A stretch of DNA of 64,000 bases from Fusobacterium varium (GTDB lineage Bacteria > Fusobacteriota > Fusobacteriia > Fusobacteriales > Fusobacteriaceae), in the NCBI GenBank assembly GCA_002356455.1, contig AP017968.1, positions 3,038,001 through 3,102,000 of the forward strand. The letters are read 5' to 3'. Every line of letters begins with the position of its first letter. Position 1 is the stretch's first letter. This document shows positions 1-64,000 of this stretch, in pieces. The position numbers and the translations under genes are program-made. Below the pieces are notes generated by a model. That model made no database searches. It was not told the DNA's origin and saw only the letters and a list, made by a program, of their open reading frames with translations.

Positions 1-390
1 TCACTTTTATTGAATTCAAAAGAAAAAAATGTAACAATGATTGATACTTTTATATCTAATAAAGAAGATTCTCTTTATGTTACCACAAAAAATGGAGAAC
101 TTCTAAATATCTCTAAGGGAAAATACAGTCTTGAAAAAATTTCAGGAGAACTTATAGGAATTAGTAAATTAAAATATAATTCATATTTAAAAATGCTTGA
201 TAAATTTACCCAAATAGAAAATAAATTATTTTTTTATGAATATAGTTTTTTAGATAAAAATATTTTTTCAGATTTAAAATGTATATCTTCTAAAGAAAAA
301 ATATGGGGAGAAATAGATAATCAAAAGCAATATAGATATATAAAGAGCAATATATTAAAGAGTTTAGATAAAAAGGAGAAAAATTTATGA
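1..390 (+). CDS. C-terminal part of a LicC/PntC-like nucleotidyltransferase (cut by window edge)
   Basis: The reading frame is open to the first base of the window, so the true start lies upstream and only the last ~129 residues are seen. By eye these residues align with the C-terminal half of the next gene: both share a GEL(T/I)G-type stretch, a following Phe/Tyr-rich segment and a closing W-(S/G)-EID-x-x-x-Q motif. I infer a tandem paralogue of the cytidylyltransferase downstream. The stop overlaps the next start by 4 bases (ATGA), so the two are translationally coupled. The catalytic N-terminal half is not visible, so activity cannot be judged. Confidence 0.55.
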   Translation, partial: SLLLNSKEKNVTMIDTFISNKEDSLYVTTKNGELLNISKGKYSLEKISGELIGISKLKYNSYLKMLDKFTQIENKLFFYEYSFLDKNIFSDLKCISSKEKIWGEIDNQKQYRYIKSNILKSLDKKEKNL

Positions 391-1115
391 AAACAGCTGT
401 AATACTTGTGGCAGGTATGGGAACAAGACTCAGAGGAGTAACCAATGATGAAATTCCTAAGCCTTTTTTAACAATAAACGGATTATCGCTTATTGAAAGA
501 TCAATAGAGAAATTGTTAGATTCAGGTATTAAAAAAATAATATTGGTTACAGGACATTTAGATTATTTTTTTGAACCTCTTAAAAAAAAATACAATAACA
601 TTATTACAATAAAAAATAACAATTATGCTAATACAAGCAGTATGGGAAGTTTCTATTGTGCTAAAGAGTTGATTGGCAATGATGATATTCTTCTTTTAGA
701 AGGAGATCTTATCTATGAAAAGAATTGTCTGAATATATTGATAAATACTCCTGAAAAAGATACAATACTTTTATCTGAAGATAAAAAAATGTCTGATGAT
801 TATTATTTTGAAATAATAGACAATGGTATTGGAAAACTTACTTTCAATTTATTTGAAATTAAAGGAGAATATGGAGAACTTACAGGATTGCAAAAATTAT
901 CAAATGAATTATGCCATTTAATGTTTAAAAAATATGAAGATGAAAAAAATCTTAAATTAGGTTATGAATATTGTATGGAAAAAATAGCAAAAGATAGAAA
1001 AATTACTTGCAAAAGAGTAGATGGTATTATTTGGTCTGAAATAGATGATGAATTTCAGCTAAATAGAGTAATGGAAACTATTTATCCTAAACTTTTAGAA
1101 AAAGGAGAAAATTAA
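387..1115 (+). CDS. LicC/PntC-like CTP:phosphocholine or 2-aminoethylphosphonate cytidylyltransferase
   Basis: This is a 242-residue cytoplasmic nucleotidyltransferase of the sugar-phosphate NTP-transferase fold. The nucleotide-binding loop AGMGTRLRG is at residues 9-17, followed by PKPFL at 24-28. NTSSMGS at 82-88 resembles the choline/AEP cytidylyltransferase motif. LLEGDLIYE at 103-111 supplies the metal-binding Asp. Known LicC/PntC enzymes make CDP-choline or CMP-2-aminoethylphosphonate for transfer to surface glycans. Here it lies directly upstream of an AEP-type ABC importer whose permease carries a LicD-like domain, which favours 2-aminoethylphosphonate as substrate; phosphocholine remains possible. 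SD aaaaggag precedes the ATG. Confidence 0.72.
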   Translation: MKTAVILVAGMGTRLRGVTNDEIPKPFLTINGLSLIERSIEKLLDSGIKKIILVTGHLDYFFEPLKKKYNNIITIKNNNYANTSSMGSFYCAKELIGNDDILLLEGDLIYEKNCLNILINTPEKDTILLSEDKKMSDDYYFEIIDNGIGKLTFNLFEIKGEYGELTGLQKLSNELCHLMFKKYEDEKNLKLGYEYCMEKIAKDRKITCKRVDGIIWSEIDDEFQLNRVMETIYPKLLEKGEN

Positions 1116-1117
1116 TT

Positions 1118-2137
1118 ATGAAAAAACTATTAAAAATTTCTGTTCTTTTTATTCTTTCTGCATTTCTTTTTGGATGCGGTAATAAAGAAAATAAAACTGT
1201 CTTAAATGTTTATACTGGATTGGAAGAAGAATATTTAAATCACTATATTGAAATATATAAAGCAGACTTTCCAAATATAGAACTTAATATAATTAGAGAT
1301 TCTCAAGGAGCCATTGCTGCTAAAGTGATTGCTGAAGGGGATAATCCTGTAGCTGATGTTTTATGGGGAATGGCAAGTATAAATTTAATTGATTTAGCCA
1401 ATCAAAAAAAATTGGCTGAATTAAATAAAGACTGGCTAGTAAATATTGATCCTGCATATATTGATTCTATCAATGAAAAGCCTCAATGGACAGGTATGAC
1501 AGCTTGGACTTCTGCAATTACAGCTAATAAATATGAATTTACAAAAAAAAGTCTACCTCTTCCTAATTCATATATGGATCTTCTTGATAAAAGATACTAT
1601 AAAGAAGTTGTTATGCCTAACCCTGCCTCTTCTGGAACTGGTTATCTTACAATATTGGGTTGGATAAGTATATGGGGTGAAGAAAAAGCCTGGGAATATA
1701 TGGATCAACTTCATAAAAATATATCTCAATATTCTCATTCTGGAAGTGCACCAGTTAAAATGGCTATGCAGGGAGAACAACTAATTGGTGTTGGGATGGA
1801 TAGTGAAAGTATCAGACTTGGAAAAACAAATGAATCTATAGTTACTATTCTTCCTAGTGAAGGATATGGCTGGGATATGGAAGGAATTGCTCTTGTAAAA
1901 AAGGATACAATTAAACCAGAAGCTATTGATTTTATTAATTGGGCTCTTTCAAAAAAAATGATGGAAGAATATTCAAAAAATATTGGGCTAGTTTCATATA
2001 AAGGTATGAATACAAAACTTGAAGGTTACCCTGCAGATTTTAAAGAAAAACTGGCTAACATAGATTTTAAATGGGCATCAGAAAACAGAGAAAGATTACT
2101 TAAAGAATGGGAAAAAAGATATGGTAAAGGAGAATAA
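1118..2137 (+). CDS. Substrate-binding lipoprotein of a 2-aminoethylphosphonate-type ABC transporter
   Basis: This is a 339-residue extracytoplasmic solute-binding protein. It has a lipoprotein signal peptide with lipobox LFGC and the acylated Cys at residue 20, followed by LNVYTGLEE, typical of the iron/AEP-binding (FbpA/PhnS2-like) family. A DVLWGMAS segment is the hinge-proximal ligand region of that family. It starts two bases after the cytidylyltransferase stop and is followed without a gap by the ATPase gene, so the transporter is co-transcribed with the activating enzyme. Ligand by family and context: 2-aminoethylphosphonate or a similar phosphonate; Fe(III) is the main alternative, but the neighbouring cytidylyltransferase and LicD domain argue against it. 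Confidence 0.72.
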   Translation: MKKLLKISVLFILSAFLFGCGNKENKTVLNVYTGLEEEYLNHYIEIYKADFPNIELNIIRDSQGAIAAKVIAEGDNPVADVLWGMASINLIDLANQKKLAELNKDWLVNIDPAYIDSINEKPQWTGMTAWTSAITANKYEFTKKSLPLPNSYMDLLDKRYYKEVVMPNPASSGTGYLTILGWISIWGEEKAWEYMDQLHKNISQYSHSGSAPVKMAMQGEQLIGVGMDSESIRLGKTNESIVTILPSEGYGWDMEGIALVKKDTIKPEAIDFINWALSKKMMEEYSKNIGLVSYKGMNTKLEGYPADFKEKLANIDFKWASENRERLLKEWEKRYGKGE

Positions 2138-2138
2138 A

Positions 2139-3104
2139 ATGCCTTACTTAGTCATAAAAAATGTAAAAAAACAATTTAATAAAGTAGAAGTTTTAAAAGG
2201 TATTAATTTAGATATAGAAAAAGGAGAATTTATATGTTTTTTAGGTCCAAGTGGTTGTGGAAAAACAACTTTGCTCCGTATAATAGCTGGTCTTGAAAAA
2301 CTTGATTCTGGAAATATTCTAGTTAATAAAAAAGAAATAACAGTTTTAGAACCTTCTCAAAGAAATTTAAGTATGGTATTCCAATCTTATGCTCTTTTTC
2401 CAAATATGACAGTTTTTGAAAATATTGAATATGGATTAAAAAAGAAAATAAAAGATAAACATCAAAGAAAAGAAAAAATTATGAATGTTCTTAAAATGGT
2501 TGGTCTTGATCATATAATTTCAAAGTATCCCGATGAAATGAGTGGAGGACAACAACAAAGAGTATCTTTGGCTAGAGCTCTAGCTCTTGAACCAAATATT
2601 TTACTCCTTGATGAGCCCTTATCAGCTCTTGATGCTAAAGTAAGAGAATCTTTAAGAAAAGAAATAAGAGAAATTCAGCAAAATTTAAAAATAACTACAA
2701 TTATGGTAACTCATGATCAAGAAGAAGCTCTAACAATGGGAGATAAAATTGCTATCATCAATGGTGGAGAAATAGTTCAATTTGGAACACCAGAAGAAAT
2801 ATACAGTAAACCAAAAGATATATTTGTAGCTGATTTTATAGGCAAAATAAATTTCATTACTGATGAAAACAATGATATATACACTGTAAGACCTGAGGAT
2901 ATAGAATATTCTATAGAAAAAAAGGAAAAAACACATAAAGGAACTATTAAAAATATTGAATTTAGAGGTGCTTTTTATAGAATTACTTTAGAATTATTTG
3001 GAGATAACATCTACATTGACATACTATCTAAAGAAAAGGAAAAATTGAACCTTAAAATTAATGATTTTCTTTATATCAAATTAAATGAAAAAAATAACAT
3101 TTAG
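2139..3104 (+). CDS. ABC transporter ATPase, AEP/iron-type importer
   Basis: This is the nucleotide-binding subunit of the importer. Walker A GPSGCGKTT is at residues 36-44, the Q-loop FQSY near 81-84, the signature SGGQQ at 135-139 and Walker B ILLLDEP at 154-160. A VTHDQEEA switch-histidine segment and a short C-terminal TOBE-like extension follow. The start is the ATG of MPYLVIKN at 2139, preceded by aaaggag; an in-frame ATG at 2121 lies inside the upstream gene and lacks an SD. It sits between the binding protein and the permease in one operon. The family (PotA/FbpC/PhnT) is clear; the substrate is inferred from context. Confidence 0.88.
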   Translation: MPYLVIKNVKKQFNKVEVLKGINLDIEKGEFICFLGPSGCGKTTLLRIIAGLEKLDSGNILVNKKEITVLEPSQRNLSMVFQSYALFPNMTVFENIEYGLKKKIKDKHQRKEKIMNVLKMVGLDHIISKYPDEMSGGQQQRVSLARALALEPNILLLDEPLSALDAKVRESLRKEIREIQQNLKITTIMVTHDQEEALTMGDKIAIINGGEIVQFGTPEEIYSKPKDIFVADFIGKINFITDENNDIYTVRPEDIEYSIEKKEKTHKGTIKNIEFRGAFYRITLELFGDNIYIDILSKEKEKLNLKINDFLYIKLNEKNNI

Positions 3105-3113
3105 GAGCTTTCT

Positions 3114-5336
3114 ATGAAAAAAGATAAATTAATAAAAATAATTTTGTCTCTAATTTTAGTTCTTTTTCTTATTATCTCTATAATTTTTCCTATATCTAAC
3201 CTTTTTATAAAAGCTTTTCAAAATAAAAATGGAAATTATGTTGGTCTGGAAAATTTTGCTGAATATTTTAATGATCCTGTTACAGCAAGCTCTCTTACTA
3301 ATAGTTTAAAAGTATCTGTAACTGTAACTATTTTTACAATAGTTCTTGCTTTCTTTTTTTCTTATGGAATAAATAGAAGCAATTTAAAAGGAAAATCCCT
3401 TTTAAAAGGAATTGCTCTTTTACCTTTATTTTCTCCAACTATGACACATGGTATTGCTCTTATATATCTTTTTGGAAGACAGGGAATTATAACTAAAACT
3501 TTCAATCTTTCAATATCCATATATGGATTCTGGGGAATAGTTTTTGCAGAAACAATTTTCATATTTCCAATACTTTTCTTTATGATGGTATTAGCTTTTG
3601 ATTCAGAAGATTATAGAAAATATGAAATGGCTGAAATAATGGGAATAGATAAATTAAAACAATTTTTTACAATAACTATCCCCAATGTCAAATATACACT
3701 AATAACTTGTTTTTTTTCTGGTTTTACTTTAAGTTTTACAGATTTTGGTGCACCTAAAGTTGTAGGAGGAAATTATAATGTTCTTGCTACTGATATATTT
3801 GAAGAAGTAATAGGACAGCAAAACTTTTCTATGGGATCAGCTGTTGGAATATTACTTATAATTCCTGCTTTTCTTGCTTTTATGTTTGATATTTTCATTA
3901 AAAGTAAAAGTTCAAAGATAGATTCAAAGTCTACTAAATATATTATAAAGGAAAATAAAGTAAGAGACACTTTTTTTAAGTTTTTTAACTATATTTTAAG
4001 TTTTATCATAATATCTTTTTTTGCAACAGTTATTTTTGCTTCTCTTGTAAAAACTTGGCCTTATGATATGAGCTTAACTTTTAAATCATATACTTTTACT
4101 ATAATGGGAGAAAGTGTTTGGAAGATTTTTGGCAATAGTATTTTTGTATCAATTTTTTCTGCAGTATTTGGTACTATTTTATGTTTCCTTACAGCATATG
4201 TAGTTGAAAGAGAAAAAAATTATACTATTGTAAGAAAAATAGGATATTTTCTTTCTATACTTCCTAATGCTATTCCTGGACTGACAATAGGACTTGCATA
4301 TATTTTCTTCTTCAATTCTAAAAGTAATATATTAAATTTTTTATATGGAAGTTTTGGAATAATTATCCTTGCAAATATAATACATTTCTTTGCAACGCCT
4401 TTTCTTACTATAACTGCAAGGTTAAAAACTTTAGATGATGAATATGAAACTATTTCTAATATAATGGGAGTTTCATGGTGCAGAACTATTTTTAAAGTTA
4501 TAATTCCTCTATCAATAGATTCTATCCTTGAAAGTTTTTCATATTATTTTATAAATTCTATGATAACTATTTCAGCAGTTATTTTCCTCTACACATCAAG
4601 AACTAGACTTATATCTGTAATGATGATAAGTAAAAATGATGCAGGAGATATAGGAACTGCTGCTGCAATATCTGTAATGATTATTTTTGTAAATATAATT
4701 TTTAAGATAATTTTTGACCTTTCAATAAAATATATAAGAAATAAAAATTATAATAAAAAAAGAAAAGATTCAATAAAAAAAGAAAAACAAGGTGAAAATT
4801 TACTTTTGACTGGTAAAGAGGTTCTAGAAATATTGAATAAAACTTCTCAAAAAACTGGTGTAAAATATTGGCTGGAATTTGGAACACTACTTGGAAAAAT
4901 CAGAGAAAATAATTTTATAGGTCATGACATTAACTTTGATATTGGAATAATGAAAGAAGAACTCATTCCGAAATTTATAATAGACATAGAAAATGAAGGA
5001 TTTAAAAGAATCTCTTCTTTAAGTTTAAAAAATGAAGGTCTTAAAAATATAAAATATGAATACAAAGGAATTGAAATAGAAATGTTCCTTTTTGATAGAG
5101 AAGATAATAAAGTAATATGTTATCTGGAAGATAAAAATGGTATTATTTCAGTATATAAGCTTTCAAACTCTACATTAAAAGAAACTAAGTTTATGGGAAT
5201 AGATACTTATATTCCAAGAAATTCTTTAAAAAGACTTCTTGAAATATATGGAAAAAATTTCAATATATCAGATCCAGACTGGAAGGAAGAAATGAGTCCA
5301 AGCAGATATATTTCTGAAAAAATAAAAGATGCATAA
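3114..5336 (+). CDS. Fused two-domain ABC permease plus C-terminal LicD-like transferase domain
   Basis: This is a 740-residue fusion. Residues 1 to ~545 are a FbpB/PhnU2-like double permease with about 12 hydrophobic segments and two EAA loops (EMAEIMGID near 172 and ETISNIMGVS near 444). After a Lys-rich linker, residues ~565-740 form a soluble LicD/fukutin-type nucleotidyltransferase-fold domain: FGTLLGKIRENNF with GTLLG at 590-594, then HDINFD with candidate metal-binding Asp605 and Asp609. Family permeases of this class are about 545 residues, so the extra domain is unusual. LicD enzymes transfer phosphocholine or similar groups from a CDP/CMP carrier to glycans. I infer coupling of uptake and glycan decoration. 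The DNA runs through the junction without a stop, so the fusion is real in this sequence. Confidence 0.75.
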   Translation: MKKDKLIKIILSLILVLFLIISIIFPISNLFIKAFQNKNGNYVGLENFAEYFNDPVTASSLTNSLKVSVTVTIFTIVLAFFFSYGINRSNLKGKSLLKGIALLPLFSPTMTHGIALIYLFGRQGIITKTFNLSISIYGFWGIVFAETIFIFPILFFMMVLAFDSEDYRKYEMAEIMGIDKLKQFFTITIPNVKYTLITCFFSGFTLSFTDFGAPKVVGGNYNVLATDIFEEVIGQQNFSMGSAVGILLIIPAFLAFMFDIFIKSKSSKIDSKSTKYIIKENKVRDTFFKFFNYILSFIIISFFATVIFASLVKTWPYDMSLTFKSYTFTIMGESVWKIFGNSIFVSIFSAVFGTILCFLTAYVVEREKNYTIVRKIGYFLSILPNAIPGLTIGLAYIFFFNSKSNILNFLYGSFGIIILANIIHFFATPFLTITARLKTLDDEYETISNIMGVSWCRTIFKVIIPLSIDSILESFSYYFINSMITISAVIFLYTSRTRLISVMMISKNDAGDIGTAAAISVMIIFVNIIFKIIFDLSIKYIRNKNYNKKRKDSIKKEKQGENLLLTGKEVLEILNKTSQKTGVKYWLEFGTLLGKIRENNFIGHDINFDIGIMKEELIPKFIIDIENEGFKRISSLSLKNEGLKNIKYEYKGIEIEMFLFDREDNKVICYLEDKNGIISVYKLSNSTLKETKFMGIDTYIPRNSLKRLLEIYGKNFNISDPDWKEEMSPSRYISEKIKDA

Positions 5337-5347
5337 TTCTAAAAGGG

Positions 5348-5400
5348 GCTGTTGCAAATTAGTGATTGATAAACTAATTTGTGCAGCTTCTCTTATTTTT
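5348..5400 (+). terminator. Hairpin in the IS left end, stops incoming + strand transcription
   Basis: AAATTAGT at 5356-5363 pairs with ACTAATTT at 5373-5380 and GCTG at 5348-5351 with CAGC at 5384-5387, followed by a T-rich tract. Its outer arm is the terminal inverted repeat itself. It can end transcription from the upstream operon and shield the element. Confidence 0.6.
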
Positions 5401-5499
5401 TATAAAAAAATAGAAATCTATTTTATAGATTTCTGCTAATTTATATTTTTATATTTATTTTTAAGTATCAAAAAAAGAAGTAGATGATTTTTTATTTAT

Positions 5500-6978
5500 C
5501 TAAGCTACTTTTAATGAGTGAAGTGTTGTTCCTAAGCGATTATTTATATTTCTGCTTAGATATCTGTTGAAGTTGTAAGCGATACAAAACAAACATATTT
5601 CTCTTAAAACACTTTTTTTACTTCGAACTTTTAATTTTCGCAATTTCATATCTTCTTTCAAAACTGCAAAAGCACCTTCTACTTGAATACTTCTGTTCAT
5701 TCTTAATTGTTTTCCATAATTGCTTGATACATTCTCTTTTGATTTATTTGATAAAATTCTAAATCTCGCATTGTACTTAATTTTTTTGTTAGTTTCAGGA
5801 TTCCAAAAATATTGAACTGTATTATTTTTGTTAGAGTATAGAAATTCTAATTCTAATCCATCTTTTCTAAATAGCTTATTTTCAGAACTATTATATATTA
5901 AATTTTCTACTCTGTTTAAATCATTTTTAAACTTTCTGATTTTAGATTTTTCAAAATATATTGGTTTTATGTATGAAGTATAGTCCATTTTTTCCAAATA
6001 TTCATAATTTGAAATACTTTCATATCCTGCATCAGCTACAATATTTTTAATTTCTAAATTTTGAGATGAAATTTTCTCTAAAAATGGAATCAAAGTTTTA
6101 GAATCAGAAGGGTTAGAAAAAATTTCATATGAAGAAATATATTCACTAATCACTCCTATTTGTAGATTATATCCAGGTTTTAATTGACCATTTCTCATAT
6201 GGTCATCTTTCATTCTCATAAAAGTAGCATCTATATCAGTTTTTGAATAGCTATTTCTACCATTAAGATTTTTAAAATGATTAGAATATTTTTGATACTT
6301 TTCTAAGTATTCTGCGCATAATTCTAAATACTTTTGCTCTTTAGATTTTCTCTTTCCTCTACCTTTGACTATTTGAAAATTCAAATTAGAAAGATATGAA
6401 TATATTTCAAGGAAGTTGTCATATTGTAAGTTGAAATCATCATTAAAATTTGAAATTAGTTCAAGAATTTTTTTATCTAATCTATCTCTGTATTTCTCAA
6501 TAGATTTTTTCCAAACAAATGTATATTTATTAGCATATGCTTCAATTTTAGTGCCATCAATATATATTGTTTCAGTGGAAATATTTTCCATTTCAAAAAT
6601 TTTTTCAACGAATTGTTCAAATAGATCTGGAAGAATATCTTCAGTTTTTACTAAGAATCTAGAAATAGTAGAGTGATCAGGAATTTTAGAATCTTGTAAA
6701 AGAAACCTAAATTTAATATTTTCATGGCAAGCCATTTCTATATCTCTAGTAGAAGTTAAATTGCGCGAATAGGCATAAACAATGATAGAAAACATTCTGA
6801 TAGGATGTACCTTTGTTTTGTAAGAAAATGCTTGCATTAAACTACTAAAATCTAATCCCTCCAATATTGAGCTAAGTTTTCTTACAGGATCATCATCAGA
6901 AATTTCATATTGTAAAAAATTAAAAAGTTTAGGTTGATTTAATTGAAAAAAAATGTTATTATTAATTGGTTTTTGCAT
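5500..6978 (-). CDS. IS1182-family DDE transposase
   Basis: The protein has 492 residues, the usual length for the family. The N-terminal region (DPVRKLSSILEG, residues 30-41) and a mid-region DHSTISRF (101-108) are typical of IS1182/IS5-like transposases. The likely catalytic triad is Asp141 (YIDGTKIEA), Asp316 (VADAGYE) and Glu434 (VEGAFAVLKED). The frame is intact, so the element may be active. No SD precedes the ATG; instead a TATAAT box ends about 7 bases upstream, suggesting a leaderless, weakly translated message. The second copy at the window end differs by two of the first 40 residues. Confidence 0.93.
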   Translation of the reverse strand: MQKPINNNIFFQLNQPKLFNFLQYEISDDDPVRKLSSILEGLDFSSLMQAFSYKTKVHPIRMFSIIVYAYSRNLTSTRDIEMACHENIKFRFLLQDSKIPDHSTISRFLVKTEDILPDLFEQFVEKIFEMENISTETIYIDGTKIEAYANKYTFVWKKSIEKYRDRLDKKILELISNFNDDFNLQYDNFLEIYSYLSNLNFQIVKGRGKRKSKEQKYLELCAEYLEKYQKYSNHFKNLNGRNSYSKTDIDATFMRMKDDHMRNGQLKPGYNLQIGVISEYISSYEIFSNPSDSKTLIPFLEKISSQNLEIKNIVADAGYESISNYEYLEKMDYTSYIKPIYFEKSKIRKFKNDLNRVENLIYNSSENKLFRKDGLELEFLYSNKNNTVQYFWNPETNKKIKYNARFRILSNKSKENVSSNYGKQLRMNRSIQVEGAFAVLKEDMKLRKLKVRSKKSVLREICLFCIAYNFNRYLSRNINNRLGTTLHSLKVA

Positions 6979-7042
6979 AGGTATATTATATTAGAAATTT
7001 GAAAAATTTTTTAGTATTTTATACCTTTTTTTATTTAAAAAG

Positions 7043-7081
7043 AAAAAGCTAACAAGAAGAAAACTTCAAGTCAGCTTTTTT
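7043..7081 (-). terminator. Hairpin in the IS right end, stops transcription entering on the minus strand
   Basis: AAAAAGCT plus AAC on the plus strand at 7043-7053 pairs with GTCAGCTTTTT at 7070-7080, followed on the minus strand by a T-rich tract. It lies between the right inverted repeat and the transposase start. It would block read-through from the lipase-like gene into the transposase. The second copy has the same hairpin. Confidence 0.65.
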
Positions 7082-7115
7082 GATAATTGGGCTGTTTTAA
7101 ATTTGCAACAGCCCC

Positions 7116-8465
7116 TTAAAATCCCATTTTCTTTAATTCAGAGACAAGCTGTACATAAAACTCTACAACATCAAATCCCTTATAATCCTGTCTTTTTAAA
7201 TCTATAATATCTCCATGAGATATTCCTCTATGATATTCATTTTTTATAACACCTTTAAAAGTTCCCCATTTAGCAGAAGATATGCTTACTAATCCATCAT
7301 TTTCTCCTTCCAAAATTTTAATAAAAAAATATGGAATAGTCAATAAAATATCACTAAAACAATCTTTCATTATAGAAATATAACTTTGATAATATACTAA
7401 TGTAGAATCAACTACATTTTTATTAAATTCTTCACTGCTGTATGTTGTAAATTGATGAGTTGCACTATAAAAATCTGGATTTTTATCTCCCAATCTTTTA
7501 AAAATATTATCATAAAATTTAGCAACTCCTCTATAAATTCTTTCAGGTAATTTACACATTTTATCAACAAAAAGACATCCCCTATGTGGAGTACTTATAG
7601 TTGTAAGTGAAGCAGTATACTTGTCCATTCCCAATATACTTATAGCATAACGTGAATCCAATCCACCTTTAGAATGTGCTATTATATTAACTTTTTCACT
7701 TCCAGTTTCTTTTATCACTTCTAATATTTTTTTCTTAATATCTTCTCCATTATACTCAATAGTTCCAAATGCTTCCTGATTTCCATAATAAATAGAAACT
7801 CCATATCGCATTAATTCTCTTGGAATCCGTCCCCAATAATTAAAGTGCCTGGAATCTCTAAATCCAACTCCATGTACAAGTATTATTGGATATTTTGTTT
7901 TACATATATCTGATTCTGCTCTTATTTCCTTTAGAGATGCTTTATAGCATTCAAATTCATACTCCCATTTTATAATTCTTAAAGTATAAAAAAGAATTAA
8001 AATATTTATTACTGGTATCCAAATAGTGAATATTAGCAAAATTCTTTTTCTAAAGCTCAACCATTTTGAAGTAAAAAAAATACGAATAATTCCATTCAGA
8101 AAAAGGAAAAAATTTATTCCAAAAGCATATAATCCATTAAACCACAATATTTCATTATAGTTTATATCTTTAAGTAATGGATATAAAAATATAATTATCC
8201 CTGTTTGAAGTAAAAAACCATAAAAGGAATATAAACATAGAGTTCTTCCACCTATCATTATTCTTAATCTTTTTCCAGCATATTCTTCTTTCCTATGTGG
8301 GAAAAGATTAAGATATATCCATAAACTAAATATTAATAAACTAAATATAACTGTCAGAAAAATATTTCTAGTATTTTTATAAAAATAAAACATGAGTAAA
8401 GGAATATTAGCAGCAACAGGTATATAAAAAAATGAAAATATTTTTTTTATTAAGCGAAGTATCAT
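7116..8465 (-). CDS. Membrane-anchored lipase-like alpha/beta hydrolase
   Basis: The product has 449 residues. The N-terminal ~170 residues contain several hydrophobic spans, then a soluble alpha/beta-hydrolase domain begins with IILVHGVGFRDSRHFNYWG. The oxyanion motif is HGVGF and the nucleophile elbow is AHSKGG; ENDGLVSI and SHGDIID supply candidate acid and His residues. This matches the secreted triacylglycerol-lipase family, here tethered to the membrane. I place the start at the ATG preceded by aaaggaggaaaaggag, 20 codons inside the longest frame. The stop abuts the IS right end, so insertion may have changed the last codons or removed downstream DNA. Substrate unknown. Confidence 0.75.
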   Translation of the reverse strand: MILRLIKKIFSFFYIPVAANIPLLMFYFYKNTRNIFLTVIFSLLIFSLWIYLNLFPHRKEEYAGKRLRIMIGGRTLCLYSFYGFLLQTGIIIFLYPLLKDINYNEILWFNGLYAFGINFFLFLNGIIRIFFTSKWLSFRKRILLIFTIWIPVINILILFYTLRIIKWEYEFECYKASLKEIRAESDICKTKYPIILVHGVGFRDSRHFNYWGRIPRELMRYGVSIYYGNQEAFGTIEYNGEDIKKKILEVIKETGSEKVNIIAHSKGGLDSRYAISILGMDKYTASLTTISTPHRGCLFVDKMCKLPERIYRGVAKFYDNIFKRLGDKNPDFYSATHQFTTYSSEEFNKNVVDSTLVYYQSYISIMKDCFSDILLTIPYFFIKILEGENDGLVSISSAKWGTFKGVIKNEYHRGISHGDIIDLKRQDYKGFDVVEFYVQLVSELKKMGF

Positions 8466-8489
8466 TTCTCCTTTTCCTCCTTTAAACTT

Positions 8490-8525
8490 AAAAAAGTGAT
8501 TCAAAGAAAATATTTTTTGAATCAC
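8490..8525 (-). terminator. Rho-independent terminator of the ATP-grasp/esterase operon
   Basis: The minus strand reads GTGATTCAAA, a loop, TTTGAATCAC, then six T residues. It lies between the 92-codon gene and the lipase-like gene, so the lipase is probably transcribed separately or only by read-through. Confidence 0.75.
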
Positions 8526-8537
8526 TCTTTGATTATA

Positions 8538-8816
8538 TTACTTTTCTACAATTTCATTTGTAATATCTTTAGCATAATAAAAAGGATATTTTTCATTAAA
8601 GAACTTTTCTCCTAAAATTTGAGTTTCTTTAATAAATCTTTTTATAAGGTCATACTCTCCAATAGTTTCAATAGAAGTTTCAACTATTTGTACTTTTTTT
8701 ACTTCTTCATCAGTTAATTTTTTTAATATTTTGTTAATTTCATCTTTAGTATTCATATTAAGCCATTTCTTTATTACAGGATCATTTTCTGTTTCTAAAA
8801 AAATACTATAATACAT
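8538..8816 (-). CDS. Small uncharacterised acidic protein
   Basis: A 92-residue soluble protein I do not recognise. It is rich in Lys, Glu and Ile and predicted to be mostly helical, with no signal peptide and no Cys. SD gaggggt precedes the ATG. It is the last gene of a four-gene minus-strand operon (ATP-grasp protein, two esterases, this protein), starting 27 bases after the second esterase and followed by a strong terminator. Its position suggests a role with those enzymes, but nothing in the sequence names one. Confidence 0.65.
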   Translation of the reverse strand: MYYSIFLETENDPVIKKWLNMNTKDEINKILKKLTDEEVKKVQIVETSIETIGEYDLIKRFIKETQILGEKFFNEKYPFYYAKDITNEIVEK

Positions 8817-8843
8817 ATATACCCCTCCATATTTTATATTATC

Positions 8844-9599
8844 TCATTTAAGTCCCAATTCAGTCATCCATATAGGATTTTCCATCTCCCATGAAGCTTC
8901 GTTATGTCCACCTTCCACCATTAAATGAGGAAACACTTGAACACCTTTAAATGTTAATATTCTGCTTATAATCAGATTTTTTTCAGACTCTACAGCTAAT
9001 TGTTTTTTAGAATGTACTTCATATCTTCCCCAGCTAATATAAAATTTTGTTTCTGAATTTACCTCAGTTTTTGACAGTTCTTCTACAAGTTTTTTAAATA
9101 TATGCTCATAAAAAGGTGAAAGACAAGCTCCCATAGAAAATATATCTGATCTTATGGCAGTTCCATAAATTGACATAAGTCCTCCCATAGAACTTCCTCC
9201 AAGTCCAGTAAATTTCCTTTCTGGAAGTGTTGGAAACCTTTCATCTATCAGCGGTTTTAAATAGTCAGCTATCCAGTTTATTAATATTTTACCATATCCT
9301 TTTACGCTTCCAAAATATTTATCTTTAAAAGAATAAGGTGAAAATTCCCAAAGCCTTTTATTCCCCTCATGGTTACATTCCAGTCCCACAATCATTATTC
9401 TTGTATTAGAATTATCTAAAAAATCTTTTATTCCCCAAGATTTTCCATAAGTTGCATCTGAATCAAAAAATAAATTATGTCCATCAAACATATACATTAC
9501 AGGAAACTTTTCTCCTTCTTTTATATCATCAGGAATATATATATGTAAAAGTCTGTTTAAACCAAAAGGTTCAATGAAAATCTCATGTTTTAAAACCAT
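8844..9599 (-). CDS. Esterase-family alpha/beta hydrolase (FrmB/esterase D-like)
   Basis: The protein has 251 residues and no signal peptide. The opening contains FPVMYMFDGHNLF, typical of putative-esterase (PF00756-type) proteins. The nucleophile elbow is GLGGSSMGG with the central Ser, and EGGHNEASWE near the C-terminus supplies the catalytic His. Family members hydrolyse carboxylic esters, including acyl-sugars, S-formylglutathione and siderophore esters. It starts 19 bases after the preceding hydrolase of the same fold, with SD aaggag. Two esterases in series behind an ATP-grasp ligase suggest processing of a shared product. The natural substrate is not evident. Confidence 0.8.
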   Translation of the reverse strand: MVLKHEIFIEPFGLNRLLHIYIPDDIKEGEKFPVMYMFDGHNLFFDSDATYGKSWGIKDFLDNSNTRIMIVGLECNHEGNKRLWEFSPYSFKDKYFGSVKGYGKILINWIADYLKPLIDERFPTLPERKFTGLGGSSMGGLMSIYGTAIRSDIFSMGACLSPFYEHIFKKLVEELSKTEVNSETKFYISWGRYEVHSKKQLAVESEKNLIISRILTFKGVQVFPHLMVEGGHNEASWEMENPIWMTELGLK

Positions 9600-9618
9600 A
9601 GTAAGCTCCTTCAGTAAA

Positions 9619-10374
9619 TTATAGTACTACATCTAAAAAATATGGAAACTGTATCTTCCACCATGGCCAATCATGATCCACATCATATCCCCAAAAATCA
9701 GTCCACACTGGTACTTGAAGATGTTTAAAACTCTCTTTTAGACTGTTTGTATCCTCTATACATTCTTTTTCCCATCTGCCTTGTCCACAGCAAAGTATTA
9801 TTTTTGAGTTCCTGTACATATTCAAATAATAATGATTCCATGGCATATTTCTCATATAATCAACTGGAGAATTATTATAAATTACTTCATTATTATAATT
9901 TGGAAAAAAATATCCTGCATGATAAAGTCCGCTTAGAGCAATTACTCCATCAAAAATATCTGGGCGTCGAAGAAAAAAATTCAATGCATGATATGCTCCC
10001 ATGCTGCATCCTGTTGTAAAAAATTTCCCTTTATAATATTCCCCAGAGCTTTCTCCATAAATTTCTCTAAACTTTGGTATAGCTTCCTCTATAATATAAT
10101 TAAACCATTTCTCATGTTGTACTATTCTCCAATGATAATCTCCACCTATTTGTGACCAACTTTCCCAATCTATTCCATCTACACAAAAAAGTTGCAGTTT
10201 TCCTTCTTCAATAAATCTTGAAGCAGCATCTACCATTCCAAAATTAAAAAAATCATAAAATCTTCCATCTTGTGCTGGAAAAACTATACATGGTTTTCCA
10301 TTATGTCCATATACTGTAAATTCCATTTCTCTTTCTAATATATGGCTGTATTCTTTATAGTAAGCTGTATGCAT
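9619..10374 (-). CDS. Esterase-like alpha/beta hydrolase
   Basis: The protein has 251 residues, the same length as its neighbour but clearly divergent from it. FTTGCSMGAYHAL carries the nucleophile Ser in a GCSMG elbow, followed by DIFDGVIALSGLYH. YDVDHDWPWW near the C-terminus supplies the likely catalytic His. There is no signal peptide. A strong SD, aggagg, precedes the ATG, and the gap to the upstream ATP-grasp gene is 20 bases. The family is esterase-like and the function unknown. It may be a true second activity rather than a recent duplicate, since the two esterases share little beyond the fold motifs. Confidence 0.75.
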   Translation of the reverse strand: MHTAYYKEYSHILEREMEFTVYGHNGKPCIVFPAQDGRFYDFFNFGMVDAASRFIEEGKLQLFCVDGIDWESWSQIGGDYHWRIVQHEKWFNYIIEEAIPKFREIYGESSGEYYKGKFFTTGCSMGAYHALNFFLRRPDIFDGVIALSGLYHAGYFFPNYNNEVIYNNSPVDYMRNMPWNHYYLNMYRNSKIILCCGQGRWEKECIEDTNSLKESFKHLQVPVWTDFWGYDVDHDWPWWKIQFPYFLDVVL

Positions 10375-10394
10375 ATTCTGTGTCCTCCTATATT

Positions 10395-11585
10395 TTAATA
10401 TTTTTTCAAATAGAAATCAATAAATTCAAAACATTCTTGTATATCACAGAATCTTGCAGTAATCATATCATTTCCCATAGCTACCGAAAATATATCTGGC
10501 ATTCTTTCTTTCATTACTATATTATCTCTATACTTAGCCAAAGTTTCTTCCCTACTGTAAACATATCTATGGTTATCTCTCCTAGCTGCATATACACAAT
10601 TATATGGTCTAGATTGAGTATCAAAATACCCTTGATTATATGCCACCATATTTGCCCATATCTGATATACATCTATATCATTTGCAAAATTCATCATATC
10701 AGGAGTATATCCCCCTGGTGGACGCATATTTACTTCAAGACCAATTATTTCTCCTTTTTTTCCAAGACCTTTTTTATCGTTTAAAAGCCTAAAAAATTCA
10801 CAATGAAAAAACCGGCTGTTAGTATCAAATGCTTGTATCACTTTTCTTCCAGCTTGTTTTAAATCTTCAGGAATTTCCTTATATGAATAGTACATAACAT
10901 CAGCTTGTTCATTTACTATATCCATTATAGGAATAGGATATGCATGAGCTGTTTCAAATATTATTTCCTTATCCTTTCCAGCTATACCATCATATGATAA
11001 AAGTTCTCCATCTACAAACTCTTCCATAATGTACTCAACTGATGGAAGATCTCTATAAAAATATCCAAGTTCTACATCATTTATTAATTTGTACGTTGCT
11101 GCTGCTCCTACTCCATTGTTAGGTTTTACAACCACTGGATATCCAACTTTATCTATAAATGCTTTTCCCTCTTCATAATTAGTTACAATATGATATCGAG
11201 CACTTGGTACTCCAGCTTTTTCATAAAATTTTTTCATTACACTTTTATATTTTATTCCTGCTATTTTATCATTTTTAAGCCCTGTATTAATATTAAAATC
11301 TGTACGGAGCTGTGCATCTCTTAAAAGCCAATATTCATTATTAGATTCCAGCCAGTCTATATGCCCATATTTATATGCAAAATATGCACATGCACGATAA
11401 ACTTCATCATAATTTTCTAATGAAGATACTTTATAATATTCATTTAAAGAATTTTTTAATTCATCTGTTAAACTATAGTATTCCTCTTCTCCTATTGCTA
11501 AAGTATTTATTCCATTATTTTTCAACCCTCTGCAGAAATTCCAATAATTTTTTGGAAAATTTGGTGAAATAAAAATAAAATTCAT
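10395..11585 (-). CDS. ATP-grasp family carboxylate-amine/thiol ligase-like protein
   Basis: The protein has 396 residues. The ATP-grasp core is clear: YPVVVKPNNGVGA for the ATP-binding Lys loop, VEYIMEEFVDGELLSYDG for the hinge, and GLEVNMRPPGGYTPDMMN for the metal-binding Glu and Asn residues. ATP-grasp enzymes of this type join a carboxylate to an amine or thiol through an acyl-phosphate. It heads the four-gene operon with two esterases and a small protein. I infer that the ligase makes an amide or peptide-like conjugate that the esterases process or mature. The SD aaggggg is strong. Specific substrate unknown. Confidence 0.75.
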   Translation of the reverse strand: MNFIFISPNFPKNYWNFCRGLKNNGINTLAIGEEEYYSLTDELKNSLNEYYKVSSLENYDEVYRACAYFAYKYGHIDWLESNNEYWLLRDAQLRTDFNINTGLKNDKIAGIKYKSVMKKFYEKAGVPSARYHIVTNYEEGKAFIDKVGYPVVVKPNNGVGAAATYKLINDVELGYFYRDLPSVEYIMEEFVDGELLSYDGIAGKDKEIIFETAHAYPIPIMDIVNEQADVMYYSYKEIPEDLKQAGRKVIQAFDTNSRFFHCEFFRLLNDKKGLGKKGEIIGLEVNMRPPGGYTPDMMNFANDIDVYQIWANMVAYNQGYFDTQSRPYNCVYAARRDNHRYVYSREETLAKYRDNIVMKERMPDIFSVAMGNDMITARFCDIQECFEFIDFYLKKY

Positions 11586-11628
11586 ACAATTCCCCCCTTA
11601 TATTAAGTATAAAAAATATTTTCTTTAC

Positions 11629-11657
11629 ATACTACCACAACAGTTGTTCATAATCAA
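11629..11657 (-). promoter_or_regulatory. Candidate promoter and operator of the ATP-grasp operon
   Basis: On the minus strand TTGATT, 17 bases, TAGTAT lies about 45 bases before the ATG. The spacer holds the 11-base palindrome ACAAC-A-GTTGT (plus strand 11637-11647), a possible operator. The rest of 11586-11865 is AT-rich and shows no other structure I can support. Confidence 0.38.
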
Positions 11658-11861
11658 ATAAAATATTCTCAAAACTTAAAAAAGATTTCTCTCTTTTAAA
11701 AAATAGAGCAAAATTTACTCAATCTTAATTTTATAGATATAATATCTCAAGTTCTTTAGTACAAAAATTAACTAAAAAAATTCTTTTACCTAATATATTT
11801 TACAATCATTTATTAAACAATTAACTTTCTATTCTAATTTTATAATTCTTTGTTATTTACT

Positions 11862-11890
11862 AAATAAAAAGACTGTTTTAAAAAACAGCC
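11862..11890 (-). terminator. Terminator of mntP
   Basis: On the minus strand GGCTGTTTT, a short loop, AAAACAGTC and then TTTTTATTTA. It is placed about 45 bases after the mntP stop. Confidence 0.75.
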
Positions 11891-11932
11891 TCAAAATTTT
11901 ATTTTTTTTATCATAAAATTCTAATTTCAAAA

Positions 11933-12499
11933 TCAAATAAAATTTCCTATCAAACTTTTAATTCCTATAATTATAAGAATCGTTCCACCTAAATATTGAG
12001 CTTTACTTTCTAATAATGTTCCAAATTTTGTTCCCAAAACTACTCCTACACTTGAAACTATAAAAGTAATTATTCCAATTTCACTAGATGACACAAAAAT
12101 ATTAAAATTCTTCAAAAATGAAAATGTAAATCCTATTGCTAATGCATCAATACTTGTTGCTATACCAAGTGCTAACAGGGCTTTTGAACTGCATCCATCT
12201 TCTGTACAACAATTATTTTCTTTTATTGCTTCTCTTATCATATTGAATCCCAAATATCCTAAAATAATAAAAGCAATAATATTACTATACTGTGAAACTT
12301 TTCCACTAAAAATACTTCCTACATAAAATCCCAATATTGGCATTACTGTTTGAAATAATCCAAAAGTAAGTGCTATTTTTATAGTTTTTCCTATTTTTAC
12401 TTTTCCCATTACAAGTCCTTGACACAAAGAAATAGCAAAAGCATCCATTGAAAGCCCTATCCCTATTAAAAAAATCTGAAAAAATCCCAATCCAAACAC
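11933..12499 (-). CDS. mntP: MntP-family manganese efflux pump
   Basis: This is a 188-residue inner-membrane protein with six hydrophobic spans arranged as two repeats. The family motifs are present: GLSMDAFAISL in the first repeat and ATSIDALAIGF in the second, each with the conserved membrane Asp. The loop between the halves carries a CC...C cluster. MntP exports Mn(II) to prevent toxicity. It is a single-gene unit with its own terminator. No yybP-ykoY manganese riboswitch is recognisable upstream, so its control is not clear from sequence. Confidence 0.9.
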   Translation of the reverse strand: MFGLGFFQIFLIGIGLSMDAFAISLCQGLVMGKVKIGKTIKIALTFGLFQTVMPILGFYVGSIFSGKVSQYSNIIAFIILGYLGFNMIREAIKENNCCTEDGCSSKALLALGIATSIDALAIGFTFSFLKNFNIFVSSSEIGIITFIVSSVGVVLGTKFGTLLESKAQYLGGTILIIIGIKSLIGNFI

Positions 12500-12811
12500 C
12501 TCATATTTTAAATTTTGTAACCTTTTTATTTTACCATAATATTTATATAAATTAAATGATATTTAAAAAATAATAAAATTATTCCATTTATATAACTTTT
12601 GAATAATTTAGTCTAAAAAAATAAACAATACTTATCCTATTTCTATTTTTACCATTTTTCGAACTTTTTATAAATTTTATGTAATTTATTTAAACACTTT
12701 TATTGAAAATTAATTTTAATTTACATTAAAAATAATATTATTTTTCAAATTCAGAGACTATTTTAAAACAAAAAAAGTTGAAAAAAGACACAACATGTGA
12801 TAGAATAATTT
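12500..12811. other. AT-rich divergent intergenic region
   Basis: This is the divergent spacer between mntP and the abgT-like gene. It is very AT-rich with long A/T runs. I see no RNA gene, riboswitch core or open frame in it; the recognisable signals (promoter and palindrome) begin at 12812. Confidence 0.5.
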
Positions 12812-12839
12812 TTGTACATCAGTAAATTTATATTATAAA
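12812..12839 (+). promoter_or_regulatory. Candidate promoter of the AbgT-family gene
   Basis: TTGTAC at 12812-12817, a 16-base spacer and TATAAA at 12834-12839. It gives a leader of roughly 115 bases. Confidence 0.45.
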
Positions 12840-12874
12840 TTTTATCATATAAATATCAACTGTAATTATTTTTT

Positions 12875-12905
12875 TATATTAATAAAATAATGTTTTATTA
12901 ATATA
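12875..12905 (+). repeat. 31-base perfect inverted repeat in the AbgT-gene leader
   Basis: TATATTAATAAAA at 12875-12887 and its exact complement at 12893-12905 flank a 5-base loop. It lies downstream of the candidate promoter. It could be an operator or an AU-only mRNA stem; there is no T-tract, so it is not a standard terminator. Confidence 0.6.
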
Positions 12906-12959
12906 AATAGTAAAAAAAATATATATAACCAATAAAATAATACAAAGGGATGTGAACAA

Positions 12960-14570
12960 ATGGAAAAAAATGTACAAATGAAAAAAAATGGATTGTTTGA
13001 AAGATTCTTAAATTTTGTTGAAGTTGCAGGAAACAAATTACCTCATCCAGTAGCAATGTTCTTTGGATTTTTCGTAATAACTATTATTTTCTCATTTATA
13101 CTATCAAAAGCAGGAGTTTCTGTTACTTATTCAGAAATTGCTAAGAGTACTGGTAAAGTAGTTCAAAAAACTACTATGGTACAAAATCTTTTAACTGTAA
13201 ATGGCATTAGGGGAATTTTTACTTCAGCTGTTAAAAACTTTACAGGACATGCTGCTCTTGGATCAATAGTTGTGGCTATGCTTGGAGTTGGACTTGCTGA
13301 TGGAACAGGGCTTTTAAGTGCTCTTATTAAAAAATTAGTTTTATCTACTCCAAAAGTTATGGTATCTGCTATAGTTGTATTTGCTGGAGTTATGTCAAAT
13401 ATAGCCTCTGATGCTGGATATGTTGTTTTGATTCCATTGGGAGCAGTAATATTTGCTTCATTTGGAAGACACCCATTAGCTGGTATAGCTGCTGCATTTG
13501 CTGGAGTATCTGGAGGATTCTCAGCTAACCTTCTTATAGGAACTACTGACCCACTTTTGGGAGGTATCAGTACATCTGCTGCTCAAATAGTTCTTCCAGG
13601 ATATTCTGTTGATGCAACCGCAAACTACTTCTTCATGTTTGCTTCTACTTTTCTTATTACTATAATTGGAGCATGGATTACTGATAAGATAGTTGAACCT
13701 AGACTTGGAGAATACACAGGACCTAGATTAGAAGTTGATAGTAATTCTCAACTAACTACTGGAGAGAAAAAAGGACTAAGAGTTTCTGCTGTTTCAATAA
13801 TCATTTTTATTGGAGTTATTTTATTCATGGTATTACCTGAAAATGCTATTTTCAAGTTAAATGCAAAAGAAATTGAAGCTTTTGTTGCTACCAACCACAG
13901 ACAACCTGGTACAATGGAGCTTTTAAAACCATTCTTCAGTGAATCTATTGTATTTGTACTAATGCTTACATTTTTCATTCCAGGTTTATTCTATGGAATT
14001 TCTGCTGGAACTGTTAAATCACACAAAGATGTTATTAAAGCCTTGGTAAAAGCTATGGCTTCGTGCGGACAAGTATTTGTTATCATCTTTATTTCAGCTC
14101 AGTTCGTTTACGTATTTACAAAATCTAATATCGGAATTGTAATAGCTGTAAAATTAGCAAATATCCTGAAAGATATGGGCATCACAGGAGTTGCAGCAGC
14201 AGTAGGACTTATTTTCCTTACAGCTTTTGTAAATCTGTTTATTGGAGGAGCTTCTTCAAAATGGCTTATGCTTTCTCCTGTATTTATTCCAATGTTTGTA
14301 GAACTTGGACTTACTCCTGAATATACTCAGTTAGCTTATAGAATAGGAGATTCTACTACAAATATTATTTCTCCATTAATGTCATACTTCCCAATCATAG
14401 TTGGATTTGCAGCTAAGTATGCTAAAAATGAAGAAGATATGGGATTAGGAACTGTTATTGCAATGATGCTTCCATACTCAATGGTATTCTTGGTAGCTTG
14501 GACAATCTTATTCTTAGCATGGACTTTCTTAGGTATTCCTATTGGACCTGGAGTGCATATGTTTATGTAA
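12960..14570 (+). CDS. AbgT-family transporter (p-aminobenzoyl-glutamate type)
   Basis: This is a 536-residue inner-membrane protein with about 12 hydrophobic segments. The opening FLNFVEVAGNKLPHPVAMFFGFF and the later FVNLFIGGASSKWLMLSPVFIP are hallmark AbgT-family stretches. E. coli AbgT imports p-aminobenzoyl-glutamate; MtrF/YdaH relatives export sulfonamides and PABA. An AbgB-like M20 amidohydrolase lies elsewhere in the window (46486), but it is not adjacent and is frameshifted. The direction and substrate here are not fixed by sequence. It is a single-gene unit with its own promoter and terminator. SD aaaggga is followed by an 8-base spacer. Confidence 0.88.
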   Translation: MEKNVQMKKNGLFERFLNFVEVAGNKLPHPVAMFFGFFVITIIFSFILSKAGVSVTYSEIAKSTGKVVQKTTMVQNLLTVNGIRGIFTSAVKNFTGHAALGSIVVAMLGVGLADGTGLLSALIKKLVLSTPKVMVSAIVVFAGVMSNIASDAGYVVLIPLGAVIFASFGRHPLAGIAAAFAGVSGGFSANLLIGTTDPLLGGISTSAAQIVLPGYSVDATANYFFMFASTFLITIIGAWITDKIVEPRLGEYTGPRLEVDSNSQLTTGEKKGLRVSAVSIIIFIGVILFMVLPENAIFKLNAKEIEAFVATNHRQPGTMELLKPFFSESIVFVLMLTFFIPGLFYGISAGTVKSHKDVIKALVKAMASCGQVFVIIFISAQFVYVFTKSNIGIVIAVKLANILKDMGITGVAAAVGLIFLTAFVNLFIGGASSKWLMLSPVFIPMFVELGLTPEYTQLAYRIGDSTTNIISPLMSYFPIIVGFAAKYAKNEEDMGLGTVIAMMLPYSMVFLVAWTILFLAWTFLGIPIGPGVHMFM

Positions 14571-14582
14571 TAAATGATAGAT

Positions 14583-14630
14583 AAAAAACTTTCTGTTTTG
14601 AGATACTTTTTCAGAGCAGAAAGTTTTTTA
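14583..14630 (+). terminator. Terminator after the AbgT-family gene
   Basis: ACTTTCTG at 14588-14595 pairs with CAGAAAGT at 14617-14624, followed by six T residues. Confidence 0.8.
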
Positions 14631-14723
14631 ATAATTTATTTAATATCAAGTATTTTTTTCAAATCATTTGTTAAAAAAATATAGCGTTTAGCTTGAAAAT
14701 GGTATATACTATTTCTATGTGGA

Positions 14724-14752
14724 TATGTTTAAAATAATTAAATTTAAACATA
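14724..14752 (+). repeat. Inverted repeat in the porCDAB leader
   Basis: TATGTTTAAA at 14724-14733 and TTTAAACATA at 14743-14752 form perfect 10-base arms around a 9-base loop, about 70 bases before porC. It is a candidate operator or 5' UTR stem for the operon. Confidence 0.5.
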
Positions 14753-14822
14753 CAACAAGTAAAAGAGAAGGGCAGTTTTAGTCTTTCTTTTTTAAAAAAA
14801 TTTTAGAAAGGGAAGGGGATTT

Positions 14823-15398
14823 ATGAAAGAAATTTTTGAAATAAGATGGCATGGAAGAGGCGGTCAAGGAGCCAAAACAGCTTCTTTACTTTTGGCAGAT
14901 GCAGCATTCAGTGGCGGAATGTTCGTTCAAGGTTTCCCAGAATATGGACCTGAAAGAATGGGTGCTCCTATCACTGCTTATAATCGTATCTCTAAAGAGA
15001 GAGTTACAGTTCATTCTAATATTTATGAACCTGATTTCGTTGTTGTTGTTGATGAAACTCTTATTGAAAGTGTTGATGTTACTAAAGGTCTTAAAGAGGA
15101 TGGAGCTATCATTATCAATAGTTCTAAGCCTGCTTCTGAATTTAAAGCTCTTTTAAAAGGGTATAAAGGAAGAGTTTGTACTTGTGATGCAAGAACTATT
15201 TCTGAAGAAACTCTTGGTAAAAACTTCCCTAACACTCCTATGCTTGGAGCAGTTGTAAAAGTCAGTGGTGTAATGGAAGAAAAAGCTTTCCTTGAAGCAA
15301 TGGAAAACTCTTTTGCGCATAAATTTGCAAGTAAACCAGAAGTACTAAAAGGAAATATGGCGGCATTAGTACGTTCTATGAATGAGGTGAAAGAATAA
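14823..15398 (+). CDS. porC: Pyruvate:ferredoxin oxidoreductase, gamma subunit
   Basis: The protein has 191 residues, the size of four-subunit POR gamma chains. FEIRWHGRGGQGAKTAS at the N-terminus is the family signature, and GFPEYGPERMGAP follows. POR oxidises pyruvate with CoA to acetyl-CoA and CO2, reducing ferredoxin. Gene order gamma-delta-alpha-beta and subunit sizes resemble the well-known Thermotoga porCDAB, which supports pyruvate as substrate. It overlaps porD by one base. A strong purine-rich SD (gaaagggaagggg) lies upstream. Codons here are mostly T-ending, unlike the later genes of the same operon. Confidence 0.9.
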   Translation: MKEIFEIRWHGRGGQGAKTASLLLADAAFSGGMFVQGFPEYGPERMGAPITAYNRISKERVTVHSNIYEPDFVVVVDETLIESVDVTKGLKEDGAIIINSSKPASEFKALLKGYKGRVCTCDARTISEETLGKNFPNTPMLGAVVKVSGVMEEKAFLEAMENSFAHKFASKPEVLKGNMAALVRSMNEVKE

Positions 15399-15700
15399 TG
15401 AAAAATAAAGCTGGTGTACCAATAACTGAAGATATTAGCTGGAAAGATATAACTCCTGGTGGAGTAGTTTATGAGGCTGGAAGTGCTCAGCACTTTAGAA
15501 CTGGTGACTGGAGATCTATGAAACCAGTACTTTTGAGAGATAAATGTATTGACTGTCTTTTATGTGTTCCTTGCTGCCCAGATTCAGCAATACCTGTAAA
15601 AGATGGAAAAAGATTAGAGTTTGATATGGATCATTGCAAAGGATGTGGAATTTGTGTAAAAGCATGCCCATTTAAAGCAATAGAATTGATAAAAGAGTAG
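15398..15700 (+). CDS. porD: Pyruvate:ferredoxin oxidoreductase, delta (ferredoxin) subunit
   Basis: The protein has 100 residues and two 4Fe-4S motifs: CIDCLLCVPCCP near residues 49-60 and CKGCGICVKACP near 79-90. This subunit passes electrons from the thiamine-diphosphate site to external ferredoxin. The preceding N-terminal ~45 residues (DITPGGVVYEAGSA and similar) are typical of PorD. It lies between the gamma and alpha genes, 16 bases before the latter. Confidence 0.92.
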   Translation: MKNKAGVPITEDISWKDITPGGVVYEAGSAQHFRTGDWRSMKPVLLRDKCIDCLLCVPCCPDSAIPVKDGKRLEFDMDHCKGCGICVKACPFKAIELIKE

Positions 15701-15716
15701 TTCGGAGGTAGAATTA

Positions 15717-16895
15717 ATGAGTATAAGAGAAAGAATGTCAGGAAATGAAGCTATTGCAATAGCAATGAGACAAATAAATCCAGATGTAGTACCTGCTTTT
15801 CCAATCACTCCATCGACAGAAATACCACAATATTTCTCTCAATATGTTGCTGATGGTTCAGTAGACAGTGAATTTATTCCAGTGGAATCAGAGCACAGCG
15901 CTATGTCAGCTGCAATGGGATCACAGGCTGCAGGAGCTAGAACTATGACAGCTACTTCATCATGCGGACTTGCATTGATGTGGGAAATGCTTTATGTTGT
16001 ATCTTCTGCAAGACTTCCTATAACTTTAGCATGTGTTAACAGAGCTCTTACAGGACCTATCAATATCAATGCAGATCACAGTGATTCTATGGGTGCAAGA
16101 GATGCTGGATGGATTCAGTTATATAGTGAAACAAACCAGGAAGCTTATGATAATATGCTTCAGGCTAACAGAATAGGAGAACATCCAGATGTTCAGCTTC
16201 CTGTAATGGTATGTCAGGATGGATTTATAACAAGCCATGCTGTTGAAAATATAGAATTATTAGAAGATGACAAAGCTAAAGCATTTGTTGGAGAATATAA
16301 ACCTGAAGATTATCTTTTAAATGCAAAAAGACCTACAGCAGTAGGACCATATGATATAGTTTCTTACTATATGGAGCATAAAGTAAATCAGGCTCATGCT
16401 ATGATGAATGCTAAAAAAGTTATTCTTGAAGTAGCAGCGGAATATGAAAAACTTACTGGAAGAAAATATGGCTTATTTGAAGAATATAAGCTGGATGATG
16501 CAGAAGTTGCAATAGTAGTTATCAACTCAACTGCTGGAACAGCTAAAGCTGCAATAGAAGAAATGAGAAAAGAAGGTAAAAAAGTAGGACTTCTAAAAAT
16601 CAGAGTATTCAGACCATTCCCTATGGAAGAAATAGCACAGGCGCTTAAAAATATAAAAATGGTAGCAGTAATGGATAAATGTGAGGGATTCTCAGCAGCT
16701 GGAGGACCAGTATTTGCAGAGGTAAGATCAGCGCTTTATGACTGCAGCCCAAGACCAAAAATGATCAACTATGTTTATGGACTTGGAGGAAGAGATATAA
16801 CTGTTAATCATATAAAAGAGATCTTTAATACTCTACTGGCTGAAAAAGATCAGGAAGTTAAAGACACATATAGACATTTTGGTGTAAGAGGGTAG
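15717..16895 (+). CDS. porA: Pyruvate:ferredoxin oxidoreductase, alpha subunit
   Basis: The protein has 392 residues. The N-terminal pyrimidine domain carries AFPITPSTEIPQYFS and VESEHSAMSAAMGSQAAGAR. The glycine-rich SCGLALMWE and ALTGPININADHSDSMGARD segments belong to POR alpha chains. The C-terminal domain-II region (AKAAIEEMRKEGKKVGLLKI, RPFP) is complete. It forms the catalytic core with PorB. SD ggagg at 15704-15708 precedes the ATG. The gene shows a visible drift from T-ending to A-ending codons along its length. Confidence 0.92.
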   Translation: MSIRERMSGNEAIAIAMRQINPDVVPAFPITPSTEIPQYFSQYVADGSVDSEFIPVESEHSAMSAAMGSQAAGARTMTATSSCGLALMWEMLYVVSSARLPITLACVNRALTGPININADHSDSMGARDAGWIQLYSETNQEAYDNMLQANRIGEHPDVQLPVMVCQDGFITSHAVENIELLEDDKAKAFVGEYKPEDYLLNAKRPTAVGPYDIVSYYMEHKVNQAHAMMNAKKVILEVAAEYEKLTGRKYGLFEEYKLDDAEVAIVVINSTAGTAKAAIEEMRKEGKKVGLLKIRVFRPFPMEEIAQALKNIKMVAVMDKCEGFSAAGGPVFAEVRSALYDCSPRPKMINYVYGLGGRDITVNHIKEIFNTLLAEKDQEVKDTYRHFGVRG

Positions 16896-16907
16896 GAGGA
16901 AAGGAAT

Positions 16908-17846
16908 ATGGCATATAATTTCAAAAAAGAAATGGAAAAACCTGAAAGACTTACTGGAGGACACAGAATGTGTGCAGGGTGTGGAGCACCAGTAGCAGTA
17001 AGAGGAGTATTAAGAGCACTAAAAGAGGAAGATGAAGCTGTAATATGCAGTGCAACAAGCTGTCTTGAAGTATCAACTTTCCTATATCCATATACAGCAT
17101 GGAAAGATTCATTCATTCACTCAGCATTTGAAAATGCAGCAGCAACAATAAGCGGAGCGCAGACTGCATATAAAGTATTAAAGAAAAAAGGAAAAATAGA
17201 TGAGTCATATAAATTCATAGCTTTTGGAGGAGATGGAGGAACTTATGATATAGGATTCCAGTCACTGTCTGGAGCAATGGAAAGAGGACATGACATGGTT
17301 TATGTATGTTATGACAATGAAGCATATATGAATACAGGTATTCAAAGATCATCAGCAACACCTATAGGAGCAGATACAACAACAACACCTATAGGAAAAG
17401 AAAGCGCAGGAAAACCACAGGGAAGAAAGGATCTTACAGATGTAATATCAGCTCACAATGTGGCATATGTAGCACAGACAACATTTATAGGAAACTTCAA
17501 AGACCTTCATGAGAAAGCGGAAAAAGCAATCTACACAGAAGGAGCAGCATTCCTTAATATATTAGCACCATGCCCAAGAGGATGGAGATATGAGGGAGAA
17601 GATTTAATGGAAATGTGTAAACTGGCAGTAGAAACTTGTTACTGGCCATTATTTGAAGTAATAGATGGAGAATGGAAATTAAGCTACAGACCAAAAGTAA
17701 AATTACCAGTAGAAGAATTCCTAAAAAAACAAGGAAGATTTAAACACTTATTCAAACCGCAAAACAGACATATCATAGACAGAATACAAAAAGATGTGGA
17801 TTTGAAATGGGAAAGACTTCTTAAGAGATGTGGAGAAGAAATTTAA
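16908..17846 (+). CDS. porB: Pyruvate:ferredoxin oxidoreductase, beta (thiamine-diphosphate) subunit
   Basis: The protein has 312 residues. GGHRMCAGCGAPVAVRG contains two of the Cys residues that ligate the proximal 4Fe-4S cluster. FGGDGGTYDIGFQSL followed by YDNEAYMNTGIQ is the thiamine-diphosphate/Mg motif (GDG...N). It ends the por operon and is followed by a clear terminator. Codon choice is strongly A-ending (GCA, GTA, ACA, AGC), unlike porC at the other end of the same operon. Confidence 0.93.
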   Translation: MAYNFKKEMEKPERLTGGHRMCAGCGAPVAVRGVLRALKEEDEAVICSATSCLEVSTFLYPYTAWKDSFIHSAFENAAATISGAQTAYKVLKKKGKIDESYKFIAFGGDGGTYDIGFQSLSGAMERGHDMVYVCYDNEAYMNTGIQRSSATPIGADTTTTPIGKESAGKPQGRKDLTDVISAHNVAYVAQTTFIGNFKDLHEKAEKAIYTEGAAFLNILAPCPRGWRYEGEDLMEMCKLAVETCYWPLFEVIDGEWKLSYRPKVKLPVEEFLKKQGRFKHLFKPQNRHIIDRIQKDVDLKWERLLKRCGEEI

Positions 17847-17870
17847 TCACATATAAAATTTAATGTAAAA

Positions 17871-17899
17871 GTGGGACCTAGTGTCCCACTCATTTTTTG
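17871..17899 (+). terminator. Terminator of porCDAB
   Basis: GTGGGAC at 17871-17877 and GTCCCAC at 17883-17889 with a 5-base loop, followed by TCATTTTTT. Confidence 0.88.
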
Positions 17900-17932
17900 T
17901 ATCAAAAAATTATTAGAGGAGTCCCTTAATTT

Positions 17933-19432
17933 ATGAATATACGAGTTTTAAGTTCCAGTTACATAGGAGTAGAACCTTTTCTAGTAGAAACTGAAGTTGA
18001 TATTAGCAGTGGACTGCCTTTTTTTTCAATAGTAGGTTTGGGAGATACTGCCATATCAGAAAGTAAAGATAGAGTAAGAACTGCCTTAAAAAATAGTGAT
18101 TACAAAATGGAACCAAAAAAAATAATAGTGAATCTTTCTCCTGCAGGAATAAAAAAAGAAGGAGCTCAATTTGATCTCCCTATAGCTATTGGTATAATGG
18201 TTGCTATGGGATTTATAAAAGATAGAAATTCAGTTCTTGACAACTATCTTTTTCTTGGAGAACTTTCTTTAGATGGAAAAATTAGAGGAGTAAAAGGAAT
18301 AATAAATACAATGATTTTAGTAAAAGAAAAAGGATACAAAGGTGTAATTATTCCTGAAGATAATGTTCAAGAAGCTTCTCTTATTAAAGGGATAAATATC
18401 ATTTCTGTTTCAACTTTAAAAGAAGCAGCTGACTTTATTTCTAAAGGTGAAACAAAACCATTAAATATAAAACCATTTCTTGAAGAAAAAGATTACAGCA
18501 TTGATTTTTCAGAAGTAAAAGGACAAGCATTAGCAAAAAGAGGATTAGAAATTGCTGCTGCTGGTGGACATAACATCATACTAATAGGAAGTCCTGGTTC
18601 TGGAAAGTCTATGCTTGCCAAAAGAATGATAACTATTCTTCCCCCTATGAGTGAAGAAGAAATAATTGAATCTACAAAAATATATAGTGTTGCTGGTGAA
18701 CTTAACAGTAAAAAACCAATAATCAGTCAAAGACCTTTTCGTTCTCCTCACCATACAAGTTCACTTACTTCCATCATAGGTGGGGGTAAAAGAATAAAAC
18801 CTGGTGAAATAAGTTTAGCATCTAATGGAGTATTATTATTGGATGAACTTGCAGAATTTCCTAGAAGTGTTCTCGAGAGCTTAAGACAGCCATTAGAAGA
18901 TGGAATGGTTTCTATCACAAGAGCTCAATACAGAGTAGAATTTTTAAGTACATTTCAGCTCCTTGCTACAAGTAATCCATGCTTTTGTGGAAATTATTAT
19001 GAAGGAGCTTCATGTACATGTACTCAACATGAGGTTAATAAATATCTGAAAAAACTTTCTGGTCCCATTATGGATAGAATTGATATTCATATTGAAATGA
19101 GAAGATTATCAGAAGATGAATTAATGAATTCATCTGAATCTGAAAATTCGGATACTATAAAAAATCGAATAATAAAAGCTAGAGAAATACAAAGAAAAAG
19201 ATATAATAATGATCTTTTAAATGGCAATTTAGGCCAAAAAGAAATAAAAAAATATTGTAAAATAGCTGACGAAGATAAAGAATATTTTAAAAATGCTATG
19301 AAAATAATGGAAATCTCTGCCAGGGGTTATGATAAAATTTTAAAAGTTGCAAGAACTATTGCAGATTTGGATGAGTGTAAGGAAATAAAAAAACATCATT
19401 TAATGGAAGCTGTTTCTTTCAGAAAAAAATAA
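17933..19432 (+). CDS. comM: ComM/YifB-family Mg-chelatase-like AAA+ ATPase
   Basis: The protein has 499 residues. The N-terminal domain (GLPFFSIVGLGDTAISESKDR and NLSPAGIKKEGAQFDLPIA) is the ChlI-like region characteristic of YifB/ComM. Walker A GSPGSGKS lies near residue 219, and GVLLLDELAEF is the Walker B region. A Cys-rich insert (NPCFCGNYYE...CTCT) follows, then the C-terminal lid. ComM is a hexameric helicase that promotes branch migration during natural transformation in Gram-negative bacteria. The SD-to-ATG spacing (gaggag, about 11 bases) is long. It is monocistronic with its own terminator. Confidence 0.92.
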   Translation: MNIRVLSSSYIGVEPFLVETEVDISSGLPFFSIVGLGDTAISESKDRVRTALKNSDYKMEPKKIIVNLSPAGIKKEGAQFDLPIAIGIMVAMGFIKDRNSVLDNYLFLGELSLDGKIRGVKGIINTMILVKEKGYKGVIIPEDNVQEASLIKGINIISVSTLKEAADFISKGETKPLNIKPFLEEKDYSIDFSEVKGQALAKRGLEIAAAGGHNIILIGSPGSGKSMLAKRMITILPPMSEEEIIESTKIYSVAGELNSKKPIISQRPFRSPHHTSSLTSIIGGGKRIKPGEISLASNGVLLLDELAEFPRSVLESLRQPLEDGMVSITRAQYRVEFLSTFQLLATSNPCFCGNYYEGASCTCTQHEVNKYLKKLSGPIMDRIDIHIEMRRLSEDELMNSSESENSDTIKNRIIKAREIQRKRYNNDLLNGNLGQKEIKKYCKIADEDKEYFKNAMKIMEISARGYDKILKVARTIADLDECKEIKKHHLMEAVSFRKK

Positions 19433-19445
19433 ATTTAAATTTTAT

Positions 19446-19486
19446 AAATCGTAAATAATTTTAAATAATTATTTACGATTTTTTTT
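19446..19486 (+). terminator. Terminator of comM
   Basis: AAATCGTAAATAATT pairs with AATTATTTACGATTT around a short loop, followed by T residues. The stretch from 19487 to the promoter at 19649 is AT-rich with nothing else I can support. Confidence 0.82.
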
Positions 19487-19648
19487 ATTTATCATTTTAC
19501 TATATTATAGTATTTTCAATTATAAAAATACTATAAATATATGCTTGATTACTTTGAAGAAAAAAAACTTATATTTTATTATTTTATTTTTATAAAACGA
19601 ATTTTAGACTATTATTACATTAATAAAATAATTTGTTCTAAAATTTTA

Positions 19649-19678
19649 TTGACTTTTTGAAATTTTTATGATTATAAT
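19649..19678 (+). promoter_or_regulatory. Promoter of the CitMHS/CoA-transferase/lyase cluster
   Basis: TTGACT at 19649-19654, an 18-base spacer and a perfect TATAAT at 19673-19678. Transcription would start near 19685, just before the palindrome at 19691. Confidence 0.75.
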
Positions 19679-19690
19679 CTGATTATAAAA

Positions 19691-19702
19691 CTTGTCGACA
19701 AG
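19691..19702 (+). promoter_or_regulatory. GntR/FCD-type operator palindrome
   Basis: CTTGTCGACAAG is a perfect 12-base palindrome containing TTGTCGACAA, close to the TTGTNNACAA half-site pattern bound by FadR/LldR/VanR-type GntR regulators. It sits immediately after the predicted transcription start, a repressing position. A GntR/FCD regulator is encoded at the end of the same cluster (26867). Confidence 0.7.
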
Positions 19703-19739
19703 AAATGAAGGGGAATAAATTTATGAGGAGGAATATCAT

Positions 19740-21110
19740 ATGGTTGTTTTTGTAGCATTGTTGCTTATATGTTCAATGATGTATCTGTTATTAAAAAATA
19801 AAGTATCACCTATTGTTGCCTTTGTGTGTTTACCTATCATTTCTGCTGTAATTTTAATTTTAACTGGAACTTTTACTAGTTCAGCTGGAGAAGTAATTCC
19901 ATTGAGTACTCAATTTAACACCATGGTTGATTGGTGTTCCAGTGGTGTAAAAACTACAATGAGTAATGCTACACTTTTTATATTTTCTATTATTTATTTT
20001 GGTGTAATGAGCGATGCTGGTATGTTTGACCCTATTGTTAAAGGACTTGTTAAAATTGCTGGAAAAAGTCCTGTAATGATATACCTCACAACTGCATTAA
20101 TTGCTCTTGTTTCTCAATTGGATGGAGCTACTGCTACTACTTATCTGATTACTATACCTGCAATGCTTCCGATATTTAAAAAATTGAAGCTTAATGTTTT
20201 AGGAATGCTTACTGTTATTGGAATTGTTACTGGATCTTGGAATATGGTACCTTGGGGCGGAACTATAATACGTACAGCTACAACAATTACTAATCTTGGA
20301 ATCCCTGTTACTCCTCAAGAACTCTGGAAAATGATTCTACCAATAGAAGTTCTAGGTATGTTTCTTGGAATAGGATTAGGAGTATTCTTTGGTATCCAAG
20401 ATAAAAAAAGATTAATAAAAAAATATGGTTCTGATTATTTTGATAAAGCAATAACTGAAGAACCAGTTATTTCACAAGAAGTTAATGATTTAAAACGCCC
20501 TAAACTTTTACCTTTAAATCTTCTTTTAACTGCTGCAATCATTATTGTTATGATAGTAAATTCAAAAATTCCTAGCTATTTGGTATTTTTAATTGCTACT
20601 GCAATAGCTTTAGTTATAAATTACAGAGGTTTAAAAATTCAAAATGAAAGAGTACAGGCTCATGCTCCAACTGCTGTAGGAACTGCTGCAACATTTCTAG
20701 CAGCTGGTATTTTTCTAGGTATTTTCAAAGAAACTGGAATGACAATTGCTCTTGCTAATGTTGTACTTGACAATCTGCCTAATGTTTTTCTTCCTCAAAT
20801 AGGACGTGTATTTGGAGCATTAGGCTCTGCAATCGGTATAATACTCAGTCCAGATCTATATTACTATTCACTGTTACCAGTAGTTGGAGAAGTAGTTAAA
20901 GCTTTAGGAGGAAGCCCTATAAAAGTTGGTCTTTCTATGCTTATTGGAGAAAATATAGGAGTAATTGTTTCCCCTTGTATACCAACTACATTCCTAGCAA
21001 TTGGTCTTGCAGGAGTAGAACTTAAGGATCATATAAAATTTTCTCTAAAATATTTTATTGCTGTATCAACGATTATGGTTATTGCAGCAATGATGATTGG
21101 AGTAGCATAG
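19740..21110 (+). CDS. CitMHS-family carboxylate transporter
   Basis: This is a 456-residue polytopic inner-membrane protein. The start LLLICSMMYLLLKNKVSP and the central VSQLDGATATTYLITIPAML and GSWNMVPWGGTIIRTATTI stretches match CitMHS (metal-citrate:proton symporter) proteins; SPDLYYYSLLPVV and LIGENIGVIVSPCIP continue the fold. Family members take up citrate-like tri/dicarboxylates, often with Mg. As first gene of an operon with a CoA-transferase and an HMG-CoA-lyase-family enzyme, it probably imports the branched hydroxy-diacid degraded there. SD gaggagg precedes the ATG. A GntR-type operator overlaps the start of its transcript. Confidence 0.85.
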   Translation: MVVFVALLLICSMMYLLLKNKVSPIVAFVCLPIISAVILILTGTFTSSAGEVIPLSTQFNTMVDWCSSGVKTTMSNATLFIFSIIYFGVMSDAGMFDPIVKGLVKIAGKSPVMIYLTTALIALVSQLDGATATTYLITIPAMLPIFKKLKLNVLGMLTVIGIVTGSWNMVPWGGTIIRTATTITNLGIPVTPQELWKMILPIEVLGMFLGIGLGVFFGIQDKKRLIKKYGSDYFDKAITEEPVISQEVNDLKRPKLLPLNLLLTAAIIIVMIVNSKIPSYLVFLIATAIALVINYRGLKIQNERVQAHAPTAVGTAATFLAAGIFLGIFKETGMTIALANVVLDNLPNVFLPQIGRVFGALGSAIGIILSPDLYYYSLLPVVGEVVKALGGSPIKVGLSMLIGENIGVIVSPCIPTTFLAIGLAGVELKDHIKFSLKYFIAVSTIMVIAAMMIGVA

Positions 21111-21133
21111 TTAAATTTTAGGAGGCATAACAA

Positions 21134-22330
21134 ATGGAAAAAGGAGCACTTAGCAATATTAGAGTTTTAGATCTTACTCGTGTTTTGGCAGGTCCATACT
21201 GTACAGCTATGTTAGCTGATATGGGAGCTGAAGTCATTAAAATAGAAATTCCTGGAAAAGGAGACGATACAAGAGGTATGGGGCCTTTCAAGAATGGAGA
21301 AAGCATGTACTATGCAAATATAAATAGAAATAAATATGGTGTAACTCTCAACCTGAAGTCTGAAGAGGGGAAGGAAATATTTAAAGAATTAGTAAAAAAA
21401 GCTGATGTTGTAGTAGAAAACTATCGTCCTGGTGTAATGGATAAATTAGGACTAGGTTATGAAATTTTGAAAGAAATCAATCCACAGATTATATACGCTG
21501 CTGTTTCTGGATTTGGATTTTATGGTTCTTATCATGAAAGACCTGGTTATGATATTATTGCTCAGGCTATGGGTGGATTAATGAGTATTACAGGTCCTGA
21601 AAATGGCAGTCCTACAAGAGCTGGAAATGCTATGGGTGATGTTCTTGGTGGAATGAATTTAACAATTGGAATATTAGCTGCCTTAAATGCAAGGCAAATA
21701 ATAAAAAAAGGACAAAGAGTTGATGTCTCTCTTGTAGATTCTGTTGTTTCAGCTTTAGAAACTGGAACTCAAAGATATTTTGTAAACAATGAAATACCTA
21801 AGCTACTAGGTAATAGATATGCTGCTGTTTCTCCATATGATTCTTTTAAATCAAAAGATGGAATGTTTGTTATTGGATGTGGAAATCAAAAATTATTTAC
21901 CCTCCTTTGCAATAAAGTCCTTAAAAGACCTGATTTACTTGAAAATCCATTATTTCTTACTAATCATTTAAGATGTGAAAATCATGCTCCTTTAAAGATT
22001 GAAATAGAAAAATGGTCTGTAAATATTTCTTCAAAACAGGCAGTTGAAATGATTCTTGCTGCAGGAGTACCTGCTGCACCTATATTAAATTTAAAAGAAA
22101 TTTCTGAAGATAAGCATATAGCTGAAGAAAGAGAAATGTTTGTTACCATTGAACACCCAATAATTGGAACTATGAGAGTAAATGGAAATCCAATAAAACT
22201 TATGGACACTATGCCTAAAATAAAAAATTGTGCTCCTTTGCTTGGACAGCATACAGAAGAAATTTATAAAAAAATATTAAATTTCTCTGAAGAAAAAGTA
22301 AAAGAATATAAATCAAAGGGAGTTATTTAG
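21134..22330 (+). CDS. Class III CoA-transferase (CaiB/BaiF family)
   Basis: The protein has 398 residues. LSNIRVLDLTRVLAGPYCTA at the start and IKIEIPGKGDDTRGMGPF are signature stretches, and VVENYRPGVMDKLGLGYE contains the region just before the catalytic Asp, expected in the MGDVLGGMN segment. Such enzymes move CoA between carboxylates, for example succinyl-CoA to citramalate or mesaconate, or acetyl-CoA to another acid. It lies between a citrate-type transporter and an HMG-CoA-lyase-family enzyme, so it likely activates the imported diacid as its CoA thioester. SD aggagg precedes the ATG. Confidence 0.9.
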   Translation: MEKGALSNIRVLDLTRVLAGPYCTAMLADMGAEVIKIEIPGKGDDTRGMGPFKNGESMYYANINRNKYGVTLNLKSEEGKEIFKELVKKADVVVENYRPGVMDKLGLGYEILKEINPQIIYAAVSGFGFYGSYHERPGYDIIAQAMGGLMSITGPENGSPTRAGNAMGDVLGGMNLTIGILAALNARQIIKKGQRVDVSLVDSVVSALETGTQRYFVNNEIPKLLGNRYAAVSPYDSFKSKDGMFVIGCGNQKLFTLLCNKVLKRPDLLENPLFLTNHLRCENHAPLKIEIEKWSVNISSKQAVEMILAAGVPAAPILNLKEISEDKHIAEEREMFVTIEHPIIGTMRVNGNPIKLMDTMPKIKNCAPLLGQHTEEIYKKILNFSEEKVKEYKSKGVI

Positions 22331-22355
22331 ATTATTTAAACAGGAGGAACCTTAA

Positions 22356-23267
22356 ATGAATTTACCTAAAAAAGTTCAAATAGTTGAAGTGGGACCTCGA
22401 GATGGTTTCCAAAATATAAAAACTTTTATTGAAACTAAACATAAATTAGAAATAATAGACTCATTAGAAAAAGCTGGATGTGACAAAATAGAAATTACTT
22501 CATTTGTAAATCCCAAATGGATTCCTCAAATGATAGATTCCAAAGAAGTATGTGAAACTTGTGTTAAAAAAAAGGACCAAAAATATGAAATTATTGTTCT
22601 TTGTCCAAATAAAAAAGGAATTGAAAATGCTGTTTCTTCTGGAGCTAAAGTAATTTCAGTGGTGATCTCTGTTAGTGAAGCTCACAATAAAGCAAATGTT
22701 AATCGCAGTGTTGCAGAAAGTTTTAATGAACTGGAAGAAATGGTATATAAGTATCCCTATATAAAATTTCGTTTAGACCTTGCTACTGTTTTTGGCTGTC
22801 CTTTTGGTGAAGAAATAAAACCTGAAAGAGTTTCTGAGCTTATAGAAAGAGCAAAAAAATTAGGTATTAATGAAATTATGCTTGCTGACACTGTCGGTTT
22901 AGGAAATCCTGCATTAGTTGAAAACATATTAAAGCAAGTAAAAAAACAAGTAGGAACAGATGGTATTATTCTTCATATTCATGATACTCGTGGAATGGGA
23001 TTAGCAAATATGCTTATTGCTTTACAGCTTGGATTTTCTATTTTTGAAACTTCCATTGGAGGATTAGGAGGATGTCCTTTTGCTCCTGGAGCAGCAGGAA
23101 ATGTTGCAACAGAAGATTTTGTCAATATGTTAAATGGAATGGGAATCGCTCATAATATACATCTTGAAAAATTATATAATTCTTTAGATTTAATAAACCA
23201 ATATGTTAATGTAAAAATAAATAATAGTCACATGTATTCTGTTTATAAATCTAAATGCTCATTATAA
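22356..23267 (+). CDS. HMG-CoA lyase family enzyme (3-hydroxy-3-methylglutaryl-CoA or citramalyl-CoA lyase)
   Basis: The protein has 303 residues, the normal length for bacterial HMG-CoA lyase. VEVGPRDGFQNIK near the N-terminus carries the metal/substrate Arg-Asp motif, ITSFVNPKWIPQM follows, HIHDTRGMG supplies metal-binding His residues, and GLGGCPFAPGAAGNVATED is the family signature with the catalytic Cys. HMG-CoA lyase yields acetyl-CoA and acetoacetate. A Chloroflexus citramalyl-CoA lyase of the same family yields acetyl-CoA and pyruvate. The downstream 2-oxoacid oxidoreductase makes the pyruvate-forming reaction attractive. Sequence alone does not decide between them. Confidence 0.85.
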   Translation: MNLPKKVQIVEVGPRDGFQNIKTFIETKHKLEIIDSLEKAGCDKIEITSFVNPKWIPQMIDSKEVCETCVKKKDQKYEIIVLCPNKKGIENAVSSGAKVISVVISVSEAHNKANVNRSVAESFNELEEMVYKYPYIKFRLDLATVFGCPFGEEIKPERVSELIERAKKLGINEIMLADTVGLGNPALVENILKQVKKQVGTDGIILHIHDTRGMGLANMLIALQLGFSIFETSIGGLGGCPFAPGAAGNVATEDFVNMLNGMGIAHNIHLEKLYNSLDLINQYVNVKINNSHMYSVYKSKCSL

Positions 23268-23294
23268 ATAATGCTAATGGAAGGAGAATATTAT

Positions 23295-23966
23295 ATGAAA
23301 GAAAATTATAAAGTTATAATATTAACTGGGGTTACTGGAAGTGGAAAAACTGAATTTTCTATTCAATATTCTCTTTTCTTGGCAAAGCAAGGAATAAAAG
23401 TAAATCTTGTTGACTTAGATGTAATAAATGTTTATTATCGTTCTCGAGAAAGTAAAAATCTATTAGAAAAACAAGGAATAAAAATCTGGGGGTCTTCTAA
23501 TTTTAATTATAATGGCAGTGATCTTCCAGCAATAAGTTATGGTTTTGAATCTCTTTTAAATAAAAAAGAAAATGTTATTATAGACCTTGCTGGAAATACT
23601 AATGGTTTAAAACTTTTAACAGCACTAAAAAATAAAAATTTTAAATATGATATGTGGATGATATGCAATATTTATAGAGAAGAAACTGATAGTGAAGAAA
23701 AAATTCTTTCTTTGATTAAAGAATATGAAAAATTTTCTAATTTTAAAATAACAGGTATAATTAACAATTCAAACTTTTTAGAATTTTCTACAGAAGAAGA
23801 TCTGCTTTTAGGAGAAAAAATTCTTTTGAATGTAAGTAAAAAATTAAATATTCCACTTATCTGTACTGTTCTTTTAGAAAAAAATAGAGAAATTCAAAGT
23901 AAATTAAGAAACAAAAATATTTTCTTTATAAATAAACTATTTAATAGAAAAACTTGGATGGAATAA
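23295..23966 (+). CDS. P-loop NTPase of unknown role
   Basis: The protein has 223 residues. Walker A GVTGSGKTEFS is near residues 12-22; VNLVDLDVINVYYRSRES resembles the second motif of MinD/ParA/CobQ-type ATPases; NVIIDLAGNTNG is the Walker B region. The start is the ATG after aaggag, eight codons inside the longest frame. It sits between the lyase and the ferredoxin-oxidoreductase genes. It could be a metallochaperone or assembly factor for the iron-sulfur or thiamine enzyme next to it, or a regulator of pathway flux; both are guesses from context. Confidence 0.7.
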   Translation: MKENYKVIILTGVTGSGKTEFSIQYSLFLAKQGIKVNLVDLDVINVYYRSRESKNLLEKQGIKIWGSSNFNYNGSDLPAISYGFESLLNKKENVIIDLAGNTNGLKLLTALKNKNFKYDMWMICNIYREETDSEEKILSLIKEYEKFSNFKITGIINNSNFLEFSTEEDLLLGEKILLNVSKKLNIPLICTVLLEKNREIQSKLRNKNIFFINKLFNRKTWME

Positions 23967-24006
23967 AAAGTTTTATAGGTTGTCTTTATCAATCTAAATC
24001 TTATAT

Positions 24007-24044
24007 AAGGAGGTTATGATATATAAATATCATAAAAAACTATG
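24007..24044 (+). promoter_or_regulatory. Shine-Dalgarno separated from its start codon by a perfect hairpin
   Basis: AAGGAGG at 24007-24013 is followed directly by TTATGATAT (24014-24022), a 4-base loop and ATATCATAA (24027-24035), then 6 bases and the ferredoxin ATG at 24042. In linear distance the SD is too far from the ATG; with the stem folded the spacing is an ideal 6 bases. A 9-codon frame (ATG 24016, TGA overlapping the ferredoxin ATG) also lies here, but its ATG is only 2 bases from the SD. Confidence 0.6.
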
Positions 24045-24257
24045 ACTAAAATTAAATTAAACTTTAAAACAGATATTTGTAAGGGCTGTGGCCTGTGTAT
24101 TGAAGTCTGTCCTCTAAAAGTATTAAAACTTAATGAAAATGCAGTTAATTCAAAAGGTTATCATCCTGTATATGAATTTTTAGAAAATAAATGTATCGCT
24201 TGTAAAAGTTGTGCTTTAATGTGTCCAGACTCTGTTATAATGATTGAAAAATTATAA
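24042..24257 (+). CDS. 2-oxoacid:ferredoxin oxidoreductase, ferredoxin (delta) subunit
   Basis: The protein has 71 residues. There are two 4Fe-4S motifs: CKGCGLCIEVCP near residues 13-24 and CIACKSCALMCP near 50-61. It is the small electron-transfer subunit of KOR/VOR-type enzymes and is first in the order delta-alpha-beta-gamma. Translation start depends on the structured spacer described at 24007-24044. The next gene starts 26 bases downstream. Confidence 0.9.
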   Translation: MTKIKLNFKTDICKGCGLCIEVCPLKVLKLNENAVNSKGYHPVYEFLENKCIACKSCALMCPDSVIMIEKL

Positions 24258-24283
24258 AATTCTTACAAAAAGGAAGGTATAAA

Positions 24284-25345
24284 ATGAAAAAAAAATTGAT
24301 GAAAGGATCTGAAGTTTTAGGAGCTTCTGCTATCAAAGCTGGATGTCTGCATTTTTTTGGTTATCCAATCACTCCTCAAAATGAAATTCCTGAATATATG
24401 TCTAAAGAACTTCCTAAAATAGGAGGAATATTTGTTCAGGCAGAATCAGAAGTTGCTGCTATTAACATGGTCTATGGCTCTGCTTCTACAGGAGTAAGAT
24501 GTATGACTTCTTCTTCTTCACCTGGGATAGCTCTAAAGCAGGAAGGAATTGCCTATTGCTGTGGTGCTGAACTTCCATGTGTCATTGGAAGTGTAAGTCG
24601 TGGAGGACCAGGTTTAGGAAGTATTCAACCAGCCCAATCAGATTATTTTCAAGCTACAAGAGGTGGAGGAAATGGGGATTATCGCGTTATTGTATATGCT
24701 CCCTATAATTTGCAGGAGCTCTCTGATTTAACTCAAAAAGCTTTCTATTTAGCTGATAAATACAGAAATCCTGTAATGATATTGATAGATGGAACTATTG
24801 CTCAAATGATGGAAGGAGTAGAAATCAAGGATATTCCATTCCCAGTTATTGATAAATCTAATTGGGCTGTAACTGGAAAAAAAGGAAGAAAAGAACGTCA
24901 TATTATTACCTCTATCTACTTAGATACTGACACTTGTGAAAATCACAACCATAAACTATTTCAAAAATATGCTGAAATTGAAAAAAATGAAGTTGAAGCT
25001 GAACTATACTTGGTAGATGACGCAGAAATTATTATTGCTTCTTATGGAACATCTGCTCGTATCGTTAAAAATGCTATTAATGATTTAAGAAAAAAGGGAA
25101 TAAAAGCTGGTATGATACGCCCTATTACACTTTGGCCCTTTCCATATAATGCATTCAAAAATATTCCTGAATGCTGTAAAGCGGTTATGTCAGTTGAACT
25201 TAGCATGGGACAAATGATACAAGATGTAAAACTTGGAGTTAATGGAAAATATCAAGTAGGTTTTTATGGAAGATGTGGCGGAAACCTTTTTGATAGCAAA
25301 GAAGTGATTACTGCTATAGAAAAATATTATAAAGAGGTGAAATGA
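24284..25345 (+). CDS. 2-oxoacid:ferredoxin oxidoreductase, alpha subunit (VorB/KorA-like)
   Basis: The protein has 353 residues. LMKGSEVLGASAIKAGCLHF and YPITPQNEIPEYMSKELP open the pyrimidine domain, followed by VQAESEVAAINMVYG and GGPGLGSIQPAQSDYFQATRGGG, which are typical of the VorB/KorA branch and unlike porA in the first cluster. The expected substrates of this branch are 2-oxoisovalerate-like or 2-oxoglutarate acids; family assignment does not exclude pyruvate. It pairs with the beta gene one base downstream. SD aaggaagg precedes the ATG. Confidence 0.88.
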   Translation: MKKKLMKGSEVLGASAIKAGCLHFFGYPITPQNEIPEYMSKELPKIGGIFVQAESEVAAINMVYGSASTGVRCMTSSSSPGIALKQEGIAYCCGAELPCVIGSVSRGGPGLGSIQPAQSDYFQATRGGGNGDYRVIVYAPYNLQELSDLTQKAFYLADKYRNPVMILIDGTIAQMMEGVEIKDIPFPVIDKSNWAVTGKKGRKERHIITSIYLDTDTCENHNHKLFQKYAEIEKNEVEAELYLVDDAEIIIASYGTSARIVKNAINDLRKKGIKAGMIRPITLWPFPYNAFKNIPECCKAVMSVELSMGQMIQDVKLGVNGKYQVGFYGRCGGNLFDSKEVITAIEKYYKEVK

Positions 25346-25346
25346 C

Positions 25347-26102
25347 ATGGGAGAAATAATATTTAAAAAAACTGAAGGTCTTACAGAAAAAGAAACACAT
25401 TATTGTCCTGGATGTACCCATGGAATTGCTCATCGCCTTGTTGCAGAAGTTTTAGAAGAAATGAAAGAACTGGATAATTCTGTATGTGTATCATCAGTAG
25501 GATGTTCTGTATTAAGTTATGAATATTTTAATGTAGATGCAGTAGAAGCTGCTCATGGAAGAGCTCCAGCTGTTGCCACTGGTATTAAAAGATCTCTTAA
25601 AGATACAAATACTCTTGTTTTTACCTATCAAGGAGATGGAGATCTTGCAAGTATTGGTCTTGGTGAAACAATGAGTGCTGCTGTCAGAGGAGAAAATATT
25701 ACTATAATTTTTATGAATAATGCTATTTACGGAATGACTGGTGGTCAAATGGCCCCTACTACTTTAGAAGGTCAAAAAACTACTACCTCTCCTTATGGCA
25801 GAGACCCAAAAACAGCTGGTTTGCCAATAAAAATGTGTGAAGTTTTAGCTGAAATTCCTTCAGCTATATATATAGAAAGGGTAACTCTTACAACTCCAGC
25901 AAATATTAATAAAGCAAAAAAAGCAATTTTTAATGCTTTTAAATGCCAAAAAGAAAAGAAAGGATTTTCTTTAATTGAGATTATAGGAACATGTAATGTA
26001 GGTTGGGGATTGTCTCCAAAAGATGCTATTGAATGGTGTAAAAATGAAATGCTTTCTTATTTTCCAATAGGTATTTATAAAGATGTAAGAGGTGATAGAT
26101 AG
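25347..26102 (+). CDS. 2-oxoacid:ferredoxin oxidoreductase, beta (thiamine-diphosphate) subunit
   Basis: The protein has 251 residues, shorter than PorB, as expected for the KOR/VOR branch. THYCPGCTHGIAHRLVAEVL contains the first cluster-ligating Cys pair. YQGDGDLASIGLGE with the later NNAIYGMTGGQMAPTT is the thiamine-diphosphate motif, and a further Cys lies in the C-terminal GTCNVGWGL. SD gaggtg is embedded in the end of the alpha gene. It forms the catalytic core with the preceding subunit. Confidence 0.9.
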   Translation: MGEIIFKKTEGLTEKETHYCPGCTHGIAHRLVAEVLEEMKELDNSVCVSSVGCSVLSYEYFNVDAVEAAHGRAPAVATGIKRSLKDTNTLVFTYQGDGDLASIGLGETMSAAVRGENITIIFMNNAIYGMTGGQMAPTTLEGQKTTTSPYGRDPKTAGLPIKMCEVLAEIPSAIYIERVTLTTPANINKAKKAIFNAFKCQKEKKGFSLIEIIGTCNVGWGLSPKDAIEWCKNEMLSYFPIGIYKDVRGDR

Positions 26103-26104
26103 CT

Positions 26105-26644
26105 ATGAAAAAAAAGATAATCTTTGCAGGTTTTGGAGGGCAGGGAGTTTTAACTCTAGGTCAAATAATAGCTCTCACACAGATGAATCGTGGTTTAAAT
26201 GTAACATGGATTCCTTCATATGGAGCTGAAATGCGTGGAGGAACAGCAAATTGTTCTGTTGTTTATTCAGATGAACCAATTGGTTCTCCTATAATTAAAC
26301 ATGATATTGATATTCTTGTGGCTATGAATGAAGTCTCTTTACATAAATTTGAAAATGAAGTAATTTCTGGTGGAACAATAATAATTGAATCTTCAATAAT
26401 AAAAAATAAAACTACTTCTCGAAAGGATGTAAATGTTTCATATATCCCTGCTACTGATCTGGCTACAAATTTGGGAAATATGAAGGTTTTAAATACTGTT
26501 ATGTTGGGAGCTTTTGCCAAAATCACTAATGATTTTACTAAAGAAGAAGCTTTTGAAACATTAAAAGAAAAGCTCTCTGGAAAAGAAAATCTGTTTATTT
26601 TAAATGAAAAAGCAATAAATGTGGGATTTGAAAAAGCAACATAG
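26105..26644 (+). CDS. 2-oxoacid:ferredoxin oxidoreductase, gamma subunit
   Basis: The protein has 179 residues. IFAGFGGQGVLTLGQII at the N-terminus is the gamma-subunit signature, followed by SYGAEMRGGTANCSVVYS. It completes a four-subunit enzyme (delta-alpha-beta-gamma). It starts 2 bases after the beta stop and ends the metabolic part of the cluster, just before a terminator. Confidence 0.9.
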   Translation: MKKKIIFAGFGGQGVLTLGQIIALTQMNRGLNVTWIPSYGAEMRGGTANCSVVYSDEPIGSPIIKHDIDILVAMNEVSLHKFENEVISGGTIIIESSIIKNKTTSRKDVNVSYIPATDLATNLGNMKVLNTVMLGAFAKITNDFTKEEAFETLKEKLSGKENLFILNEKAINVGFEKAT

Positions 26645-26690
26645 CTTTAAAATCTTTTTGTCATTATACCTATATTTTAATTTTTTCAAT

Positions 26691-26724
26691 AATAACCTGC
26701 TGTTATAGTAGGTTATTGTTTTAT
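26691..26724 (+). terminator. Terminator of the catabolic cluster
   Basis: AATAACCTGCT and AGTAGGTTATT pair (one G-U) around a 5-base loop, followed by GTTTTAT. It separates the enzymes from the regulator gene; the rest of 26725-26866 is AT-rich with no clear promoter. Confidence 0.75.
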
Positions 26725-26866
26725 CACCATTTTGATTTTTATTATTTCATGTCAATATTCTATCAATTTTCATATTCTGTATCTAGATTTTTTTAGTGTA
26801 TTATTTATAAATTTTATGATAATATATGTAATATAAGAAAAAATCACTAGAGAATGGAGACTTGAT

Positions 26867-27571
26867 ATGGAAATTTTTAAATTAGAAAGATGTGAAAATG
26901 AAAATAATCGTGACTTTATATACCGTTCTCTTAGAGAAAGTATTGTCAGAGCTAGTATAAAACCTGGGGAAGCAATCAGTGAACCTAAACTGCAGCAAAT
27001 ATTTAATGTGAGCAGAAGTCCTATTAGAGAAGCTATTTCTGTATTAGATCATGAGGGTTTAGTTGAAGTGCAGCCTAAAAAAAAGACACGTGTTGTACTT
27101 ATTGATTATCAGCAAATAATAGAAAGTAGATTTCTAAGATGCATTGCCGAAAAAGAAGTTCTAGTAAATATGTGTGCTTCAAAAGATACTGGTCTTTTGG
27201 CTGATAAGTTAGATAAAATACTTGATGAAGCTGAAACTAAATATAAGAATAATGAAAACTTTCGTACTGTAATTTTTGATTATGATAATATGTTTCACTC
27301 AGCTATTTTTGAATATAATGGTTTTAGTTTTGTTTGGAGAATCCTTCGTTTAAACAATATTCAATATAACCGTTTCTTAAATCTTTACCTTGAAGAGCAG
27401 CTTTATGGGGAGTTTTTTATAAAAGATCATAGAGAAGTAGCTCAAAATATAAGAAATAAAGCTGTTGAAAAGCTAGTGGCGTATACACAACAAAACTATG
27501 AAAGAGTAGAAGGTTACCTGAAAAAATTAGTTCTACTTCATCCTGATTATTTTACTAATACTCATAATTAA
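26867..27571 (+). CDS. GntR-family transcriptional regulator (FCD subfamily)
   Basis: The protein has 234 residues. The N-terminal winged helix reads IKPGEAISEPKLQQIFNVSR followed by SPIREAISVLDHEGLVEVQP, the classic GntR DNA-binding signature. The C-terminal helical region resembles an FCD effector domain, which usually binds a small carboxylate through metal or His/Arg residues. It ends the transporter/CoA-transferase/lyase/oxidoreductase cluster. The palindrome at 19691 in that cluster's promoter fits this family, so it is probably the local repressor, relieved by the diacid or a CoA ester. Confidence 0.88.
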   Translation: MEIFKLERCENENNRDFIYRSLRESIVRASIKPGEAISEPKLQQIFNVSRSPIREAISVLDHEGLVEVQPKKKTRVVLIDYQQIIESRFLRCIAEKEVLVNMCASKDTGLLADKLDKILDEAETKYKNNENFRTVIFDYDNMFHSAIFEYNGFSFVWRILRLNNIQYNRFLNLYLEEQLYGEFFIKDHREVAQNIRNKAVEKLVAYTQQNYERVEGYLKKLVLLHPDYFTNTHN

Positions 27572-27572
27572 A

Positions 27573-27614
27573 AAAAAGCAGTTAAAAATATTAAGTTTTT
27601 AACTGCTTTTTTTA
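27573..27614. terminator. Bidirectional terminator between gntR and the convergent GDYXXLXY gene
   Basis: AAAAAGCAGTTAAAAA pairs with TTTTTAACTGCTTTTT around a 7-base loop, with T or A tracts on both sides, so it can serve both converging transcripts. Confidence 0.85.
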
Positions 27615-28091
27615 TTATTTTATTTTTTTAAAATCTTTATCTAATAAACATTTCAATCTAAGTTTTCCATTTTTCAATTCTATCACTTCAGCATATTCTG
27701 CTTTTTGGAATTTGTTTCCTGTTCCCTCCTGAAATAAATATGAATTTACTCCTATATCTATATTAAAATCAATCTTTTGAAAATAAATAGAAATTTCATT
27801 ATTTGATGGTAGCAGATATTCTTTATCTATTCTTATAAATTCTGCTATTTTTAAATCATTTATTCTTATTCTTATATATCCTTTTCGTATATTTTCTGCT
27901 TCCTTTCTTGCTGAATCTGTAATATTATAATTAAGAATCATATAATCTCCCTGTATTAAAGAACGAGGATCAATAGGAGATGTTTTTATATAAAATGTAT
28001 TTTTCTTCAAATTATTCTCTTCTCTTATTACTGAATGTCCAAATGCCACTATTAATAAAATTAAATTGAGTACTACAAGTAATTTTTTCAT
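27615..28091 (-). CDS. GDYXXLXY-domain protein
   Basis: The protein has 158 residues. An N-terminal hydrophobic segment (about residues 4-20) looks like a signal peptide or membrane anchor. DPRSLIQGDYMILNYNI contains the GDYxxLxY motif that names the family. The remainder is predicted to be beta-rich and extracytoplasmic. It overlaps the preceding DUF2157 gene by 4 bases (ATGA), a pairing often seen for these two families. Function unknown; an envelope role is inferred from topology. Confidence 0.8.
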   Translation of the reverse strand: MKKLLVVLNLILLIVAFGHSVIREENNLKKNTFYIKTSPIDPRSLIQGDYMILNYNITDSARKEAENIRKGYIRIRINDLKIAEFIRIDKEYLLPSNNEISIYFQKIDFNIDIGVNSYLFQEGTGNKFQKAEYAEVIELKNGKLRLKCLLDKDFKKIK

Positions 28092-29866
28092 AGTTTTTCA
28101 TCATCTCCTTTTAATCCAAATGTAATCTTAGATAAAATGAGAAAACCAATAAATATTAAAATACCACTTTTCATCATAAGATAAGATTTTTCAAGAAGTG
28201 TTATATGCATGCTGTAATAATAAAATGCTATTTCTCCACCTAAAAAAACTACTCCAGCTCCCATCATATACTTTTCATTTCTATACATATATAATAAAAT
28301 AAGCATTATTCCTAAATTGATTCCATACATATTCAAACAGAAAAAACTTAAAAATCCTATTACTACAGCTATGATAAAAAATGTAAAGTAATTTTTTTTA
28401 TCAAATATTTTATAAAGAAGACCTAATGCTGTTGCAAGTATTATTCCATTAACTATATATAAATCGTAATAATTATATCTGAAAATCGGACTATTGACTA
28501 TTATTGCTTGAATAATAGCGGTAATCTCTGCCCCTCTTATTATTCTTTTTATTCTATTTATTTCAATTATTCCTATTTTTTCTCTACAACAAGATATTAA
28601 AATAAAAATAAGTGGTATTATAAGTATTATTGTTTTTGAATATTCTCCAGTGTTTGTAAAAATCATTATTATTCCAGAAATTATTATAGGTACTGCTAAA
28701 AAATCTAAAACTTTTGAATATCTTAAAGCATAGAAAGCTCCATATATTATCCATCCTATACTTACTGCTACTGTTATTGATAATTTCATTCTCCACTCAA
28801 AATACACAAGAATCAGTATTAAGCCTGATATAAATGTTGTAATTTCATTTTTTCCTTCTTTAAACTTTAAAACACTAGGCAAAATACAAGATGCAACAAG
28901 AAGTATTATTCCAGCTATTAAAATAGCCTCTTCTCCAAGTTTAAAAAATGACATCAATAATGCAAAAAAGGCTATTGTTAATATCACTAAAATTATTTTA
29001 AAAAAGTTTAAAATAATTCTCACTGAATTTGAGGATAAATAATTTTTAGTAATTATCATAATACTACCCATAAAAATACATATAATTAAAAATACTCCTA
29101 TAACACCAGATCCAACACTTGATATTCTTCTTGTTATATAAGAAGCTACTACAAAAGTTATTGATACTATACTTAAAATATTTAATCCTTGTTTTTTTAT
29201 CATTTTTTTTCCCAAAAGAAAAAATAATCCTGTAAATAGAATATATATTATTAAATACAGTGGTTCATCCAAATTAAAATTCCTGTAATATCCTCTATTC
29301 AAACTCATCCACGATGTTCCTAAAGTCATTAAGGCCACTGAAGAAAAAGCAAGAATATAAAAAAACCATTCTTTTATTTCAAACATCAATTTCTTTAAAA
29401 TACAAATATAAGCAATAAGAAAAATTAAAATAATTATGGAACCTGTGATACATACTGTTGCAAAATTTCCATATAACCTTGAATAAATCATTCCGCTTAT
29501 TGTAAAAACTGTTATATTTAATGCCCACAAAGGATAAAAATTTTCTACAGCAGAAAAAACCAATATAAACAATCCCCAATTTCTAAACAATGTATATGGA
29601 TCAGCTCCTGTCTGATATATCTGTCCAAATACAGCAAACAATGTTCCTACAAAAAATGATGACGAAAAAAGAAAAAGTTGTCTATACAATACTTTATTTT
29701 GAAAAATAAACCAGCCAATTATCCCTAATACAATTAAACTTAGAGGAATAGACATTTTGGTAAAGTTTCCCATTTTATTCCAATTGTATGCAGTAAAACA
29801 TGATATCCCTGTTATAAAAAACAATATTGAAAAATATAGAAAAGAATGTTTTAATTTATTAAGCAT
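28088..29866 (-). CDS. DUF2157/DUF4401-type polytopic membrane protein
   Basis: The protein has 592 residues and about 16-18 hydrophobic spans. The N-terminal segment containing AYNWNKMGNFTKMSIPLSL and FGQIYQTGADPYTLFRNWG is the DUF2157 signature; the C-terminal half looks like the DUF4401 part seen in long members. It is translationally coupled to the GDYXXLXY protein. SD aggaggt lies before the ATG, and a promoter is visible inside the upstream terminator. No enzymatic motif is apparent and its function is unknown. Confidence 0.78.
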   Translation of the reverse strand: MLNKLKHSFLYFSILFFITGISCFTAYNWNKMGNFTKMSIPLSLIVLGIIGWFIFQNKVLYRQLFLFSSSFFVGTLFAVFGQIYQTGADPYTLFRNWGLFILVFSAVENFYPLWALNITVFTISGMIYSRLYGNFATVCITGSIIILIFLIAYICILKKLMFEIKEWFFYILAFSSVALMTLGTSWMSLNRGYYRNFNLDEPLYLIIYILFTGLFFLLGKKMIKKQGLNILSIVSITFVVASYITRRISSVGSGVIGVFLIICIFMGSIMIITKNYLSSNSVRIILNFFKIILVILTIAFFALLMSFFKLGEEAILIAGIILLVASCILPSVLKFKEGKNEITTFISGLILILVYFEWRMKLSITVAVSIGWIIYGAFYALRYSKVLDFLAVPIIISGIIMIFTNTGEYSKTIILIIPLIFILISCCREKIGIIEINRIKRIIRGAEITAIIQAIIVNSPIFRYNYYDLYIVNGIILATALGLLYKIFDKKNYFTFFIIAVVIGFLSFFCLNMYGINLGIMLILLYMYRNEKYMMGAGVVFLGGEIAFYYYSMHITLLEKSYLMMKSGILIFIGFLILSKITFGLKGDDEKL

Positions 29867-29911
29867 ATTTATTACCTCCTATCAAGACAGGAAAAATTTA
29901 TGTATTAGTAT

Positions 29912-29939
29912 ATTATACTATGTAAAAAGCAGACTTCAA
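29912..29939 (-). promoter_or_regulatory. Promoter of the DUF2157/GDYXXLXY operon
   Basis: On the minus strand TTGAAG (29939-29934), 16 bases, TATAAT (29917-29912). The -35 box is part of the 3' arm of the glgX terminator hairpin, so terminator and promoter share bases. Confidence 0.6.
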
Positions 29940-29960
29940 AATTTTACTTTTAAGTCTGCC
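29922..29960 (-). terminator. Terminator of glgX
   Basis: GCAGACTT at 29929-29936 pairs with AAGTCTGC at 29952-29959; on the minus strand it is followed by TTTTTAC. Confidence 0.75.
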
Positions 29961-29973
29961 TTAAATTATTTTT

Positions 29974-31938
29974 TTACTTACTTATTAAAATTATAGAACT
30001 TCTTGGTTTAACAAGATATTTTCTATCAATCAAAGCTTTTGTATCTTCTTTAAAATTTTCTTCTTCTGATTCAGAAGTATCAACTAATAAATGCCATTTT
30101 TTATTTTGTAGAATCGGAAGTTCAAATGTTAATTCTCCATGATAAGAATTTAAAGCTATATAAAATGATGTATCAGTTTCAGTATCATGAAGAACAAATG
30201 CTATACTTAATGAATAATATGAATAATCTGGAGAATTAAGTTTTACTCCATGAAGTGAAACATCACAATTTTCACACTCTGAAAGCTCTAAATAATTTTT
30301 TCTCCTAAATATAGAATACTTTTTACGAATTTTTATCATATTCTTTACAAAATTGGTTATTTCAGAAAACTTCATTCCTCTTTCCCAATCTAACCATGTA
30401 GAACGATTATTTTGACAGTAAGCATTATTATTTCCAAACTGTGTTCTTCCCATTTCATCCCCCATCAACAACATAGGGACTCCTTGAGAAATAAAAAGTA
30501 TTAAAAACATATTTTTAATCTGTCTTTTCCTCACTTCAAGAATAACAGGATCATCTGTACCGCCTTCTATTCCATAATTATATGAATTATTATTATTTTC
30601 TCCATCATTATTATTTTCTCCATTATTGAGATTATGTTTATTATTATAACTTACAAGATCCCACATTGTAAAACCATCATGACATGTAACAAAATTTATA
30701 TTACTCATTGGCCCTCTATTATTTCTTTTAAAAATATCAGGACTTCCAAATATTCTTTTCAATAATTCAGGTATTAATCCAAATTCTCCTTTTATAAATT
30801 TTCTGACAACATCTCTGTATTTTCCATTCCATTCACTCCAGCCTACTGGCATATCTCCAACATAGTATCCACCAAGATCCCAGCTTTCTGAAATTAATTT
30901 ACACTGGGATAAAATAGGATCCTGTACCAATTCATTTAAAAGAGAAGTTTCATTCCATTGTCCATCTTCTCCTCTTCCAAGAATAGAGGCTAAATCAAAC
31001 CTAAATCCATCCACTCCCATTTCAAGATACCAATATCTCAAAGAATCTATGATAACATCTTTCACTACTTTATTATTGCAATTAAATGTATTTCCACATC
31101 CTGAATAATTTTTATATTGGGTATCTTTATTTTCAAGCATATAAAAAGTTTTGTTGTCCATTGCTTTGAAATTATATACTTTCCCTCCATTTCCACCTTC
31201 AGCAGTATGATTATATACTACATCTAAAATCACTTCTATCCCATGGTCATGAAGATTTTTTACTAATTCTTTAAATTCTACTATTTCATCATCAGAATCT
31301 AAAGTCTGGTTTTTAGAAAATTTCTTGGTTGGTGCAAAAAAACCTATTGGATTATATCCCCATACATTTTTTAATTTTGCTCCATTTGTTATCCCAGTAT
31401 TTCCTGTAAAATCATCCCATTCATATACTGGTAAAAATTCTACTGCTGTTATTCCTAATTCTTTTAAATATGGTATTTTCTCTTTAAATCCACTATAAGT
31501 TCCAGGGAATTTTACCATTGAATTAAAATTTTGAGTAAAAAGTTTTATATGCACTTCATAAATAATTGTATCTTCTAACTCTGTATTTAAATGTTTTGTT
31601 CTTATATAATCTTTTTTTACAGCTATGCTCTTTCTTCTTGAGTAATTTCTATTATTTGTATAAGACAATGCATAAGGGTCTAGCAATTCAGGAGAGTCAT
31701 CTAATTTCCAAGTATACAAAGTTTTAGCAGGAGCACCCTTTAAATATATATGCCATATATTTCCTGTTTTATTCATAGTTGGGTCTAAAACGAAACTTTT
31801 TTTAGGAGCTAAATCTGAACCAGAACTATAAATATTTAAAACTACTTTCTTTTTATTTTTAGCAAATACAGCAAAATTAATTCCTTCATTTTCTACGGTT
31901 ACCCCTAATTTAGGAACCCCAACTTCCCAAACACACAT
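29974..31938 (-). CDS. glgX: Glycogen debranching enzyme, GH13 isoamylase family
   Basis: The protein has 654 residues from the chosen start. An N-terminal CBM48-like domain (GVTVENEGINFAVFAKNKKK) is followed by the GH13 barrel: DVVYNHTAEGG (region I), GFRFDLASILG with the nucleophile Asp (region II), LISESWDLGGY with the acid/base Glu (region III) and VTCHDGFT (region IV). It hydrolyses alpha-1,6 branches of glycogen. The start is ATG 31938, preceded by aaaggag; an in-frame ATG at 31965 has no SD and lies at about the predicted transcription start. No other glycogen genes adjoin it. Confidence 0.9.
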   Translation of the reverse strand: MCVWEVGVPKLGVTVENEGINFAVFAKNKKKVVLNIYSSGSDLAPKKSFVLDPTMNKTGNIWHIYLKGAPAKTLYTWKLDDSPELLDPYALSYTNNRNYSRRKSIAVKKDYIRTKHLNTELEDTIIYEVHIKLFTQNFNSMVKFPGTYSGFKEKIPYLKELGITAVEFLPVYEWDDFTGNTGITNGAKLKNVWGYNPIGFFAPTKKFSKNQTLDSDDEIVEFKELVKNLHDHGIEVILDVVYNHTAEGGNGGKVYNFKAMDNKTFYMLENKDTQYKNYSGCGNTFNCNNKVVKDVIIDSLRYWYLEMGVDGFRFDLASILGRGEDGQWNETSLLNELVQDPILSQCKLISESWDLGGYYVGDMPVGWSEWNGKYRDVVRKFIKGEFGLIPELLKRIFGSPDIFKRNNRGPMSNINFVTCHDGFTMWDLVSYNNKHNLNNGENNNDGENNNNSYNYGIEGGTDDPVILEVRKRQIKNMFLILFISQGVPMLLMGDEMGRTQFGNNNAYCQNNRSTWLDWERGMKFSEITNFVKNMIKIRKKYSIFRRKNYLELSECENCDVSLHGVKLNSPDYSYYSLSIAFVLHDTETDTSFYIALNSYHGELTFELPILQNKKWHLLVDTSESEEENFKEDTKALIDRKYLVKPRSSIILISK

Positions 31939-31973
31939 ATGTTCTCCTTTAAAATTTTTTTCCATATAGTTAA

Positions 31974-32002
31974 ATTATATAATGTGGCTACTGAAAAGTC
32001 AA
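31974..32002 (-). promoter_or_regulatory. Promoter of glgX
   Basis: On the minus strand TTGACT (32002-31997), a 17-base spacer and TATAAT (31979-31974). It gives a leader of about 30 bases to the ATG at 31938. Confidence 0.8.
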
Positions 32003-32113
32003 TTCACAGATCAAAATCCCACTTTTCTCAAAGTTAGCTTTATACTTTTATAATATTTATGGTAAAATATATTGAGCAGAAATAAAAAGATTGTAATACT
32101 TAAGGAGGAATCA

Positions 32114-32575
32114 ATGAACAAAATCATAAAACTTTTTATAATAACAGTTATTATCTTCAAATTAGTTCCTAATTTATATTCTGCTGAAAATTATCAAAAT
32201 AAAATTCTAAAATATGTAAATCAGGAAAGAAAGAATAACAAACTTCCACCTCTTATTATGAATGAAAAATTAAATAAAATAGCTGTAAAAAAAGCTGCTG
32301 ACATGGCTAAAGAAGAAACTCTCTCTCATGATAGTAAAAACTTTGGAATTACTTTCAATTTAGTAAAAAAAGAAAATATAAAATATAAATCCGCTGCTGA
32401 AAATATAGCAAAATGGCATGATACTCCAGAGTTTGTTATGGAAAGATGGATGCAATCTAAAGGACATAGAGATAATATATTGAATAAAAATTATAATGAA
32501 ATAGGAATAGGGAAAGCTGTAGATAAAAATGGAAAAAATTACTGGGTGCAGATATTTATTGAGAAAAAGAAATAA
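32114..32575 (+). CDS. Secreted CAP-domain (SCP/PR-1-like) protein
   Basis: The protein has 153 residues. A signal peptide of about 22 residues (KLFIITVIIFKLVPNLYSA) is followed by one CAP domain. ILKYVNQERKNNKLPPL opens it, LSHDS and AAENIA carry the conserved His and Glu, SKGHRDNILNKNYNEIGIG is the core signature, and NYWVQIF closes it. Bacterial CAP proteins are envelope or secreted factors of mostly unknown activity. The start at 32114 follows aaggagg; the longer frame from 32072 lacks an SD. It is divergent from glgX, and no terminator is obvious after it. Confidence 0.85.
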   Translation: MNKIIKLFIITVIIFKLVPNLYSAENYQNKILKYVNQERKNNKLPPLIMNEKLNKIAVKKAADMAKEETLSHDSKNFGITFNLVKKENIKYKSAAENIAKWHDTPEFVMERWMQSKGHRDNILNKNYNEIGIGKAVDKNGKNYWVQIFIEKKK

Positions 32576-32603
32576 TGTTATGTTTTTCCTTACAAATATT
32601 ATA

Positions 32604-32632
32604 TTGACTTTTCTTGTGGAAAACTCTATAAT
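32604..32632 (+). promoter_or_regulatory. Promoter of the lpxK-nadD-yfcE operon (long leader)
   Basis: TTGACT at 32604-32609, 17 bases, perfect TATAAT at 32627-32632. The next gene starts at 32843, so the leader is about 200 bases of AT-rich sequence without a recognised riboswitch. Confidence 0.68.
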
Positions 32633-32842
32633 TGTGGAATAACACTTAATTCTAAAACCATTTTGCTTTTTATATAATGAATTAGATTCAAATACCGATT
32701 TAACGTAATAAAATACATCTTTTATCTAGTTTATCTATTTCGTTTTTTCAATATTAAAATTTTATGTACCTAAAACATTATTTAAAGACCAAAAATCAAA
32801 TTTGCACATGATTTTATCATGATAACAATATGTGAGGGAATA

Positions 32843-33862
32843 ATGAGGATATTATCATTTATATATTATTTAATAACTTCTTTTAGAAACTTTCTCTATG
32901 ACAAGGGAATACTTCCTGCCAAAAAAGTATCAGGTGTTGAGGTAATCTGTATAGGAAATATAACAGTTGGTGGAACAGGAAAAACTCCAGCAGTTCAATA
33001 TTTTACTAAAAAACTTCAAAAAATGGGAAGAAAAGTAGCAGTAGTTTCCAGAGGATACAGAGGAAAAAGGAAAAGAGAACCTCTTTTAGTCAGTGATGGA
33101 CGAGAGATATTTGCCACTACTAGAGAAAGTGGTGATGAACCATTCATTCATGCTCTCAATCTAAAAGTTCCTGTTATTGTAAGTTCTAATAGATATAAAG
33201 GATGTCTATTTGCTAAAAAACATTTTGGAGTTGATACAATAGTTCTTGATGACGGATTTCAGCATAGAAAACTTTCAAGAGACAGAGATATTGTACTCAT
33301 AGATGCAACAAATCCTTTTGGATGGGGAGAGCTGCTTCCTAAAGGAATGTTGAGAGAAGATTTCAAAAAGGCAGCTAAAAGAGCCAGTGAATTTATAATA
33401 ACTAAGTCTGATCTTGTCAGTGACAGAGAAGTAGAAAGAATCAAAAAATACTTAAGAAAAAAATTAGAAAAAGAGGTTTCGACAGCTAAGCATGGAGTAA
33501 CCTCACTTTGTGATTTAAAAGGAAATCCTAAACCTCTTTTCTGGATAAAAGGAAAAAGAGTTCTTTTATTTTCAGGTTTAGCCAATCCACTAAATTTTGA
33601 AAAAACAGTTATCTCATTGGAACCTTCTTACATAGAAAGAGTTGATTTTATGGACCATCATAATTTCAAAAAAAGAGATATTGAACTTATTCAAAAGAGA
33701 GCAGATAGTATGCAGGCATCTTTTATCATAACAACTGAAAAAGATCTTGTAAAATTGCCTAGAGATTTGAATATTGAAAATCTTTTTGTATTAAAAATAG
33801 AATTTACAGTTTTAGAAGACAACAGCCTAAAAGATATTGGAGGAAAAACAGATAATGAGTAG
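32843..33862 (+). CDS. lpxK: Tetraacyldisaccharide 4'-kinase (lipid A synthesis)
   Basis: The protein has 339 residues. A hydrophobic N-terminal helix (MRILSFIYYLITSFRNFLYD) anchors it at the inner membrane. Walker A is within GNITVGGTGKTP; VSRGYRGK and LDDGFQHRKLSRDRDIVLID are hallmark LpxK stretches, followed by LPKGMLRE. It phosphorylates the 4' position of the lipid A precursor, which shows the host makes LPS. The start at 32843 follows gaggg; the longer frame from 32819 has no SD and lacks the usual N-terminus. The next gene starts before its stop. Confidence 0.94.
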   Translation: MRILSFIYYLITSFRNFLYDKGILPAKKVSGVEVICIGNITVGGTGKTPAVQYFTKKLQKMGRKVAVVSRGYRGKRKREPLLVSDGREIFATTRESGDEPFIHALNLKVPVIVSSNRYKGCLFAKKHFGVDTIVLDDGFQHRKLSRDRDIVLIDATNPFGWGELLPKGMLREDFKKAAKRASEFIITKSDLVSDREVERIKKYLRKKLEKEVSTAKHGVTSLCDLKGNPKPLFWIKGKRVLLFSGLANPLNFEKTVISLEPSYIERVDFMDHHNFKKRDIELIQKRADSMQASFIITTEKDLVKLPRDLNIENLFVLKIEFTVLEDNSLKDIGGKTDNE

Positions 33863-34667
33863 TGATAAGATACTTACAATAATAAAGGAAAAAAAGAAAA
33901 AAGAAATAATTAATATGCTTGAAGCAGATGGAAAAATAAAGACACTTTCATTTTTTGCAGAAGTATTAAATAAAAGAGCATATTTTACCCTAAATAGTGA
34001 TGGTATGATAAAAAGAAATGAATTAAATTTTATCCTTCCAATATTTGCTTTTTCTGATGATTTAGATTATCTGGCTGATTCTATAATCAATTTTTCAGAT
34101 TTAAAAGAAAGGGAGAAAATAAGTGATATTTGTAGATTCTCAAATGCAGAAATCCCTAAACTCAAAGAAAAATTAATAAAAACATTATCCAATGGAAATC
34201 TTGATTTTTCAAAGAAATATGGAAAAGAACTTTTTTTAAGAGATAGAGAAGAATTTTATAAAACAATTTTAGAGTTTAGCTTTTTAGGCGATATAAAAAG
34301 TTTAAAACCTCTTTTAGTTCTTTCTTTTAAAAAACTTTTTGAAAATGAAAAATATGAAGAAAAAGTATTTTTTCTTTTGATTTCCTTTATTACTAAATAT
34401 AGGGATAATTTCTATTTTTATGAAAAGTGTAAAAAAGATAATAATATTATCAGTCTTGAAAAGTTAAAAGAAAGCGTATTATCCAATAAAGAACTTTTAG
34501 AAAGCAGAGAGGGACTTGAAGTCCTTTCTACATTAAAAGCATTAGAAATGTATAAATTTAAAAACTTTGATAAATTTTTATCAAAAATGGCTGATGAAAT
34601 CAGAATGATAAAAAATCTAACTGCCTTAGATGAAACTACCAAAAAATTATCAATAGCTTTTTTATAA
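33855..34667 (+). CDS. Uncharacterised helical protein in the lpxK operon
   Basis: A 270-residue protein I do not recognise. It is Lys/Glu/Leu-rich and predicted to be almost wholly helical, with no signal peptide, membrane span or Cys cluster motif. The chosen ATG overlaps the end of lpxK by 8 bases, with ggagg 10 bases upstream; a more upstream frame start lies well inside lpxK. It is followed after 11 bases by a PTS IIA-like gene. Its fixed place between lipid A and NAD genes does not suggest a function. Confidence 0.7.
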   Translation: MSSDKILTIIKEKKKKEIINMLEADGKIKTLSFFAEVLNKRAYFTLNSDGMIKRNELNFILPIFAFSDDLDYLADSIINFSDLKEREKISDICRFSNAEIPKLKEKLIKTLSNGNLDFSKKYGKELFLRDREEFYKTILEFSFLGDIKSLKPLLVLSFKKLFENEKYEEKVFFLLISFITKYRDNFYFYEKCKKDNNIISLEKLKESVLSNKELLESREGLEVLSTLKALEMYKFKNFDKFLSKMADEIRMIKNLTALDETTKKLSIAFL

Positions 34668-34678
34668 GGGGGGAAATA

Positions 34679-35131
34679 ATGTTAGAGTACTTCAATAATA
34701 AACTAATAACTACAATAGAGGGGAAACATTCCAAAGAAGAAATCTTACAAATATTAGTAGATCTCATTAGAAAAAATACTGATATTTTAGATAATGAAAC
34801 TAACTTTTATGATAATATTTTAGCTAGAGAGGAAATTGGGAGCACAGGGATAGGTATGGGAATAGCTTTACCTCATGCCAGATGCGAAAATATAAAAAAA
34901 ATAGTAGTTGCGGTAGGACTTTTAAAAGAAAGTGTAGATTTTCATTCACTTGATGGAGAAAATGTAAAACTTGTAGTTTTAGTTGGAGCACCAAAAAAAT
35001 CTACAAAAGAATATTTAGCCCTTGTTTCTGACTTAATCAGAGCTTTTAGAAACCCCAAAACTAGAACAGCTATTTTTGAAGCTGTTGATAAACAAGAACT
35101 TATTGGTATACTAGCGGAGTTAAAAAAGTGA
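34679..35131 (+). CDS. PTS fructose/nitrogen-type EIIA domain protein (PtsN-like)
   Basis: The protein has 150 residues and is a single EIIA-fructose/PtsN domain. GMGIALPHARCENIKK contains the phospho-acceptor His (residue ~62), and EEIGSTGIGMG precedes it. No IIB or IIC genes are adjacent, which favours a regulatory PtsN-like role over sugar transport, though it could serve a distant PTS. It overlaps nadD by 4 bases (GTGA). The SD is strong (ggggggaa). Confidence 0.82.
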   Translation: MLEYFNNKLITTIEGKHSKEEILQILVDLIRKNTDILDNETNFYDNILAREEIGSTGIGMGIALPHARCENIKKIVVAVGLLKESVDFHSLDGENVKLVVLVGAPKKSTKEYLALVSDLIRAFRNPKTRTAIFEAVDKQELIGILAELKK

Positions 35132-35694
35132 AAATAGGTATATATGGCGGCTGTTTTAATCCTGTCCATTATGGACATCTAAATATTGTGAAATATGTTC
35201 TTAATCAATTAAAACTTGATAAAATTATTGTTATTCCAGTAGGAAAACCATCCCATAAAGCTAATAATTTAGAATCAGGTATACTAAGAACTGAGATGTG
35301 CAGAGCAGCTTTTGAAAATCTCCATAATGTAGAAGTCTCAGGAATAGAAACTGATAAAGACAAAATTTCATATACAATAAATACTTTAAAAAAAATTATA
35401 GAAATATATGGTGAAAAAAATGACTTCTATGAAATAATAGGAGAAGATTCTGCTTATCATTTCAAAGAATGGAAAAATTATGAAGAAATATTAAAATTAA
35501 GCAAAGTAGTAGTTTTAAGAAGAAAAGGATACATTGGGGCAATTCAGCATAAAAATATGATTTATCTTGAGAGTCCTTTTTTTGATATTTCTTCCACTGA
35601 AATAAGAGAAAAAATAAAAAATAAAATAGATATAAGCAACCTTGTTCCTGAAAAAGTAAAAAAAATCATAGAAGAAAAAAAATTATATAGATAA
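35128..35694 (+). CDS. nadD: Nicotinate-nucleotide adenylyltransferase
   Basis: The protein has 188 residues. KIGIYGGCFNPVHYGHLNI carries the GxFxPxHxGH nucleotidyltransferase motif. VIPVGKPSHK and the C-terminal FFDISSTEIREKI (ISST-x-IR) complete the active site. NadD converts nicotinate mononucleotide to deamido-NAD, an essential step. Translation starts at a GTG that overlaps the stop of the EIIA gene (GTGA). Confidence 0.93.
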   Translation: MKIGIYGGCFNPVHYGHLNIVKYVLNQLKLDKIIVIPVGKPSHKANNLESGILRTEMCRAAFENLHNVEVSGIETDKDKISYTINTLKKIIEIYGEKNDFYEIIGEDSAYHFKEWKNYEEILKLSKVVVLRRKGYIGAIQHKNMIYLESPFFDISSTEIREKIKNKIDISNLVPEKVKKIIEEKKLYR

Positions 35695-35716
35695 TTTTTA
35701 ATTTGAAAGGGGAATT

Positions 35717-36259
35717 ATGAAATTATTTGTAATATCAGATATTCATGGATCTTTATATTTTTTAAAAAAAGTTATAGATATATTTGAAAAAGAAAAATAT
35801 GATAAATTACTTATTCTTGGGGATGAACTCTATCATGGTCCTAGAAATCCTTTACCAAAGGACTATTCTCCTAAAGAAGTAATAGATATATTAAATAGAT
35901 ACAAAGATAAAATAATTGCTGTCAGAGGAAACTGTGATAGTGAAGTAGATCAAATGGTACTTAACTATCCTATCATGAGTGATTATAATATTTTATTTTG
36001 GAATAATAAAAAAATAATAATGACACATGGACACATTTTTAATAAAGACAATCCTCCACCTATGGAAGATGGAGATATACTTTTATACGGCCATTTTCAT
36101 ATTCCAGCAGCAGAAAAAATGAATGGAAAAATATTTTTAAATCCTGGCTCTATATCTTTGCCTAAAGAAAATTTTGAAAATAGTTATGGTATTTTTAAAG
36201 ATGATTATTTTATTATAAAAAATCTTGAAGAAAAAATTATAAAAAAATTAAAATTATGA
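35717..36259 (+). CDS. yfcE: YfcE/MJ0936-family metallophosphodiesterase
   Basis: The protein has 180 residues. The calcineurin-like motifs occur in order: SDIHGS at residues 6-11, LGDELYHGPRNPLP, VRGNCDSEVD (usually GNCD in this family), MTHGHIF and YGHFHIP. NPGSISLPK is typical of YfcE. It hydrolyses phosphodiesters in vitro; its physiological substrate is unsettled. It ends the operon beginning with lpxK. SD aaagggg precedes the ATG. Confidence 0.9.
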   Translation: MKLFVISDIHGSLYFLKKVIDIFEKEKYDKLLILGDELYHGPRNPLPKDYSPKEVIDILNRYKDKIIAVRGNCDSEVDQMVLNYPIMSDYNILFWNNKKIIMTHGHIFNKDNPPPMEDGDILLYGHFHIPAAEKMNGKIFLNPGSISLPKENFENSYGIFKDDYFIIKNLEEKIIKKLKL

Positions 36260-36290
36260 CTTTTGTTAAATAAGATTTAACAGAACTAAT

Positions 36291-36340
36291 AACAGAGAGG
36301 CTTTGACAGTATCATATGCTTTTCTGTTTTTTTATTTTTT
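36291..36340 (+). terminator. Terminator of the lpxK-yfcE operon
   Basis: AACAGAGAGGC at 36291-36301 pairs with GCTTTTCTGTT at 36318-36328 (two G-U pairs), followed by TTTTTATTTTTT. Confidence 0.75.
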
Positions 36341-36349
36341 GTATTTTTT

Positions 36350-36363
36350 ATAGTGTGCACAAT
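36350..36363 (+). promoter_or_regulatory. Candidate CcpN-like operator, site 1
   Basis: ATAGTG-TG-CACAAT, a near-palindrome. It lies 10 bases before the -35 box and resembles site 2 at 36439 (ATAGTG-AA-CACTAT), so the downstream regulator may bind both. Confidence 0.45.
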
Positions 36364-36372
36364 AAAAAAGGG

Positions 36373-36405
36373 TTGAAATATTTTAAAAACTGTGGTAAAT
36401 ATAAT
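36373..36405 (+). promoter_or_regulatory. Candidate promoter of the ccpN-like/ppdK/fbp operon
   Basis: TTGAAA at 36373-36378. TAAATA follows after 17 bases; a perfect TATAAT also occurs at 36400-36405 but with 21-base spacing. The exact -10 box is uncertain. Confidence 0.5.
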
Positions 36406-36438
36406 ATTAACAACAAATATTATTAACTACACTTTTAA

Positions 36439-36452
36439 ATAGTGAACACTAT
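36439..36452 (+). promoter_or_regulatory. Candidate CcpN-like operator, site 2
   Basis: ATAGTG-AA-CACTAT is symmetric apart from the two central bases. It lies between the promoter and the SD of the regulator gene, a position fit for autorepression. Confidence 0.5.
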
Positions 36453-36470
36453 ATAAAAGGAGGAAAAACT

Positions 36471-37076
36471 TTGACACTAACCGAAAGACAAAAAGAAATC
36501 ATAGATATTGTAAAAAAATATCAACCTATTACTGGAAAAGAAATTGGGGAAAGATTATATCTTACAAGATCAGCTTTAAGAACAGACTTCTCAATACTTA
36601 CAGGAATGAAAATACTAGAATCTAAACCTAAAATTGGATACAGTTATATTGAAAAAAAAGATTCTGAAAAAGTAAAAGATATCATGGGACCTTCTATTAC
36701 TGTAGACACTAATCTTTCAGTTTATGAAACTATACTTAATATATTCTCTAAAGATGTGGGAACTATTTTCATAACTGATCATGATTCATTAGTAGGAGTT
36801 GTTTCTAGAAAAGATCTCTTGAAAATAGCTATTGGAAGAACTGATATAGAAAAAATTCCAATAAACATTATAATGACTAGAATGCCTAACATAATCTACG
36901 CAGAAGAAAACGAATCAATTCTTGAAAGTGTAAAAAAACTTATTAAACACCAGATAGATTCACTGCCTGTAGTCAGAATTGAAGAAAAAGACGGTAAAAA
37001 AATTTATCATACTGTAGGACGCTTGACTAAAACTAATATAGCAAAATTATTCATGGAGACTTTATCTAAGAATTAA
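36471..37076 (+). CDS. CcpN-like regulator (HTH plus two CBS domains)
   Basis: The protein has 201 residues. An N-terminal winged helix (TERQKEIIDIVKKYQPITGK, then YLTRSALRTDFSILTGM) is followed by two CBS domains, seen at VGTIFITDHDSLVGVVSRKD and at IDSLPVVRIEEKDG. In Bacillus, CcpN represses gluconeogenic genes, and adenine nucleotides act on the CBS domains. Here the gene is directly upstream of ppdK and fbp, so the same role is likely. The start is TTG, 7 bases after aaaggagg. Two similar palindromes lie upstream. Confidence 0.82.
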   Translation: MTLTERQKEIIDIVKKYQPITGKEIGERLYLTRSALRTDFSILTGMKILESKPKIGYSYIEKKDSEKVKDIMGPSITVDTNLSVYETILNIFSKDVGTIFITDHDSLVGVVSRKDLLKIAIGRTDIEKIPINIIMTRMPNIIYAEENESILESVKKLIKHQIDSLPVVRIEEKDGKKIYHTVGRLTKTNIAKLFMETLSKN

Positions 37077-37085
37077 GGAGGAAAA

Positions 37086-39677
37086 ATGAAAAAAGTTTAT
37101 GCATTTAACGAAGGTGGTAAGGATTTAATAAACATATTAGGAGGAAAAGGTGGTAACCTTTCTGAAATGAAAAAAATAGGGCTTCCTATCCCTGAAGGTA
37201 TTATTGTTTCTACTACTGCATGTAAAGAATTTTTTAAAGATGGAAAAAAGATAACAAAAGAGTTAGAAAGTGAAATTCTAGAAAAATTAGAATATTTACA
37301 AGAAGTAACTGGAAAAAGATTTGAAGGAGAAAATCCTCTATTGGTATCTGTCAGATCAGGTGCTCCTGTTTCTATGCCAGGTATGATGGACACTATATTA
37401 AATCTTGGAATGAATGATAATACAGCAGAAAAAATGATAGCTATATTCAAGGATAAAGTTTTTGTACATGAATTGTATTGCAGATTTATTCAAATGTTTT
37501 CTGAAATAGTAATGGGAATAGAAAAAGAATATTTCTTCAAATTAAAAGAACAGCTTTTTACTGAAAGAAAAGACGAAGATAAAATAGAAACATACAAAAT
37601 GGTAATTAAAGCATCTAAAGAATTATATAAAAAGGAAACTGGAAAAGATTTTCCTGAATCACCAAAAGATCAGTTATTTATGGCTGTAAATGCTATATTT
37701 AATTCTTGGGAAAATGACAGAGCGATACTTTATAGAAAAATAAATGGCATAGATGATTCTATGGGTACTGCTGTTGTAATTCAAGAAATGGTATTTGGTA
37801 ATCTTAATGATATATCTGGTACTGGTGTAGCTTTTTCTAGAAACCCTTCTAATGGAGAAAAAGAAGTATTTGGAGAATATCTGTTAAAAGCTCAGGGAGA
37901 GGATATTGTTGCAGGAATAAGAACTCCTGAACCTATATCTAAACTAAAAGAACAACTTCCTGAAATATATAATCAATTTATTAAACTTGCTAAAGTTCTT
38001 GAAGATCATAATAAAGACATGCAGGATATTGAATTTACCATTGAAAATGGAAAATTATATCTTCTTCAAACAAGAAATGGTAAAAGAAGTCCTTATGCAG
38101 CTGTAAAAATTGCTGTTGATATGGTTAATGAAGGAATTGTTACTAAAGAAGAGGCTATAATGAAAGTAGACCCTAATGTACTTCCTCAACTATTACATGG
38201 AAACTTTGACCCAGAGGCTACTAAAACTGCAGTTCTTCTTGGAAAAGGACTTCCTGGATCAGCTGGAGTTGCAATAGGAAGAGTCATGTTCGCTTCTGAA
38301 AGAGTTGAAACTAGAGCACTTTCTATCCTTGTAAGAGAAGAAACTTCTCCTGAAGATATTAAAGGAATCAGCCTTGCTCAGGGAATTGTAACTGTAAAAG
38401 GTGGGGCTACATCACATGGAGCAGTTGTAGCAAGAGGTATGGGTAAATGTTGTGTTACTGGTTGCGGAGAGATACAAATCAATGATATAAAAAGAGAAAT
38501 GTATATTGGGGGATACACAGTTAAAGAAGGAGATTTCATATCTATAAGCGGATATACTGGTGAAATTTTCCTAGGCAAAGTAAAACTTACTGAACCACAA
38601 TTTGATGACAACCTTAAAGAATTTGTTTCTTGGTGTAAGGAAATAAAAAGAATGGGTGTAAGAATGAATGCTGATACTCCTGCTGATGCTTTTCTTGGAA
38701 AAGGCTTTGGAGCAGAAGGAATTGGACTTTGCAGAACTGAACATATGTTCTTCCAAAAAGATAAAATATGGACTATCAGAGGAATGATTATGAGTGATAA
38801 TCCTGAAGAAAGAGCAAAAGCTTTGAAAAAAATGCTTGAAATGCAAAGAGAAGATTTCTATAACATTTTCAAAATAGTTGGAGATGAAATAGTAATTGTT
38901 AGACTTCTTGACCCACCTTTACATGAATTTTTACCAAAAGAACCAAAAGATAAAGAAAAAATGGCCGAAATATTAAATCTTCCTCTAATAGAAATTGAGA
39001 GAAGAATAAGAAATATGAAAGATGAGAACCCAATGTTAGGACATAGAGGATGCAGACTTGCTGTTACTTACCCTGAAATCTACAATACTCAAGCTAGAGC
39101 AATAATTGAAGCTGCTATTCAATGTGAAAAAGAGGGAATAAAAGTTAAACCAGAAATTATGATTCCTCTTATTATAGGTGTTGGGGAACTTAAATTTGTT
39201 AAAAATAATATTAAAGCAGAAATAAACAAAGTTTTTGAAGAACAAGGTATAAAAGTAGAATATAAAATAGGAACAATGATGGAAACTCCAAGAGCTTGTC
39301 TTCTTGCAGATGAAATAGCTGGTGAAGCTGAATTTTTCTCATTTGGAACTAACGACCTTACTCAAACTACAATGGGACTTTCTAGAGATGACTCTGTTAA
39401 ATTCATGGACGAATACCATGAACATGGAATTTTCAAACTTGAACCATTTGCTTCAATAGATGTAAGAGGTGTTGGTAAACTTGTTAAACTTGGTGTGGAA
39501 TTAGGTAAAAAAGCTAATCCTGAGCTTGAAATAGGTATCTGTGGAGAACATGGTGGGGATCCTAAGAGTATTAATTTCTTTGAAGAAACTGGACTTGACT
39601 ATGTAAGCTGTTCTCCATTTAGAGTGTTAGTAGCAATTGTAGCTGCTGCTCAAAGCCATATCAAAAGCAAAAAATAG
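37086..39677 (+). CDS. ppdK: Pyruvate, phosphate dikinase
   Basis: The protein has 863 residues, near the usual length for bacterial PPDK. The N-terminal nucleotide-binding domain begins KKVYAFNEGGKDLINILGGK. The phospho-His loop reads GGATSHGAVVARGMGKCC. The C-terminal TIM-barrel has GIGLCRTEHMFF, FGTNDLTQTTMG and GICGEHGGDP with the catalytic Cys. It interconverts pyruvate+ATP+Pi and PEP+AMP+PPi. With fbp downstream it supports gluconeogenesis from amino acids or organic acids. SD aggagg lies 9 bases after the regulator stop. Confidence 0.96.
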   Translation: MKKVYAFNEGGKDLINILGGKGGNLSEMKKIGLPIPEGIIVSTTACKEFFKDGKKITKELESEILEKLEYLQEVTGKRFEGENPLLVSVRSGAPVSMPGMMDTILNLGMNDNTAEKMIAIFKDKVFVHELYCRFIQMFSEIVMGIEKEYFFKLKEQLFTERKDEDKIETYKMVIKASKELYKKETGKDFPESPKDQLFMAVNAIFNSWENDRAILYRKINGIDDSMGTAVVIQEMVFGNLNDISGTGVAFSRNPSNGEKEVFGEYLLKAQGEDIVAGIRTPEPISKLKEQLPEIYNQFIKLAKVLEDHNKDMQDIEFTIENGKLYLLQTRNGKRSPYAAVKIAVDMVNEGIVTKEEAIMKVDPNVLPQLLHGNFDPEATKTAVLLGKGLPGSAGVAIGRVMFASERVETRALSILVREETSPEDIKGISLAQGIVTVKGGATSHGAVVARGMGKCCVTGCGEIQINDIKREMYIGGYTVKEGDFISISGYTGEIFLGKVKLTEPQFDDNLKEFVSWCKEIKRMGVRMNADTPADAFLGKGFGAEGIGLCRTEHMFFQKDKIWTIRGMIMSDNPEERAKALKKMLEMQREDFYNIFKIVGDEIVIVRLLDPPLHEFLPKEPKDKEKMAEILNLPLIEIERRIRNMKDENPMLGHRGCRLAVTYPEIYNTQARAIIEAAIQCEKEGIKVKPEIMIPLIIGVGELKFVKNNIKAEINKVFEEQGIKVEYKIGTMMETPRACLLADEIAGEAEFFSFGTNDLTQTTMGLSRDDSVKFMDEYHEHGIFKLEPFASIDVRGVGKLVKLGVELGKKANPELEIGICGEHGGDPKSINFFEETGLDYVSCSPFRVLVAIVAAAQSHIKSKK

Positions 39678-39704
39678 AAAATTATTCAGTAAAGGGGATA
39701 ACAT

Positions 39705-41669
39705 ATGAGTGGATTAGAAAAAGAAATAGCAGAACAAGAAAAAAAATATTTAACTCTTCTTTCTACTAAATTTAAAAATATCGGAGAAACTGCTACTGAA
39801 ATAATCAACCTACAGGCTATAATGAATCTTCCTAAAGGAACAGAGCATTTTCTTACAGATATCCATGGAGAATATGAAGCTTTTAACCATGTACTGAAAA
39901 ATGGATCTGGTGCAGTAAGACAAAAAATAGATGAGGTGTTTGGGGATGACCTGAACACCTTTGAAAAAAAAGAACTGGCTACAGTTATATATTACCCTAA
40001 AGAAAAGATAGAATTTCTTGCAAAAGAACTTAAAAATATGGATAAGTGGTACAAAACTATTATATATCGTTTAATTGAAGTATGCAGTGTTGTATCTTCC
40101 AAATATACAAGTTCAAAAGTAAGAAAAGCTATGCCTAAAGATTTTTCATACATCATCCAGGAAATAATATATGAAAGAAAGGAATTAAAAAACAAAAGAG
40201 AATATATAGCCAATATTATAGATACTATCATTTCAATAGGAAGAGCTAAAGAATTTGTGATAGCTGTTTCTAATCTTATCCAAAGGCTTATAATAGACAG
40301 ACTTCACATAGTTGGAGATATATATGACAGAGGTCCTAGTCCTCATCTTATAATGGATACCCTTATAGATTATCATAATGTAGATATTCAATGGGGAAAC
40401 CATGACATACTTTGGATGGGTGCAGGTCTTGGAAGCAAGGCTTGTATTGCCAATGTTATAAGGATATGTGCAAGATATGGAAACAATGACATTTTAGAAG
40501 ATGGATATGGAATAAATCTTCTCCCTCTTGCAGCTTTTGCTATGGAAAAATATGCAAATGATCCTTGTGAACATTTTAAAATAAAAACAAATAAAACTAC
40601 TCCTCTAAAAGCTCAAATACATAAAGCTATCACTGTTATACAGATGAAAATAGAAGGAAATGTAATTGAAAGAAATCCAGATTTTGAAATGAACCATAGA
40701 AATATGTTTAGAAAAACAGATTTTAAAAAAGGTACTGTTACTATTGATGGAATAGAATATGAATTAAGAGATAAAAACTTTCCCACTGTAGATATAGATA
40801 ATCCTTTAAAATTAACTCCTGAAGAAAGTGAAATTATGGAAAATCTTAGACTTGCTTTTTTAAGAAGTGAAAAATTACAAAGACATATAAGATTCCTTTT
40901 TGCAAAAGGAAGCATTTATTTAAGATGTAATTCAAACTTACTTTATCATGGCTGTATTCCTTTAACTGAAGATGGAAAACTTAAAGCAGTCAATGTAAGA
41001 GGACAAAAAGTCAAAGGAAAAAAATATCTGGATCTTGCTGAAAAAATATGCAGAGAAGCATATTTCAACAGAGCTAACAGTGCCAAAGAAAAATTAAATT
41101 GTGATTATGTGTGGTATATGTGGTGTGGTAAAGATTCTCCTATGTTTGGCAAAGATTCAATGAAAACTTTTGAAAGATATTTTGTAGAGGATAAAACTAC
41201 TCACACTGAAAAGAAAAACCACTACTATACTTTTTATAATGAAGAAACAACTTGTGATATGTTACTGGAAGAATTCGATTTGAACCCTAAAATTTCCCAT
41301 ATAGTAAATGGACATGTTCCTGTAAAAGTTAAAAAAGGTGAATCTCCTATAAAAGCAAATGGAAAACTCTATATAATAGATGGCGGCTTTTCAAGGGCTT
41401 ATCAACCTGAAACTGGTATTGCAGGATATACCTTGATATATAATTCATATGGATTGAAATTAGTTTCTCATGCTCCTTTCGAATCTACAGAAAAAGCTAT
41501 AAAGGAAGGAAAAGATATAATCTCTTCCAGCCGTATAGTAAATACTAGTCAAAACAGGATAAGAGTTAAAGATACAGATATAGGTAAAGAACTTCAAAAT
41601 CAAATTAATGATTTAAAAAAGCTGCTAAATGCCTATAGAAAGGGAATAATAAAGAGTAATGATGAATAA
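39705..41669 (+). CDS. fbp: Fructose-1,6-bisphosphatase class III
   Basis: The protein has 654 residues, typical of the Firmicutes-type class III enzyme. The metallophosphoesterase motifs are LTDIHGEYEAF, VGDIYDRGPSPH and WGNHDILWMG. The C-terminal part has NGHVPVKVKKGESP and IDGGFSRAYQPETG. It performs the committed gluconeogenic step and follows ppdK by 27 bases. SD aaagggg precedes the ATG. Its stop codon lies inside a perfect 34-base terminator palindrome. Confidence 0.95.
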   Translation: MSGLEKEIAEQEKKYLTLLSTKFKNIGETATEIINLQAIMNLPKGTEHFLTDIHGEYEAFNHVLKNGSGAVRQKIDEVFGDDLNTFEKKELATVIYYPKEKIEFLAKELKNMDKWYKTIIYRLIEVCSVVSSKYTSSKVRKAMPKDFSYIIQEIIYERKELKNKREYIANIIDTIISIGRAKEFVIAVSNLIQRLIIDRLHIVGDIYDRGPSPHLIMDTLIDYHNVDIQWGNHDILWMGAGLGSKACIANVIRICARYGNNDILEDGYGINLLPLAAFAMEKYANDPCEHFKIKTNKTTPLKAQIHKAITVIQMKIEGNVIERNPDFEMNHRNMFRKTDFKKGTVTIDGIEYELRDKNFPTVDIDNPLKLTPEESEIMENLRLAFLRSEKLQRHIRFLFAKGSIYLRCNSNLLYHGCIPLTEDGKLKAVNVRGQKVKGKKYLDLAEKICREAYFNRANSAKEKLNCDYVWYMWCGKDSPMFGKDSMKTFERYFVEDKTTHTEKKNHYYTFYNEETTCDMLLEEFDLNPKISHIVNGHVPVKVKKGESPIKANGKLYIIDGGFSRAYQPETGIAGYTLIYNSYGLKLVSHAPFESTEKAIKEGKDIISSSRIVNTSQNRIRVKDTDIGKELQNQINDLKKLLNAYRKGIIKSNDE

Positions 41670-41700
41670 AGCATTAAAAATTTTTAATGCTTTATTCATT
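41664..41700 (+). terminator. Terminator overlapping the fbp stop codon
   Basis: Bases 41664-41680 and 41681-41697 are exact 17-base complements (AAAGCATTAAAAA and its inverse at the centre), followed by ATTTTATTTT. The TAA stop at 41667-41669 is part of the stem. With no loop spacer, the apex must open to form a real loop. Confidence 0.75.
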
Positions 41701-41718
41701 TTATTTTAACTAACTAGT

Positions 41719-41743
41719 GTTATATTACATATGTTATATTACA
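41719..41743 (+). repeat. Tandem direct repeat upstream of the fadL-like gene
   Basis: GTTATATTACA occurs at 41719-41729 and 41733-41743, a 14-base period, ending about 18 bases before the ATG. It is a candidate binding site pair for the TetR regulator downstream, or part of an AT-rich promoter. Confidence 0.5.
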
Positions 41744-41760
41744 AATTCGTGGGAGGAAAA

Positions 41761-43101
41761 ATGAGAAAAAAATTAGGTATACTTGCATTAACTGCTGTAT
41801 TAGGGACAGGAGCTTATGCTGCATCAATTGACCATATTCAGACTTATACCCCTGAATATTTAGGTAACCAAGCACAAAATGGTATGATAAATAGTTCTTC
41901 TGTTTTCTATAACCCTGCTGGTATTATGCACCTTGAAAATGGAACATACATTCATTTAGGAGCTCAGCTTGCTGTTGGAAAAGAAGAAATGGATTATAAT
42001 GATAAAAATTATGACGCTGACTTACTTCAATATATTCCTACTTTCGCTTTATATAGTGTAAGAGATGAAAGAGCCATATTCTGGACATTTGGTGCACTAG
42101 GTGGAGGTGGAGACCTTGAATATAAAGATGGAGTTGCAGGAACAGCAGTGGTTCCTGACATTCTAAATAGCCTTACTCATTCATCTAACTTTAAAGATCT
42201 TGGTTCCTCAGCAGAAGGAAAAAGTCTTTATGGTCAAACTACTTTAGGTAGAGCATGGATGATAAACGACAAACTTTCTATGTCAATAGCTGGTAGAGCT
42301 GTTCTTGGTTTAAAAAAACTTAAAGGAAATATTGATGTTGCTGGAGGTCCTTATCCTATTCATGCTGATATAGATTCTGAAAGAACTGCATGGGGAATTG
42401 GAGCACAAATAGGATTTAACTATAAAGCTACTGATAAATTAAATCTTGCTATGAGATATGATTCAAGAGTAAAATTAAATTTTAAAGCCAGTGGACATGA
42501 AACTCCTGCTGATATAAATTTGGGATATGGTAGTATGGGAGAAGTTAAGTTTAGTAATTTCTATCCTGAATTTGAGCCTGGAACTAAAACTAGAAGAGAT
42601 TTACCTGCTATTTTAGCTCTTGGAGGATCTTATCAGGCAACTGACAGATGGACTATTGCATTAAGTGGAAACTATTACTTTAATAAAGATGCAAAAATGG
42701 ATAGAAAGGCTGGAAGTGTAAAACTAACAAGTCCACAAGGACCTATTGAAATAAAAGGATTAGAAGCAGAATATGATAATGGTTGGGAAATTGCTTTGGG
42801 AACTGAATATAAATTAAATAATAAATGGACTTTATTAGGAAGTATCAACTACGCTGATACAGGAGCAAAAGTAAGTTCATATGATGATGTAGAATATGCA
42901 CTTAATTCTATAACTTTAGGAACTGGATTAAAATATAAACCTACTGAATATGATGAATGGGTATTTACAGTCTGCCATTTCTTTTACGATTCAGAAAAAG
43001 GACATTACAATGAAAAATATGCAAATTATCCAAAAGTTAAAAACCCTGAATATGATAAGAGTATAACTGCATTTGGAGTAGCATATACTAAAAAATTCTA
43101 A
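41761..43101 (+). CDS. FadL/OmpP1-family outer-membrane transporter
   Basis: The protein has 446 residues. A signal peptide (MRKKLGILALTAVLGTGAYA) ends at an AYA-A cleavage site. SSSVFYNPAGIMHLENGTYI is the FadL-family NPA(G/A) signature. Multiple amphipathic strands follow and the chain ends in Phe (VAYTKKF), as expected of a beta-barrel. FadL proteins carry long-chain fatty acids or aromatic hydrophobics across the outer membrane. The start at 41761 follows gggagg; the longer frame from 41731 has none. It is followed by a TetR regulator on the same strand. Confidence 0.85.
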   Translation: MRKKLGILALTAVLGTGAYAASIDHIQTYTPEYLGNQAQNGMINSSSVFYNPAGIMHLENGTYIHLGAQLAVGKEEMDYNDKNYDADLLQYIPTFALYSVRDERAIFWTFGALGGGGDLEYKDGVAGTAVVPDILNSLTHSSNFKDLGSSAEGKSLYGQTTLGRAWMINDKLSMSIAGRAVLGLKKLKGNIDVAGGPYPIHADIDSERTAWGIGAQIGFNYKATDKLNLAMRYDSRVKLNFKASGHETPADINLGYGSMGEVKFSNFYPEFEPGTKTRRDLPAILALGGSYQATDRWTIALSGNYYFNKDAKMDRKAGSVKLTSPQGPIEIKGLEAEYDNGWEIALGTEYKLNNKWTLLGSINYADTGAKVSSYDDVEYALNSITLGTGLKYKPTEYDEWVFTVCHFFYDSEKGHYNEKYANYPKVKNPEYDKSITAFGVAYTKKF

Positions 43102-43128
43102 TTGATTATAAAATGGAGGAGGAATACA

Positions 43129-43701
43129 GTGCCTAAAAAAGCCATATTTACAAAAGAACAAATATTTAAGAAAGCCTTTGAGGTATTCAAGCAGAATGGA
43201 TTGGAAGCTATAACTGCTAGAAATCTGGCAAAATCTCTGAATTCCTCTCCAGCTCCAATATACAGTTTTTATACTTCATTGGACATATTAAAAAAAGATT
43301 TAATAAACAAGGCTAAAGATGTATTCATGGAATATGTAAAAAAGCCCAATACAGAATATATATTCCTCAATATAGGAATAGGTGTATGTATGTTTGCAAG
43401 AGAGGAAAAACAGCTTTTTCATACTATTTTCCTTAAGGATAGTTCATACAGTGGGCTTGTAAGAGAGTTTAGAGACCTGATAAAAGTTGAAATGTCTAAA
43501 GACAGCAGATTTGATAAACTTGATGAGGAATTTAAAACAAAGCTTTTCCTTGACTGCTGGATGTATGCTCATGGTTTTTCTACATTGATAGCTACTAATT
43601 ATTTTAAAGATGTATCTGATGAATTTATAAAAGAAAGACTGGTAGAGGGAGCAGCAACTATGCTGTATAAGAGATTGAGAGATTACAATAAAAAAAGTTA
43701 A
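43129..43701 (+). CDS. TetR-family transcriptional regulator
   Basis: The protein has 190 residues. The N-terminal helix-turn-helix reads TKEQIFKKAFEVFKQNGLEA then ITARNLAKSLNSSPAPIYSF, typical of TetR. The C-terminal domain is helical and not recognisable to subfamily. The start is GTG 43129 after ggaggagg; an upstream in-frame start overlaps the fadL-like stop region and lacks an SD. It starts 27 bases after the FadL-like gene and probably regulates it in response to a hydrophobic ligand. A bidirectional terminator follows. Confidence 0.82.
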   Translation: MPKKAIFTKEQIFKKAFEVFKQNGLEAITARNLAKSLNSSPAPIYSFYTSLDILKKDLINKAKDVFMEYVKKPNTEYIFLNIGIGVCMFAREEKQLFHTIFLKDSSYSGLVREFRDLIKVEMSKDSRFDKLDEEFKTKLFLDCWMYAHGFSTLIATNYFKDVSDEFIKERLVEGAATMLYKRLRDYNKKS

Positions 43702-43705
43702 TTTT

Positions 43706-43733
43706 AAAAGAGCCTGTAAAAAGGCTCTTTTTT
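43706..43733. terminator. Bidirectional terminator, tetR / hydroxyacid dehydrogenase
   Basis: AAAAGAGCC at 43706-43714 pairs with GGCTCTTTT at 43723-43731, with T and A tracts on either side, between convergent genes. Confidence 0.85.
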
Positions 43734-43736
43734 AGA

Positions 43737-44681
43737 TTATTTATTTACAACATTTTTAGATTTTCCTTCTAAAAATGATTTTAAATTATCAAAACATATA
43801 TCCATTATATTTTGTCTTGATTCTATAGCTGCCCATGCTATATGAGGAGTCACATTTATCCCTTCACAGTTTGCCATTGGATCATTTAAAGCAGGAGGCT
43901 CATTGCTCAGGACATCTACTCCTGCTGCATATACTTTTCCTTTTTTGACAGCTTCTGCAAGATCCTCTTCATTTACCAATGGCCCTCTTGATGTATTAAT
44001 TATTATTACCCCATCTTTCATCTTCTCTATATTTTCTCTACATATTATATTTCTAGTTTCTGGCAAAAGAGGACAATGCAGAGTAATTATATCTGATGTT
44101 TTAAAAATATCATCAAGAGGTAAATTTACTACATCTGAATGATTATTTTTATCATATACAGCTACATCCATTCCAAAAGCTTTGGCTATATTTCCTACTT
44201 CTTTTCCTATATTACCATATCCTATTATTCCTATTCTTTTTCCTTTTAATCCGATAATAGGTTTATACCAATAACACCATTCTATATTATTTGCCCATTC
44301 TCCTCTTTTTACTGACTCACTATGAAGAGCTACATTATTAGTTATTTCAAGTATATGGGCAAATGTCATTTGTGCCACTCCACTTGAACCATAATTAGGA
44401 GTGTTAGTTACTGTTATTCCCAATTCTTTTGCTGCTGCTGTATCTATAATATTATAGCCTGCAGCTGTCACTGCTATATGCTTTAAATTAGGAAGCTGCT
44501 CCATTCTTTCCCTATCAAAAGGAACTTTATTAGTAATTACAATTTCTGCATCTCCTATTCTTTCCAGTACTTCTTCTTCTGGAGTCCTGTCATATATTGT
44601 TACATCCCCCAATTTTTTGAACATATCCCAAGAGAGATCACCAGGATTTTCTGTATATCCATCTAAAATAATGATTTTCAT
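43737..44681 (-). CDS. D-2-hydroxyacid dehydrogenase (hydroxypyruvate/glycerate dehydrogenase-like)
   Basis: The protein has 314 residues. The NAD-binding motif is IGIIGYGNIGKEVGNIAKAFG. LHCPLLPETRNIICRE and INTSRGPLVNEEDLAEA carry the catalytic Arg region, and LSNEPPALNDPMANCEGINV TPH-type sequence ends with the catalytic His (TPHIAWA). It reduces a 2-keto acid to a D-2-hydroxy acid or the reverse. The closest-looking group is hydroxypyruvate reductase/glycerate dehydrogenase, but a D-lactate role is not excluded. SD aaggagg precedes the ATG. It is divergent from thioredoxin, sharing a region with a CRP-like palindrome. Confidence 0.85.
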   Translation of the reverse strand: MKIIILDGYTENPGDLSWDMFKKLGDVTIYDRTPEEEVLERIGDAEIVITNKVPFDRERMEQLPNLKHIAVTAAGYNIIDTAAAKELGITVTNTPNYGSSGVAQMTFAHILEITNNVALHSESVKRGEWANNIEWCYWYKPIIGLKGKRIGIIGYGNIGKEVGNIAKAFGMDVAVYDKNNHSDVVNLPLDDIFKTSDIITLHCPLLPETRNIICRENIEKMKDGVIIINTSRGPLVNEEDLAEAVKKGKVYAAGVDVLSNEPPALNDPMANCEGINVTPHIAWAAIESRQNIMDICFDNLKSFLEGKSKNVVNK

Positions 44682-44712
44682 AATTTCCTCCTTAAAAAGT
44701 TCTGATTATTAA

Positions 44713-44741
44713 TTTATATCCTATTACTATAAAAAATTCAA
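44713..44741 (-). promoter_or_regulatory. Promoter of the D-2-hydroxyacid dehydrogenase gene
   Basis: On the minus strand TTGAAT (44741-44736), a 17-base spacer and TATAAA (44718-44713). The palindrome centred at 44774 would be near -68 of this promoter. Confidence 0.6.
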
Positions 44742-44766
44742 ATATTTATTTTTTATTTTGATTTAA

Positions 44767-44781
44767 TGTGATTTAGTCACA
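44767..44781. promoter_or_regulatory. CRP-like palindrome TGTGA-N5-TCACA
   Basis: TGTGATTTAGTCACA is perfectly symmetric in its outer ten bases. It overlaps the trxA -35 box and lies upstream of the divergent dehydrogenase promoter. The Crp/Fnr protein encoded nearby has CRP-like recognition residues. Spacing is N5 rather than the N6 of E. coli CRP sites. Confidence 0.6.
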
Positions 44782-44808
44782 GACAAAATTTAAAATATGG
44801 TGTATAAT
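44780..44808 (+). promoter_or_regulatory. Promoter of trxA
   Basis: CAGACA at 44780-44785 (weak -35, GACA matches), a 17-base spacer and a perfect TATAAT at 44803-44808. Confidence 0.6.
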
Positions 44809-44851
44809 AAAAACATAAATAAGAATAAAATATATTAAAGGAGGAAATGAC

Positions 44852-45166
44852 ATGGCAATTTTACATATAACAAAAGAAAATTTTGAAAAAGAGGTTTTAA
44901 AATCAGAAGTGCCTGTATTAGTTGATTTCTGGGCTGCTTGGTGTGGACCTTGTAAAGCTTTGGGACCTATCCTTGAAGAAGCAGAAAGTGAATTAGCTCC
45001 AGGAGTAAAAATAGCTAAAATAAATATAGATGAACAAGAAGAATTAGCTGCTCAATTTAGAGTAATGAGTATCCCTACATTATTACTTTTCAAAAATGGA
45101 CAGCCAGTTGAAAAATCTGTAGGACTTGTATCAAAAGATAAAGTTATTGAATTAGGAAAAAAATAA
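44852..45166 (+). CDS. trxA: Thioredoxin
   Basis: The protein has 104 residues. DFWAAWCGPCKALGP carries the active-site Cys31-Gly-Pro-Cys34, and MSIPTLLLFKNGQ contains the cis-Pro loop. It is a cytoplasmic dithiol reductant for ribonucleotide reductase, peroxidases and others. It is monocistronic with an SD of aaggagg and a strong terminator shared with the convergent Crp-type gene. The promoter overlaps a CRP-like palindrome, suggesting redox- or energy-linked control. Confidence 0.95.
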   Translation: MAILHITKENFEKEVLKSEVPVLVDFWAAWCGPCKALGPILEEAESELAPGVKIAKINIDEQEELAAQFRVMSIPTLLLFKNGQPVEKSVGLVSKDKVIELGKK

Positions 45167-45172
45167 TATAAT

Positions 45173-45202
45173 AAAAAGGAGGATTAAAACCTCCTTTTTT
45201 TA
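45173..45202. terminator. Bidirectional terminator, trxA / Crp-family regulator
   Basis: AAAAAGGAGG at 45173-45182 pairs with CCTCCTTTTT at 45190-45199, with a T run after it and an A run before it. Confidence 0.88.
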
Positions 45203-45871
45203 TTTCAATGCTTCAAGTTTCTTTTTATCTTTTATAATGATACTTCCTCTTGATAAGGATACTATTCCTTCATTTTGAAAATATTTCAGCATACGGGATA
45301 CCACTTCTCTTGCACTTCCTAAATTTTTAGCAATATATTCATGAGTAAAGTTAAGAACCTCACTTCCTTTTTCTCTGCTTTGTTCTAAAAGAAAAAAAGC
45401 TAATCTTTTGTCAAAACTTGTAAAAAGTATCTTCTCCATTGCCCACATAGTTTCAGAAAAATGACAATTTATTATATCATTTGTAAAACTTTCTACTTGT
45501 ATATTTTTATTTTTCAATTCCTTAAAAGCTGCTGAACTTATAAGAAATACTTCACTATCTACCTCTGCATCTACCATTATACTAAATGTAATATTTTTCA
45601 AAATACATGCTGCAGTTAAAAGGCATGTATCTTTTTCTCCAAGTCTATATAAAGTGACTTCTCTTCCCTCAGGTGAAAGAATATATATTCTTAACTCTCC
45701 TTTTTTTATCAAAAGAACTCCTGTACATTCTGTAGAATCATGTATAGTTGTTCCAGCTTTATATAATTTTAATTCAGTATTATTATTTATCAGTTTTTTC
45801 TCATCAGAAGAAAGTTCCTTCCAAAATGGAAATGACTCAGAAAAAAAAATTTTATTTTCTGAATTAATCAT
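45200..45871 (-). CDS. Crp/Fnr-family transcriptional regulator
   Basis: The protein has 223 residues. The N-terminal cyclic-nucleotide-binding-type barrel includes GVLLIKKGELRIYILSPEGR and a CLLTAAC segment. The C-terminal helix-turn-helix reads HEYIAKNLGSAREVVSRMLK, with Arg-Glu-x-x-x-Arg in the same register as CRP Arg180/Glu181/Arg185, which read TGTGA. No FNR-type N-terminal Cys cluster is present, so it probably is not an oxygen-labile FNR. The effector is unknown. It overlaps the upstream 123-residue gene by 4 bases. Confidence 0.85.
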   Translation of the reverse strand: MINSENKIFFSESFPFWKELSSDEKKLINNNTELKLYKAGTTIHDSTECTGVLLIKKGELRIYILSPEGREVTLYRLGEKDTCLLTAACILKNITFSIMVDAEVDSEVFLISSAAFKELKNKNIQVESFTNDIINCHFSETMWAMEKILFTSFDKRLAFFLLEQSREKGSEVLNFTHEYIAKNLGSAREVVSRMLKYFQNEGIVSLSRGSIIIKDKKKLEALK

Positions 45872-46239
45872 TTTTCCCTCCTAATTTGCTTCCTGTCAAA
45901 TTCAGATACATATTTACATTTTCTTAAAACAGTTTCAATATCTTTTATTACCATATCAAATTTATTTCCATCTATACTGCTTTTATCTATCATAGGATAT
46001 AATACTGTTCTTTCTGTAAAATTTATTATATCTTCCACTTTTACATAATCTACTTCATCATTTTCTTTTAATATGTTTTTTACAAATTTCAAACATACTC
46101 CATAAGCTATACTTACATTTATTTCTGTTCCTTTTATAGAAATTATATGAGGGGATTTTACTATAATAGAATGAAGTTCTATCATAAGTTCTTTTAATGT
46201 ATTTTTTTCTTGTTCATAGTATGCTCTTCTGCTGTTCAC
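45868..46239 (-). CDS. Uncharacterised protein co-transcribed with the Crp-family gene
   Basis: A 123-residue protein I do not recognise. It is helical and charged, with one internal Cys (GVCLKF) and another near the C-terminus (RKCKYVS), and no signal peptide. It starts at a GTG preceded by aaggggg and ends overlapping the start of the Crp-type gene by 4 bases. The tight coupling suggests a partner or sensor for that regulator, which is inference only. Confidence 0.62.
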   Translation of the reverse strand: MNSRRAYYEQEKNTLKELMIELHSIIVKSPHIISIKGTEINVSIAYGVCLKFVKNILKENDEVDYVKVEDIINFTERTVLYPMIDKSSIDGNKFDMVIKDIETVLRKCKYVSEFDRKQIRREK

Positions 46240-46392
46240 TTGTTTTAACCCCCTTAATTTTATTTTACATTATATCATATTTTTGGATTAATTCCAAAAA
46301 AGATATCACTAACAAAGATACATATATGAAAAAAATATTATTATCTCTATTAAAATATATCAATTATATCATTTTAATTAAAATAATATAAT

Positions 46393-46420
46393 TGACAATA
46401 GAAAAATATATAGTATACTT
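46393..46420 (+). promoter_or_regulatory. Promoter of the M20 amidohydrolase/GltS operon
   Basis: A perfect TTGACA at 46393-46398, a 16-base spacer and TATACT at 46415-46420. An imperfect inverted repeat (TTTTGAC...GTCCAAAA, 46446-46466) follows before the SD and could be an operator. Confidence 0.7.
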
Positions 46421-46485
46421 CTTTTGAAATAAATGCAGTATTATTTTGACCAAAACAATGTCCAAAAAAGATGGAGGGGTATAAA

Positions 46486-47885
46486 ATGAGTAAAAAAACT
46501 ATTGAAGATGTTGCAAAAAATATTTGGGAATATGCTGAAATAAGATTTAAAGAATATAAATCAGCAGAAGAATTAGCTGAATATGCTAAAGAAGCAGGAT
46601 TTCAAGTAGAAATGGGAATTGGTGGATTAGAAACTGCTTTTAAAGCTACCTATGGCAAAGGGCATCCTGTAATAGCTATCCTTGGAGAATATGATGCTCT
46701 TCAAGGACTTTCACAAGCAGAAGATTCCACTCATAAAGAAAAAGGAAAACAGGAAATGAATGGTCATGGATGTGGACATCATTTATTAGGTGCTGGTGCC
46801 CTTTATGGAGCAGAAATAATAAAAAATTATTTAAAAGAAAATAATTTAAAAGGAACTATTGTTTTTTACGGATGTCCTGCAGAAGAAGGGGGCTCTGGAA
46901 AAACATGGATGATGAAGAATGGAGCTTTTGAAGGAGTAGATTTAGCACTTACATGGCATCCATTTCCATATAATGGAGTTTTTTCATTAGCTACACTGGC
47001 AAATTATCAGGTTTATTTTAGATTTGAAGGAAGAGGTTCTCATGCTGCTGCAAGTCCTCAGCTTGGAAGAAGTGCTCTTGATGCAGTAGAATTAATGAAT
47101 GTAGGAGCTAACTATCTTAGAGAACATGTAATCCAAGAAGCAAGATTTCATTACGCTGTGACAAATACTGGAGGAATATCTCCAATGTGGTACAACCTGA
47201 TGCTGAAGTTTTATATCTTATAAGAGCTCCAAAATTAAACCAAGTGGAAGATATATTTAGAAGAATATGCAATATAGCCAGAGGAGCAGCCCTAATGACA
47301 GAAACTAAAGTAAAAATGGTTTTTGACAGAGGAACTAATGAATATAAAGGAAATAAAGAAATAGAAAAAATAATGTTTAAAAATTTAAAAAAGTTTGAAA
47401 ATATCGAATATTCAGATGAAGAAATTGCTTATGCTAAAAAATTTAAAGATACCCTTTCTGAAAAGGAAATAACTTCTGAATTTGGCTGGATAGAAAAAGC
47501 TAGTGGAAAAGAATGGAAAAATATTAAAGATATGATGTTAAACGAATACATTTTCAAAGGAAATATTCCTTATGATGAAAACTTCAATTATCTCTTGTCA
47601 GGTTCTACTGATGTAGGAGATGTAAGTAAAAAAATGCCTACTGGTCAAATATTTACAACATGCTATGCTCTGGGTACTCCATCTCATTCTTGGCAGATGG
47701 TAGCACAAGGAAAAAATAGTATTGCAATGAAAGGTATGAAATATGCTGGTCAAGTATTGGGACAGACTGCTATTGATATCTTTGAGGATCCTGTTCTTTT
47801 TGAAAAAATAAAAAAAGAATTTGAAGAAAATTATGAAGAATATATTTCACCTTTGAAATATGACAAAGTACCAGTAGAATTATAA
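46486..47885 (+). pseudogene. M20-family amidohydrolase (AbgB-like), interrupted by a one-base frameshift
   Basis: Two frames together make one ~467-residue M20 aminoacylase/AbgB-like enzyme. Frame one gives ILGEYDAL, NGHGCGHHLLGAGAL and CPAEEGGSGK, the metal-binding His, Asp and Glu residues, up to GGISP near 47184. Frame two continues VVQPDAEVLYLIRAP to the C-terminus, including STDVGDVS. Adding one A in CCAATG at 47182-47187 (CCAAATG) restores GGISPNVVQPDAE, the family consensus. The start at 46486 follows ggagggg. Alternatives to a real mutation are a sequencing error or phase variation; the run is only two A residues. The operon partner is a GltS-like carrier, so the substrate may be an acyl-amino acid or dipeptide. 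Confidence 0.85.
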
Positions 47886-47904
47886 AATTTAAAAGGGGGG
47901 TTAT

Positions 47905-49275
47905 ATGCAGCAGATATTTTATGTAGTATGTTTTTTAAGTTTCCTTCTTATTCTTGGAGTTTTTATTAAATCTAAAGTAAAAATATTTCAAGAACTTTTT
48001 ATACCAGCTTCTGTTATTGGAGGTTTTATTGGATTAATATTTGGACCTGAGGTTTTAGGAAGAGTATTTTCCTTTTCCCTCCCAGCTGCATGGTTAAAAG
48101 AAATGGCTCTTCTTCCAGGACTATTAATTGTTCCTGTAGTTGCTGCTGTTCCTTTAGGATTAGAATTTAAGGGAAGTAATGGAAAAGGTGTAGTAAGAGA
48201 TGTTGGAATAATGGGTGGTATCCTTTTTGTTGTCACATTTTTACAGGAAGTTGTTGGATATTTTGTAAATTTCATATGTACAAAATTTTTAAATATTGAT
48301 CTTTATGGTTCTTTTGGAGTAGAACTTAATGCTGGTTTTTCAGGTGGGCATGGAACAGCTGGTATGATAGGAAGAACTCTTCAGGAAATGAATATGGATT
48401 ATTGGGCTGTGGCTCAAGGTATAGCTACCACTACTGCTACTTTTGGGCTTATTGGTGGAATACTATTTGGAATATTTTTAATTAATAGAGCATGTCGAAA
48501 AGGAGAAACTTCACTTTTGAAAAAACCTTCTGATATTCCTATGGAGTTGAAAAGAGGTTATTATACAGACACCAGCAAACAAGCAAGTATTGGAAGAGAA
48601 ACTATGCTTTCATCATCCATAGATGCTCTTGCTTTTCATGTAGCAATAATATTTTCTGTATGTGGTATATCATATATCATTTTAACACTTGTAAAAAAAT
48701 ATAAGGTTCCAGTACTTTCTTCATTTTCTGTATGGGCATTTGCAATGGTAATAATGATATTTGTATGGAAAGCAATTAAAAAACTTGGATTAGAATGGTG
48801 TATAGATACTAAAGTTAAAAGCAAAATAACAAGTATGCTTACTGAATTTGCAGTTGTAAGTGCTGTTGCCACTCTTCCTTTAAGAGCTGTATTTTCATAT
48901 TTTATTCCAATAATGGCAATGATGATACTTGGATTTATAGCTACTTGGTGGTGCATAAAATATTTTTCATATAAGTACTTTAAAGGAAATTATGCATTTG
49001 AAAGAGCAGTTGCAATGCTTGGAACTTGTTTAGGAGTATTTCTTACAGGACTTCTTTTATTAAGAATATGCGATCCTGAATTTTCTACACCTGTATTGGG
49101 AGATTATTCATTAGGTTTTTCTCTTACAGCACTCATGGGTCCTATTCTCATGGTGTCATGTATTAATCTTAGTCTAGCCTATGGACCTCTTGTTCCTATA
49201 TTATTAAATATCGGACTTATAGTTGTATTCTATATTATTATGGTTGGACTAGATAAAAAAGGAAAAAGTGCATGA
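47905..49275 (+). CDS. GltS-like (ESS family) sodium:glutamate-type symporter
   Basis: This is a 456-residue inner-membrane carrier with about 11-12 spans. FQELFIPASVIGGFIGLIFG and GFSGGHGTAGMIGRTLQEM match the re-entrant and conserved GGHGTA regions of GltS. It lies 19 bases after the M20 amidohydrolase and overlaps a regulator by 4 bases (ATGA). The operon order suggests import of an N-acylated amino acid or dipeptide for hydrolysis by the M20 enzyme, or uptake of glutamate itself. SD aaaagggggg is strong. Confidence 0.82.
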   Translation: MQQIFYVVCFLSFLLILGVFIKSKVKIFQELFIPASVIGGFIGLIFGPEVLGRVFSFSLPAAWLKEMALLPGLLIVPVVAAVPLGLEFKGSNGKGVVRDVGIMGGILFVVTFLQEVVGYFVNFICTKFLNIDLYGSFGVELNAGFSGGHGTAGMIGRTLQEMNMDYWAVAQGIATTTATFGLIGGILFGIFLINRACRKGETSLLKKPSDIPMELKRGYYTDTSKQASIGRETMLSSSIDALAFHVAIIFSVCGISYIILTLVKKYKVPVLSSFSVWAFAMVIMIFVWKAIKKLGLEWCIDTKVKSKITSMLTEFAVVSAVATLPLRAVFSYFIPIMAMMILGFIATWWCIKYFSYKYFKGNYAFERAVAMLGTCLGVFLTGLLLLRICDPEFSTPVLGDYSLGFSLTALMGPILMVSCINLSLAYGPLVPILLNIGLIVVFYIIMVGLDKKGKSA

Positions 49276-50477
49276 TAAAAATTGCTGTTATCTCTCCTGA
49301 AAACTCACTTCCTTTTATAAAAAAAGGAATTAAAGAAAATGATAAATATTGTGTAGAATATTTTATCTATGAAAAATTAGAGGAAACTGTAGAGATATAC
49401 AAAAAAAACTTTCATAAATTCGATGTTTTCCTCACAAGTGGTGAATTAGGAAAGACATTTCTTGAAGGAAAACTTAAAAAAATAATCAAGCCTATTTATT
49501 CTCTGGAAATAAAAAGAGAGGAACTTTATCAGATACTTTTCAAAATTCTAAAAAATAAACCAAATATTGATTTTTCAAAAGTATATATTGATTTCATAGA
49601 TAAAAGTAACAAAGATTTTTATTTTAAAAATATATTTGATGTGGATGAACCTTTTACTACCGAATTCAATATTGAAGATCCTATTCTTTATGAAAGAATA
49701 CTCCATAATCATTTTATTCTCCATAAAGAAAATAAAATACAGCTTTCTATTACCAGATTAAGTAATCTGACAGAAAAACTTGAAAAGGAGAAAATTCCAT
49801 TTATATTTCTTTTTCCTTCTGAAGATAATATAAAAGATACCATAGATTATATGATATCAGAAATAAAAATTGCTGGATTAGATGATAAAAAAATAATAGT
49901 AGGAAAAATTAAACACTTTGATACTAATAAAAACTATAAATCTATATTAGAAAAACATATTAAAAATTCAATAATTTATGAGTTAGAAAATGAAATCGAG
50001 ATAATAATGATTAAAAGAGATTTCAAAGATTTTACAGAAAATCTATCTGGAAAAGTTTTTTCAACAATAGGAATGATAACAGTAGGCTGGGGATGTGGGG
50101 ATAACATCTCTGAGGCTAGGTTAAATGCAGAAAAAGCTTATGAAAAAAGTGAAATCTATGGGGAAGAAATCAGTTATTTTCTCGAAAAAGGAAAATTTAC
50201 AGCTTTAAAGGGTTTGAGAAAGAAAGATGTAAGAGATTTTGGAATATATGAAAAACTAAGAAAATTAAATATTTCTAGAACTCTTTTTGAAACACTTTTG
50301 AAAATCTATGAAAAAAACATCTGGATAACAGCAGAGGAACTGGCTGGTTATATTGGTCTCAGCAGAAGAACTGCCAGCAGAATATTAACAAAACTAGAAA
50401 ACAACAATCTCGCTGTTATGTCTTTAATTGAAGGTTCTATTGGAAGACCTTCTAAGAAATATAAATTAAATTTTTAG
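49272..50477 (+). CDS. PrpR-N-like sensor with C-terminal winged-helix (local regulator)
   Basis: The protein has 401 residues. The first ~170 residues (IKIAVISPENSLPFIKKGI, KFDVFLTSGELGKTF) resemble the PrpR N-terminal sensor found in several Clostridia/Fusobacteria regulators. The C-terminal ~70 residues form a helix-turn-helix (TAEELAGYIGLSRRTASRI, then LEGSIGRPSKKY-type end). There is no sigma-54 ATPase domain, so it is not a classical PrpR. It is coupled (ATGA) to the GltS-like gene and probably regulates this three-gene operon. Ligand unknown. Confidence 0.65.
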   Translation: MIKIAVISPENSLPFIKKGIKENDKYCVEYFIYEKLEETVEIYKKNFHKFDVFLTSGELGKTFLEGKLKKIIKPIYSLEIKREELYQILFKILKNKPNIDFSKVYIDFIDKSNKDFYFKNIFDVDEPFTTEFNIEDPILYERILHNHFILHKENKIQLSITRLSNLTEKLEKEKIPFIFLFPSEDNIKDTIDYMISEIKIAGLDDKKIIVGKIKHFDTNKNYKSILEKHIKNSIIYELENEIEIIMIKRDFKDFTENLSGKVFSTIGMITVGWGCGDNISEARLNAEKAYEKSEIYGEEISYFLEKGKFTALKGLRKKDVRDFGIYEKLRKLNISRTLFETLLKIYEKNIWITAEELAGYIGLSRRTASRILTKLENNNLAVMSLIEGSIGRPSKKYKLNF

Positions 50478-50485
50478 AAAAATAA

Positions 50486-50536
50486 AATAAGAATACTTTC
50501 AAATATTAAACTATTTGATGTGTTCTTATTTTTTAT
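50486..50536 (+). terminator. Terminator after the PrpR-N-like regulator
   Basis: AAATAAGAATAC with TCAAATA pairs with TATTTGA and TGTTCTTATTT, followed by T residues. The stem is long with a small internal mismatch. Confidence 0.7.
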
Positions 50537-50564
50537 TTATGGATAAATTATTCTATGATATAAT
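50536..50564 (+). promoter_or_regulatory. Candidate promoter of the DUF4132/two-component operon
   Basis: A perfect TATAAT at 50559-50564 with a weak -35 TTTATG at 50536-50541 (17-base spacing). Confidence 0.42.
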
Positions 50565-50609
50565 ATTTCATATAAATACAATATTTGTAGAATAATTTTG
50601 GAGGAAAAA

Positions 50610-53600
50610 GTGAGCATTAATACATTACAATTTAAATTAAACCAAAAATTAAAAAAGAAAAATGATTTTTTTGATTTCGTTAAGGATTTATTACTTAATG
50701 AAAATCACACATCTCTTTTGGATATGATTAATGGTCATTTTTTCAAAGAGATTGAAAATCTTTATGGACAAAAATTTATAAAAATACTTAAAAATGTATG
50801 GAAAAATACCTTGAACTTCACCTATGAAACCAATCCTATGAAACCTGCTTTTAGAGATAAAAGCAATGAAAAACTCTACCTTTATCCTGCAATATATAAA
50901 TTATGGTGTTTATTAAAGGTCTGGGAAAAAAACTTTAATATTGTAACTCTTATTAAAGCCCAAAAAGTCTCTCATGATTGCACTATTGAAGATATAATTG
51001 CTTATGAAATTAATAACAAAAATGATAAACTTTTATTTTTATTATCAACATATATTGACAATGAAAATCATAATATTACAAATGATATAGTTCGTGGAAT
51101 TATAAAAAGTTCTGATTATTCTCTTCATTTAAAATTATTTAAACTTCTTCTTAAAGAAGATCTATCTTCTGAATTAAAAAAATCTATTCTATCTAATTCT
51201 CCTTGTGGAGATATTGAAGCTTTTAAAATTCTAATAAATTTTATTTTACACAATGGCTTATATTCTTCTAATGAGGTTGTAGATTCTATATATGGATGGA
51301 CTGGTATTAAACTGATATTTTTATATACTGAAGAAATAAAATTATTTTTTACAATAATAAATGATGTCCTTACTGATCAAAGTAAAAAAAATATGATTTA
51401 TTCCCAAGGAAATGGATTAGAATATATATTTTTTTCTCTTTGGGCAGAAGGAATAAAAGACTTTTCTTTAATGAAAGAAAAAACCTTTCTTTTAAATAGT
51501 GGTAAAAATAATATAGAAATTTTAAATGCTCTCCATTATATTTATTTATTTGGAACTAAAGAGGAAAGAATGGAAGCTGCAATATATAGATTAAAAAAGA
51601 AAATAGATCCTTTATATGCTTATTATGTTATTCAAAATTATATAACTTATGTCACTTATCCTGAACAATCAAATGCATTTAGAAATACTATTAAAACTCA
51701 GAAAGAAATGACAATTATTTCTAATAATTTATTTTTAAAAGACAGAAAAATTTTAGAAAAACATTTTGAATCATTTTACAATTTAGCAATTGATATGAAT
51801 CAATATTTATATTCTTATGAAAAACCATTTTGCTGGTCTGAATATATAAAAGATCCTGAAAGTATATTCTATAAGCTTTTTGATATTGTTGCTTATGATA
51901 ATTATTCAGAAGAAAAAATTGATAGACTTTGTGAAATTGTAACATATTCAACTGATGAAGTAATTCTTTTCTTTTTAATTAATTTTGTAAAAGATGGAAG
52001 AACTGAAAAACAAAGAAGTTTTATTCTTTTCCTTTTAAAAGAAGGGTCTTCTCTCTTGAAAGAAAGAGCAGCTTTTTCTATAAAAATCTTTAAAAGAACT
52101 CTTAGTTCTGAAGAAAAAGAAGCAGTTATAAATCTTTTTGATACTTCAGTCAAAAATTCTCATAGGACATTGATTGCATCACATATTTTAGGATTTCAAA
52201 AAGATTTAATGTTAGAAATTGTAAGCGAAATTATTCTTACAAAAAATCACCCTTTAAAAAAAGATGCAGCAGAAATATTTCTGAAACGCCTCAGAAATGA
52301 CAATACTTTCCATTTTTATCTTCAAGAATATAAAGAAAAGAGGGATGAAGCTTCTATAAGACGAAAAAAAAGAGAAACTCCTCCAAAAGAACATGAAACA
52401 ACAACTGAAAAAGAAAAAATCTATTTGCGAAAATTTATAAAAAAAGGTGGATTTGGAATATATAATTCCCAAAACTCTCCTTTTCTATTTGAACCTGAAG
52501 ATATAATTATTTCTGAAATTTCTTCTATTAAGGATTTTTTTAATTTAGATATTAATAAATTGGAAACTGAAATAACTGATTCCACATCTAAAAATTTTCT
52601 GCAGTATCTTCCATTAAATAATTTATTAGAAATGGAGTTTGCTTTAAAGTATGAAAACTTTTTTGATTTAGAATCAAAACCAAATAATAGAAATCATTCT
52701 ATTTTTTCACTTTTTATTTCAAATAGTTTCAATACTGAAAAAATGAAACAAATTGCTGTTTTAGCTCGAAAAAAAGAGAGTACTCCCCAAAAAATATTAG
52801 AAAAAATAGATTATTTATATTCTAAATTTAATATAAAAGAAATCTTCAATATGAAAATAGATATAATAAACTGCTTTTTCAAAAGTTTATCTAATGAAGC
52901 ATATCAAAATACTGAAATAATTGATTTTATGAAGTCTTTATTTGATCTTATATCTGACAAAGAATTAGATAATACTAATATGTTCAGAACTTTTTTCTCT
53001 ACTTATTATGTTTTTTATTATAAAAGTGGTTTAGCAGAAGAATTAAAGAAATTAAATATAATTCATTTTCTAAAAGCTTTTAATATGGGTCTTATTCCAG
53101 CAGATGAAATATATAAAGAACTTCTTGAAAGAAGGAATAGCTTTAAGCAGCTCTCGGATTTTTTTAATTTATCTCCAGAAGAAAAGAAAAAATATTCTTT
53201 TGATCCAAAAGCTGAATCAAAAATAATTTATGCTGTAGTAAAATTAGAAATAAACAGAAAGAATGATTCTAAAAAAAGTGAACTAACTCATTTAGTCCCT
53301 GTTATAAAAAAAATAGAAGGAATATCTTTACTTTTCTCTATATTGGAAATTATGGAATATGAAGAAATAGAAATAGTATCTGATTTTTCATTAAAGTCAT
53401 TGCATAAAAAAGATACTTTAAATTATCTTCTTTCTATTTCTCAACCTGCTGAAAATGACACAGTTGAAGCTATAAAAGAACTAACTTTTTTATTGGATAA
53501 TCCTTATTCATTGAAAAAATTTCTGTTATTTACAGCAATTCATGTCCCTAAATGGAGACCATTATTATCTACTTATCTCAATTATCCATATTTAGATGAA

Positions 53601-54962
53601 GTATGCTGTTTTTTTAAAGCACATCTAAATTATGAAAAAAATTTTGAAAATAGAATAACTCTTTTTAAATATACTTCAATAAAACCTGAAGAATTCGAAA
53701 AAGGAAGATTTGATATTAAATGGTTTAAAAGGGTTCATGAGTTATTAGGAGAATTAGAATTTGAACAAATTTATGATTCTTATAAAAACAAATTCTCAAA
53801 ATCTGAAGCTTTTGAAAGATTTAGTGCATCATTATCTGGTATTTTTAATTTTAAAGATATTGATTCATTAGAAAAAGAGATAAAAAAACAAAATAAAAAA
53901 GCTTTGCTTTGTTATTCTCTTCTTCCTTACAAGAAAATTTTAGATAAACCAATTGAAACTGTTTATGATACAATTAGATATCATGCTAAAACAGATGATT
54001 TGTTGACAAAAGCTCAGTTAGAAATTACTGATATTGCATTAAATAATTTTTTAGATAATATGGGGTTCTCCTCAAGAATATTTTTAGAATTAAGTTTAGA
54101 AAAAGAGCACCAGCCTCTATTAAGAAATTTTTTAAAAAATGATAATATAACTGCAGCATATATTGCTTTAGTTCCTCCAAATAAACTTATTTTAAAAAAA
54201 TCTGATTCTGGAGAAGCTAGCAACTATAGAAGAGAAAAATATACAATGAAAGCCTATGAAGCTGTAAGAAATTATAATATTCTCATAAAAGATTTAATAG
54301 AATATTTGAAGTTCTGTTTAAGCACAAGAAGCGAATTAATAAATAATGAAATTTTTTCTGCTGGAAAAAATCCTTTAATTTTCTTAATTATCAAAAATAT
54401 TATATTTGAAATAGATGGATGCAATTTTGGATTTATAAGAGGAAATTCTTTTGTGAATTTAGAAAATAAAACAATCTTAATTAATAAATCTAATAAAGTT
54501 AAGATAGCTCATCCACTAGAAATGCCTCCTGATGTTGTAGATGAATTTAAAAATTATTTTAAAAAAAATAATATTGTTCAAGAGTTTAAACAACTTGAAA
54601 TGGAAACTTATATATTAAAAAATAAGGAAGCTTACAAAAAAGAAATAATTCATTTTCTTGACATATATCTTTGTTATAATATTCTATATGAATTTCTTAT
54701 CAATCATAACTGGGAAAAATTTGATGAAAATACTTTTATCAAGCCTTATATTCATGACAATCTAGTTATTAAGTTAGAAATTGAATATAAAACTACTGCT
54801 CCTAACAGTAAAAAAACAGTGTGCATTTCTTCAATAATTTTTCTTAATATTCAAGATAATGAGCCTGAATCTTTTTCAAAAATACCTGTTAGAATTTTAT
54901 CAGACATTTTATATGACTTAAATCATATTTTTATTCATTCTGATAATAAAAAACTAAAGTAA
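50610..54962 (+). CDS. Giant DUF4132-domain protein
   Basis: The protein has 1450 residues, soluble, helical, with no signal peptide. Residues ~1-590 look like a solenoid of short helical repeats. A Lys/Arg/Glu-rich hinge lies near residue 590. The C-terminal ~300 residues hold DUF4132 hallmarks: KIAHPLEMPPDVVDEFKNYF then VQEFKQLEMETY, and a final SKIPVRILSDILYDLNHIFI. DUF4132 proteins (E. coli YehI/MolR group) are widespread but uncharacterised. The start is GTG 50610 after ggagg. The response-regulator gene follows after 14 bases, so it is co-expressed with a two-component system. The function is unknown; envelope or stress response is inferred from context. Confidence 0.75.
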   Translation: MSINTLQFKLNQKLKKKNDFFDFVKDLLLNENHTSLLDMINGHFFKEIENLYGQKFIKILKNVWKNTLNFTYETNPMKPAFRDKSNEKLYLYPAIYKLWCLLKVWEKNFNIVTLIKAQKVSHDCTIEDIIAYEINNKNDKLLFLLSTYIDNENHNITNDIVRGIIKSSDYSLHLKLFKLLLKEDLSSELKKSILSNSPCGDIEAFKILINFILHNGLYSSNEVVDSIYGWTGIKLIFLYTEEIKLFFTIINDVLTDQSKKNMIYSQGNGLEYIFFSLWAEGIKDFSLMKEKTFLLNSGKNNIEILNALHYIYLFGTKEERMEAAIYRLKKKIDPLYAYYVIQNYITYVTYPEQSNAFRNTIKTQKEMTIISNNLFLKDRKILEKHFESFYNLAIDMNQYLYSYEKPFCWSEYIKDPESIFYKLFDIVAYDNYSEEKIDRLCEIVTYSTDEVILFFLINFVKDGRTEKQRSFILFLLKEGSSLLKERAAFSIKIFKRTLSSEEKEAVINLFDTSVKNSHRTLIASHILGFQKDLMLEIVSEIILTKNHPLKKDAAEIFLKRLRNDNTFHFYLQEYKEKRDEASIRRKKRETPPKEHETTTEKEKIYLRKFIKKGGFGIYNSQNSPFLFEPEDIIISEISSIKDFFNLDINKLETEITDSTSKNFLQYLPLNNLLEMEFALKYENFFDLESKPNNRNHSIFSLFISNSFNTEKMKQIAVLARKKESTPQKILEKIDYLYSKFNIKEIFNMKIDIINCFFKSLSNEAYQNTEIIDFMKSLFDLISDKELDNTNMFRTFFSTYYVFYYKSGLAEELKKLNIIHFLKAFNMGLIPADEIYKELLERRNSFKQLSDFFNLSPEEKKKYSFDPKAESKIIYAVVKLEINRKNDSKKSELTHLVPVIKKIEGISLLFSILEIMEYEEIEIVSDFSLKSLHKKDTLNYLLSISQPAENDTVEAIKELTFLLDNPYSLKKFLLFTAIHVPKWRPLLSTYLNYPYLDEVCCFFKAHLNYEKNFENRITLFKYTSIKPEEFEKGRFDIKWFKRVHELLGELEFEQIYDSYKNKFSKSEAFERFSASLSGIFNFKDIDSLEKEIKKQNKKALLCYSLLPYKKILDKPIETVYDTIRYHAKTDDLLTKAQLEITDIALNNFLDNMGFSSRIFLELSLEKEHQPLLRNFLKNDNITAAYIALVPPNKLILKKSDSGEASNYRREKYTMKAYEAVRNYNILIKDLIEYLKFCLSTRSELINNEIFSAGKNPLIFLIIKNIIFEIDGCNFGFIRGNSFVNLENKTILINKSNKVKIAHPLEMPPDVVDEFKNYFKKNNIVQEFKQLEMETYILKNKEAYKKEIIHFLDIYLCYNILYEFLINHNWEKFDENTFIKPYIHDNLVIKLEIEYKTTAPNSKKTVCISSIIFLNIQDNEPESFSKIPVRILSDILYDLNHIFIHSDNKKLK

Positions 54963-54976
54963 TATGGAGAGGAAAT

Positions 54977-55642
54977 ATGACTAAAAAAATATTGATAGTA
55001 GAAGATGAAAAAAATTTAATAAAAGTAATTGAAGATACTTTACTTGAAGAGTCTTTTATCACTTATAAGGCATTAGATGGAGAAACTGCTCTGGATATGT
55101 TTTATGAATACAATCCTGACCTTATACTGCTTGATATAAATCTTCCAAAAATGAATGGTTGGGAAGTTTGTCAAAATATAAGAAAAGAATCTAATATTCC
55201 TATAATAATGATGACTGCTCGAGATTCTGAAATTGATGAGTTGAAAGGTTTAAGTATTGGAGCTGATGATTATATAACAAAACCTTTTAGCTTAAAAGTT
55301 TTGAATATAAAAGTCAAAAAAATGCTTAAAATAGATGAGAATAGTTCTTATAAATTTAATGATCTTTCTTTTGATTTTCGGAGTGGTGAATTAACAGTAA
55401 ATGGTGAAAGTGTTGAACTTACAAGGAGAGAAATTCAATTTTTAGAATATCTCATAAAGAATAAAGGAATAATTTTTTCAAGAGATGTTCTCTTAAATGA
55501 AGTCTGGGGTTTTGATTTTGAAGGTGATGACAGAGTTGTAGATACTTTAGTAAAAAGACTTAGGAAAAAATTGGGAAACTATAGTGATATGATAAAAACT
55601 GTAAGAGGAATGGGGTACATATTTGATGAAAATAAAAATTAA
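54977..55642 (+). CDS. OmpR-family response regulator
   Basis: The protein has 221 residues. The receiver domain has VEDE at 8-11, phospho-acceptor Asp53 (LILLDINLP) and Lys101 (YITKPF). The C-terminal winged helix shows LTRREIQFLEYLIKNKG and DDRVVDTLVKRLRKKLG. It is followed immediately by its histidine kinase and preceded by the DUF4132 gene, with SD gagagg. It probably controls the operon and the Spy-like gene behind the kinase. Confidence 0.92.
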   Translation: MTKKILIVEDEKNLIKVIEDTLLEESFITYKALDGETALDMFYEYNPDLILLDINLPKMNGWEVCQNIRKESNIPIIMMTARDSEIDELKGLSIGADDYITKPFSLKVLNIKVKKMLKIDENSSYKFNDLSFDFRSGELTVNGESVELTRREIQFLEYLIKNKGIIFSRDVLLNEVWGFDFEGDDRVVDTLVKRLRKKLGNYSDMIKTVRGMGYIFDENKN

Positions 55643-56954
55643 TTTTTTCCAAAAGATTTTTATCTTTTCAGTTTTTATAGTTATCTTTACTGTTTTAACT
55701 GGATATATACTCAACATATTCTTTCTTGATGATTTCTATGTATATAGAAAAAAAGAAAAAATGATAGAGGCTGTCAATATTTCTAAATCTCTAGTGAATG
55801 ATGAAGAAATTTTTAAAGAATATGTAGAAGATCTAAGGGATAAAGAAGGAATAGATATAGCAGTATTTAAAAAAAATAGTATGCATAAAATGCGAGGAAG
55901 AAGAGAAGATATGCACAATAATAACTCTCCCCCTCCTACAGGTTTTAATGTTACAAGCATTTCAAAAACAAATATAAAACTCCTTATATATAATGAACCT
56001 CTCCCAGATGGTCGTATCTTAACTTTAAGAACTTCTTTGTCTGTTATGAGTGCTCATAAACATGAGATGTATGTATTTAATATTCTTACAACTATAACAT
56101 CAGTTCTTCTTAGTATGATAATTGGAAGAATTTTTTCTAAACAAATAACTAAAAATATAAAAAAATTAAACAGAGTTGCTGGAAAAATATCTGTACTGGA
56201 TTTTTCTGAAAAAGCTGAAATCGAAAGTGGAGATGAAATGGAAGAATTAAGTCAAAGTATTGATAAAATGTCTGATAATCTTTCTCTTTCCATTGAAAAT
56301 TTAAGAGCTTTCGCTTCAAATGCTTCTCATGAATTAAGAACTCCAATCACAGTTATAAGTACTTATGCTCAAGCTCTTATTAATGGAATTGTTAAAAGCG
56401 ATAATGAGAAATCCAAATACTATAAAGCAATAGCAAAAGAAAGCATGGACATGAACGAATTAGTTGGGAACCTCCTTACAATATCACGGCTTTCTTCTCC
56501 TGGAATAAAACTAAATATGGCAGAAAATAACATTTTATCTATTCTGAAACAAAGTATTGAAAAATATGAAATGCTCGAATTAGAAAAAGATATAGAATGG
56601 AATATAAAGCTCAAAGAAGAAAAAGTTTTTTGCGATATAAAAATATTCAAAATAGCTTTTGATAATATTATTCAGAATGCTCTAAAATATTCTAAAGAAA
56701 ATGACATTATATCAGTCTATAAAGTGAATGAAAGAATATGTATTGAAAACAGCATTGATGGCCGAAGTACTGGAGATACATCTAAATTATGGGAACCTTT
56801 TTCTCGTGGTGATAATGCAAATGAACTAAGTATTGAAGGAAATGGATTGGGGCTTTCAATTGTAAAAAAAATTATGGAGTTAAATAAAATCCCTTGTGGT
56901 ATAAATCTAAAGGATAAAAAATTTACTTTTTGGTTTGACATATTGAGGTCATAA
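55626..56954 (+). CDS. Membrane sensor histidine kinase
   Basis: The protein has 442 residues. An N-terminal span (IFIFSVFIVIFTVLTGYIL) is followed by an extracytoplasmic domain of ~120 residues, including a short MHKMRGRREDMHNNN stretch rich in Met and His. A second span, a HAMP region (ITKNIKKLNRVAGKISVLDF), HisKA with His235 (SNASHELRTPITV) and an HATPase domain (NVIIQNALKY-type N box, GNGLGLSIVKKI G box) follow. The gene overlaps the response regulator by 17 bases. The Met/His-rich sensor loop hints at metal sensing, as in CusS/ZraS-type kinases, but this is inference. Confidence 0.88.
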   Translation: MKIKINFFQKIFIFSVFIVIFTVLTGYILNIFFLDDFYVYRKKEKMIEAVNISKSLVNDEEIFKEYVEDLRDKEGIDIAVFKKNSMHKMRGRREDMHNNNSPPPTGFNVTSISKTNIKLLIYNEPLPDGRILTLRTSLSVMSAHKHEMYVFNILTTITSVLLSMIIGRIFSKQITKNIKKLNRVAGKISVLDFSEKAEIESGDEMEELSQSIDKMSDNLSLSIENLRAFASNASHELRTPITVISTYAQALINGIVKSDNEKSKYYKAIAKESMDMNELVGNLLTISRLSSPGIKLNMAENNILSILKQSIEKYEMLELEKDIEWNIKLKEEKVFCDIKIFKIAFDNIIQNALKYSKENDIISVYKVNERICIENSIDGRSTGDTSKLWEPFSRGDNANELSIEGNGLGLSIVKKIMELNKIPCGINLKDKKFTFWFDILRS

Positions 56955-57012
56955 TCGCATGATATTATTTTGTTACATAAGAAAGAACAAAATAATATGG
57001 AGGATGATAATT

Positions 57013-57369
57013 ATGAAAAAATTTACAATAATAGGAATTATGATATTTGCTCTAGGTGCTACAGCTTTTGCAAGAGGACATCAAAATTGGAATGGAAACA
57101 ACATGGAAAAAGGATATCATTCTGGATCTTCATATTGTGGTTCAGGAAATCAAAATGGATTTAAAAGAAGCCCTGAAATGGAAAGAGCAAGACTTGTTAT
57201 GGATGAAAAAAGATTAGAAATCAGAAAGGAACTTGTTAAAGATAAACCAGATTGGAATAAAGTTGAAAAACTAAATACTGAAATCGCTAATGAACAGGGA
57301 AGAATGAGAACTACGATGATGAAATCAAGAGTGGAATACAATCAAAATCTTGCAAACAAACCACAATAA
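57013..57369 (+). CDS. Small periplasmic Spy/CpxP/ZraP-like protein
   Basis: The protein has 118 residues. The signal peptide KKFTIIGIMIFALGATAFA ends at AFA-RGH. The mature part starts with a Gly/His/Asn-rich stretch containing one Cys, then a helical hairpin (ERARLVMDEKRLEIRKELVK, then WNKVEKLNTEIANEQGRMRT), the architecture of Spy/CpxP/ZraP proteins, though the LTxxQ motif is absent. The start at 57013 follows ggaggatgataatt. It follows the histidine kinase by 58 bases. I infer an envelope chaperone or metal buffer under control of the neighbouring two-component system. Confidence 0.65.
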   Translation: MKKFTIIGIMIFALGATAFARGHQNWNGNNMEKGYHSGSSYCGSGNQNGFKRSPEMERARLVMDEKRLEIRKELVKDKPDWNKVEKLNTEIANEQGRMRTTMMKSRVEYNQNLANKPQ

Positions 57370-57378
57370 TCATTAATT

Positions 57379-57415
57379 AAGAGAGTCAAAAAATATTTTT
57401 GACTCTCTTTTTTTA
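57379..57415 (+). terminator. Terminator after the Spy-like gene
   Basis: AAGAGAGTCAAAAA pairs with TTTTTGACTCTCTT around a short AT loop, followed by six T residues. Confidence 0.88.
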
Positions 57416-57437
57416 TTTTCTTTGAGTAATTGTTCTC

Positions 57438-57467
57438 TTTACTTTCACTACCATAATAAGGTAAAAT
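57438..57467 (+). promoter_or_regulatory. Candidate promoter of the HAD/DUF554 genes
   Basis: TTTACT at 57438-57443, an 18-base spacer and TAAAAT at 57462-57467, about 55 bases before the ATG. Confidence 0.35.
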
Positions 57468-57522
57468 GTAATTAGAATACTTAAAGAAAAAAAATCAGAT
57501 ATGGGACAGGGGGAAACAAAAA

Positions 57523-58299
57523 ATGAAATTAGTTGTATCAGATTTAGATGGAACTCTATTAGATACAAAAAGCCAAATCACTGATTATACAAAGGCAGCT
57601 GTAAAAAAATTAGTTGATAATGGAATTGAATTTGCTATAGCTACTGGAAGAGGTCGAGCTTCTGCTGTAAGGCTAAAAAAAGATATAGGATTAGATATCT
57701 ATCTTATTTGTAATAATGGTGCTAATATATATGATAAAAAAGAAAATAGTATATTTGAAAAAATTATTGATAAAAAAACATCACAAGAAATAATAAAACT
57801 TTTAAGAGATAGAAAAATAGCATATAATGGATTTATAGATGATGATTTTTACAGAGATGAATATGATAAAACTGATTATAGCAGAAGAATTGATTTTATA
57901 GAGCATATTCTTGTAGATATTGAAGATTGCCCTGCTCTTCATAAAATAATAATAGTAGAAAATACAGATATTATCCTTAAAATAAATAAAGAACTGCGAG
58001 AAAAATTTTCTGATGCAGTAGAAATAACTATTTCTGATCCTGAATGTATTGATATAGTTCCTAAAGAATGTAGTAAGGGAAATGCACTTAAAGTTATAGC
58101 TCAACAGCTGGGAATAGATATGAAGAGAATCATGGCTTTTGGTGATGGAGAAAATGACCTTGACATGCTTAGAAAAGTTGGTCATCCTGTGGCCATGGAA
58201 AATGCTCAGGAAATAGTGAAAAAAGAAATAAATAATACTGCACCCAAAAATATTGAAAATGGTGTAGCTTTATATTTAGAAAAATTTTTTAAACTTTAA
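57523..58299 (+). CDS. Cof-type HAD phosphatase
   Basis: The protein has 258 residues. The four HAD motifs are in order: SDLDGTLLDT (residues 6-15), ATGRGRAS, KECSKGNALKVI with the conserved Lys, and FGDGENDLDML. It has the type IIB cap of Cof/YidA-like enzymes, which dephosphorylate sugar phosphates or flavin/pyridoxal phosphates. SD gggggaaaca is weak but usable. DUF554 follows after 21 bases. Substrate not deducible. Confidence 0.88.
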   Translation: MKLVVSDLDGTLLDTKSQITDYTKAAVKKLVDNGIEFAIATGRGRASAVRLKKDIGLDIYLICNNGANIYDKKENSIFEKIIDKKTSQEIIKLLRDRKIAYNGFIDDDFYRDEYDKTDYSRRIDFIEHILVDIEDCPALHKIIIVENTDIILKINKELREKFSDAVEITISDPECIDIVPKECSKGNALKVIAQQLGIDMKRIMAFGDGENDLDMLRKVGHPVAMENAQEIVKKEINNTAPKNIENGVALYLEKFFKL

Positions 58300-58320
58300 A
58301 ATAAAATATTAGGGGGAAAA

Positions 58321-59007
58321 ATGCTGGGAAATATTGTAAATACAGCTGCTGTTATCCTTGGAAGCCTGCTTGGTATGTGGTTGAAAAAAGGTATTCCTGA
58401 CAGAATAAAAGATATAATAATGACTTCTATGGGACTTTCTATATTAGCTTTAGGAATTAAAGATGGAATAAACTTTAATAATGGAATGCTTATAATATTA
58501 TTTATGGTTATTGGAGGAATTATTGGAGAACTTTTAAGAATAGATGAAAGACTTACAATGCTTGGAATTTATTTAGAAAAAAGATTTTCCAAAAATAAAA
58601 GTAATGATATAGTTAAAGGTTTTGTTACTACAAGTATAATGTTTAATGTAGGAGCAATGGCCATTGTTGGTTCTATAAAAAGCGGTCTTTCTGGAAATAA
58701 CGAGATACTGTTTATCAAAGCATTGCTTGATGGTGTAGCTTCTCTGATTTTTTCATCAAAATATGGAATAGGAGTTTTATTTTCAGCAATTACAGTCTTT
58801 CTTTATCAGGGAACTATATTTCTTTTTGCTTTTTTTATAAAAAGTGGTCTTGATGATGCTATTATTAATCAAATATCTGTTGTTGGAGGTCTTATGATGA
58901 TAGGACTAGGAATAAATCTTTTATTCAATAAAAATATAAAAATAGGAAATCTTATGCCAGCATTATTCATTCCTATTATATATAAAGTTATTGTATCATT
59001 TTTTTAG
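58321..59007 (+). CDS. DUF554 membrane protein
   Basis: The protein has 228 residues and about 6-7 spans. LGNIVNTAAVILGSLLGMWL at the start, SMGLSILALGIKDGI and GGIIGELLRIDERL are signature DUF554 (YdfK) stretches; FVTTSIMFNVGAMAIVGSIK and DGVASLIFSSKYGIGVLFSA continue the fold. It is a predicted inner-membrane channel or transporter-like protein of unknown function. SD agggggaa precedes the ATG, and the gene probably shares a transcript with the HAD gene. No terminator is obvious after it. Confidence 0.85.
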   Translation: MLGNIVNTAAVILGSLLGMWLKKGIPDRIKDIIMTSMGLSILALGIKDGINFNNGMLIILFMVIGGIIGELLRIDERLTMLGIYLEKRFSKNKSNDIVKGFVTTSIMFNVGAMAIVGSIKSGLSGNNEILFIKALLDGVASLIFSSKYGIGVLFSAITVFLYQGTIFLFAFFIKSGLDDAIINQISVVGGLMMIGLGINLLFNKNIKIGNLMPALFIPIIYKVIVSFF

Positions 59008-59025
59008 TACTACAATAAAAAAATA

Positions 59026-59054
59026 TTGACACATGTAAAAAAAAGTAGTAATAT
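59026..59054 (+). promoter_or_regulatory. Promoter of the leader/attenuator and ggt operon
   Basis: A perfect TTGACA at 59026-59031, a 17-base spacer and TAATAT at 59049-59054. It starts a leader of about 260 bases before the first structural gene. Confidence 0.78.
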
Positions 59055-59094
59055 TAATACCATAAACAAAATTCAATTGAAAAAGGAGATATTT

Positions 59095-59154
59095 ATGTCA
59101 AGCAACACTTTAAAAACAGTCATAATATATATACATATACTACTCATATCATGA
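59095..59154 (+). CDS. Putative 19-residue leader peptide
   Basis: A 20-codon frame with a strong SD (aaaaggag, 6 bases before the ATG) encodes MSSNTLKTVIIYIHILLIS and stops at TGA. It is rich in Ile and Leu. It lies between a strong promoter and a series of competing hairpins ending in a terminator, the layout of an attenuation leader. Its stop is 10 bases before the first hairpin arm. No Cys or Trp run is present, so the sensed signal is not obvious; it may be translation of the Ile codons (five ATA) or the peptide acting on the ribosome. Confidence 0.65.
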   Translation: MSSNTLKTVIIYIHILLIS

Positions 59155-59163
59155 TTTAAAGGG

Positions 59164-59233
59164 TTGATTTTTTTACATAAATTTCTTATGTTAATCAAGC
59201 CTGTTTTCAGTATACAAAATACAAAAAGGCTTG
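59164..59233 (+). promoter_or_regulatory. Mutually exclusive leader hairpins A and B
   Basis: Hairpin A: TTGATT (59164-59169) with AATCAA (59193-59198), and inside it ACATAA with TTATGT. Hairpin B: CAAGCCT (59196-59202) with AGGCTTG (59227-59233). A and B share 59196-59198. AGGCTTGGG at 59227-59235 can also pair with CCTAAGCTT at 59282-59290, the 3' arm of the terminator, giving an antiterminator form. Confidence 0.55.
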
Positions 59234-59249
59234 GGATTAAAAAGGGATT

Positions 59250-59297
59250 AAAAGCTTAGGCCTATTCTATATATTTATAGACCTAAGCTTTTTTTAT
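59250..59297 (+). terminator. Attenuator terminator upstream of the ggt operon
   Basis: AAAAGCTTAGG at 59250-59260 pairs with CCTAAGCTTTT at 59282-59292, with further CTAT/ATAG pairing inside, followed by a T run. It lies upstream of the first gene of its own transcript, so it can only act as a conditional terminator. Confidence 0.82.
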
Positions 59298-59320
59298 TAA
59301 AATTTTTTAAGGGGGAGAAC

Positions 59321-60838
59321 ATGAAAAAAATATTTTTTATTTTTCTTGTTATGTTAGGACTCATAGGATGTTCTGATAAAACAGAAAAAACAGCAGGAAC
59401 TGAAAAACCTAAAAAGGAACAAGTTTTAAGAGTTGGATTAAATGGAAAACCAAAAGGTGTTGATCCACACATGTATTCAGAAGTAATTGGGGGAATAATG
59501 TCTCAACAGATTTTTAACAGTCTGGTAGAGATAGATGAAAATGGAAACATAGTTCCTGAATTAGCTGAAAGCTGGGAATTTAAAGATCCTACTACACTTA
59601 TATTCAAATTGCAAAAAGGAGTTAAATTTCACAATGGTGATGAATTAAAAGCTTCAGATGTAGTATTCAGTATTAACAGAATGAAAAATAAACCAGCAAG
59701 TATGGTTATGGTTGATCCTATTTCAGGAGTAGAGGCACTTGATGATTGCACTGTAAAAATTACTCTGTCAAAACCTTTCTCATCAATATTGTATAATCTT
59801 GCTCATCCGAGAACTTCTATATTGAATGAGAGAAGTGTAAAAGAACAAAATGATGATCTTTCTATAGCTGGTATTGGAACTGGACCTTTCAAGCTTATTG
59901 AATGGGGAACTGGGGAACAGATTACTTTAGAATCTTTCAAAGATCATTTCCAAGGAGCACCTAAATTTGACAAGCTTCTAGTTAAAACTATAACAGAAAA
60001 TACTGCGAGAGCTATGGCACTAGAAGCAAAAGATATAGACATTGCTTATACAGTTGCACCTATTGATTTAGAAAATCTTAAAAATAATCCTGATTTAGTA
60101 ATTATAAGTAAACCTGTAGTTCTTACTGAAGCAATTACATTTAATTTTAATAAAGAAAAATTTCACAACAAAGCTCTTAGAGAAGCTATTGCTATGGCCA
60201 TTGATAAAAAAGGAATTATCGAGGCTATTTATAATGGACTTGCTATTGAGGCAAATTCCCCTGTAAGTAATGTGGCTTTTGGATATTCAGATAAAGTAAC
60301 TGGACTTCCTAGAAATATGGAAAAAGCTAAACAGTTAGTTGAAGAAAATGGTCTAACTGGAACTAAACTAAAAGTAATAACTAATGACAATCCATCAAGG
60401 GTACAAGTAGCTCAAATTATTCAATCAAATCTTAAAGAAATAGGATTAGAACTTGAAATTGAAGTTGTAGCATGGGCTACTTATCTTCAAGATCTTGCTA
60501 ATGCTAACTTCGAATTAAAACTTGGAGGATGGAGTGGTGGAACTGGAGATTCTGATAATATCCTTTTCCCTTTATATCATAGCAGCTCAGCTGGTGCAGC
60601 TGGAAATCATGGAAGATATAAAAATCCTGAACTTGATAAATATATAGAAGCTGGTAGAGCTACTTCTGATCCAGCAGAAAGAAAACGTAACTATGAAATA
60701 GCTCAGCAAATGATTCAAGATGATATTGTTTGTGTACCTTTATATTACTCAATGGACAATATGGTAATGAGAAAAAATATCAAAAACTTTAAATTCAGAT
60801 CTACATATTTCCATGTTATAAAAGATATTGAGTTTTAG
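59321..60838 (+). CDS. Peptide/glutathione-type ABC substrate-binding lipoprotein (family 5)
   Basis: The protein has 505 residues. The lipoprotein signal peptide carries the lipobox LIGC with Cys17. NGKPKGVDPHMYSEVIGGIM opens the mature protein, LQKGVKFHNGDELKASDVVF is the SBP_bac_5 signature, and FNFNKEKFHNKALREAIAMA follows. Family members bind di/oligopeptides, glutathione, nickel or haem. No permease or ATPase gene adjoins it; instead an unidentified carrier and a gamma-glutamyltransferase follow. I infer binding of glutathione or gamma-glutamyl peptides. Expression is probably set by the attenuator upstream. Confidence 0.85.
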   Translation: MKKIFFIFLVMLGLIGCSDKTEKTAGTEKPKKEQVLRVGLNGKPKGVDPHMYSEVIGGIMSQQIFNSLVEIDENGNIVPELAESWEFKDPTTLIFKLQKGVKFHNGDELKASDVVFSINRMKNKPASMVMVDPISGVEALDDCTVKITLSKPFSSILYNLAHPRTSILNERSVKEQNDDLSIAGIGTGPFKLIEWGTGEQITLESFKDHFQGAPKFDKLLVKTITENTARAMALEAKDIDIAYTVAPIDLENLKNNPDLVIISKPVVLTEAITFNFNKEKFHNKALREAIAMAIDKKGIIEAIYNGLAIEANSPVSNVAFGYSDKVTGLPRNMEKAKQLVEENGLTGTKLKVITNDNPSRVQVAQIIQSNLKEIGLELEIEVVAWATYLQDLANANFELKLGGWSGGTGDSDNILFPLYHSSSAGAAGNHGRYKNPELDKYIEAGRATSDPAERKRNYEIAQQMIQDDIVCVPLYYSMDNMVMRKNIKNFKFRSTYFHVIKDIEF

Positions 60839-60879
60839 TTTAATATAAAAAATTAATCGTTAATCAAGGGGGAAAATTT

Positions 60880-62061
60880 ATGACGAACGCAGGTTACATG
60901 TTTTTATTTTTATTTTTGACGGTATTATTCTTTGCAATTGGAGATTTTTTAGGAGTTTTTACAAAAGCTAAACTTTCATCAGTTTTTGTTGCAATGTTTT
61001 TATTTTTAGTTGGATTTATGACTAAAATGATACCAGCTGATATGATTCAAAAAGCAGGTCTATCTCAATCAGCTGCTTGGAGTGCTCCTTTGCTTATTTT
61101 TCACATGGGAACTATGATTAATATCAAAGAACTTATTGATGAATGGAGAACTGTTGTCATGGCAATCATTTCCATGATAGTAGGAATAATTGCTGTCTTT
61201 GCCGTTGTTCCTTTAGTTGGAAAAGAAGCAGCTGTTGTTTCTATTCCTATCATCAATGGAGGTATAATTGCTACACAGATAATGACTGGTGCTGCCATGG
61301 AAAAAGGATTCCAAACTGTTGCTGCACTTGGTACTCTTGTATATGCCATTCAAAAATTTGTTGGTACACCTCCTGCTTCATATTTCGGTATGAGAGAAGG
61401 AAGAAAAGTATTAGAACAATTTAGAGCTGGAAAAATACAAGCTGCTACTGATGATAAAAAAGCTCCAGTTAAAGAAACTAAAATAACTTTTGCTAAAAAG
61501 AATGAAAAATATTTTACATCTTTTACTTGTATGGCTATTGCTGCTGCTGCTGCTTTTATTTCAAGAATAGTTCAAGAAAAAACTGGACTTAATGCCAGCA
61601 TTACAGCACTTTTATTAGGAACTATCCTTTCATATACTGGGGCTGTTCCTAATGCTATACTTGATAAAGCAAAAGTTTCTGGATTCCTTTCATTTGCAGT
61701 TTTTGCAAGCTTGATTCCATCTCTTGCTAAAATATCTTTTGGAGACCTTACTACTTTGGGATTCCAACTGCTTATAATATTTGCTGCATTTGTAATAGGA
61801 ACTTATCTTTTAATTTATCTTCTTCCTACATGGAAAATAGTTGGATCAAAAGATCTGGCAATGGGGATAGCTATGGCTCAGCTTTTAGGATTCCCTGCTA
61901 CATATCTTATTGCTAATGAAATAGCAACTGCTCTTACAGATGATGAAGAAGAGAAAACTGCTATTCTTAAAAGAATAATTCCAGCGTATGTTGTTGCAGG
62001 ACTGGCTTCTGTAACCACAATCTCTATTATCATTGCAGGGATATTTGTTGAATTTCTTTAA
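60880..62061 (+). CDS. Uncharacterised polytopic transporter-like protein
   Basis: The protein has 393 residues and about 10 hydrophobic spans. It starts with a long run of hydrophobic segments; GMREGRKVLEQFRAGKIQAA begins a charged central loop near residues 165-205, followed by the second half. Gly-rich PIINGGIIATQIMTG and GFPATYLIANEIATA stretches look like carrier cores, loosely GltS-like in layout, but I cannot assign a family. It is placed between the peptide-binding lipoprotein and gamma-glutamyltransferase, so it may carry glutamate, cysteinyl-glycine or a gamma-glutamyl peptide. SD aaggggg lies upstream. Confidence 0.72.
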   Translation: MTNAGYMFLFLFLTVLFFAIGDFLGVFTKAKLSSVFVAMFLFLVGFMTKMIPADMIQKAGLSQSAAWSAPLLIFHMGTMINIKELIDEWRTVVMAIISMIVGIIAVFAVVPLVGKEAAVVSIPIINGGIIATQIMTGAAMEKGFQTVAALGTLVYAIQKFVGTPPASYFGMREGRKVLEQFRAGKIQAATDDKKAPVKETKITFAKKNEKYFTSFTCMAIAAAAAFISRIVQEKTGLNASITALLLGTILSYTGAVPNAILDKAKVSGFLSFAVFASLIPSLAKISFGDLTTLGFQLLIIFAAFVIGTYLLIYLLPTWKIVGSKDLAMGIAMAQLLGFPATYLIANEIATALTDDEEEKTAILKRIIPAYVVAGLASVTTISIIIAGIFVEFL

Positions 62062-62103
62062 TATCATATATAAACTTTAAAATTAATTTTCAGGAGGAAT
62101 AAG

Positions 62104-63711
62104 ATGCTAAAATTTGATTCTACTATTTATCCATATCCATCAAGAAGAAATGTAATGTATGCCAAAAATGGTATGGTGGCAACTGGATCTCCACTTGCTG
62201 CACAAGCTGGGCTTGAAATACTTAAAAAGGGAGGAAATGCAATAGATGCTGCTATTGCCACTGCTGCTGCTCTTACTGTTGTAGAGCCTACTGGCAACGG
62301 TATAGGTGGAGATGGATTTGCTATCCTCAGTGTAAAAGATAAAATTTATGGGCTTAATGCCAGCGGCCCTTCACCAAAACTTCTTGAAGCACAGGAATTA
62401 TTAAATAAAGGTTTGAAAGAAATGCCGAAATATGGACTTATACCAGTTAATGTTCCAGGAATACCTAAGGCTTGGGCAGAACTAAGTAAAAAATTTGGAA
62501 AACTTCCTTTAAGTGAAGTTGTTACTCCAGCTGTAAAATTAGCAAGAGAGGGATATGCAGTTCCTGTAAATGTTGCTAAATTATGGAAAAAGGCTTCTGT
62601 AAATTTTGGAAAAGAAAGTGGAGAAGAATTTAAATACTGGTTTGAAACTTTTACTGAAAATGGAAAATGCCCAGAAATAGGAGATGTAGTGAGACTTCCA
62701 GATCATGCAGATACTCTTGAGATGATAGGAGATACATATGCAGATGCTTTCTATAAAGGAGAACTGGCAGATAAAATAGATGCTTTTTCTAAAAAATATA
62801 ATGGATATATAAGAAAAGAAGATTTGGAAGAATTTGAGGCAGAGTGGGTGGAGCCTATTTCTGTAAAATATCATGGATATGATGTTTATGAACTTCCACC
62901 AAATGGACATGGAATAAGTGCTCTTATGGCGCTTAATATCTTAGATAGATTCCAGTTTGAAGCAAGAGAAACAGTAAGATCATATCATACAATGATAGAA
63001 GCAATGAAGCTTGCATTTGTAGATGTACAGAAATATGTAGCAGATCCTAGATTTATGAAAGTAACTGTTGAACAATTGTTATCTAAAGCATATGCAGAAG
63101 ACAGAGCTAAGTTAATAGGAAGTACAGCTATAATGCCGGAAGCAGGAGATCCATACTGTGGAGGAACAGTATATCTGGCAGCAGCAGATAATGAAGGAAA
63201 TATGATATCATATATTCAAAGCAACTATATGGGATTTGGTTCAGGAATGGTAGTTCCTGGAACAGGAATAGCGCTTCATAACAGAGGAAACAACTTTAAT
63301 CTTGATCTTGAAAGTGCAAACTGTGTAGGACCATCAAAGAGACCATATCATACAATTATCCCAGGATTCCTGGGAAAAGATGGAAAAGCAATTGGACCAT
63401 TTGGAGTAATGGGAGGATTTATGCAGCCGCAAGGACATGTACAGGTAGTAACTAATACAGTGGACTTCCTGATGAATCCACAGGCAGCTTTAGATGCCCC
63501 GAGATGGCAATGGGTAGGAAAGAAAAATATAGAACTGGAATATGGAGTTCCAGAACATATAGCCTATGAGCTGGCAGCAATGGGTCATGACATAAAAGTA
63601 TTATATGATCCATTAATGATGGGAAGAGGAGAAATCATCTGGAGAATGGAAAATGGAGTTTTAGTAGGAGGAACAGAACCTAGAACAGATGGACATATTG
63701 CTTTATATTAG
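62104..63711 (+). CDS. ggt: Gamma-glutamyltransferase (YwrD-like, no signal peptide)
   Basis: The protein has 535 residues. KNGMVATGSPLAAQAGLEIL and VEPTGNGIGGDGFAI are GGT-family stretches of the large subunit. The expected self-cleavage Thr is Thr355 in CGGTVYLAAAD, giving the small subunit with GPFGVMGGFMQPQGHVQVVT. It transfers or hydrolyses the gamma-glutamyl group of glutathione and related peptides. No signal peptide precedes the enzyme, unlike periplasmic GGTs, so it should act in the cytoplasm on imported substrate. SD aggagg precedes the ATG. Codon use shifts from T-ending to A-ending past the middle of the gene. Confidence 0.88.
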   Translation: MLKFDSTIYPYPSRRNVMYAKNGMVATGSPLAAQAGLEILKKGGNAIDAAIATAAALTVVEPTGNGIGGDGFAILSVKDKIYGLNASGPSPKLLEAQELLNKGLKEMPKYGLIPVNVPGIPKAWAELSKKFGKLPLSEVVTPAVKLAREGYAVPVNVAKLWKKASVNFGKESGEEFKYWFETFTENGKCPEIGDVVRLPDHADTLEMIGDTYADAFYKGELADKIDAFSKKYNGYIRKEDLEEFEAEWVEPISVKYHGYDVYELPPNGHGISALMALNILDRFQFEARETVRSYHTMIEAMKLAFVDVQKYVADPRFMKVTVEQLLSKAYAEDRAKLIGSTAIMPEAGDPYCGGTVYLAAADNEGNMISYIQSNYMGFGSGMVVPGTGIALHNRGNNFNLDLESANCVGPSKRPYHTIIPGFLGKDGKAIGPFGVMGGFMQPQGHVQVVTNTVDFLMNPQAALDAPRWQWVGKKNIELEYGVPEHIAYELAAMGHDIKVLYDPLMMGRGEIIWRMENGVLVGGTEPRTDGHIALY

Positions 63712-63776
63712 TATGAAAAAAATACATTAAAAGAGTATTAGGAGGCTGTTGCAAATTCAAAATAGCCCAATTACCC

Positions 63777-63820
63777 AAAAAGCTGACTTGAAGTTTTCTT
63801 CTTGTCAGCTTTTTCTTTTT
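63777..63820 (+). terminator. Terminator hairpin in the IS end, also the first one downstream of ggt
   Basis: AAAAGCTGAC at 63777-63786 pairs with GTCAGCTTTT at 63804-63813, followed by CTTTTT. No native terminator is visible between ggt and the element, so this hairpin probably ends the ggt transcript. Confidence 0.72.
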
Positions 63821-63878
63821 AAATAAAAAAAGGTATAAAATACTAAAAATTTTTTCAAATTTCTAATATAATATACCT

Positions 63879-64000
63879 ATGCAAAAACCAACTAATAATA
63901 ACATTTTTTTTCAATTAAATCAACCTAAACTTTTTAACTTTTTACAATATGAAATTTCTGATAATGATCCTGTAAGAAAACTTAGCTCAATATTGGAGGG
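63879..64000 (+). CDS. IS1182-family transposase, N-terminal fragment (cut by window edge)
   Basis: The first 40 codons of the same transposase as at 5500-6978, with two replacements (Ile5 to Thr, Asp29 to Asn). As in the first copy there is no SD, and TATAAT ends a few bases before the ATG. The rest lies outside the window, so intactness cannot be judged. Confidence 0.9.
   Translation, partial: MQKPTNNNIFFQLNQPKLFNFLQYEISDNDPVRKLSSILE

Follow-up and report, generated by a model that had tools for sequence, protein, structure and literature searches.

An operon of the gut bacterium Fusobacterium varium ends in a gene that joins an ABC double permease and a LicD-fold domain in one reading frame (positions 3114 to 5336, plus strand, of the window, by which we mean the whole stretch of 64,000 nucleotides analysed). 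The best explanation we can offer is salvage-type phosphonate tailoring, i.e. a counterpart of the Lic1 pathway adapted to 2-aminoethylphosphonate (AEP), in which the fused domain would have a non-catalytic role. Judging from sequence, we give this joint claim a probability of about 0.4. The pathway part alone (AEP import, activation with CTP and surface decoration) is considerably more probable, and there is good support for import and activation. We regard the operon as a previously undescribed form of the Lic/Pnt type of pathway. A preliminary description of this DNA was aware of no published permease-LicD fusion, and none was found in the open-access literature.

The frame runs uninterrupted from the ATG at 3114 to the stop codon at 5336 and encodes 740 amino acids. 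Residues 1-545 (3114..4748) form a double permease of the PhnU2/AepU type; within them, residues 8-545 pass the NCBIfam PhnU2 model TIGR03262 with 639.5 bits against a cut-off of 593.25. A basic linker (residues 546-570; 4749..4823) leads into the LicD/FKRP-fold domain (residues 571-740; 4824..5336). The Pfam LicD model PF04991, with a cut-off of 22.6 bits, gave 27.1 bits on the isolated C-terminal part, aligning profile positions 2-40 of 227 only, and 21.7 bits on the whole protein, slightly below the cut-off. An AlphaFold2 model of residues 556-740 (mean pLDDT 85.9) had structures of the human fukutin-related protein (FKRP) as its best PDB matches (Foldseek E 8.6e-7; Z 15.6, rmsd 3.2, 155 residues). 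The C-terminal part therefore represents the whole LicD/FKRP catalytic-core fold, more than a motif. Frame, both profiles and fold confirm what had been described from the letters, an unbroken fusion of a double permease of about 545 residues and a LicD/fukutin-like domain.

In the full-length AlphaFold2 model (mean pLDDT 75.8) the last transmembrane helix continues through the linker as one helix (residues 507-581) and ends inside the LicD domain. Two EAA loops were located in the permease, with their motifs at residues 171 and 443. The second loop is followed by two helices, and the charges alternate in a positive-inside pattern. By analogy with the topology of ABC importers, the C-terminus of the permease and the LicD domain should lie on the cytoplasmic side.

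A sequencing error at the junction, a possibility raised earlier, was ruled out, as the same in-frame fusion is found in five assemblies from two genera. These are F. varium, three congeners (G001, G002 and G007) with 90-91% identity and a member of another genus of the same family (G076) with 67% identity, together 5 of the 98 Fusobacteriota genomes; genome-wide statements in this work rest on searches across genome sets. Within the genus, identity amounts to 93.5-95.3% in the LicD part and 87.9-88.6% in the permease. The dN/dS ratio is 0.02-0.04 for the LicD part against 0.07-0.13 for the permease, i.e. purifying selection is stronger on the LicD part. We conclude that the fusion has a function and did not arise by a recent accident. 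Using the LicD alignment as query, no LicD-fused permease was found in 398 Bacillota genomes. Searches with the fused protein as query, covering 391 genomes from a single Bacillota class and 289 from the phylum of Akkermansia, gave none either. The samples, approximately 1,080 genomes of Bacillota and Verrucomicrobiota in all, may overlap and represent these phyla only, and are thus no proof of absence. A further contig search returned unfused relatives only. An extended frame in G898 was rejected as another fusion, because the extension is N-terminal and not LicD.

The catalytic site of the fused domain was evaluated on an alignment of 17 LicD proteins, 5 fused and 12 non-fused; a full-length MAFFT alignment with stand-alone LicD proteins was misaligned and left out. 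The FGTLLG motif (4878..4895) has its G, L, L and G invariant in the alignment. FKRP activity requires Asp360, Asp362, Asp364 and Asp416 (PMC6965139). This set is incomplete in the fused domain, where the equivalents are Asp605, Asn607, Asp609 and probably Glu656, the first three forming the metal motif D-I-N-F-D at 4926..4940. At the Asp362 position each of the five fused copies, which sample two independent lineages only, has Asn, and the Asp364 position is Asn as well in G076 (D-x-N-x-N), whereas the non-fused proteins have Asp at both positions (12 of 12). Compared with FKRP and the Mycoplasma Mf1 LicD enzymes, the fused domain shares the catalytic-core fold, the GTLLG-type motif and the first Asp, but has Asn at the Asp362 position and is joined to a transporter. 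These Asp to Asn changes imply that the conventional two-metal site is impaired in F. varium and has apparently been lost in G076. For this reason a non-catalytic domain, product-sensing or capturing/gating, is slightly favoured over an active transferase; the two readings are close.

According to the preliminary description, the fused domain itself carries out the transfer. In the same AEP salvage it would then be a working phosphonate transferase whose metal site is unusual, and import, activation and transfer would be coupled at the membrane. We hold this reading at somewhat under even odds. The domain occupies the place of LicD in a lic-like operon, has the full FKRP fold, retains the equivalents of FGTLLG, Arg and Asp360 and is the part under the strongest purifying selection; Asn can in principle participate in metal binding. 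Furthermore, no other PF04991 protein was found in G076. Given this, and with the LicD domain as the most constrained part of the protein, a non-catalytic role is hard to square with the data unless another transferase family acts. On the other side are the substitutions at two positions that are both essential in FKRP, so that transfer by the fused domain is not supported as stated: the proposed physical linkage holds for transport and a LicD-fold domain, but not for transport and transfer. Canonical LicD proteins are present in all four same-genus genomes with the operon, and in F. varium two of them, which could use CMP-AEP, are encoded in an LPS-type locus (L011:6748-7497 and 16446-17207).

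In order, the operon encodes a winged helix-turn-helix (wHTH)/pseudo-cytidylyltransferase regulator, a PntC-like cytidylyltransferase, AepS, AepT and AepU-LicD, all on the plus strand. The binding protein, ATPase and LicC/PntC-like nucleotidyltransferases described earlier are thus present, the first nucleotidyltransferase gene encoding a winged-helix and nucleotidyltransferase-like protein. This gene 1 (L009:13452-14390; 312 aa) starts approximately 550 bases upstream of the window, with its 3' part at window positions 1..390. Its product combines a winged helix-turn-helix (Pfam HTH_24, 42.3 bits) with a degenerate PntC/LicC-like domain (NTP_transf_3, 33.2 bits) that has lost the GxGxR NTP loop and the catalytic Lys. 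LicA proteins of other fusobacteria (L093, L094, L095) carry this pair of domains in front of their choline kinase domain, and gene 1 therefore resembles LicA without the kinase. It is likely a regulator or sensor and could respond to AEP or CMP-AEP. No Rfam element was found upstream of gene 1, and no terminator-like site was found 3' of the operon.

Gene 2 (387..1115; 242 aa) has intact catalytic residues. Its best solved relative is PntC of Treponema denticola (6pd1, 157.9 bits, against 56.9 bits for LicC of S. pneumoniae, 1jyk). E105 and E194 align with E104 and E196 of PntC, giving Glu at both AEP-amine positions. Glu104 and Glu196 of PntC contact the amine of AEP and are Asp in LicC (Rice et al. 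2019, PMC6697681). In G001 the PntC-like gene is split into two frames (L037:13059-13786) while the fused permease is intact; nearby genes also look split, and this may be an assembly error. G076 has a second, degenerate PntC-like protein far from the operon (L091:7977-8648), where GMGTRL has become KMSTKL and the middle part is missing.

The remaining two genes encode an AepS/PhnS2-type phosphonate-binding lipoprotein (1118..2137) with a conserved SSGTG loop, and an AepT/PhnT2-type ATPase (2121..3104). Both score slightly below the cut-offs of the equivalog models (TIGR03261, 365.6 bits against 392.75; TIGR03265, 435.6 bits against 457.7), and only the permease is above. The exact substrate is therefore not fixed, which counts against our reading. 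AEP uptake by AepSTU was shown genetically in Pseudomonas putida (Murphy et al. 2021, PMC8316502); that AepSTU corresponds to the PhnS2-T2-U2 models is our own reading. The operon shares with these importers a binding protein, an ATPase and a double permease of the same family, but their known role is AEP nutrition and they have no LicD domain.

PEP mutase (TIGR02320) is absent from all nine genomes searched, including the five fusion carriers, so that AEP must be imported; its biosynthesis in the same cell was rejected on the same ground. Together with the PhnU2 family of the permease and the PntC-type enzyme, this supports the earlier proposal of uptake by an AepSTU-type importer and activation with CTP. 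That proposal had named 2-aminoethylphosphonate or choline phosphate as the substrate. AEP is the most likely one given the Glu/Glu signature, and phosphocholine was rejected as first choice on the PntC-type residues and on the lack of LicA and LicB in the operon.

Phosphoethanolamine or phosphocholine could be imported and activated by the same architecture instead. Tailoring-type binding proteins score under the PhnS2 cut-off and the catabolic paralogue above it, likely pocket residues differ between the two types, and the passages of PMC6697681 consulted give no PntC kinetics for phosphoethanolamine. We nevertheless consider this substrate unlikely, since the enzyme carries the Glu/Glu and not the Asp/Asp signature of LicC, the permease belongs to the AEP family, and no Lic1 locus was found in the five fusion genomes. 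Only two choline-kinase hits exceeded the cut-off among these genomes (G000 and G002), both located away from lic genes.

F. varium has a second operon (L010:8201-13914) encoding PhnS2, PhnT2, a PhnU2 without LicD, PhnX and PhnW. Here the binding protein, the permease, PhnX and PhnW are above their cut-offs and the ATPase is below (435.2). This is a separate AEP catabolic system. PhnX was not found in G076, and the fused operon cannot feed that catabolic pathway there. That the fusion is a functionless relic, the operon merely supplying AEP to catabolism, is highly improbable: PhnX and PhnW do occur elsewhere in F. varium, but the selection on the LicD part strongly disfavours a relic, G076 carries the operon without PhnX, and catabolism in F. 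varium is already served by the separate operon.

In G076 the fused operon is flanked by glycosyltransferase genes and forms part of a long LPS-type locus, which contains a heptosyltransferase, a Kdo/WaaP-like kinase, glycosyltransferases, a DegT aminotransferase, nucleotide-sugar genes and an MBOAT acyltransferase. This location supports a link of the operon to a surface glycan as the probable acceptor. The lack of PEP mutase, the separate catabolic operon, the lack of PhnX in G076 and the LPS-type setting together indicate that AEP is imported for surface decoration.

Like the Lic1 pathway (LicA-LicB-LicC-LicD), the operon brings together an import system, an enzyme for activation with CTP and a protein of the LicD fold, and its wHTH/nucleotidyltransferase-like module is shared with fusobacterial LicA proteins. 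It differs from Lic1 by an ABC importer in place of the kinase and LicB, by a PntC-like rather than a LicC enzyme, and by a LicD domain that is fused to the permease and is without one catalytic Asp. With the Pnt (phosphonyl tailoring) clusters it has the PntC-like cytidylyltransferase in common, and LicD-like proteins occur in Pnt clusters too. Pnt clusters, however, include PEP mutase and produce AEP themselves (PMC6697681), whereas here the genome is without PEP mutase and an importer is present.

In the mechanism that we prefer, with a non-catalytic fused domain, AepSTU would bring in AEP and the PntC-like enzyme would form CMP-AEP. Imported AEP already has its phosphonate, and a LicA kinase is thus unneeded. 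The operon would be regulated by the winged-helix protein with its dead PntC-like domain. The LicD/FKRP-fold domain, tethered to the cytoplasmic face of the permease through the continuous helix, is predicted to bind CMP-AEP (or the acceptor), so that the activity of the importer would follow how much activated product is needed or present. Transfer would be made by another enzyme, for which the two canonical LicD proteins in the LPS-type locus are candidates in F. varium. A more tentative extension, which we think will probably prove wrong in some part, is that two pseudoenzymes of one pathway regulate that pathway: a fold without its catalytic carboxylates as a built-in CMP-AEP sensor on an ABC importer, and a dead pathway enzyme as a transcriptional sensor.

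Surface phosphonates of bacteria are generally ascribed to cells that possess PEP mutase. The operon suggests that cells without this enzyme scavenge AEP and display it on the surface, in the way that Lic1 bacteria use choline, and that a single cell keeps two AEP importers apart, one nutritional and the other serving the envelope. The permease-LicD fusion would link uptake and use physically, and is a simple object for testing whether importers are gated by the activated product of a pathway.

Additionally, some features outside the operon were recorded. An IS1182-family transposase (window 5500-6978) adjoins the operon in this strain and is not beside it in the three congeners; near-identical copies are located at L011:429-1907 and 7652-9130. 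On the minus strand, window positions 7116-11585 encode three esterase-like alpha/beta hydrolases and an ATP-grasp protein, a cluster conserved in the congeners. On a plasmid of Octadecabacter arcticus (L070:5775-8476), a cytidylyltransferase-family gene and a gene for a related small LicD domain protein with an intact DxDxD motif adjoin a flagellin gene, and flagellin modification is a possible function of these genes.
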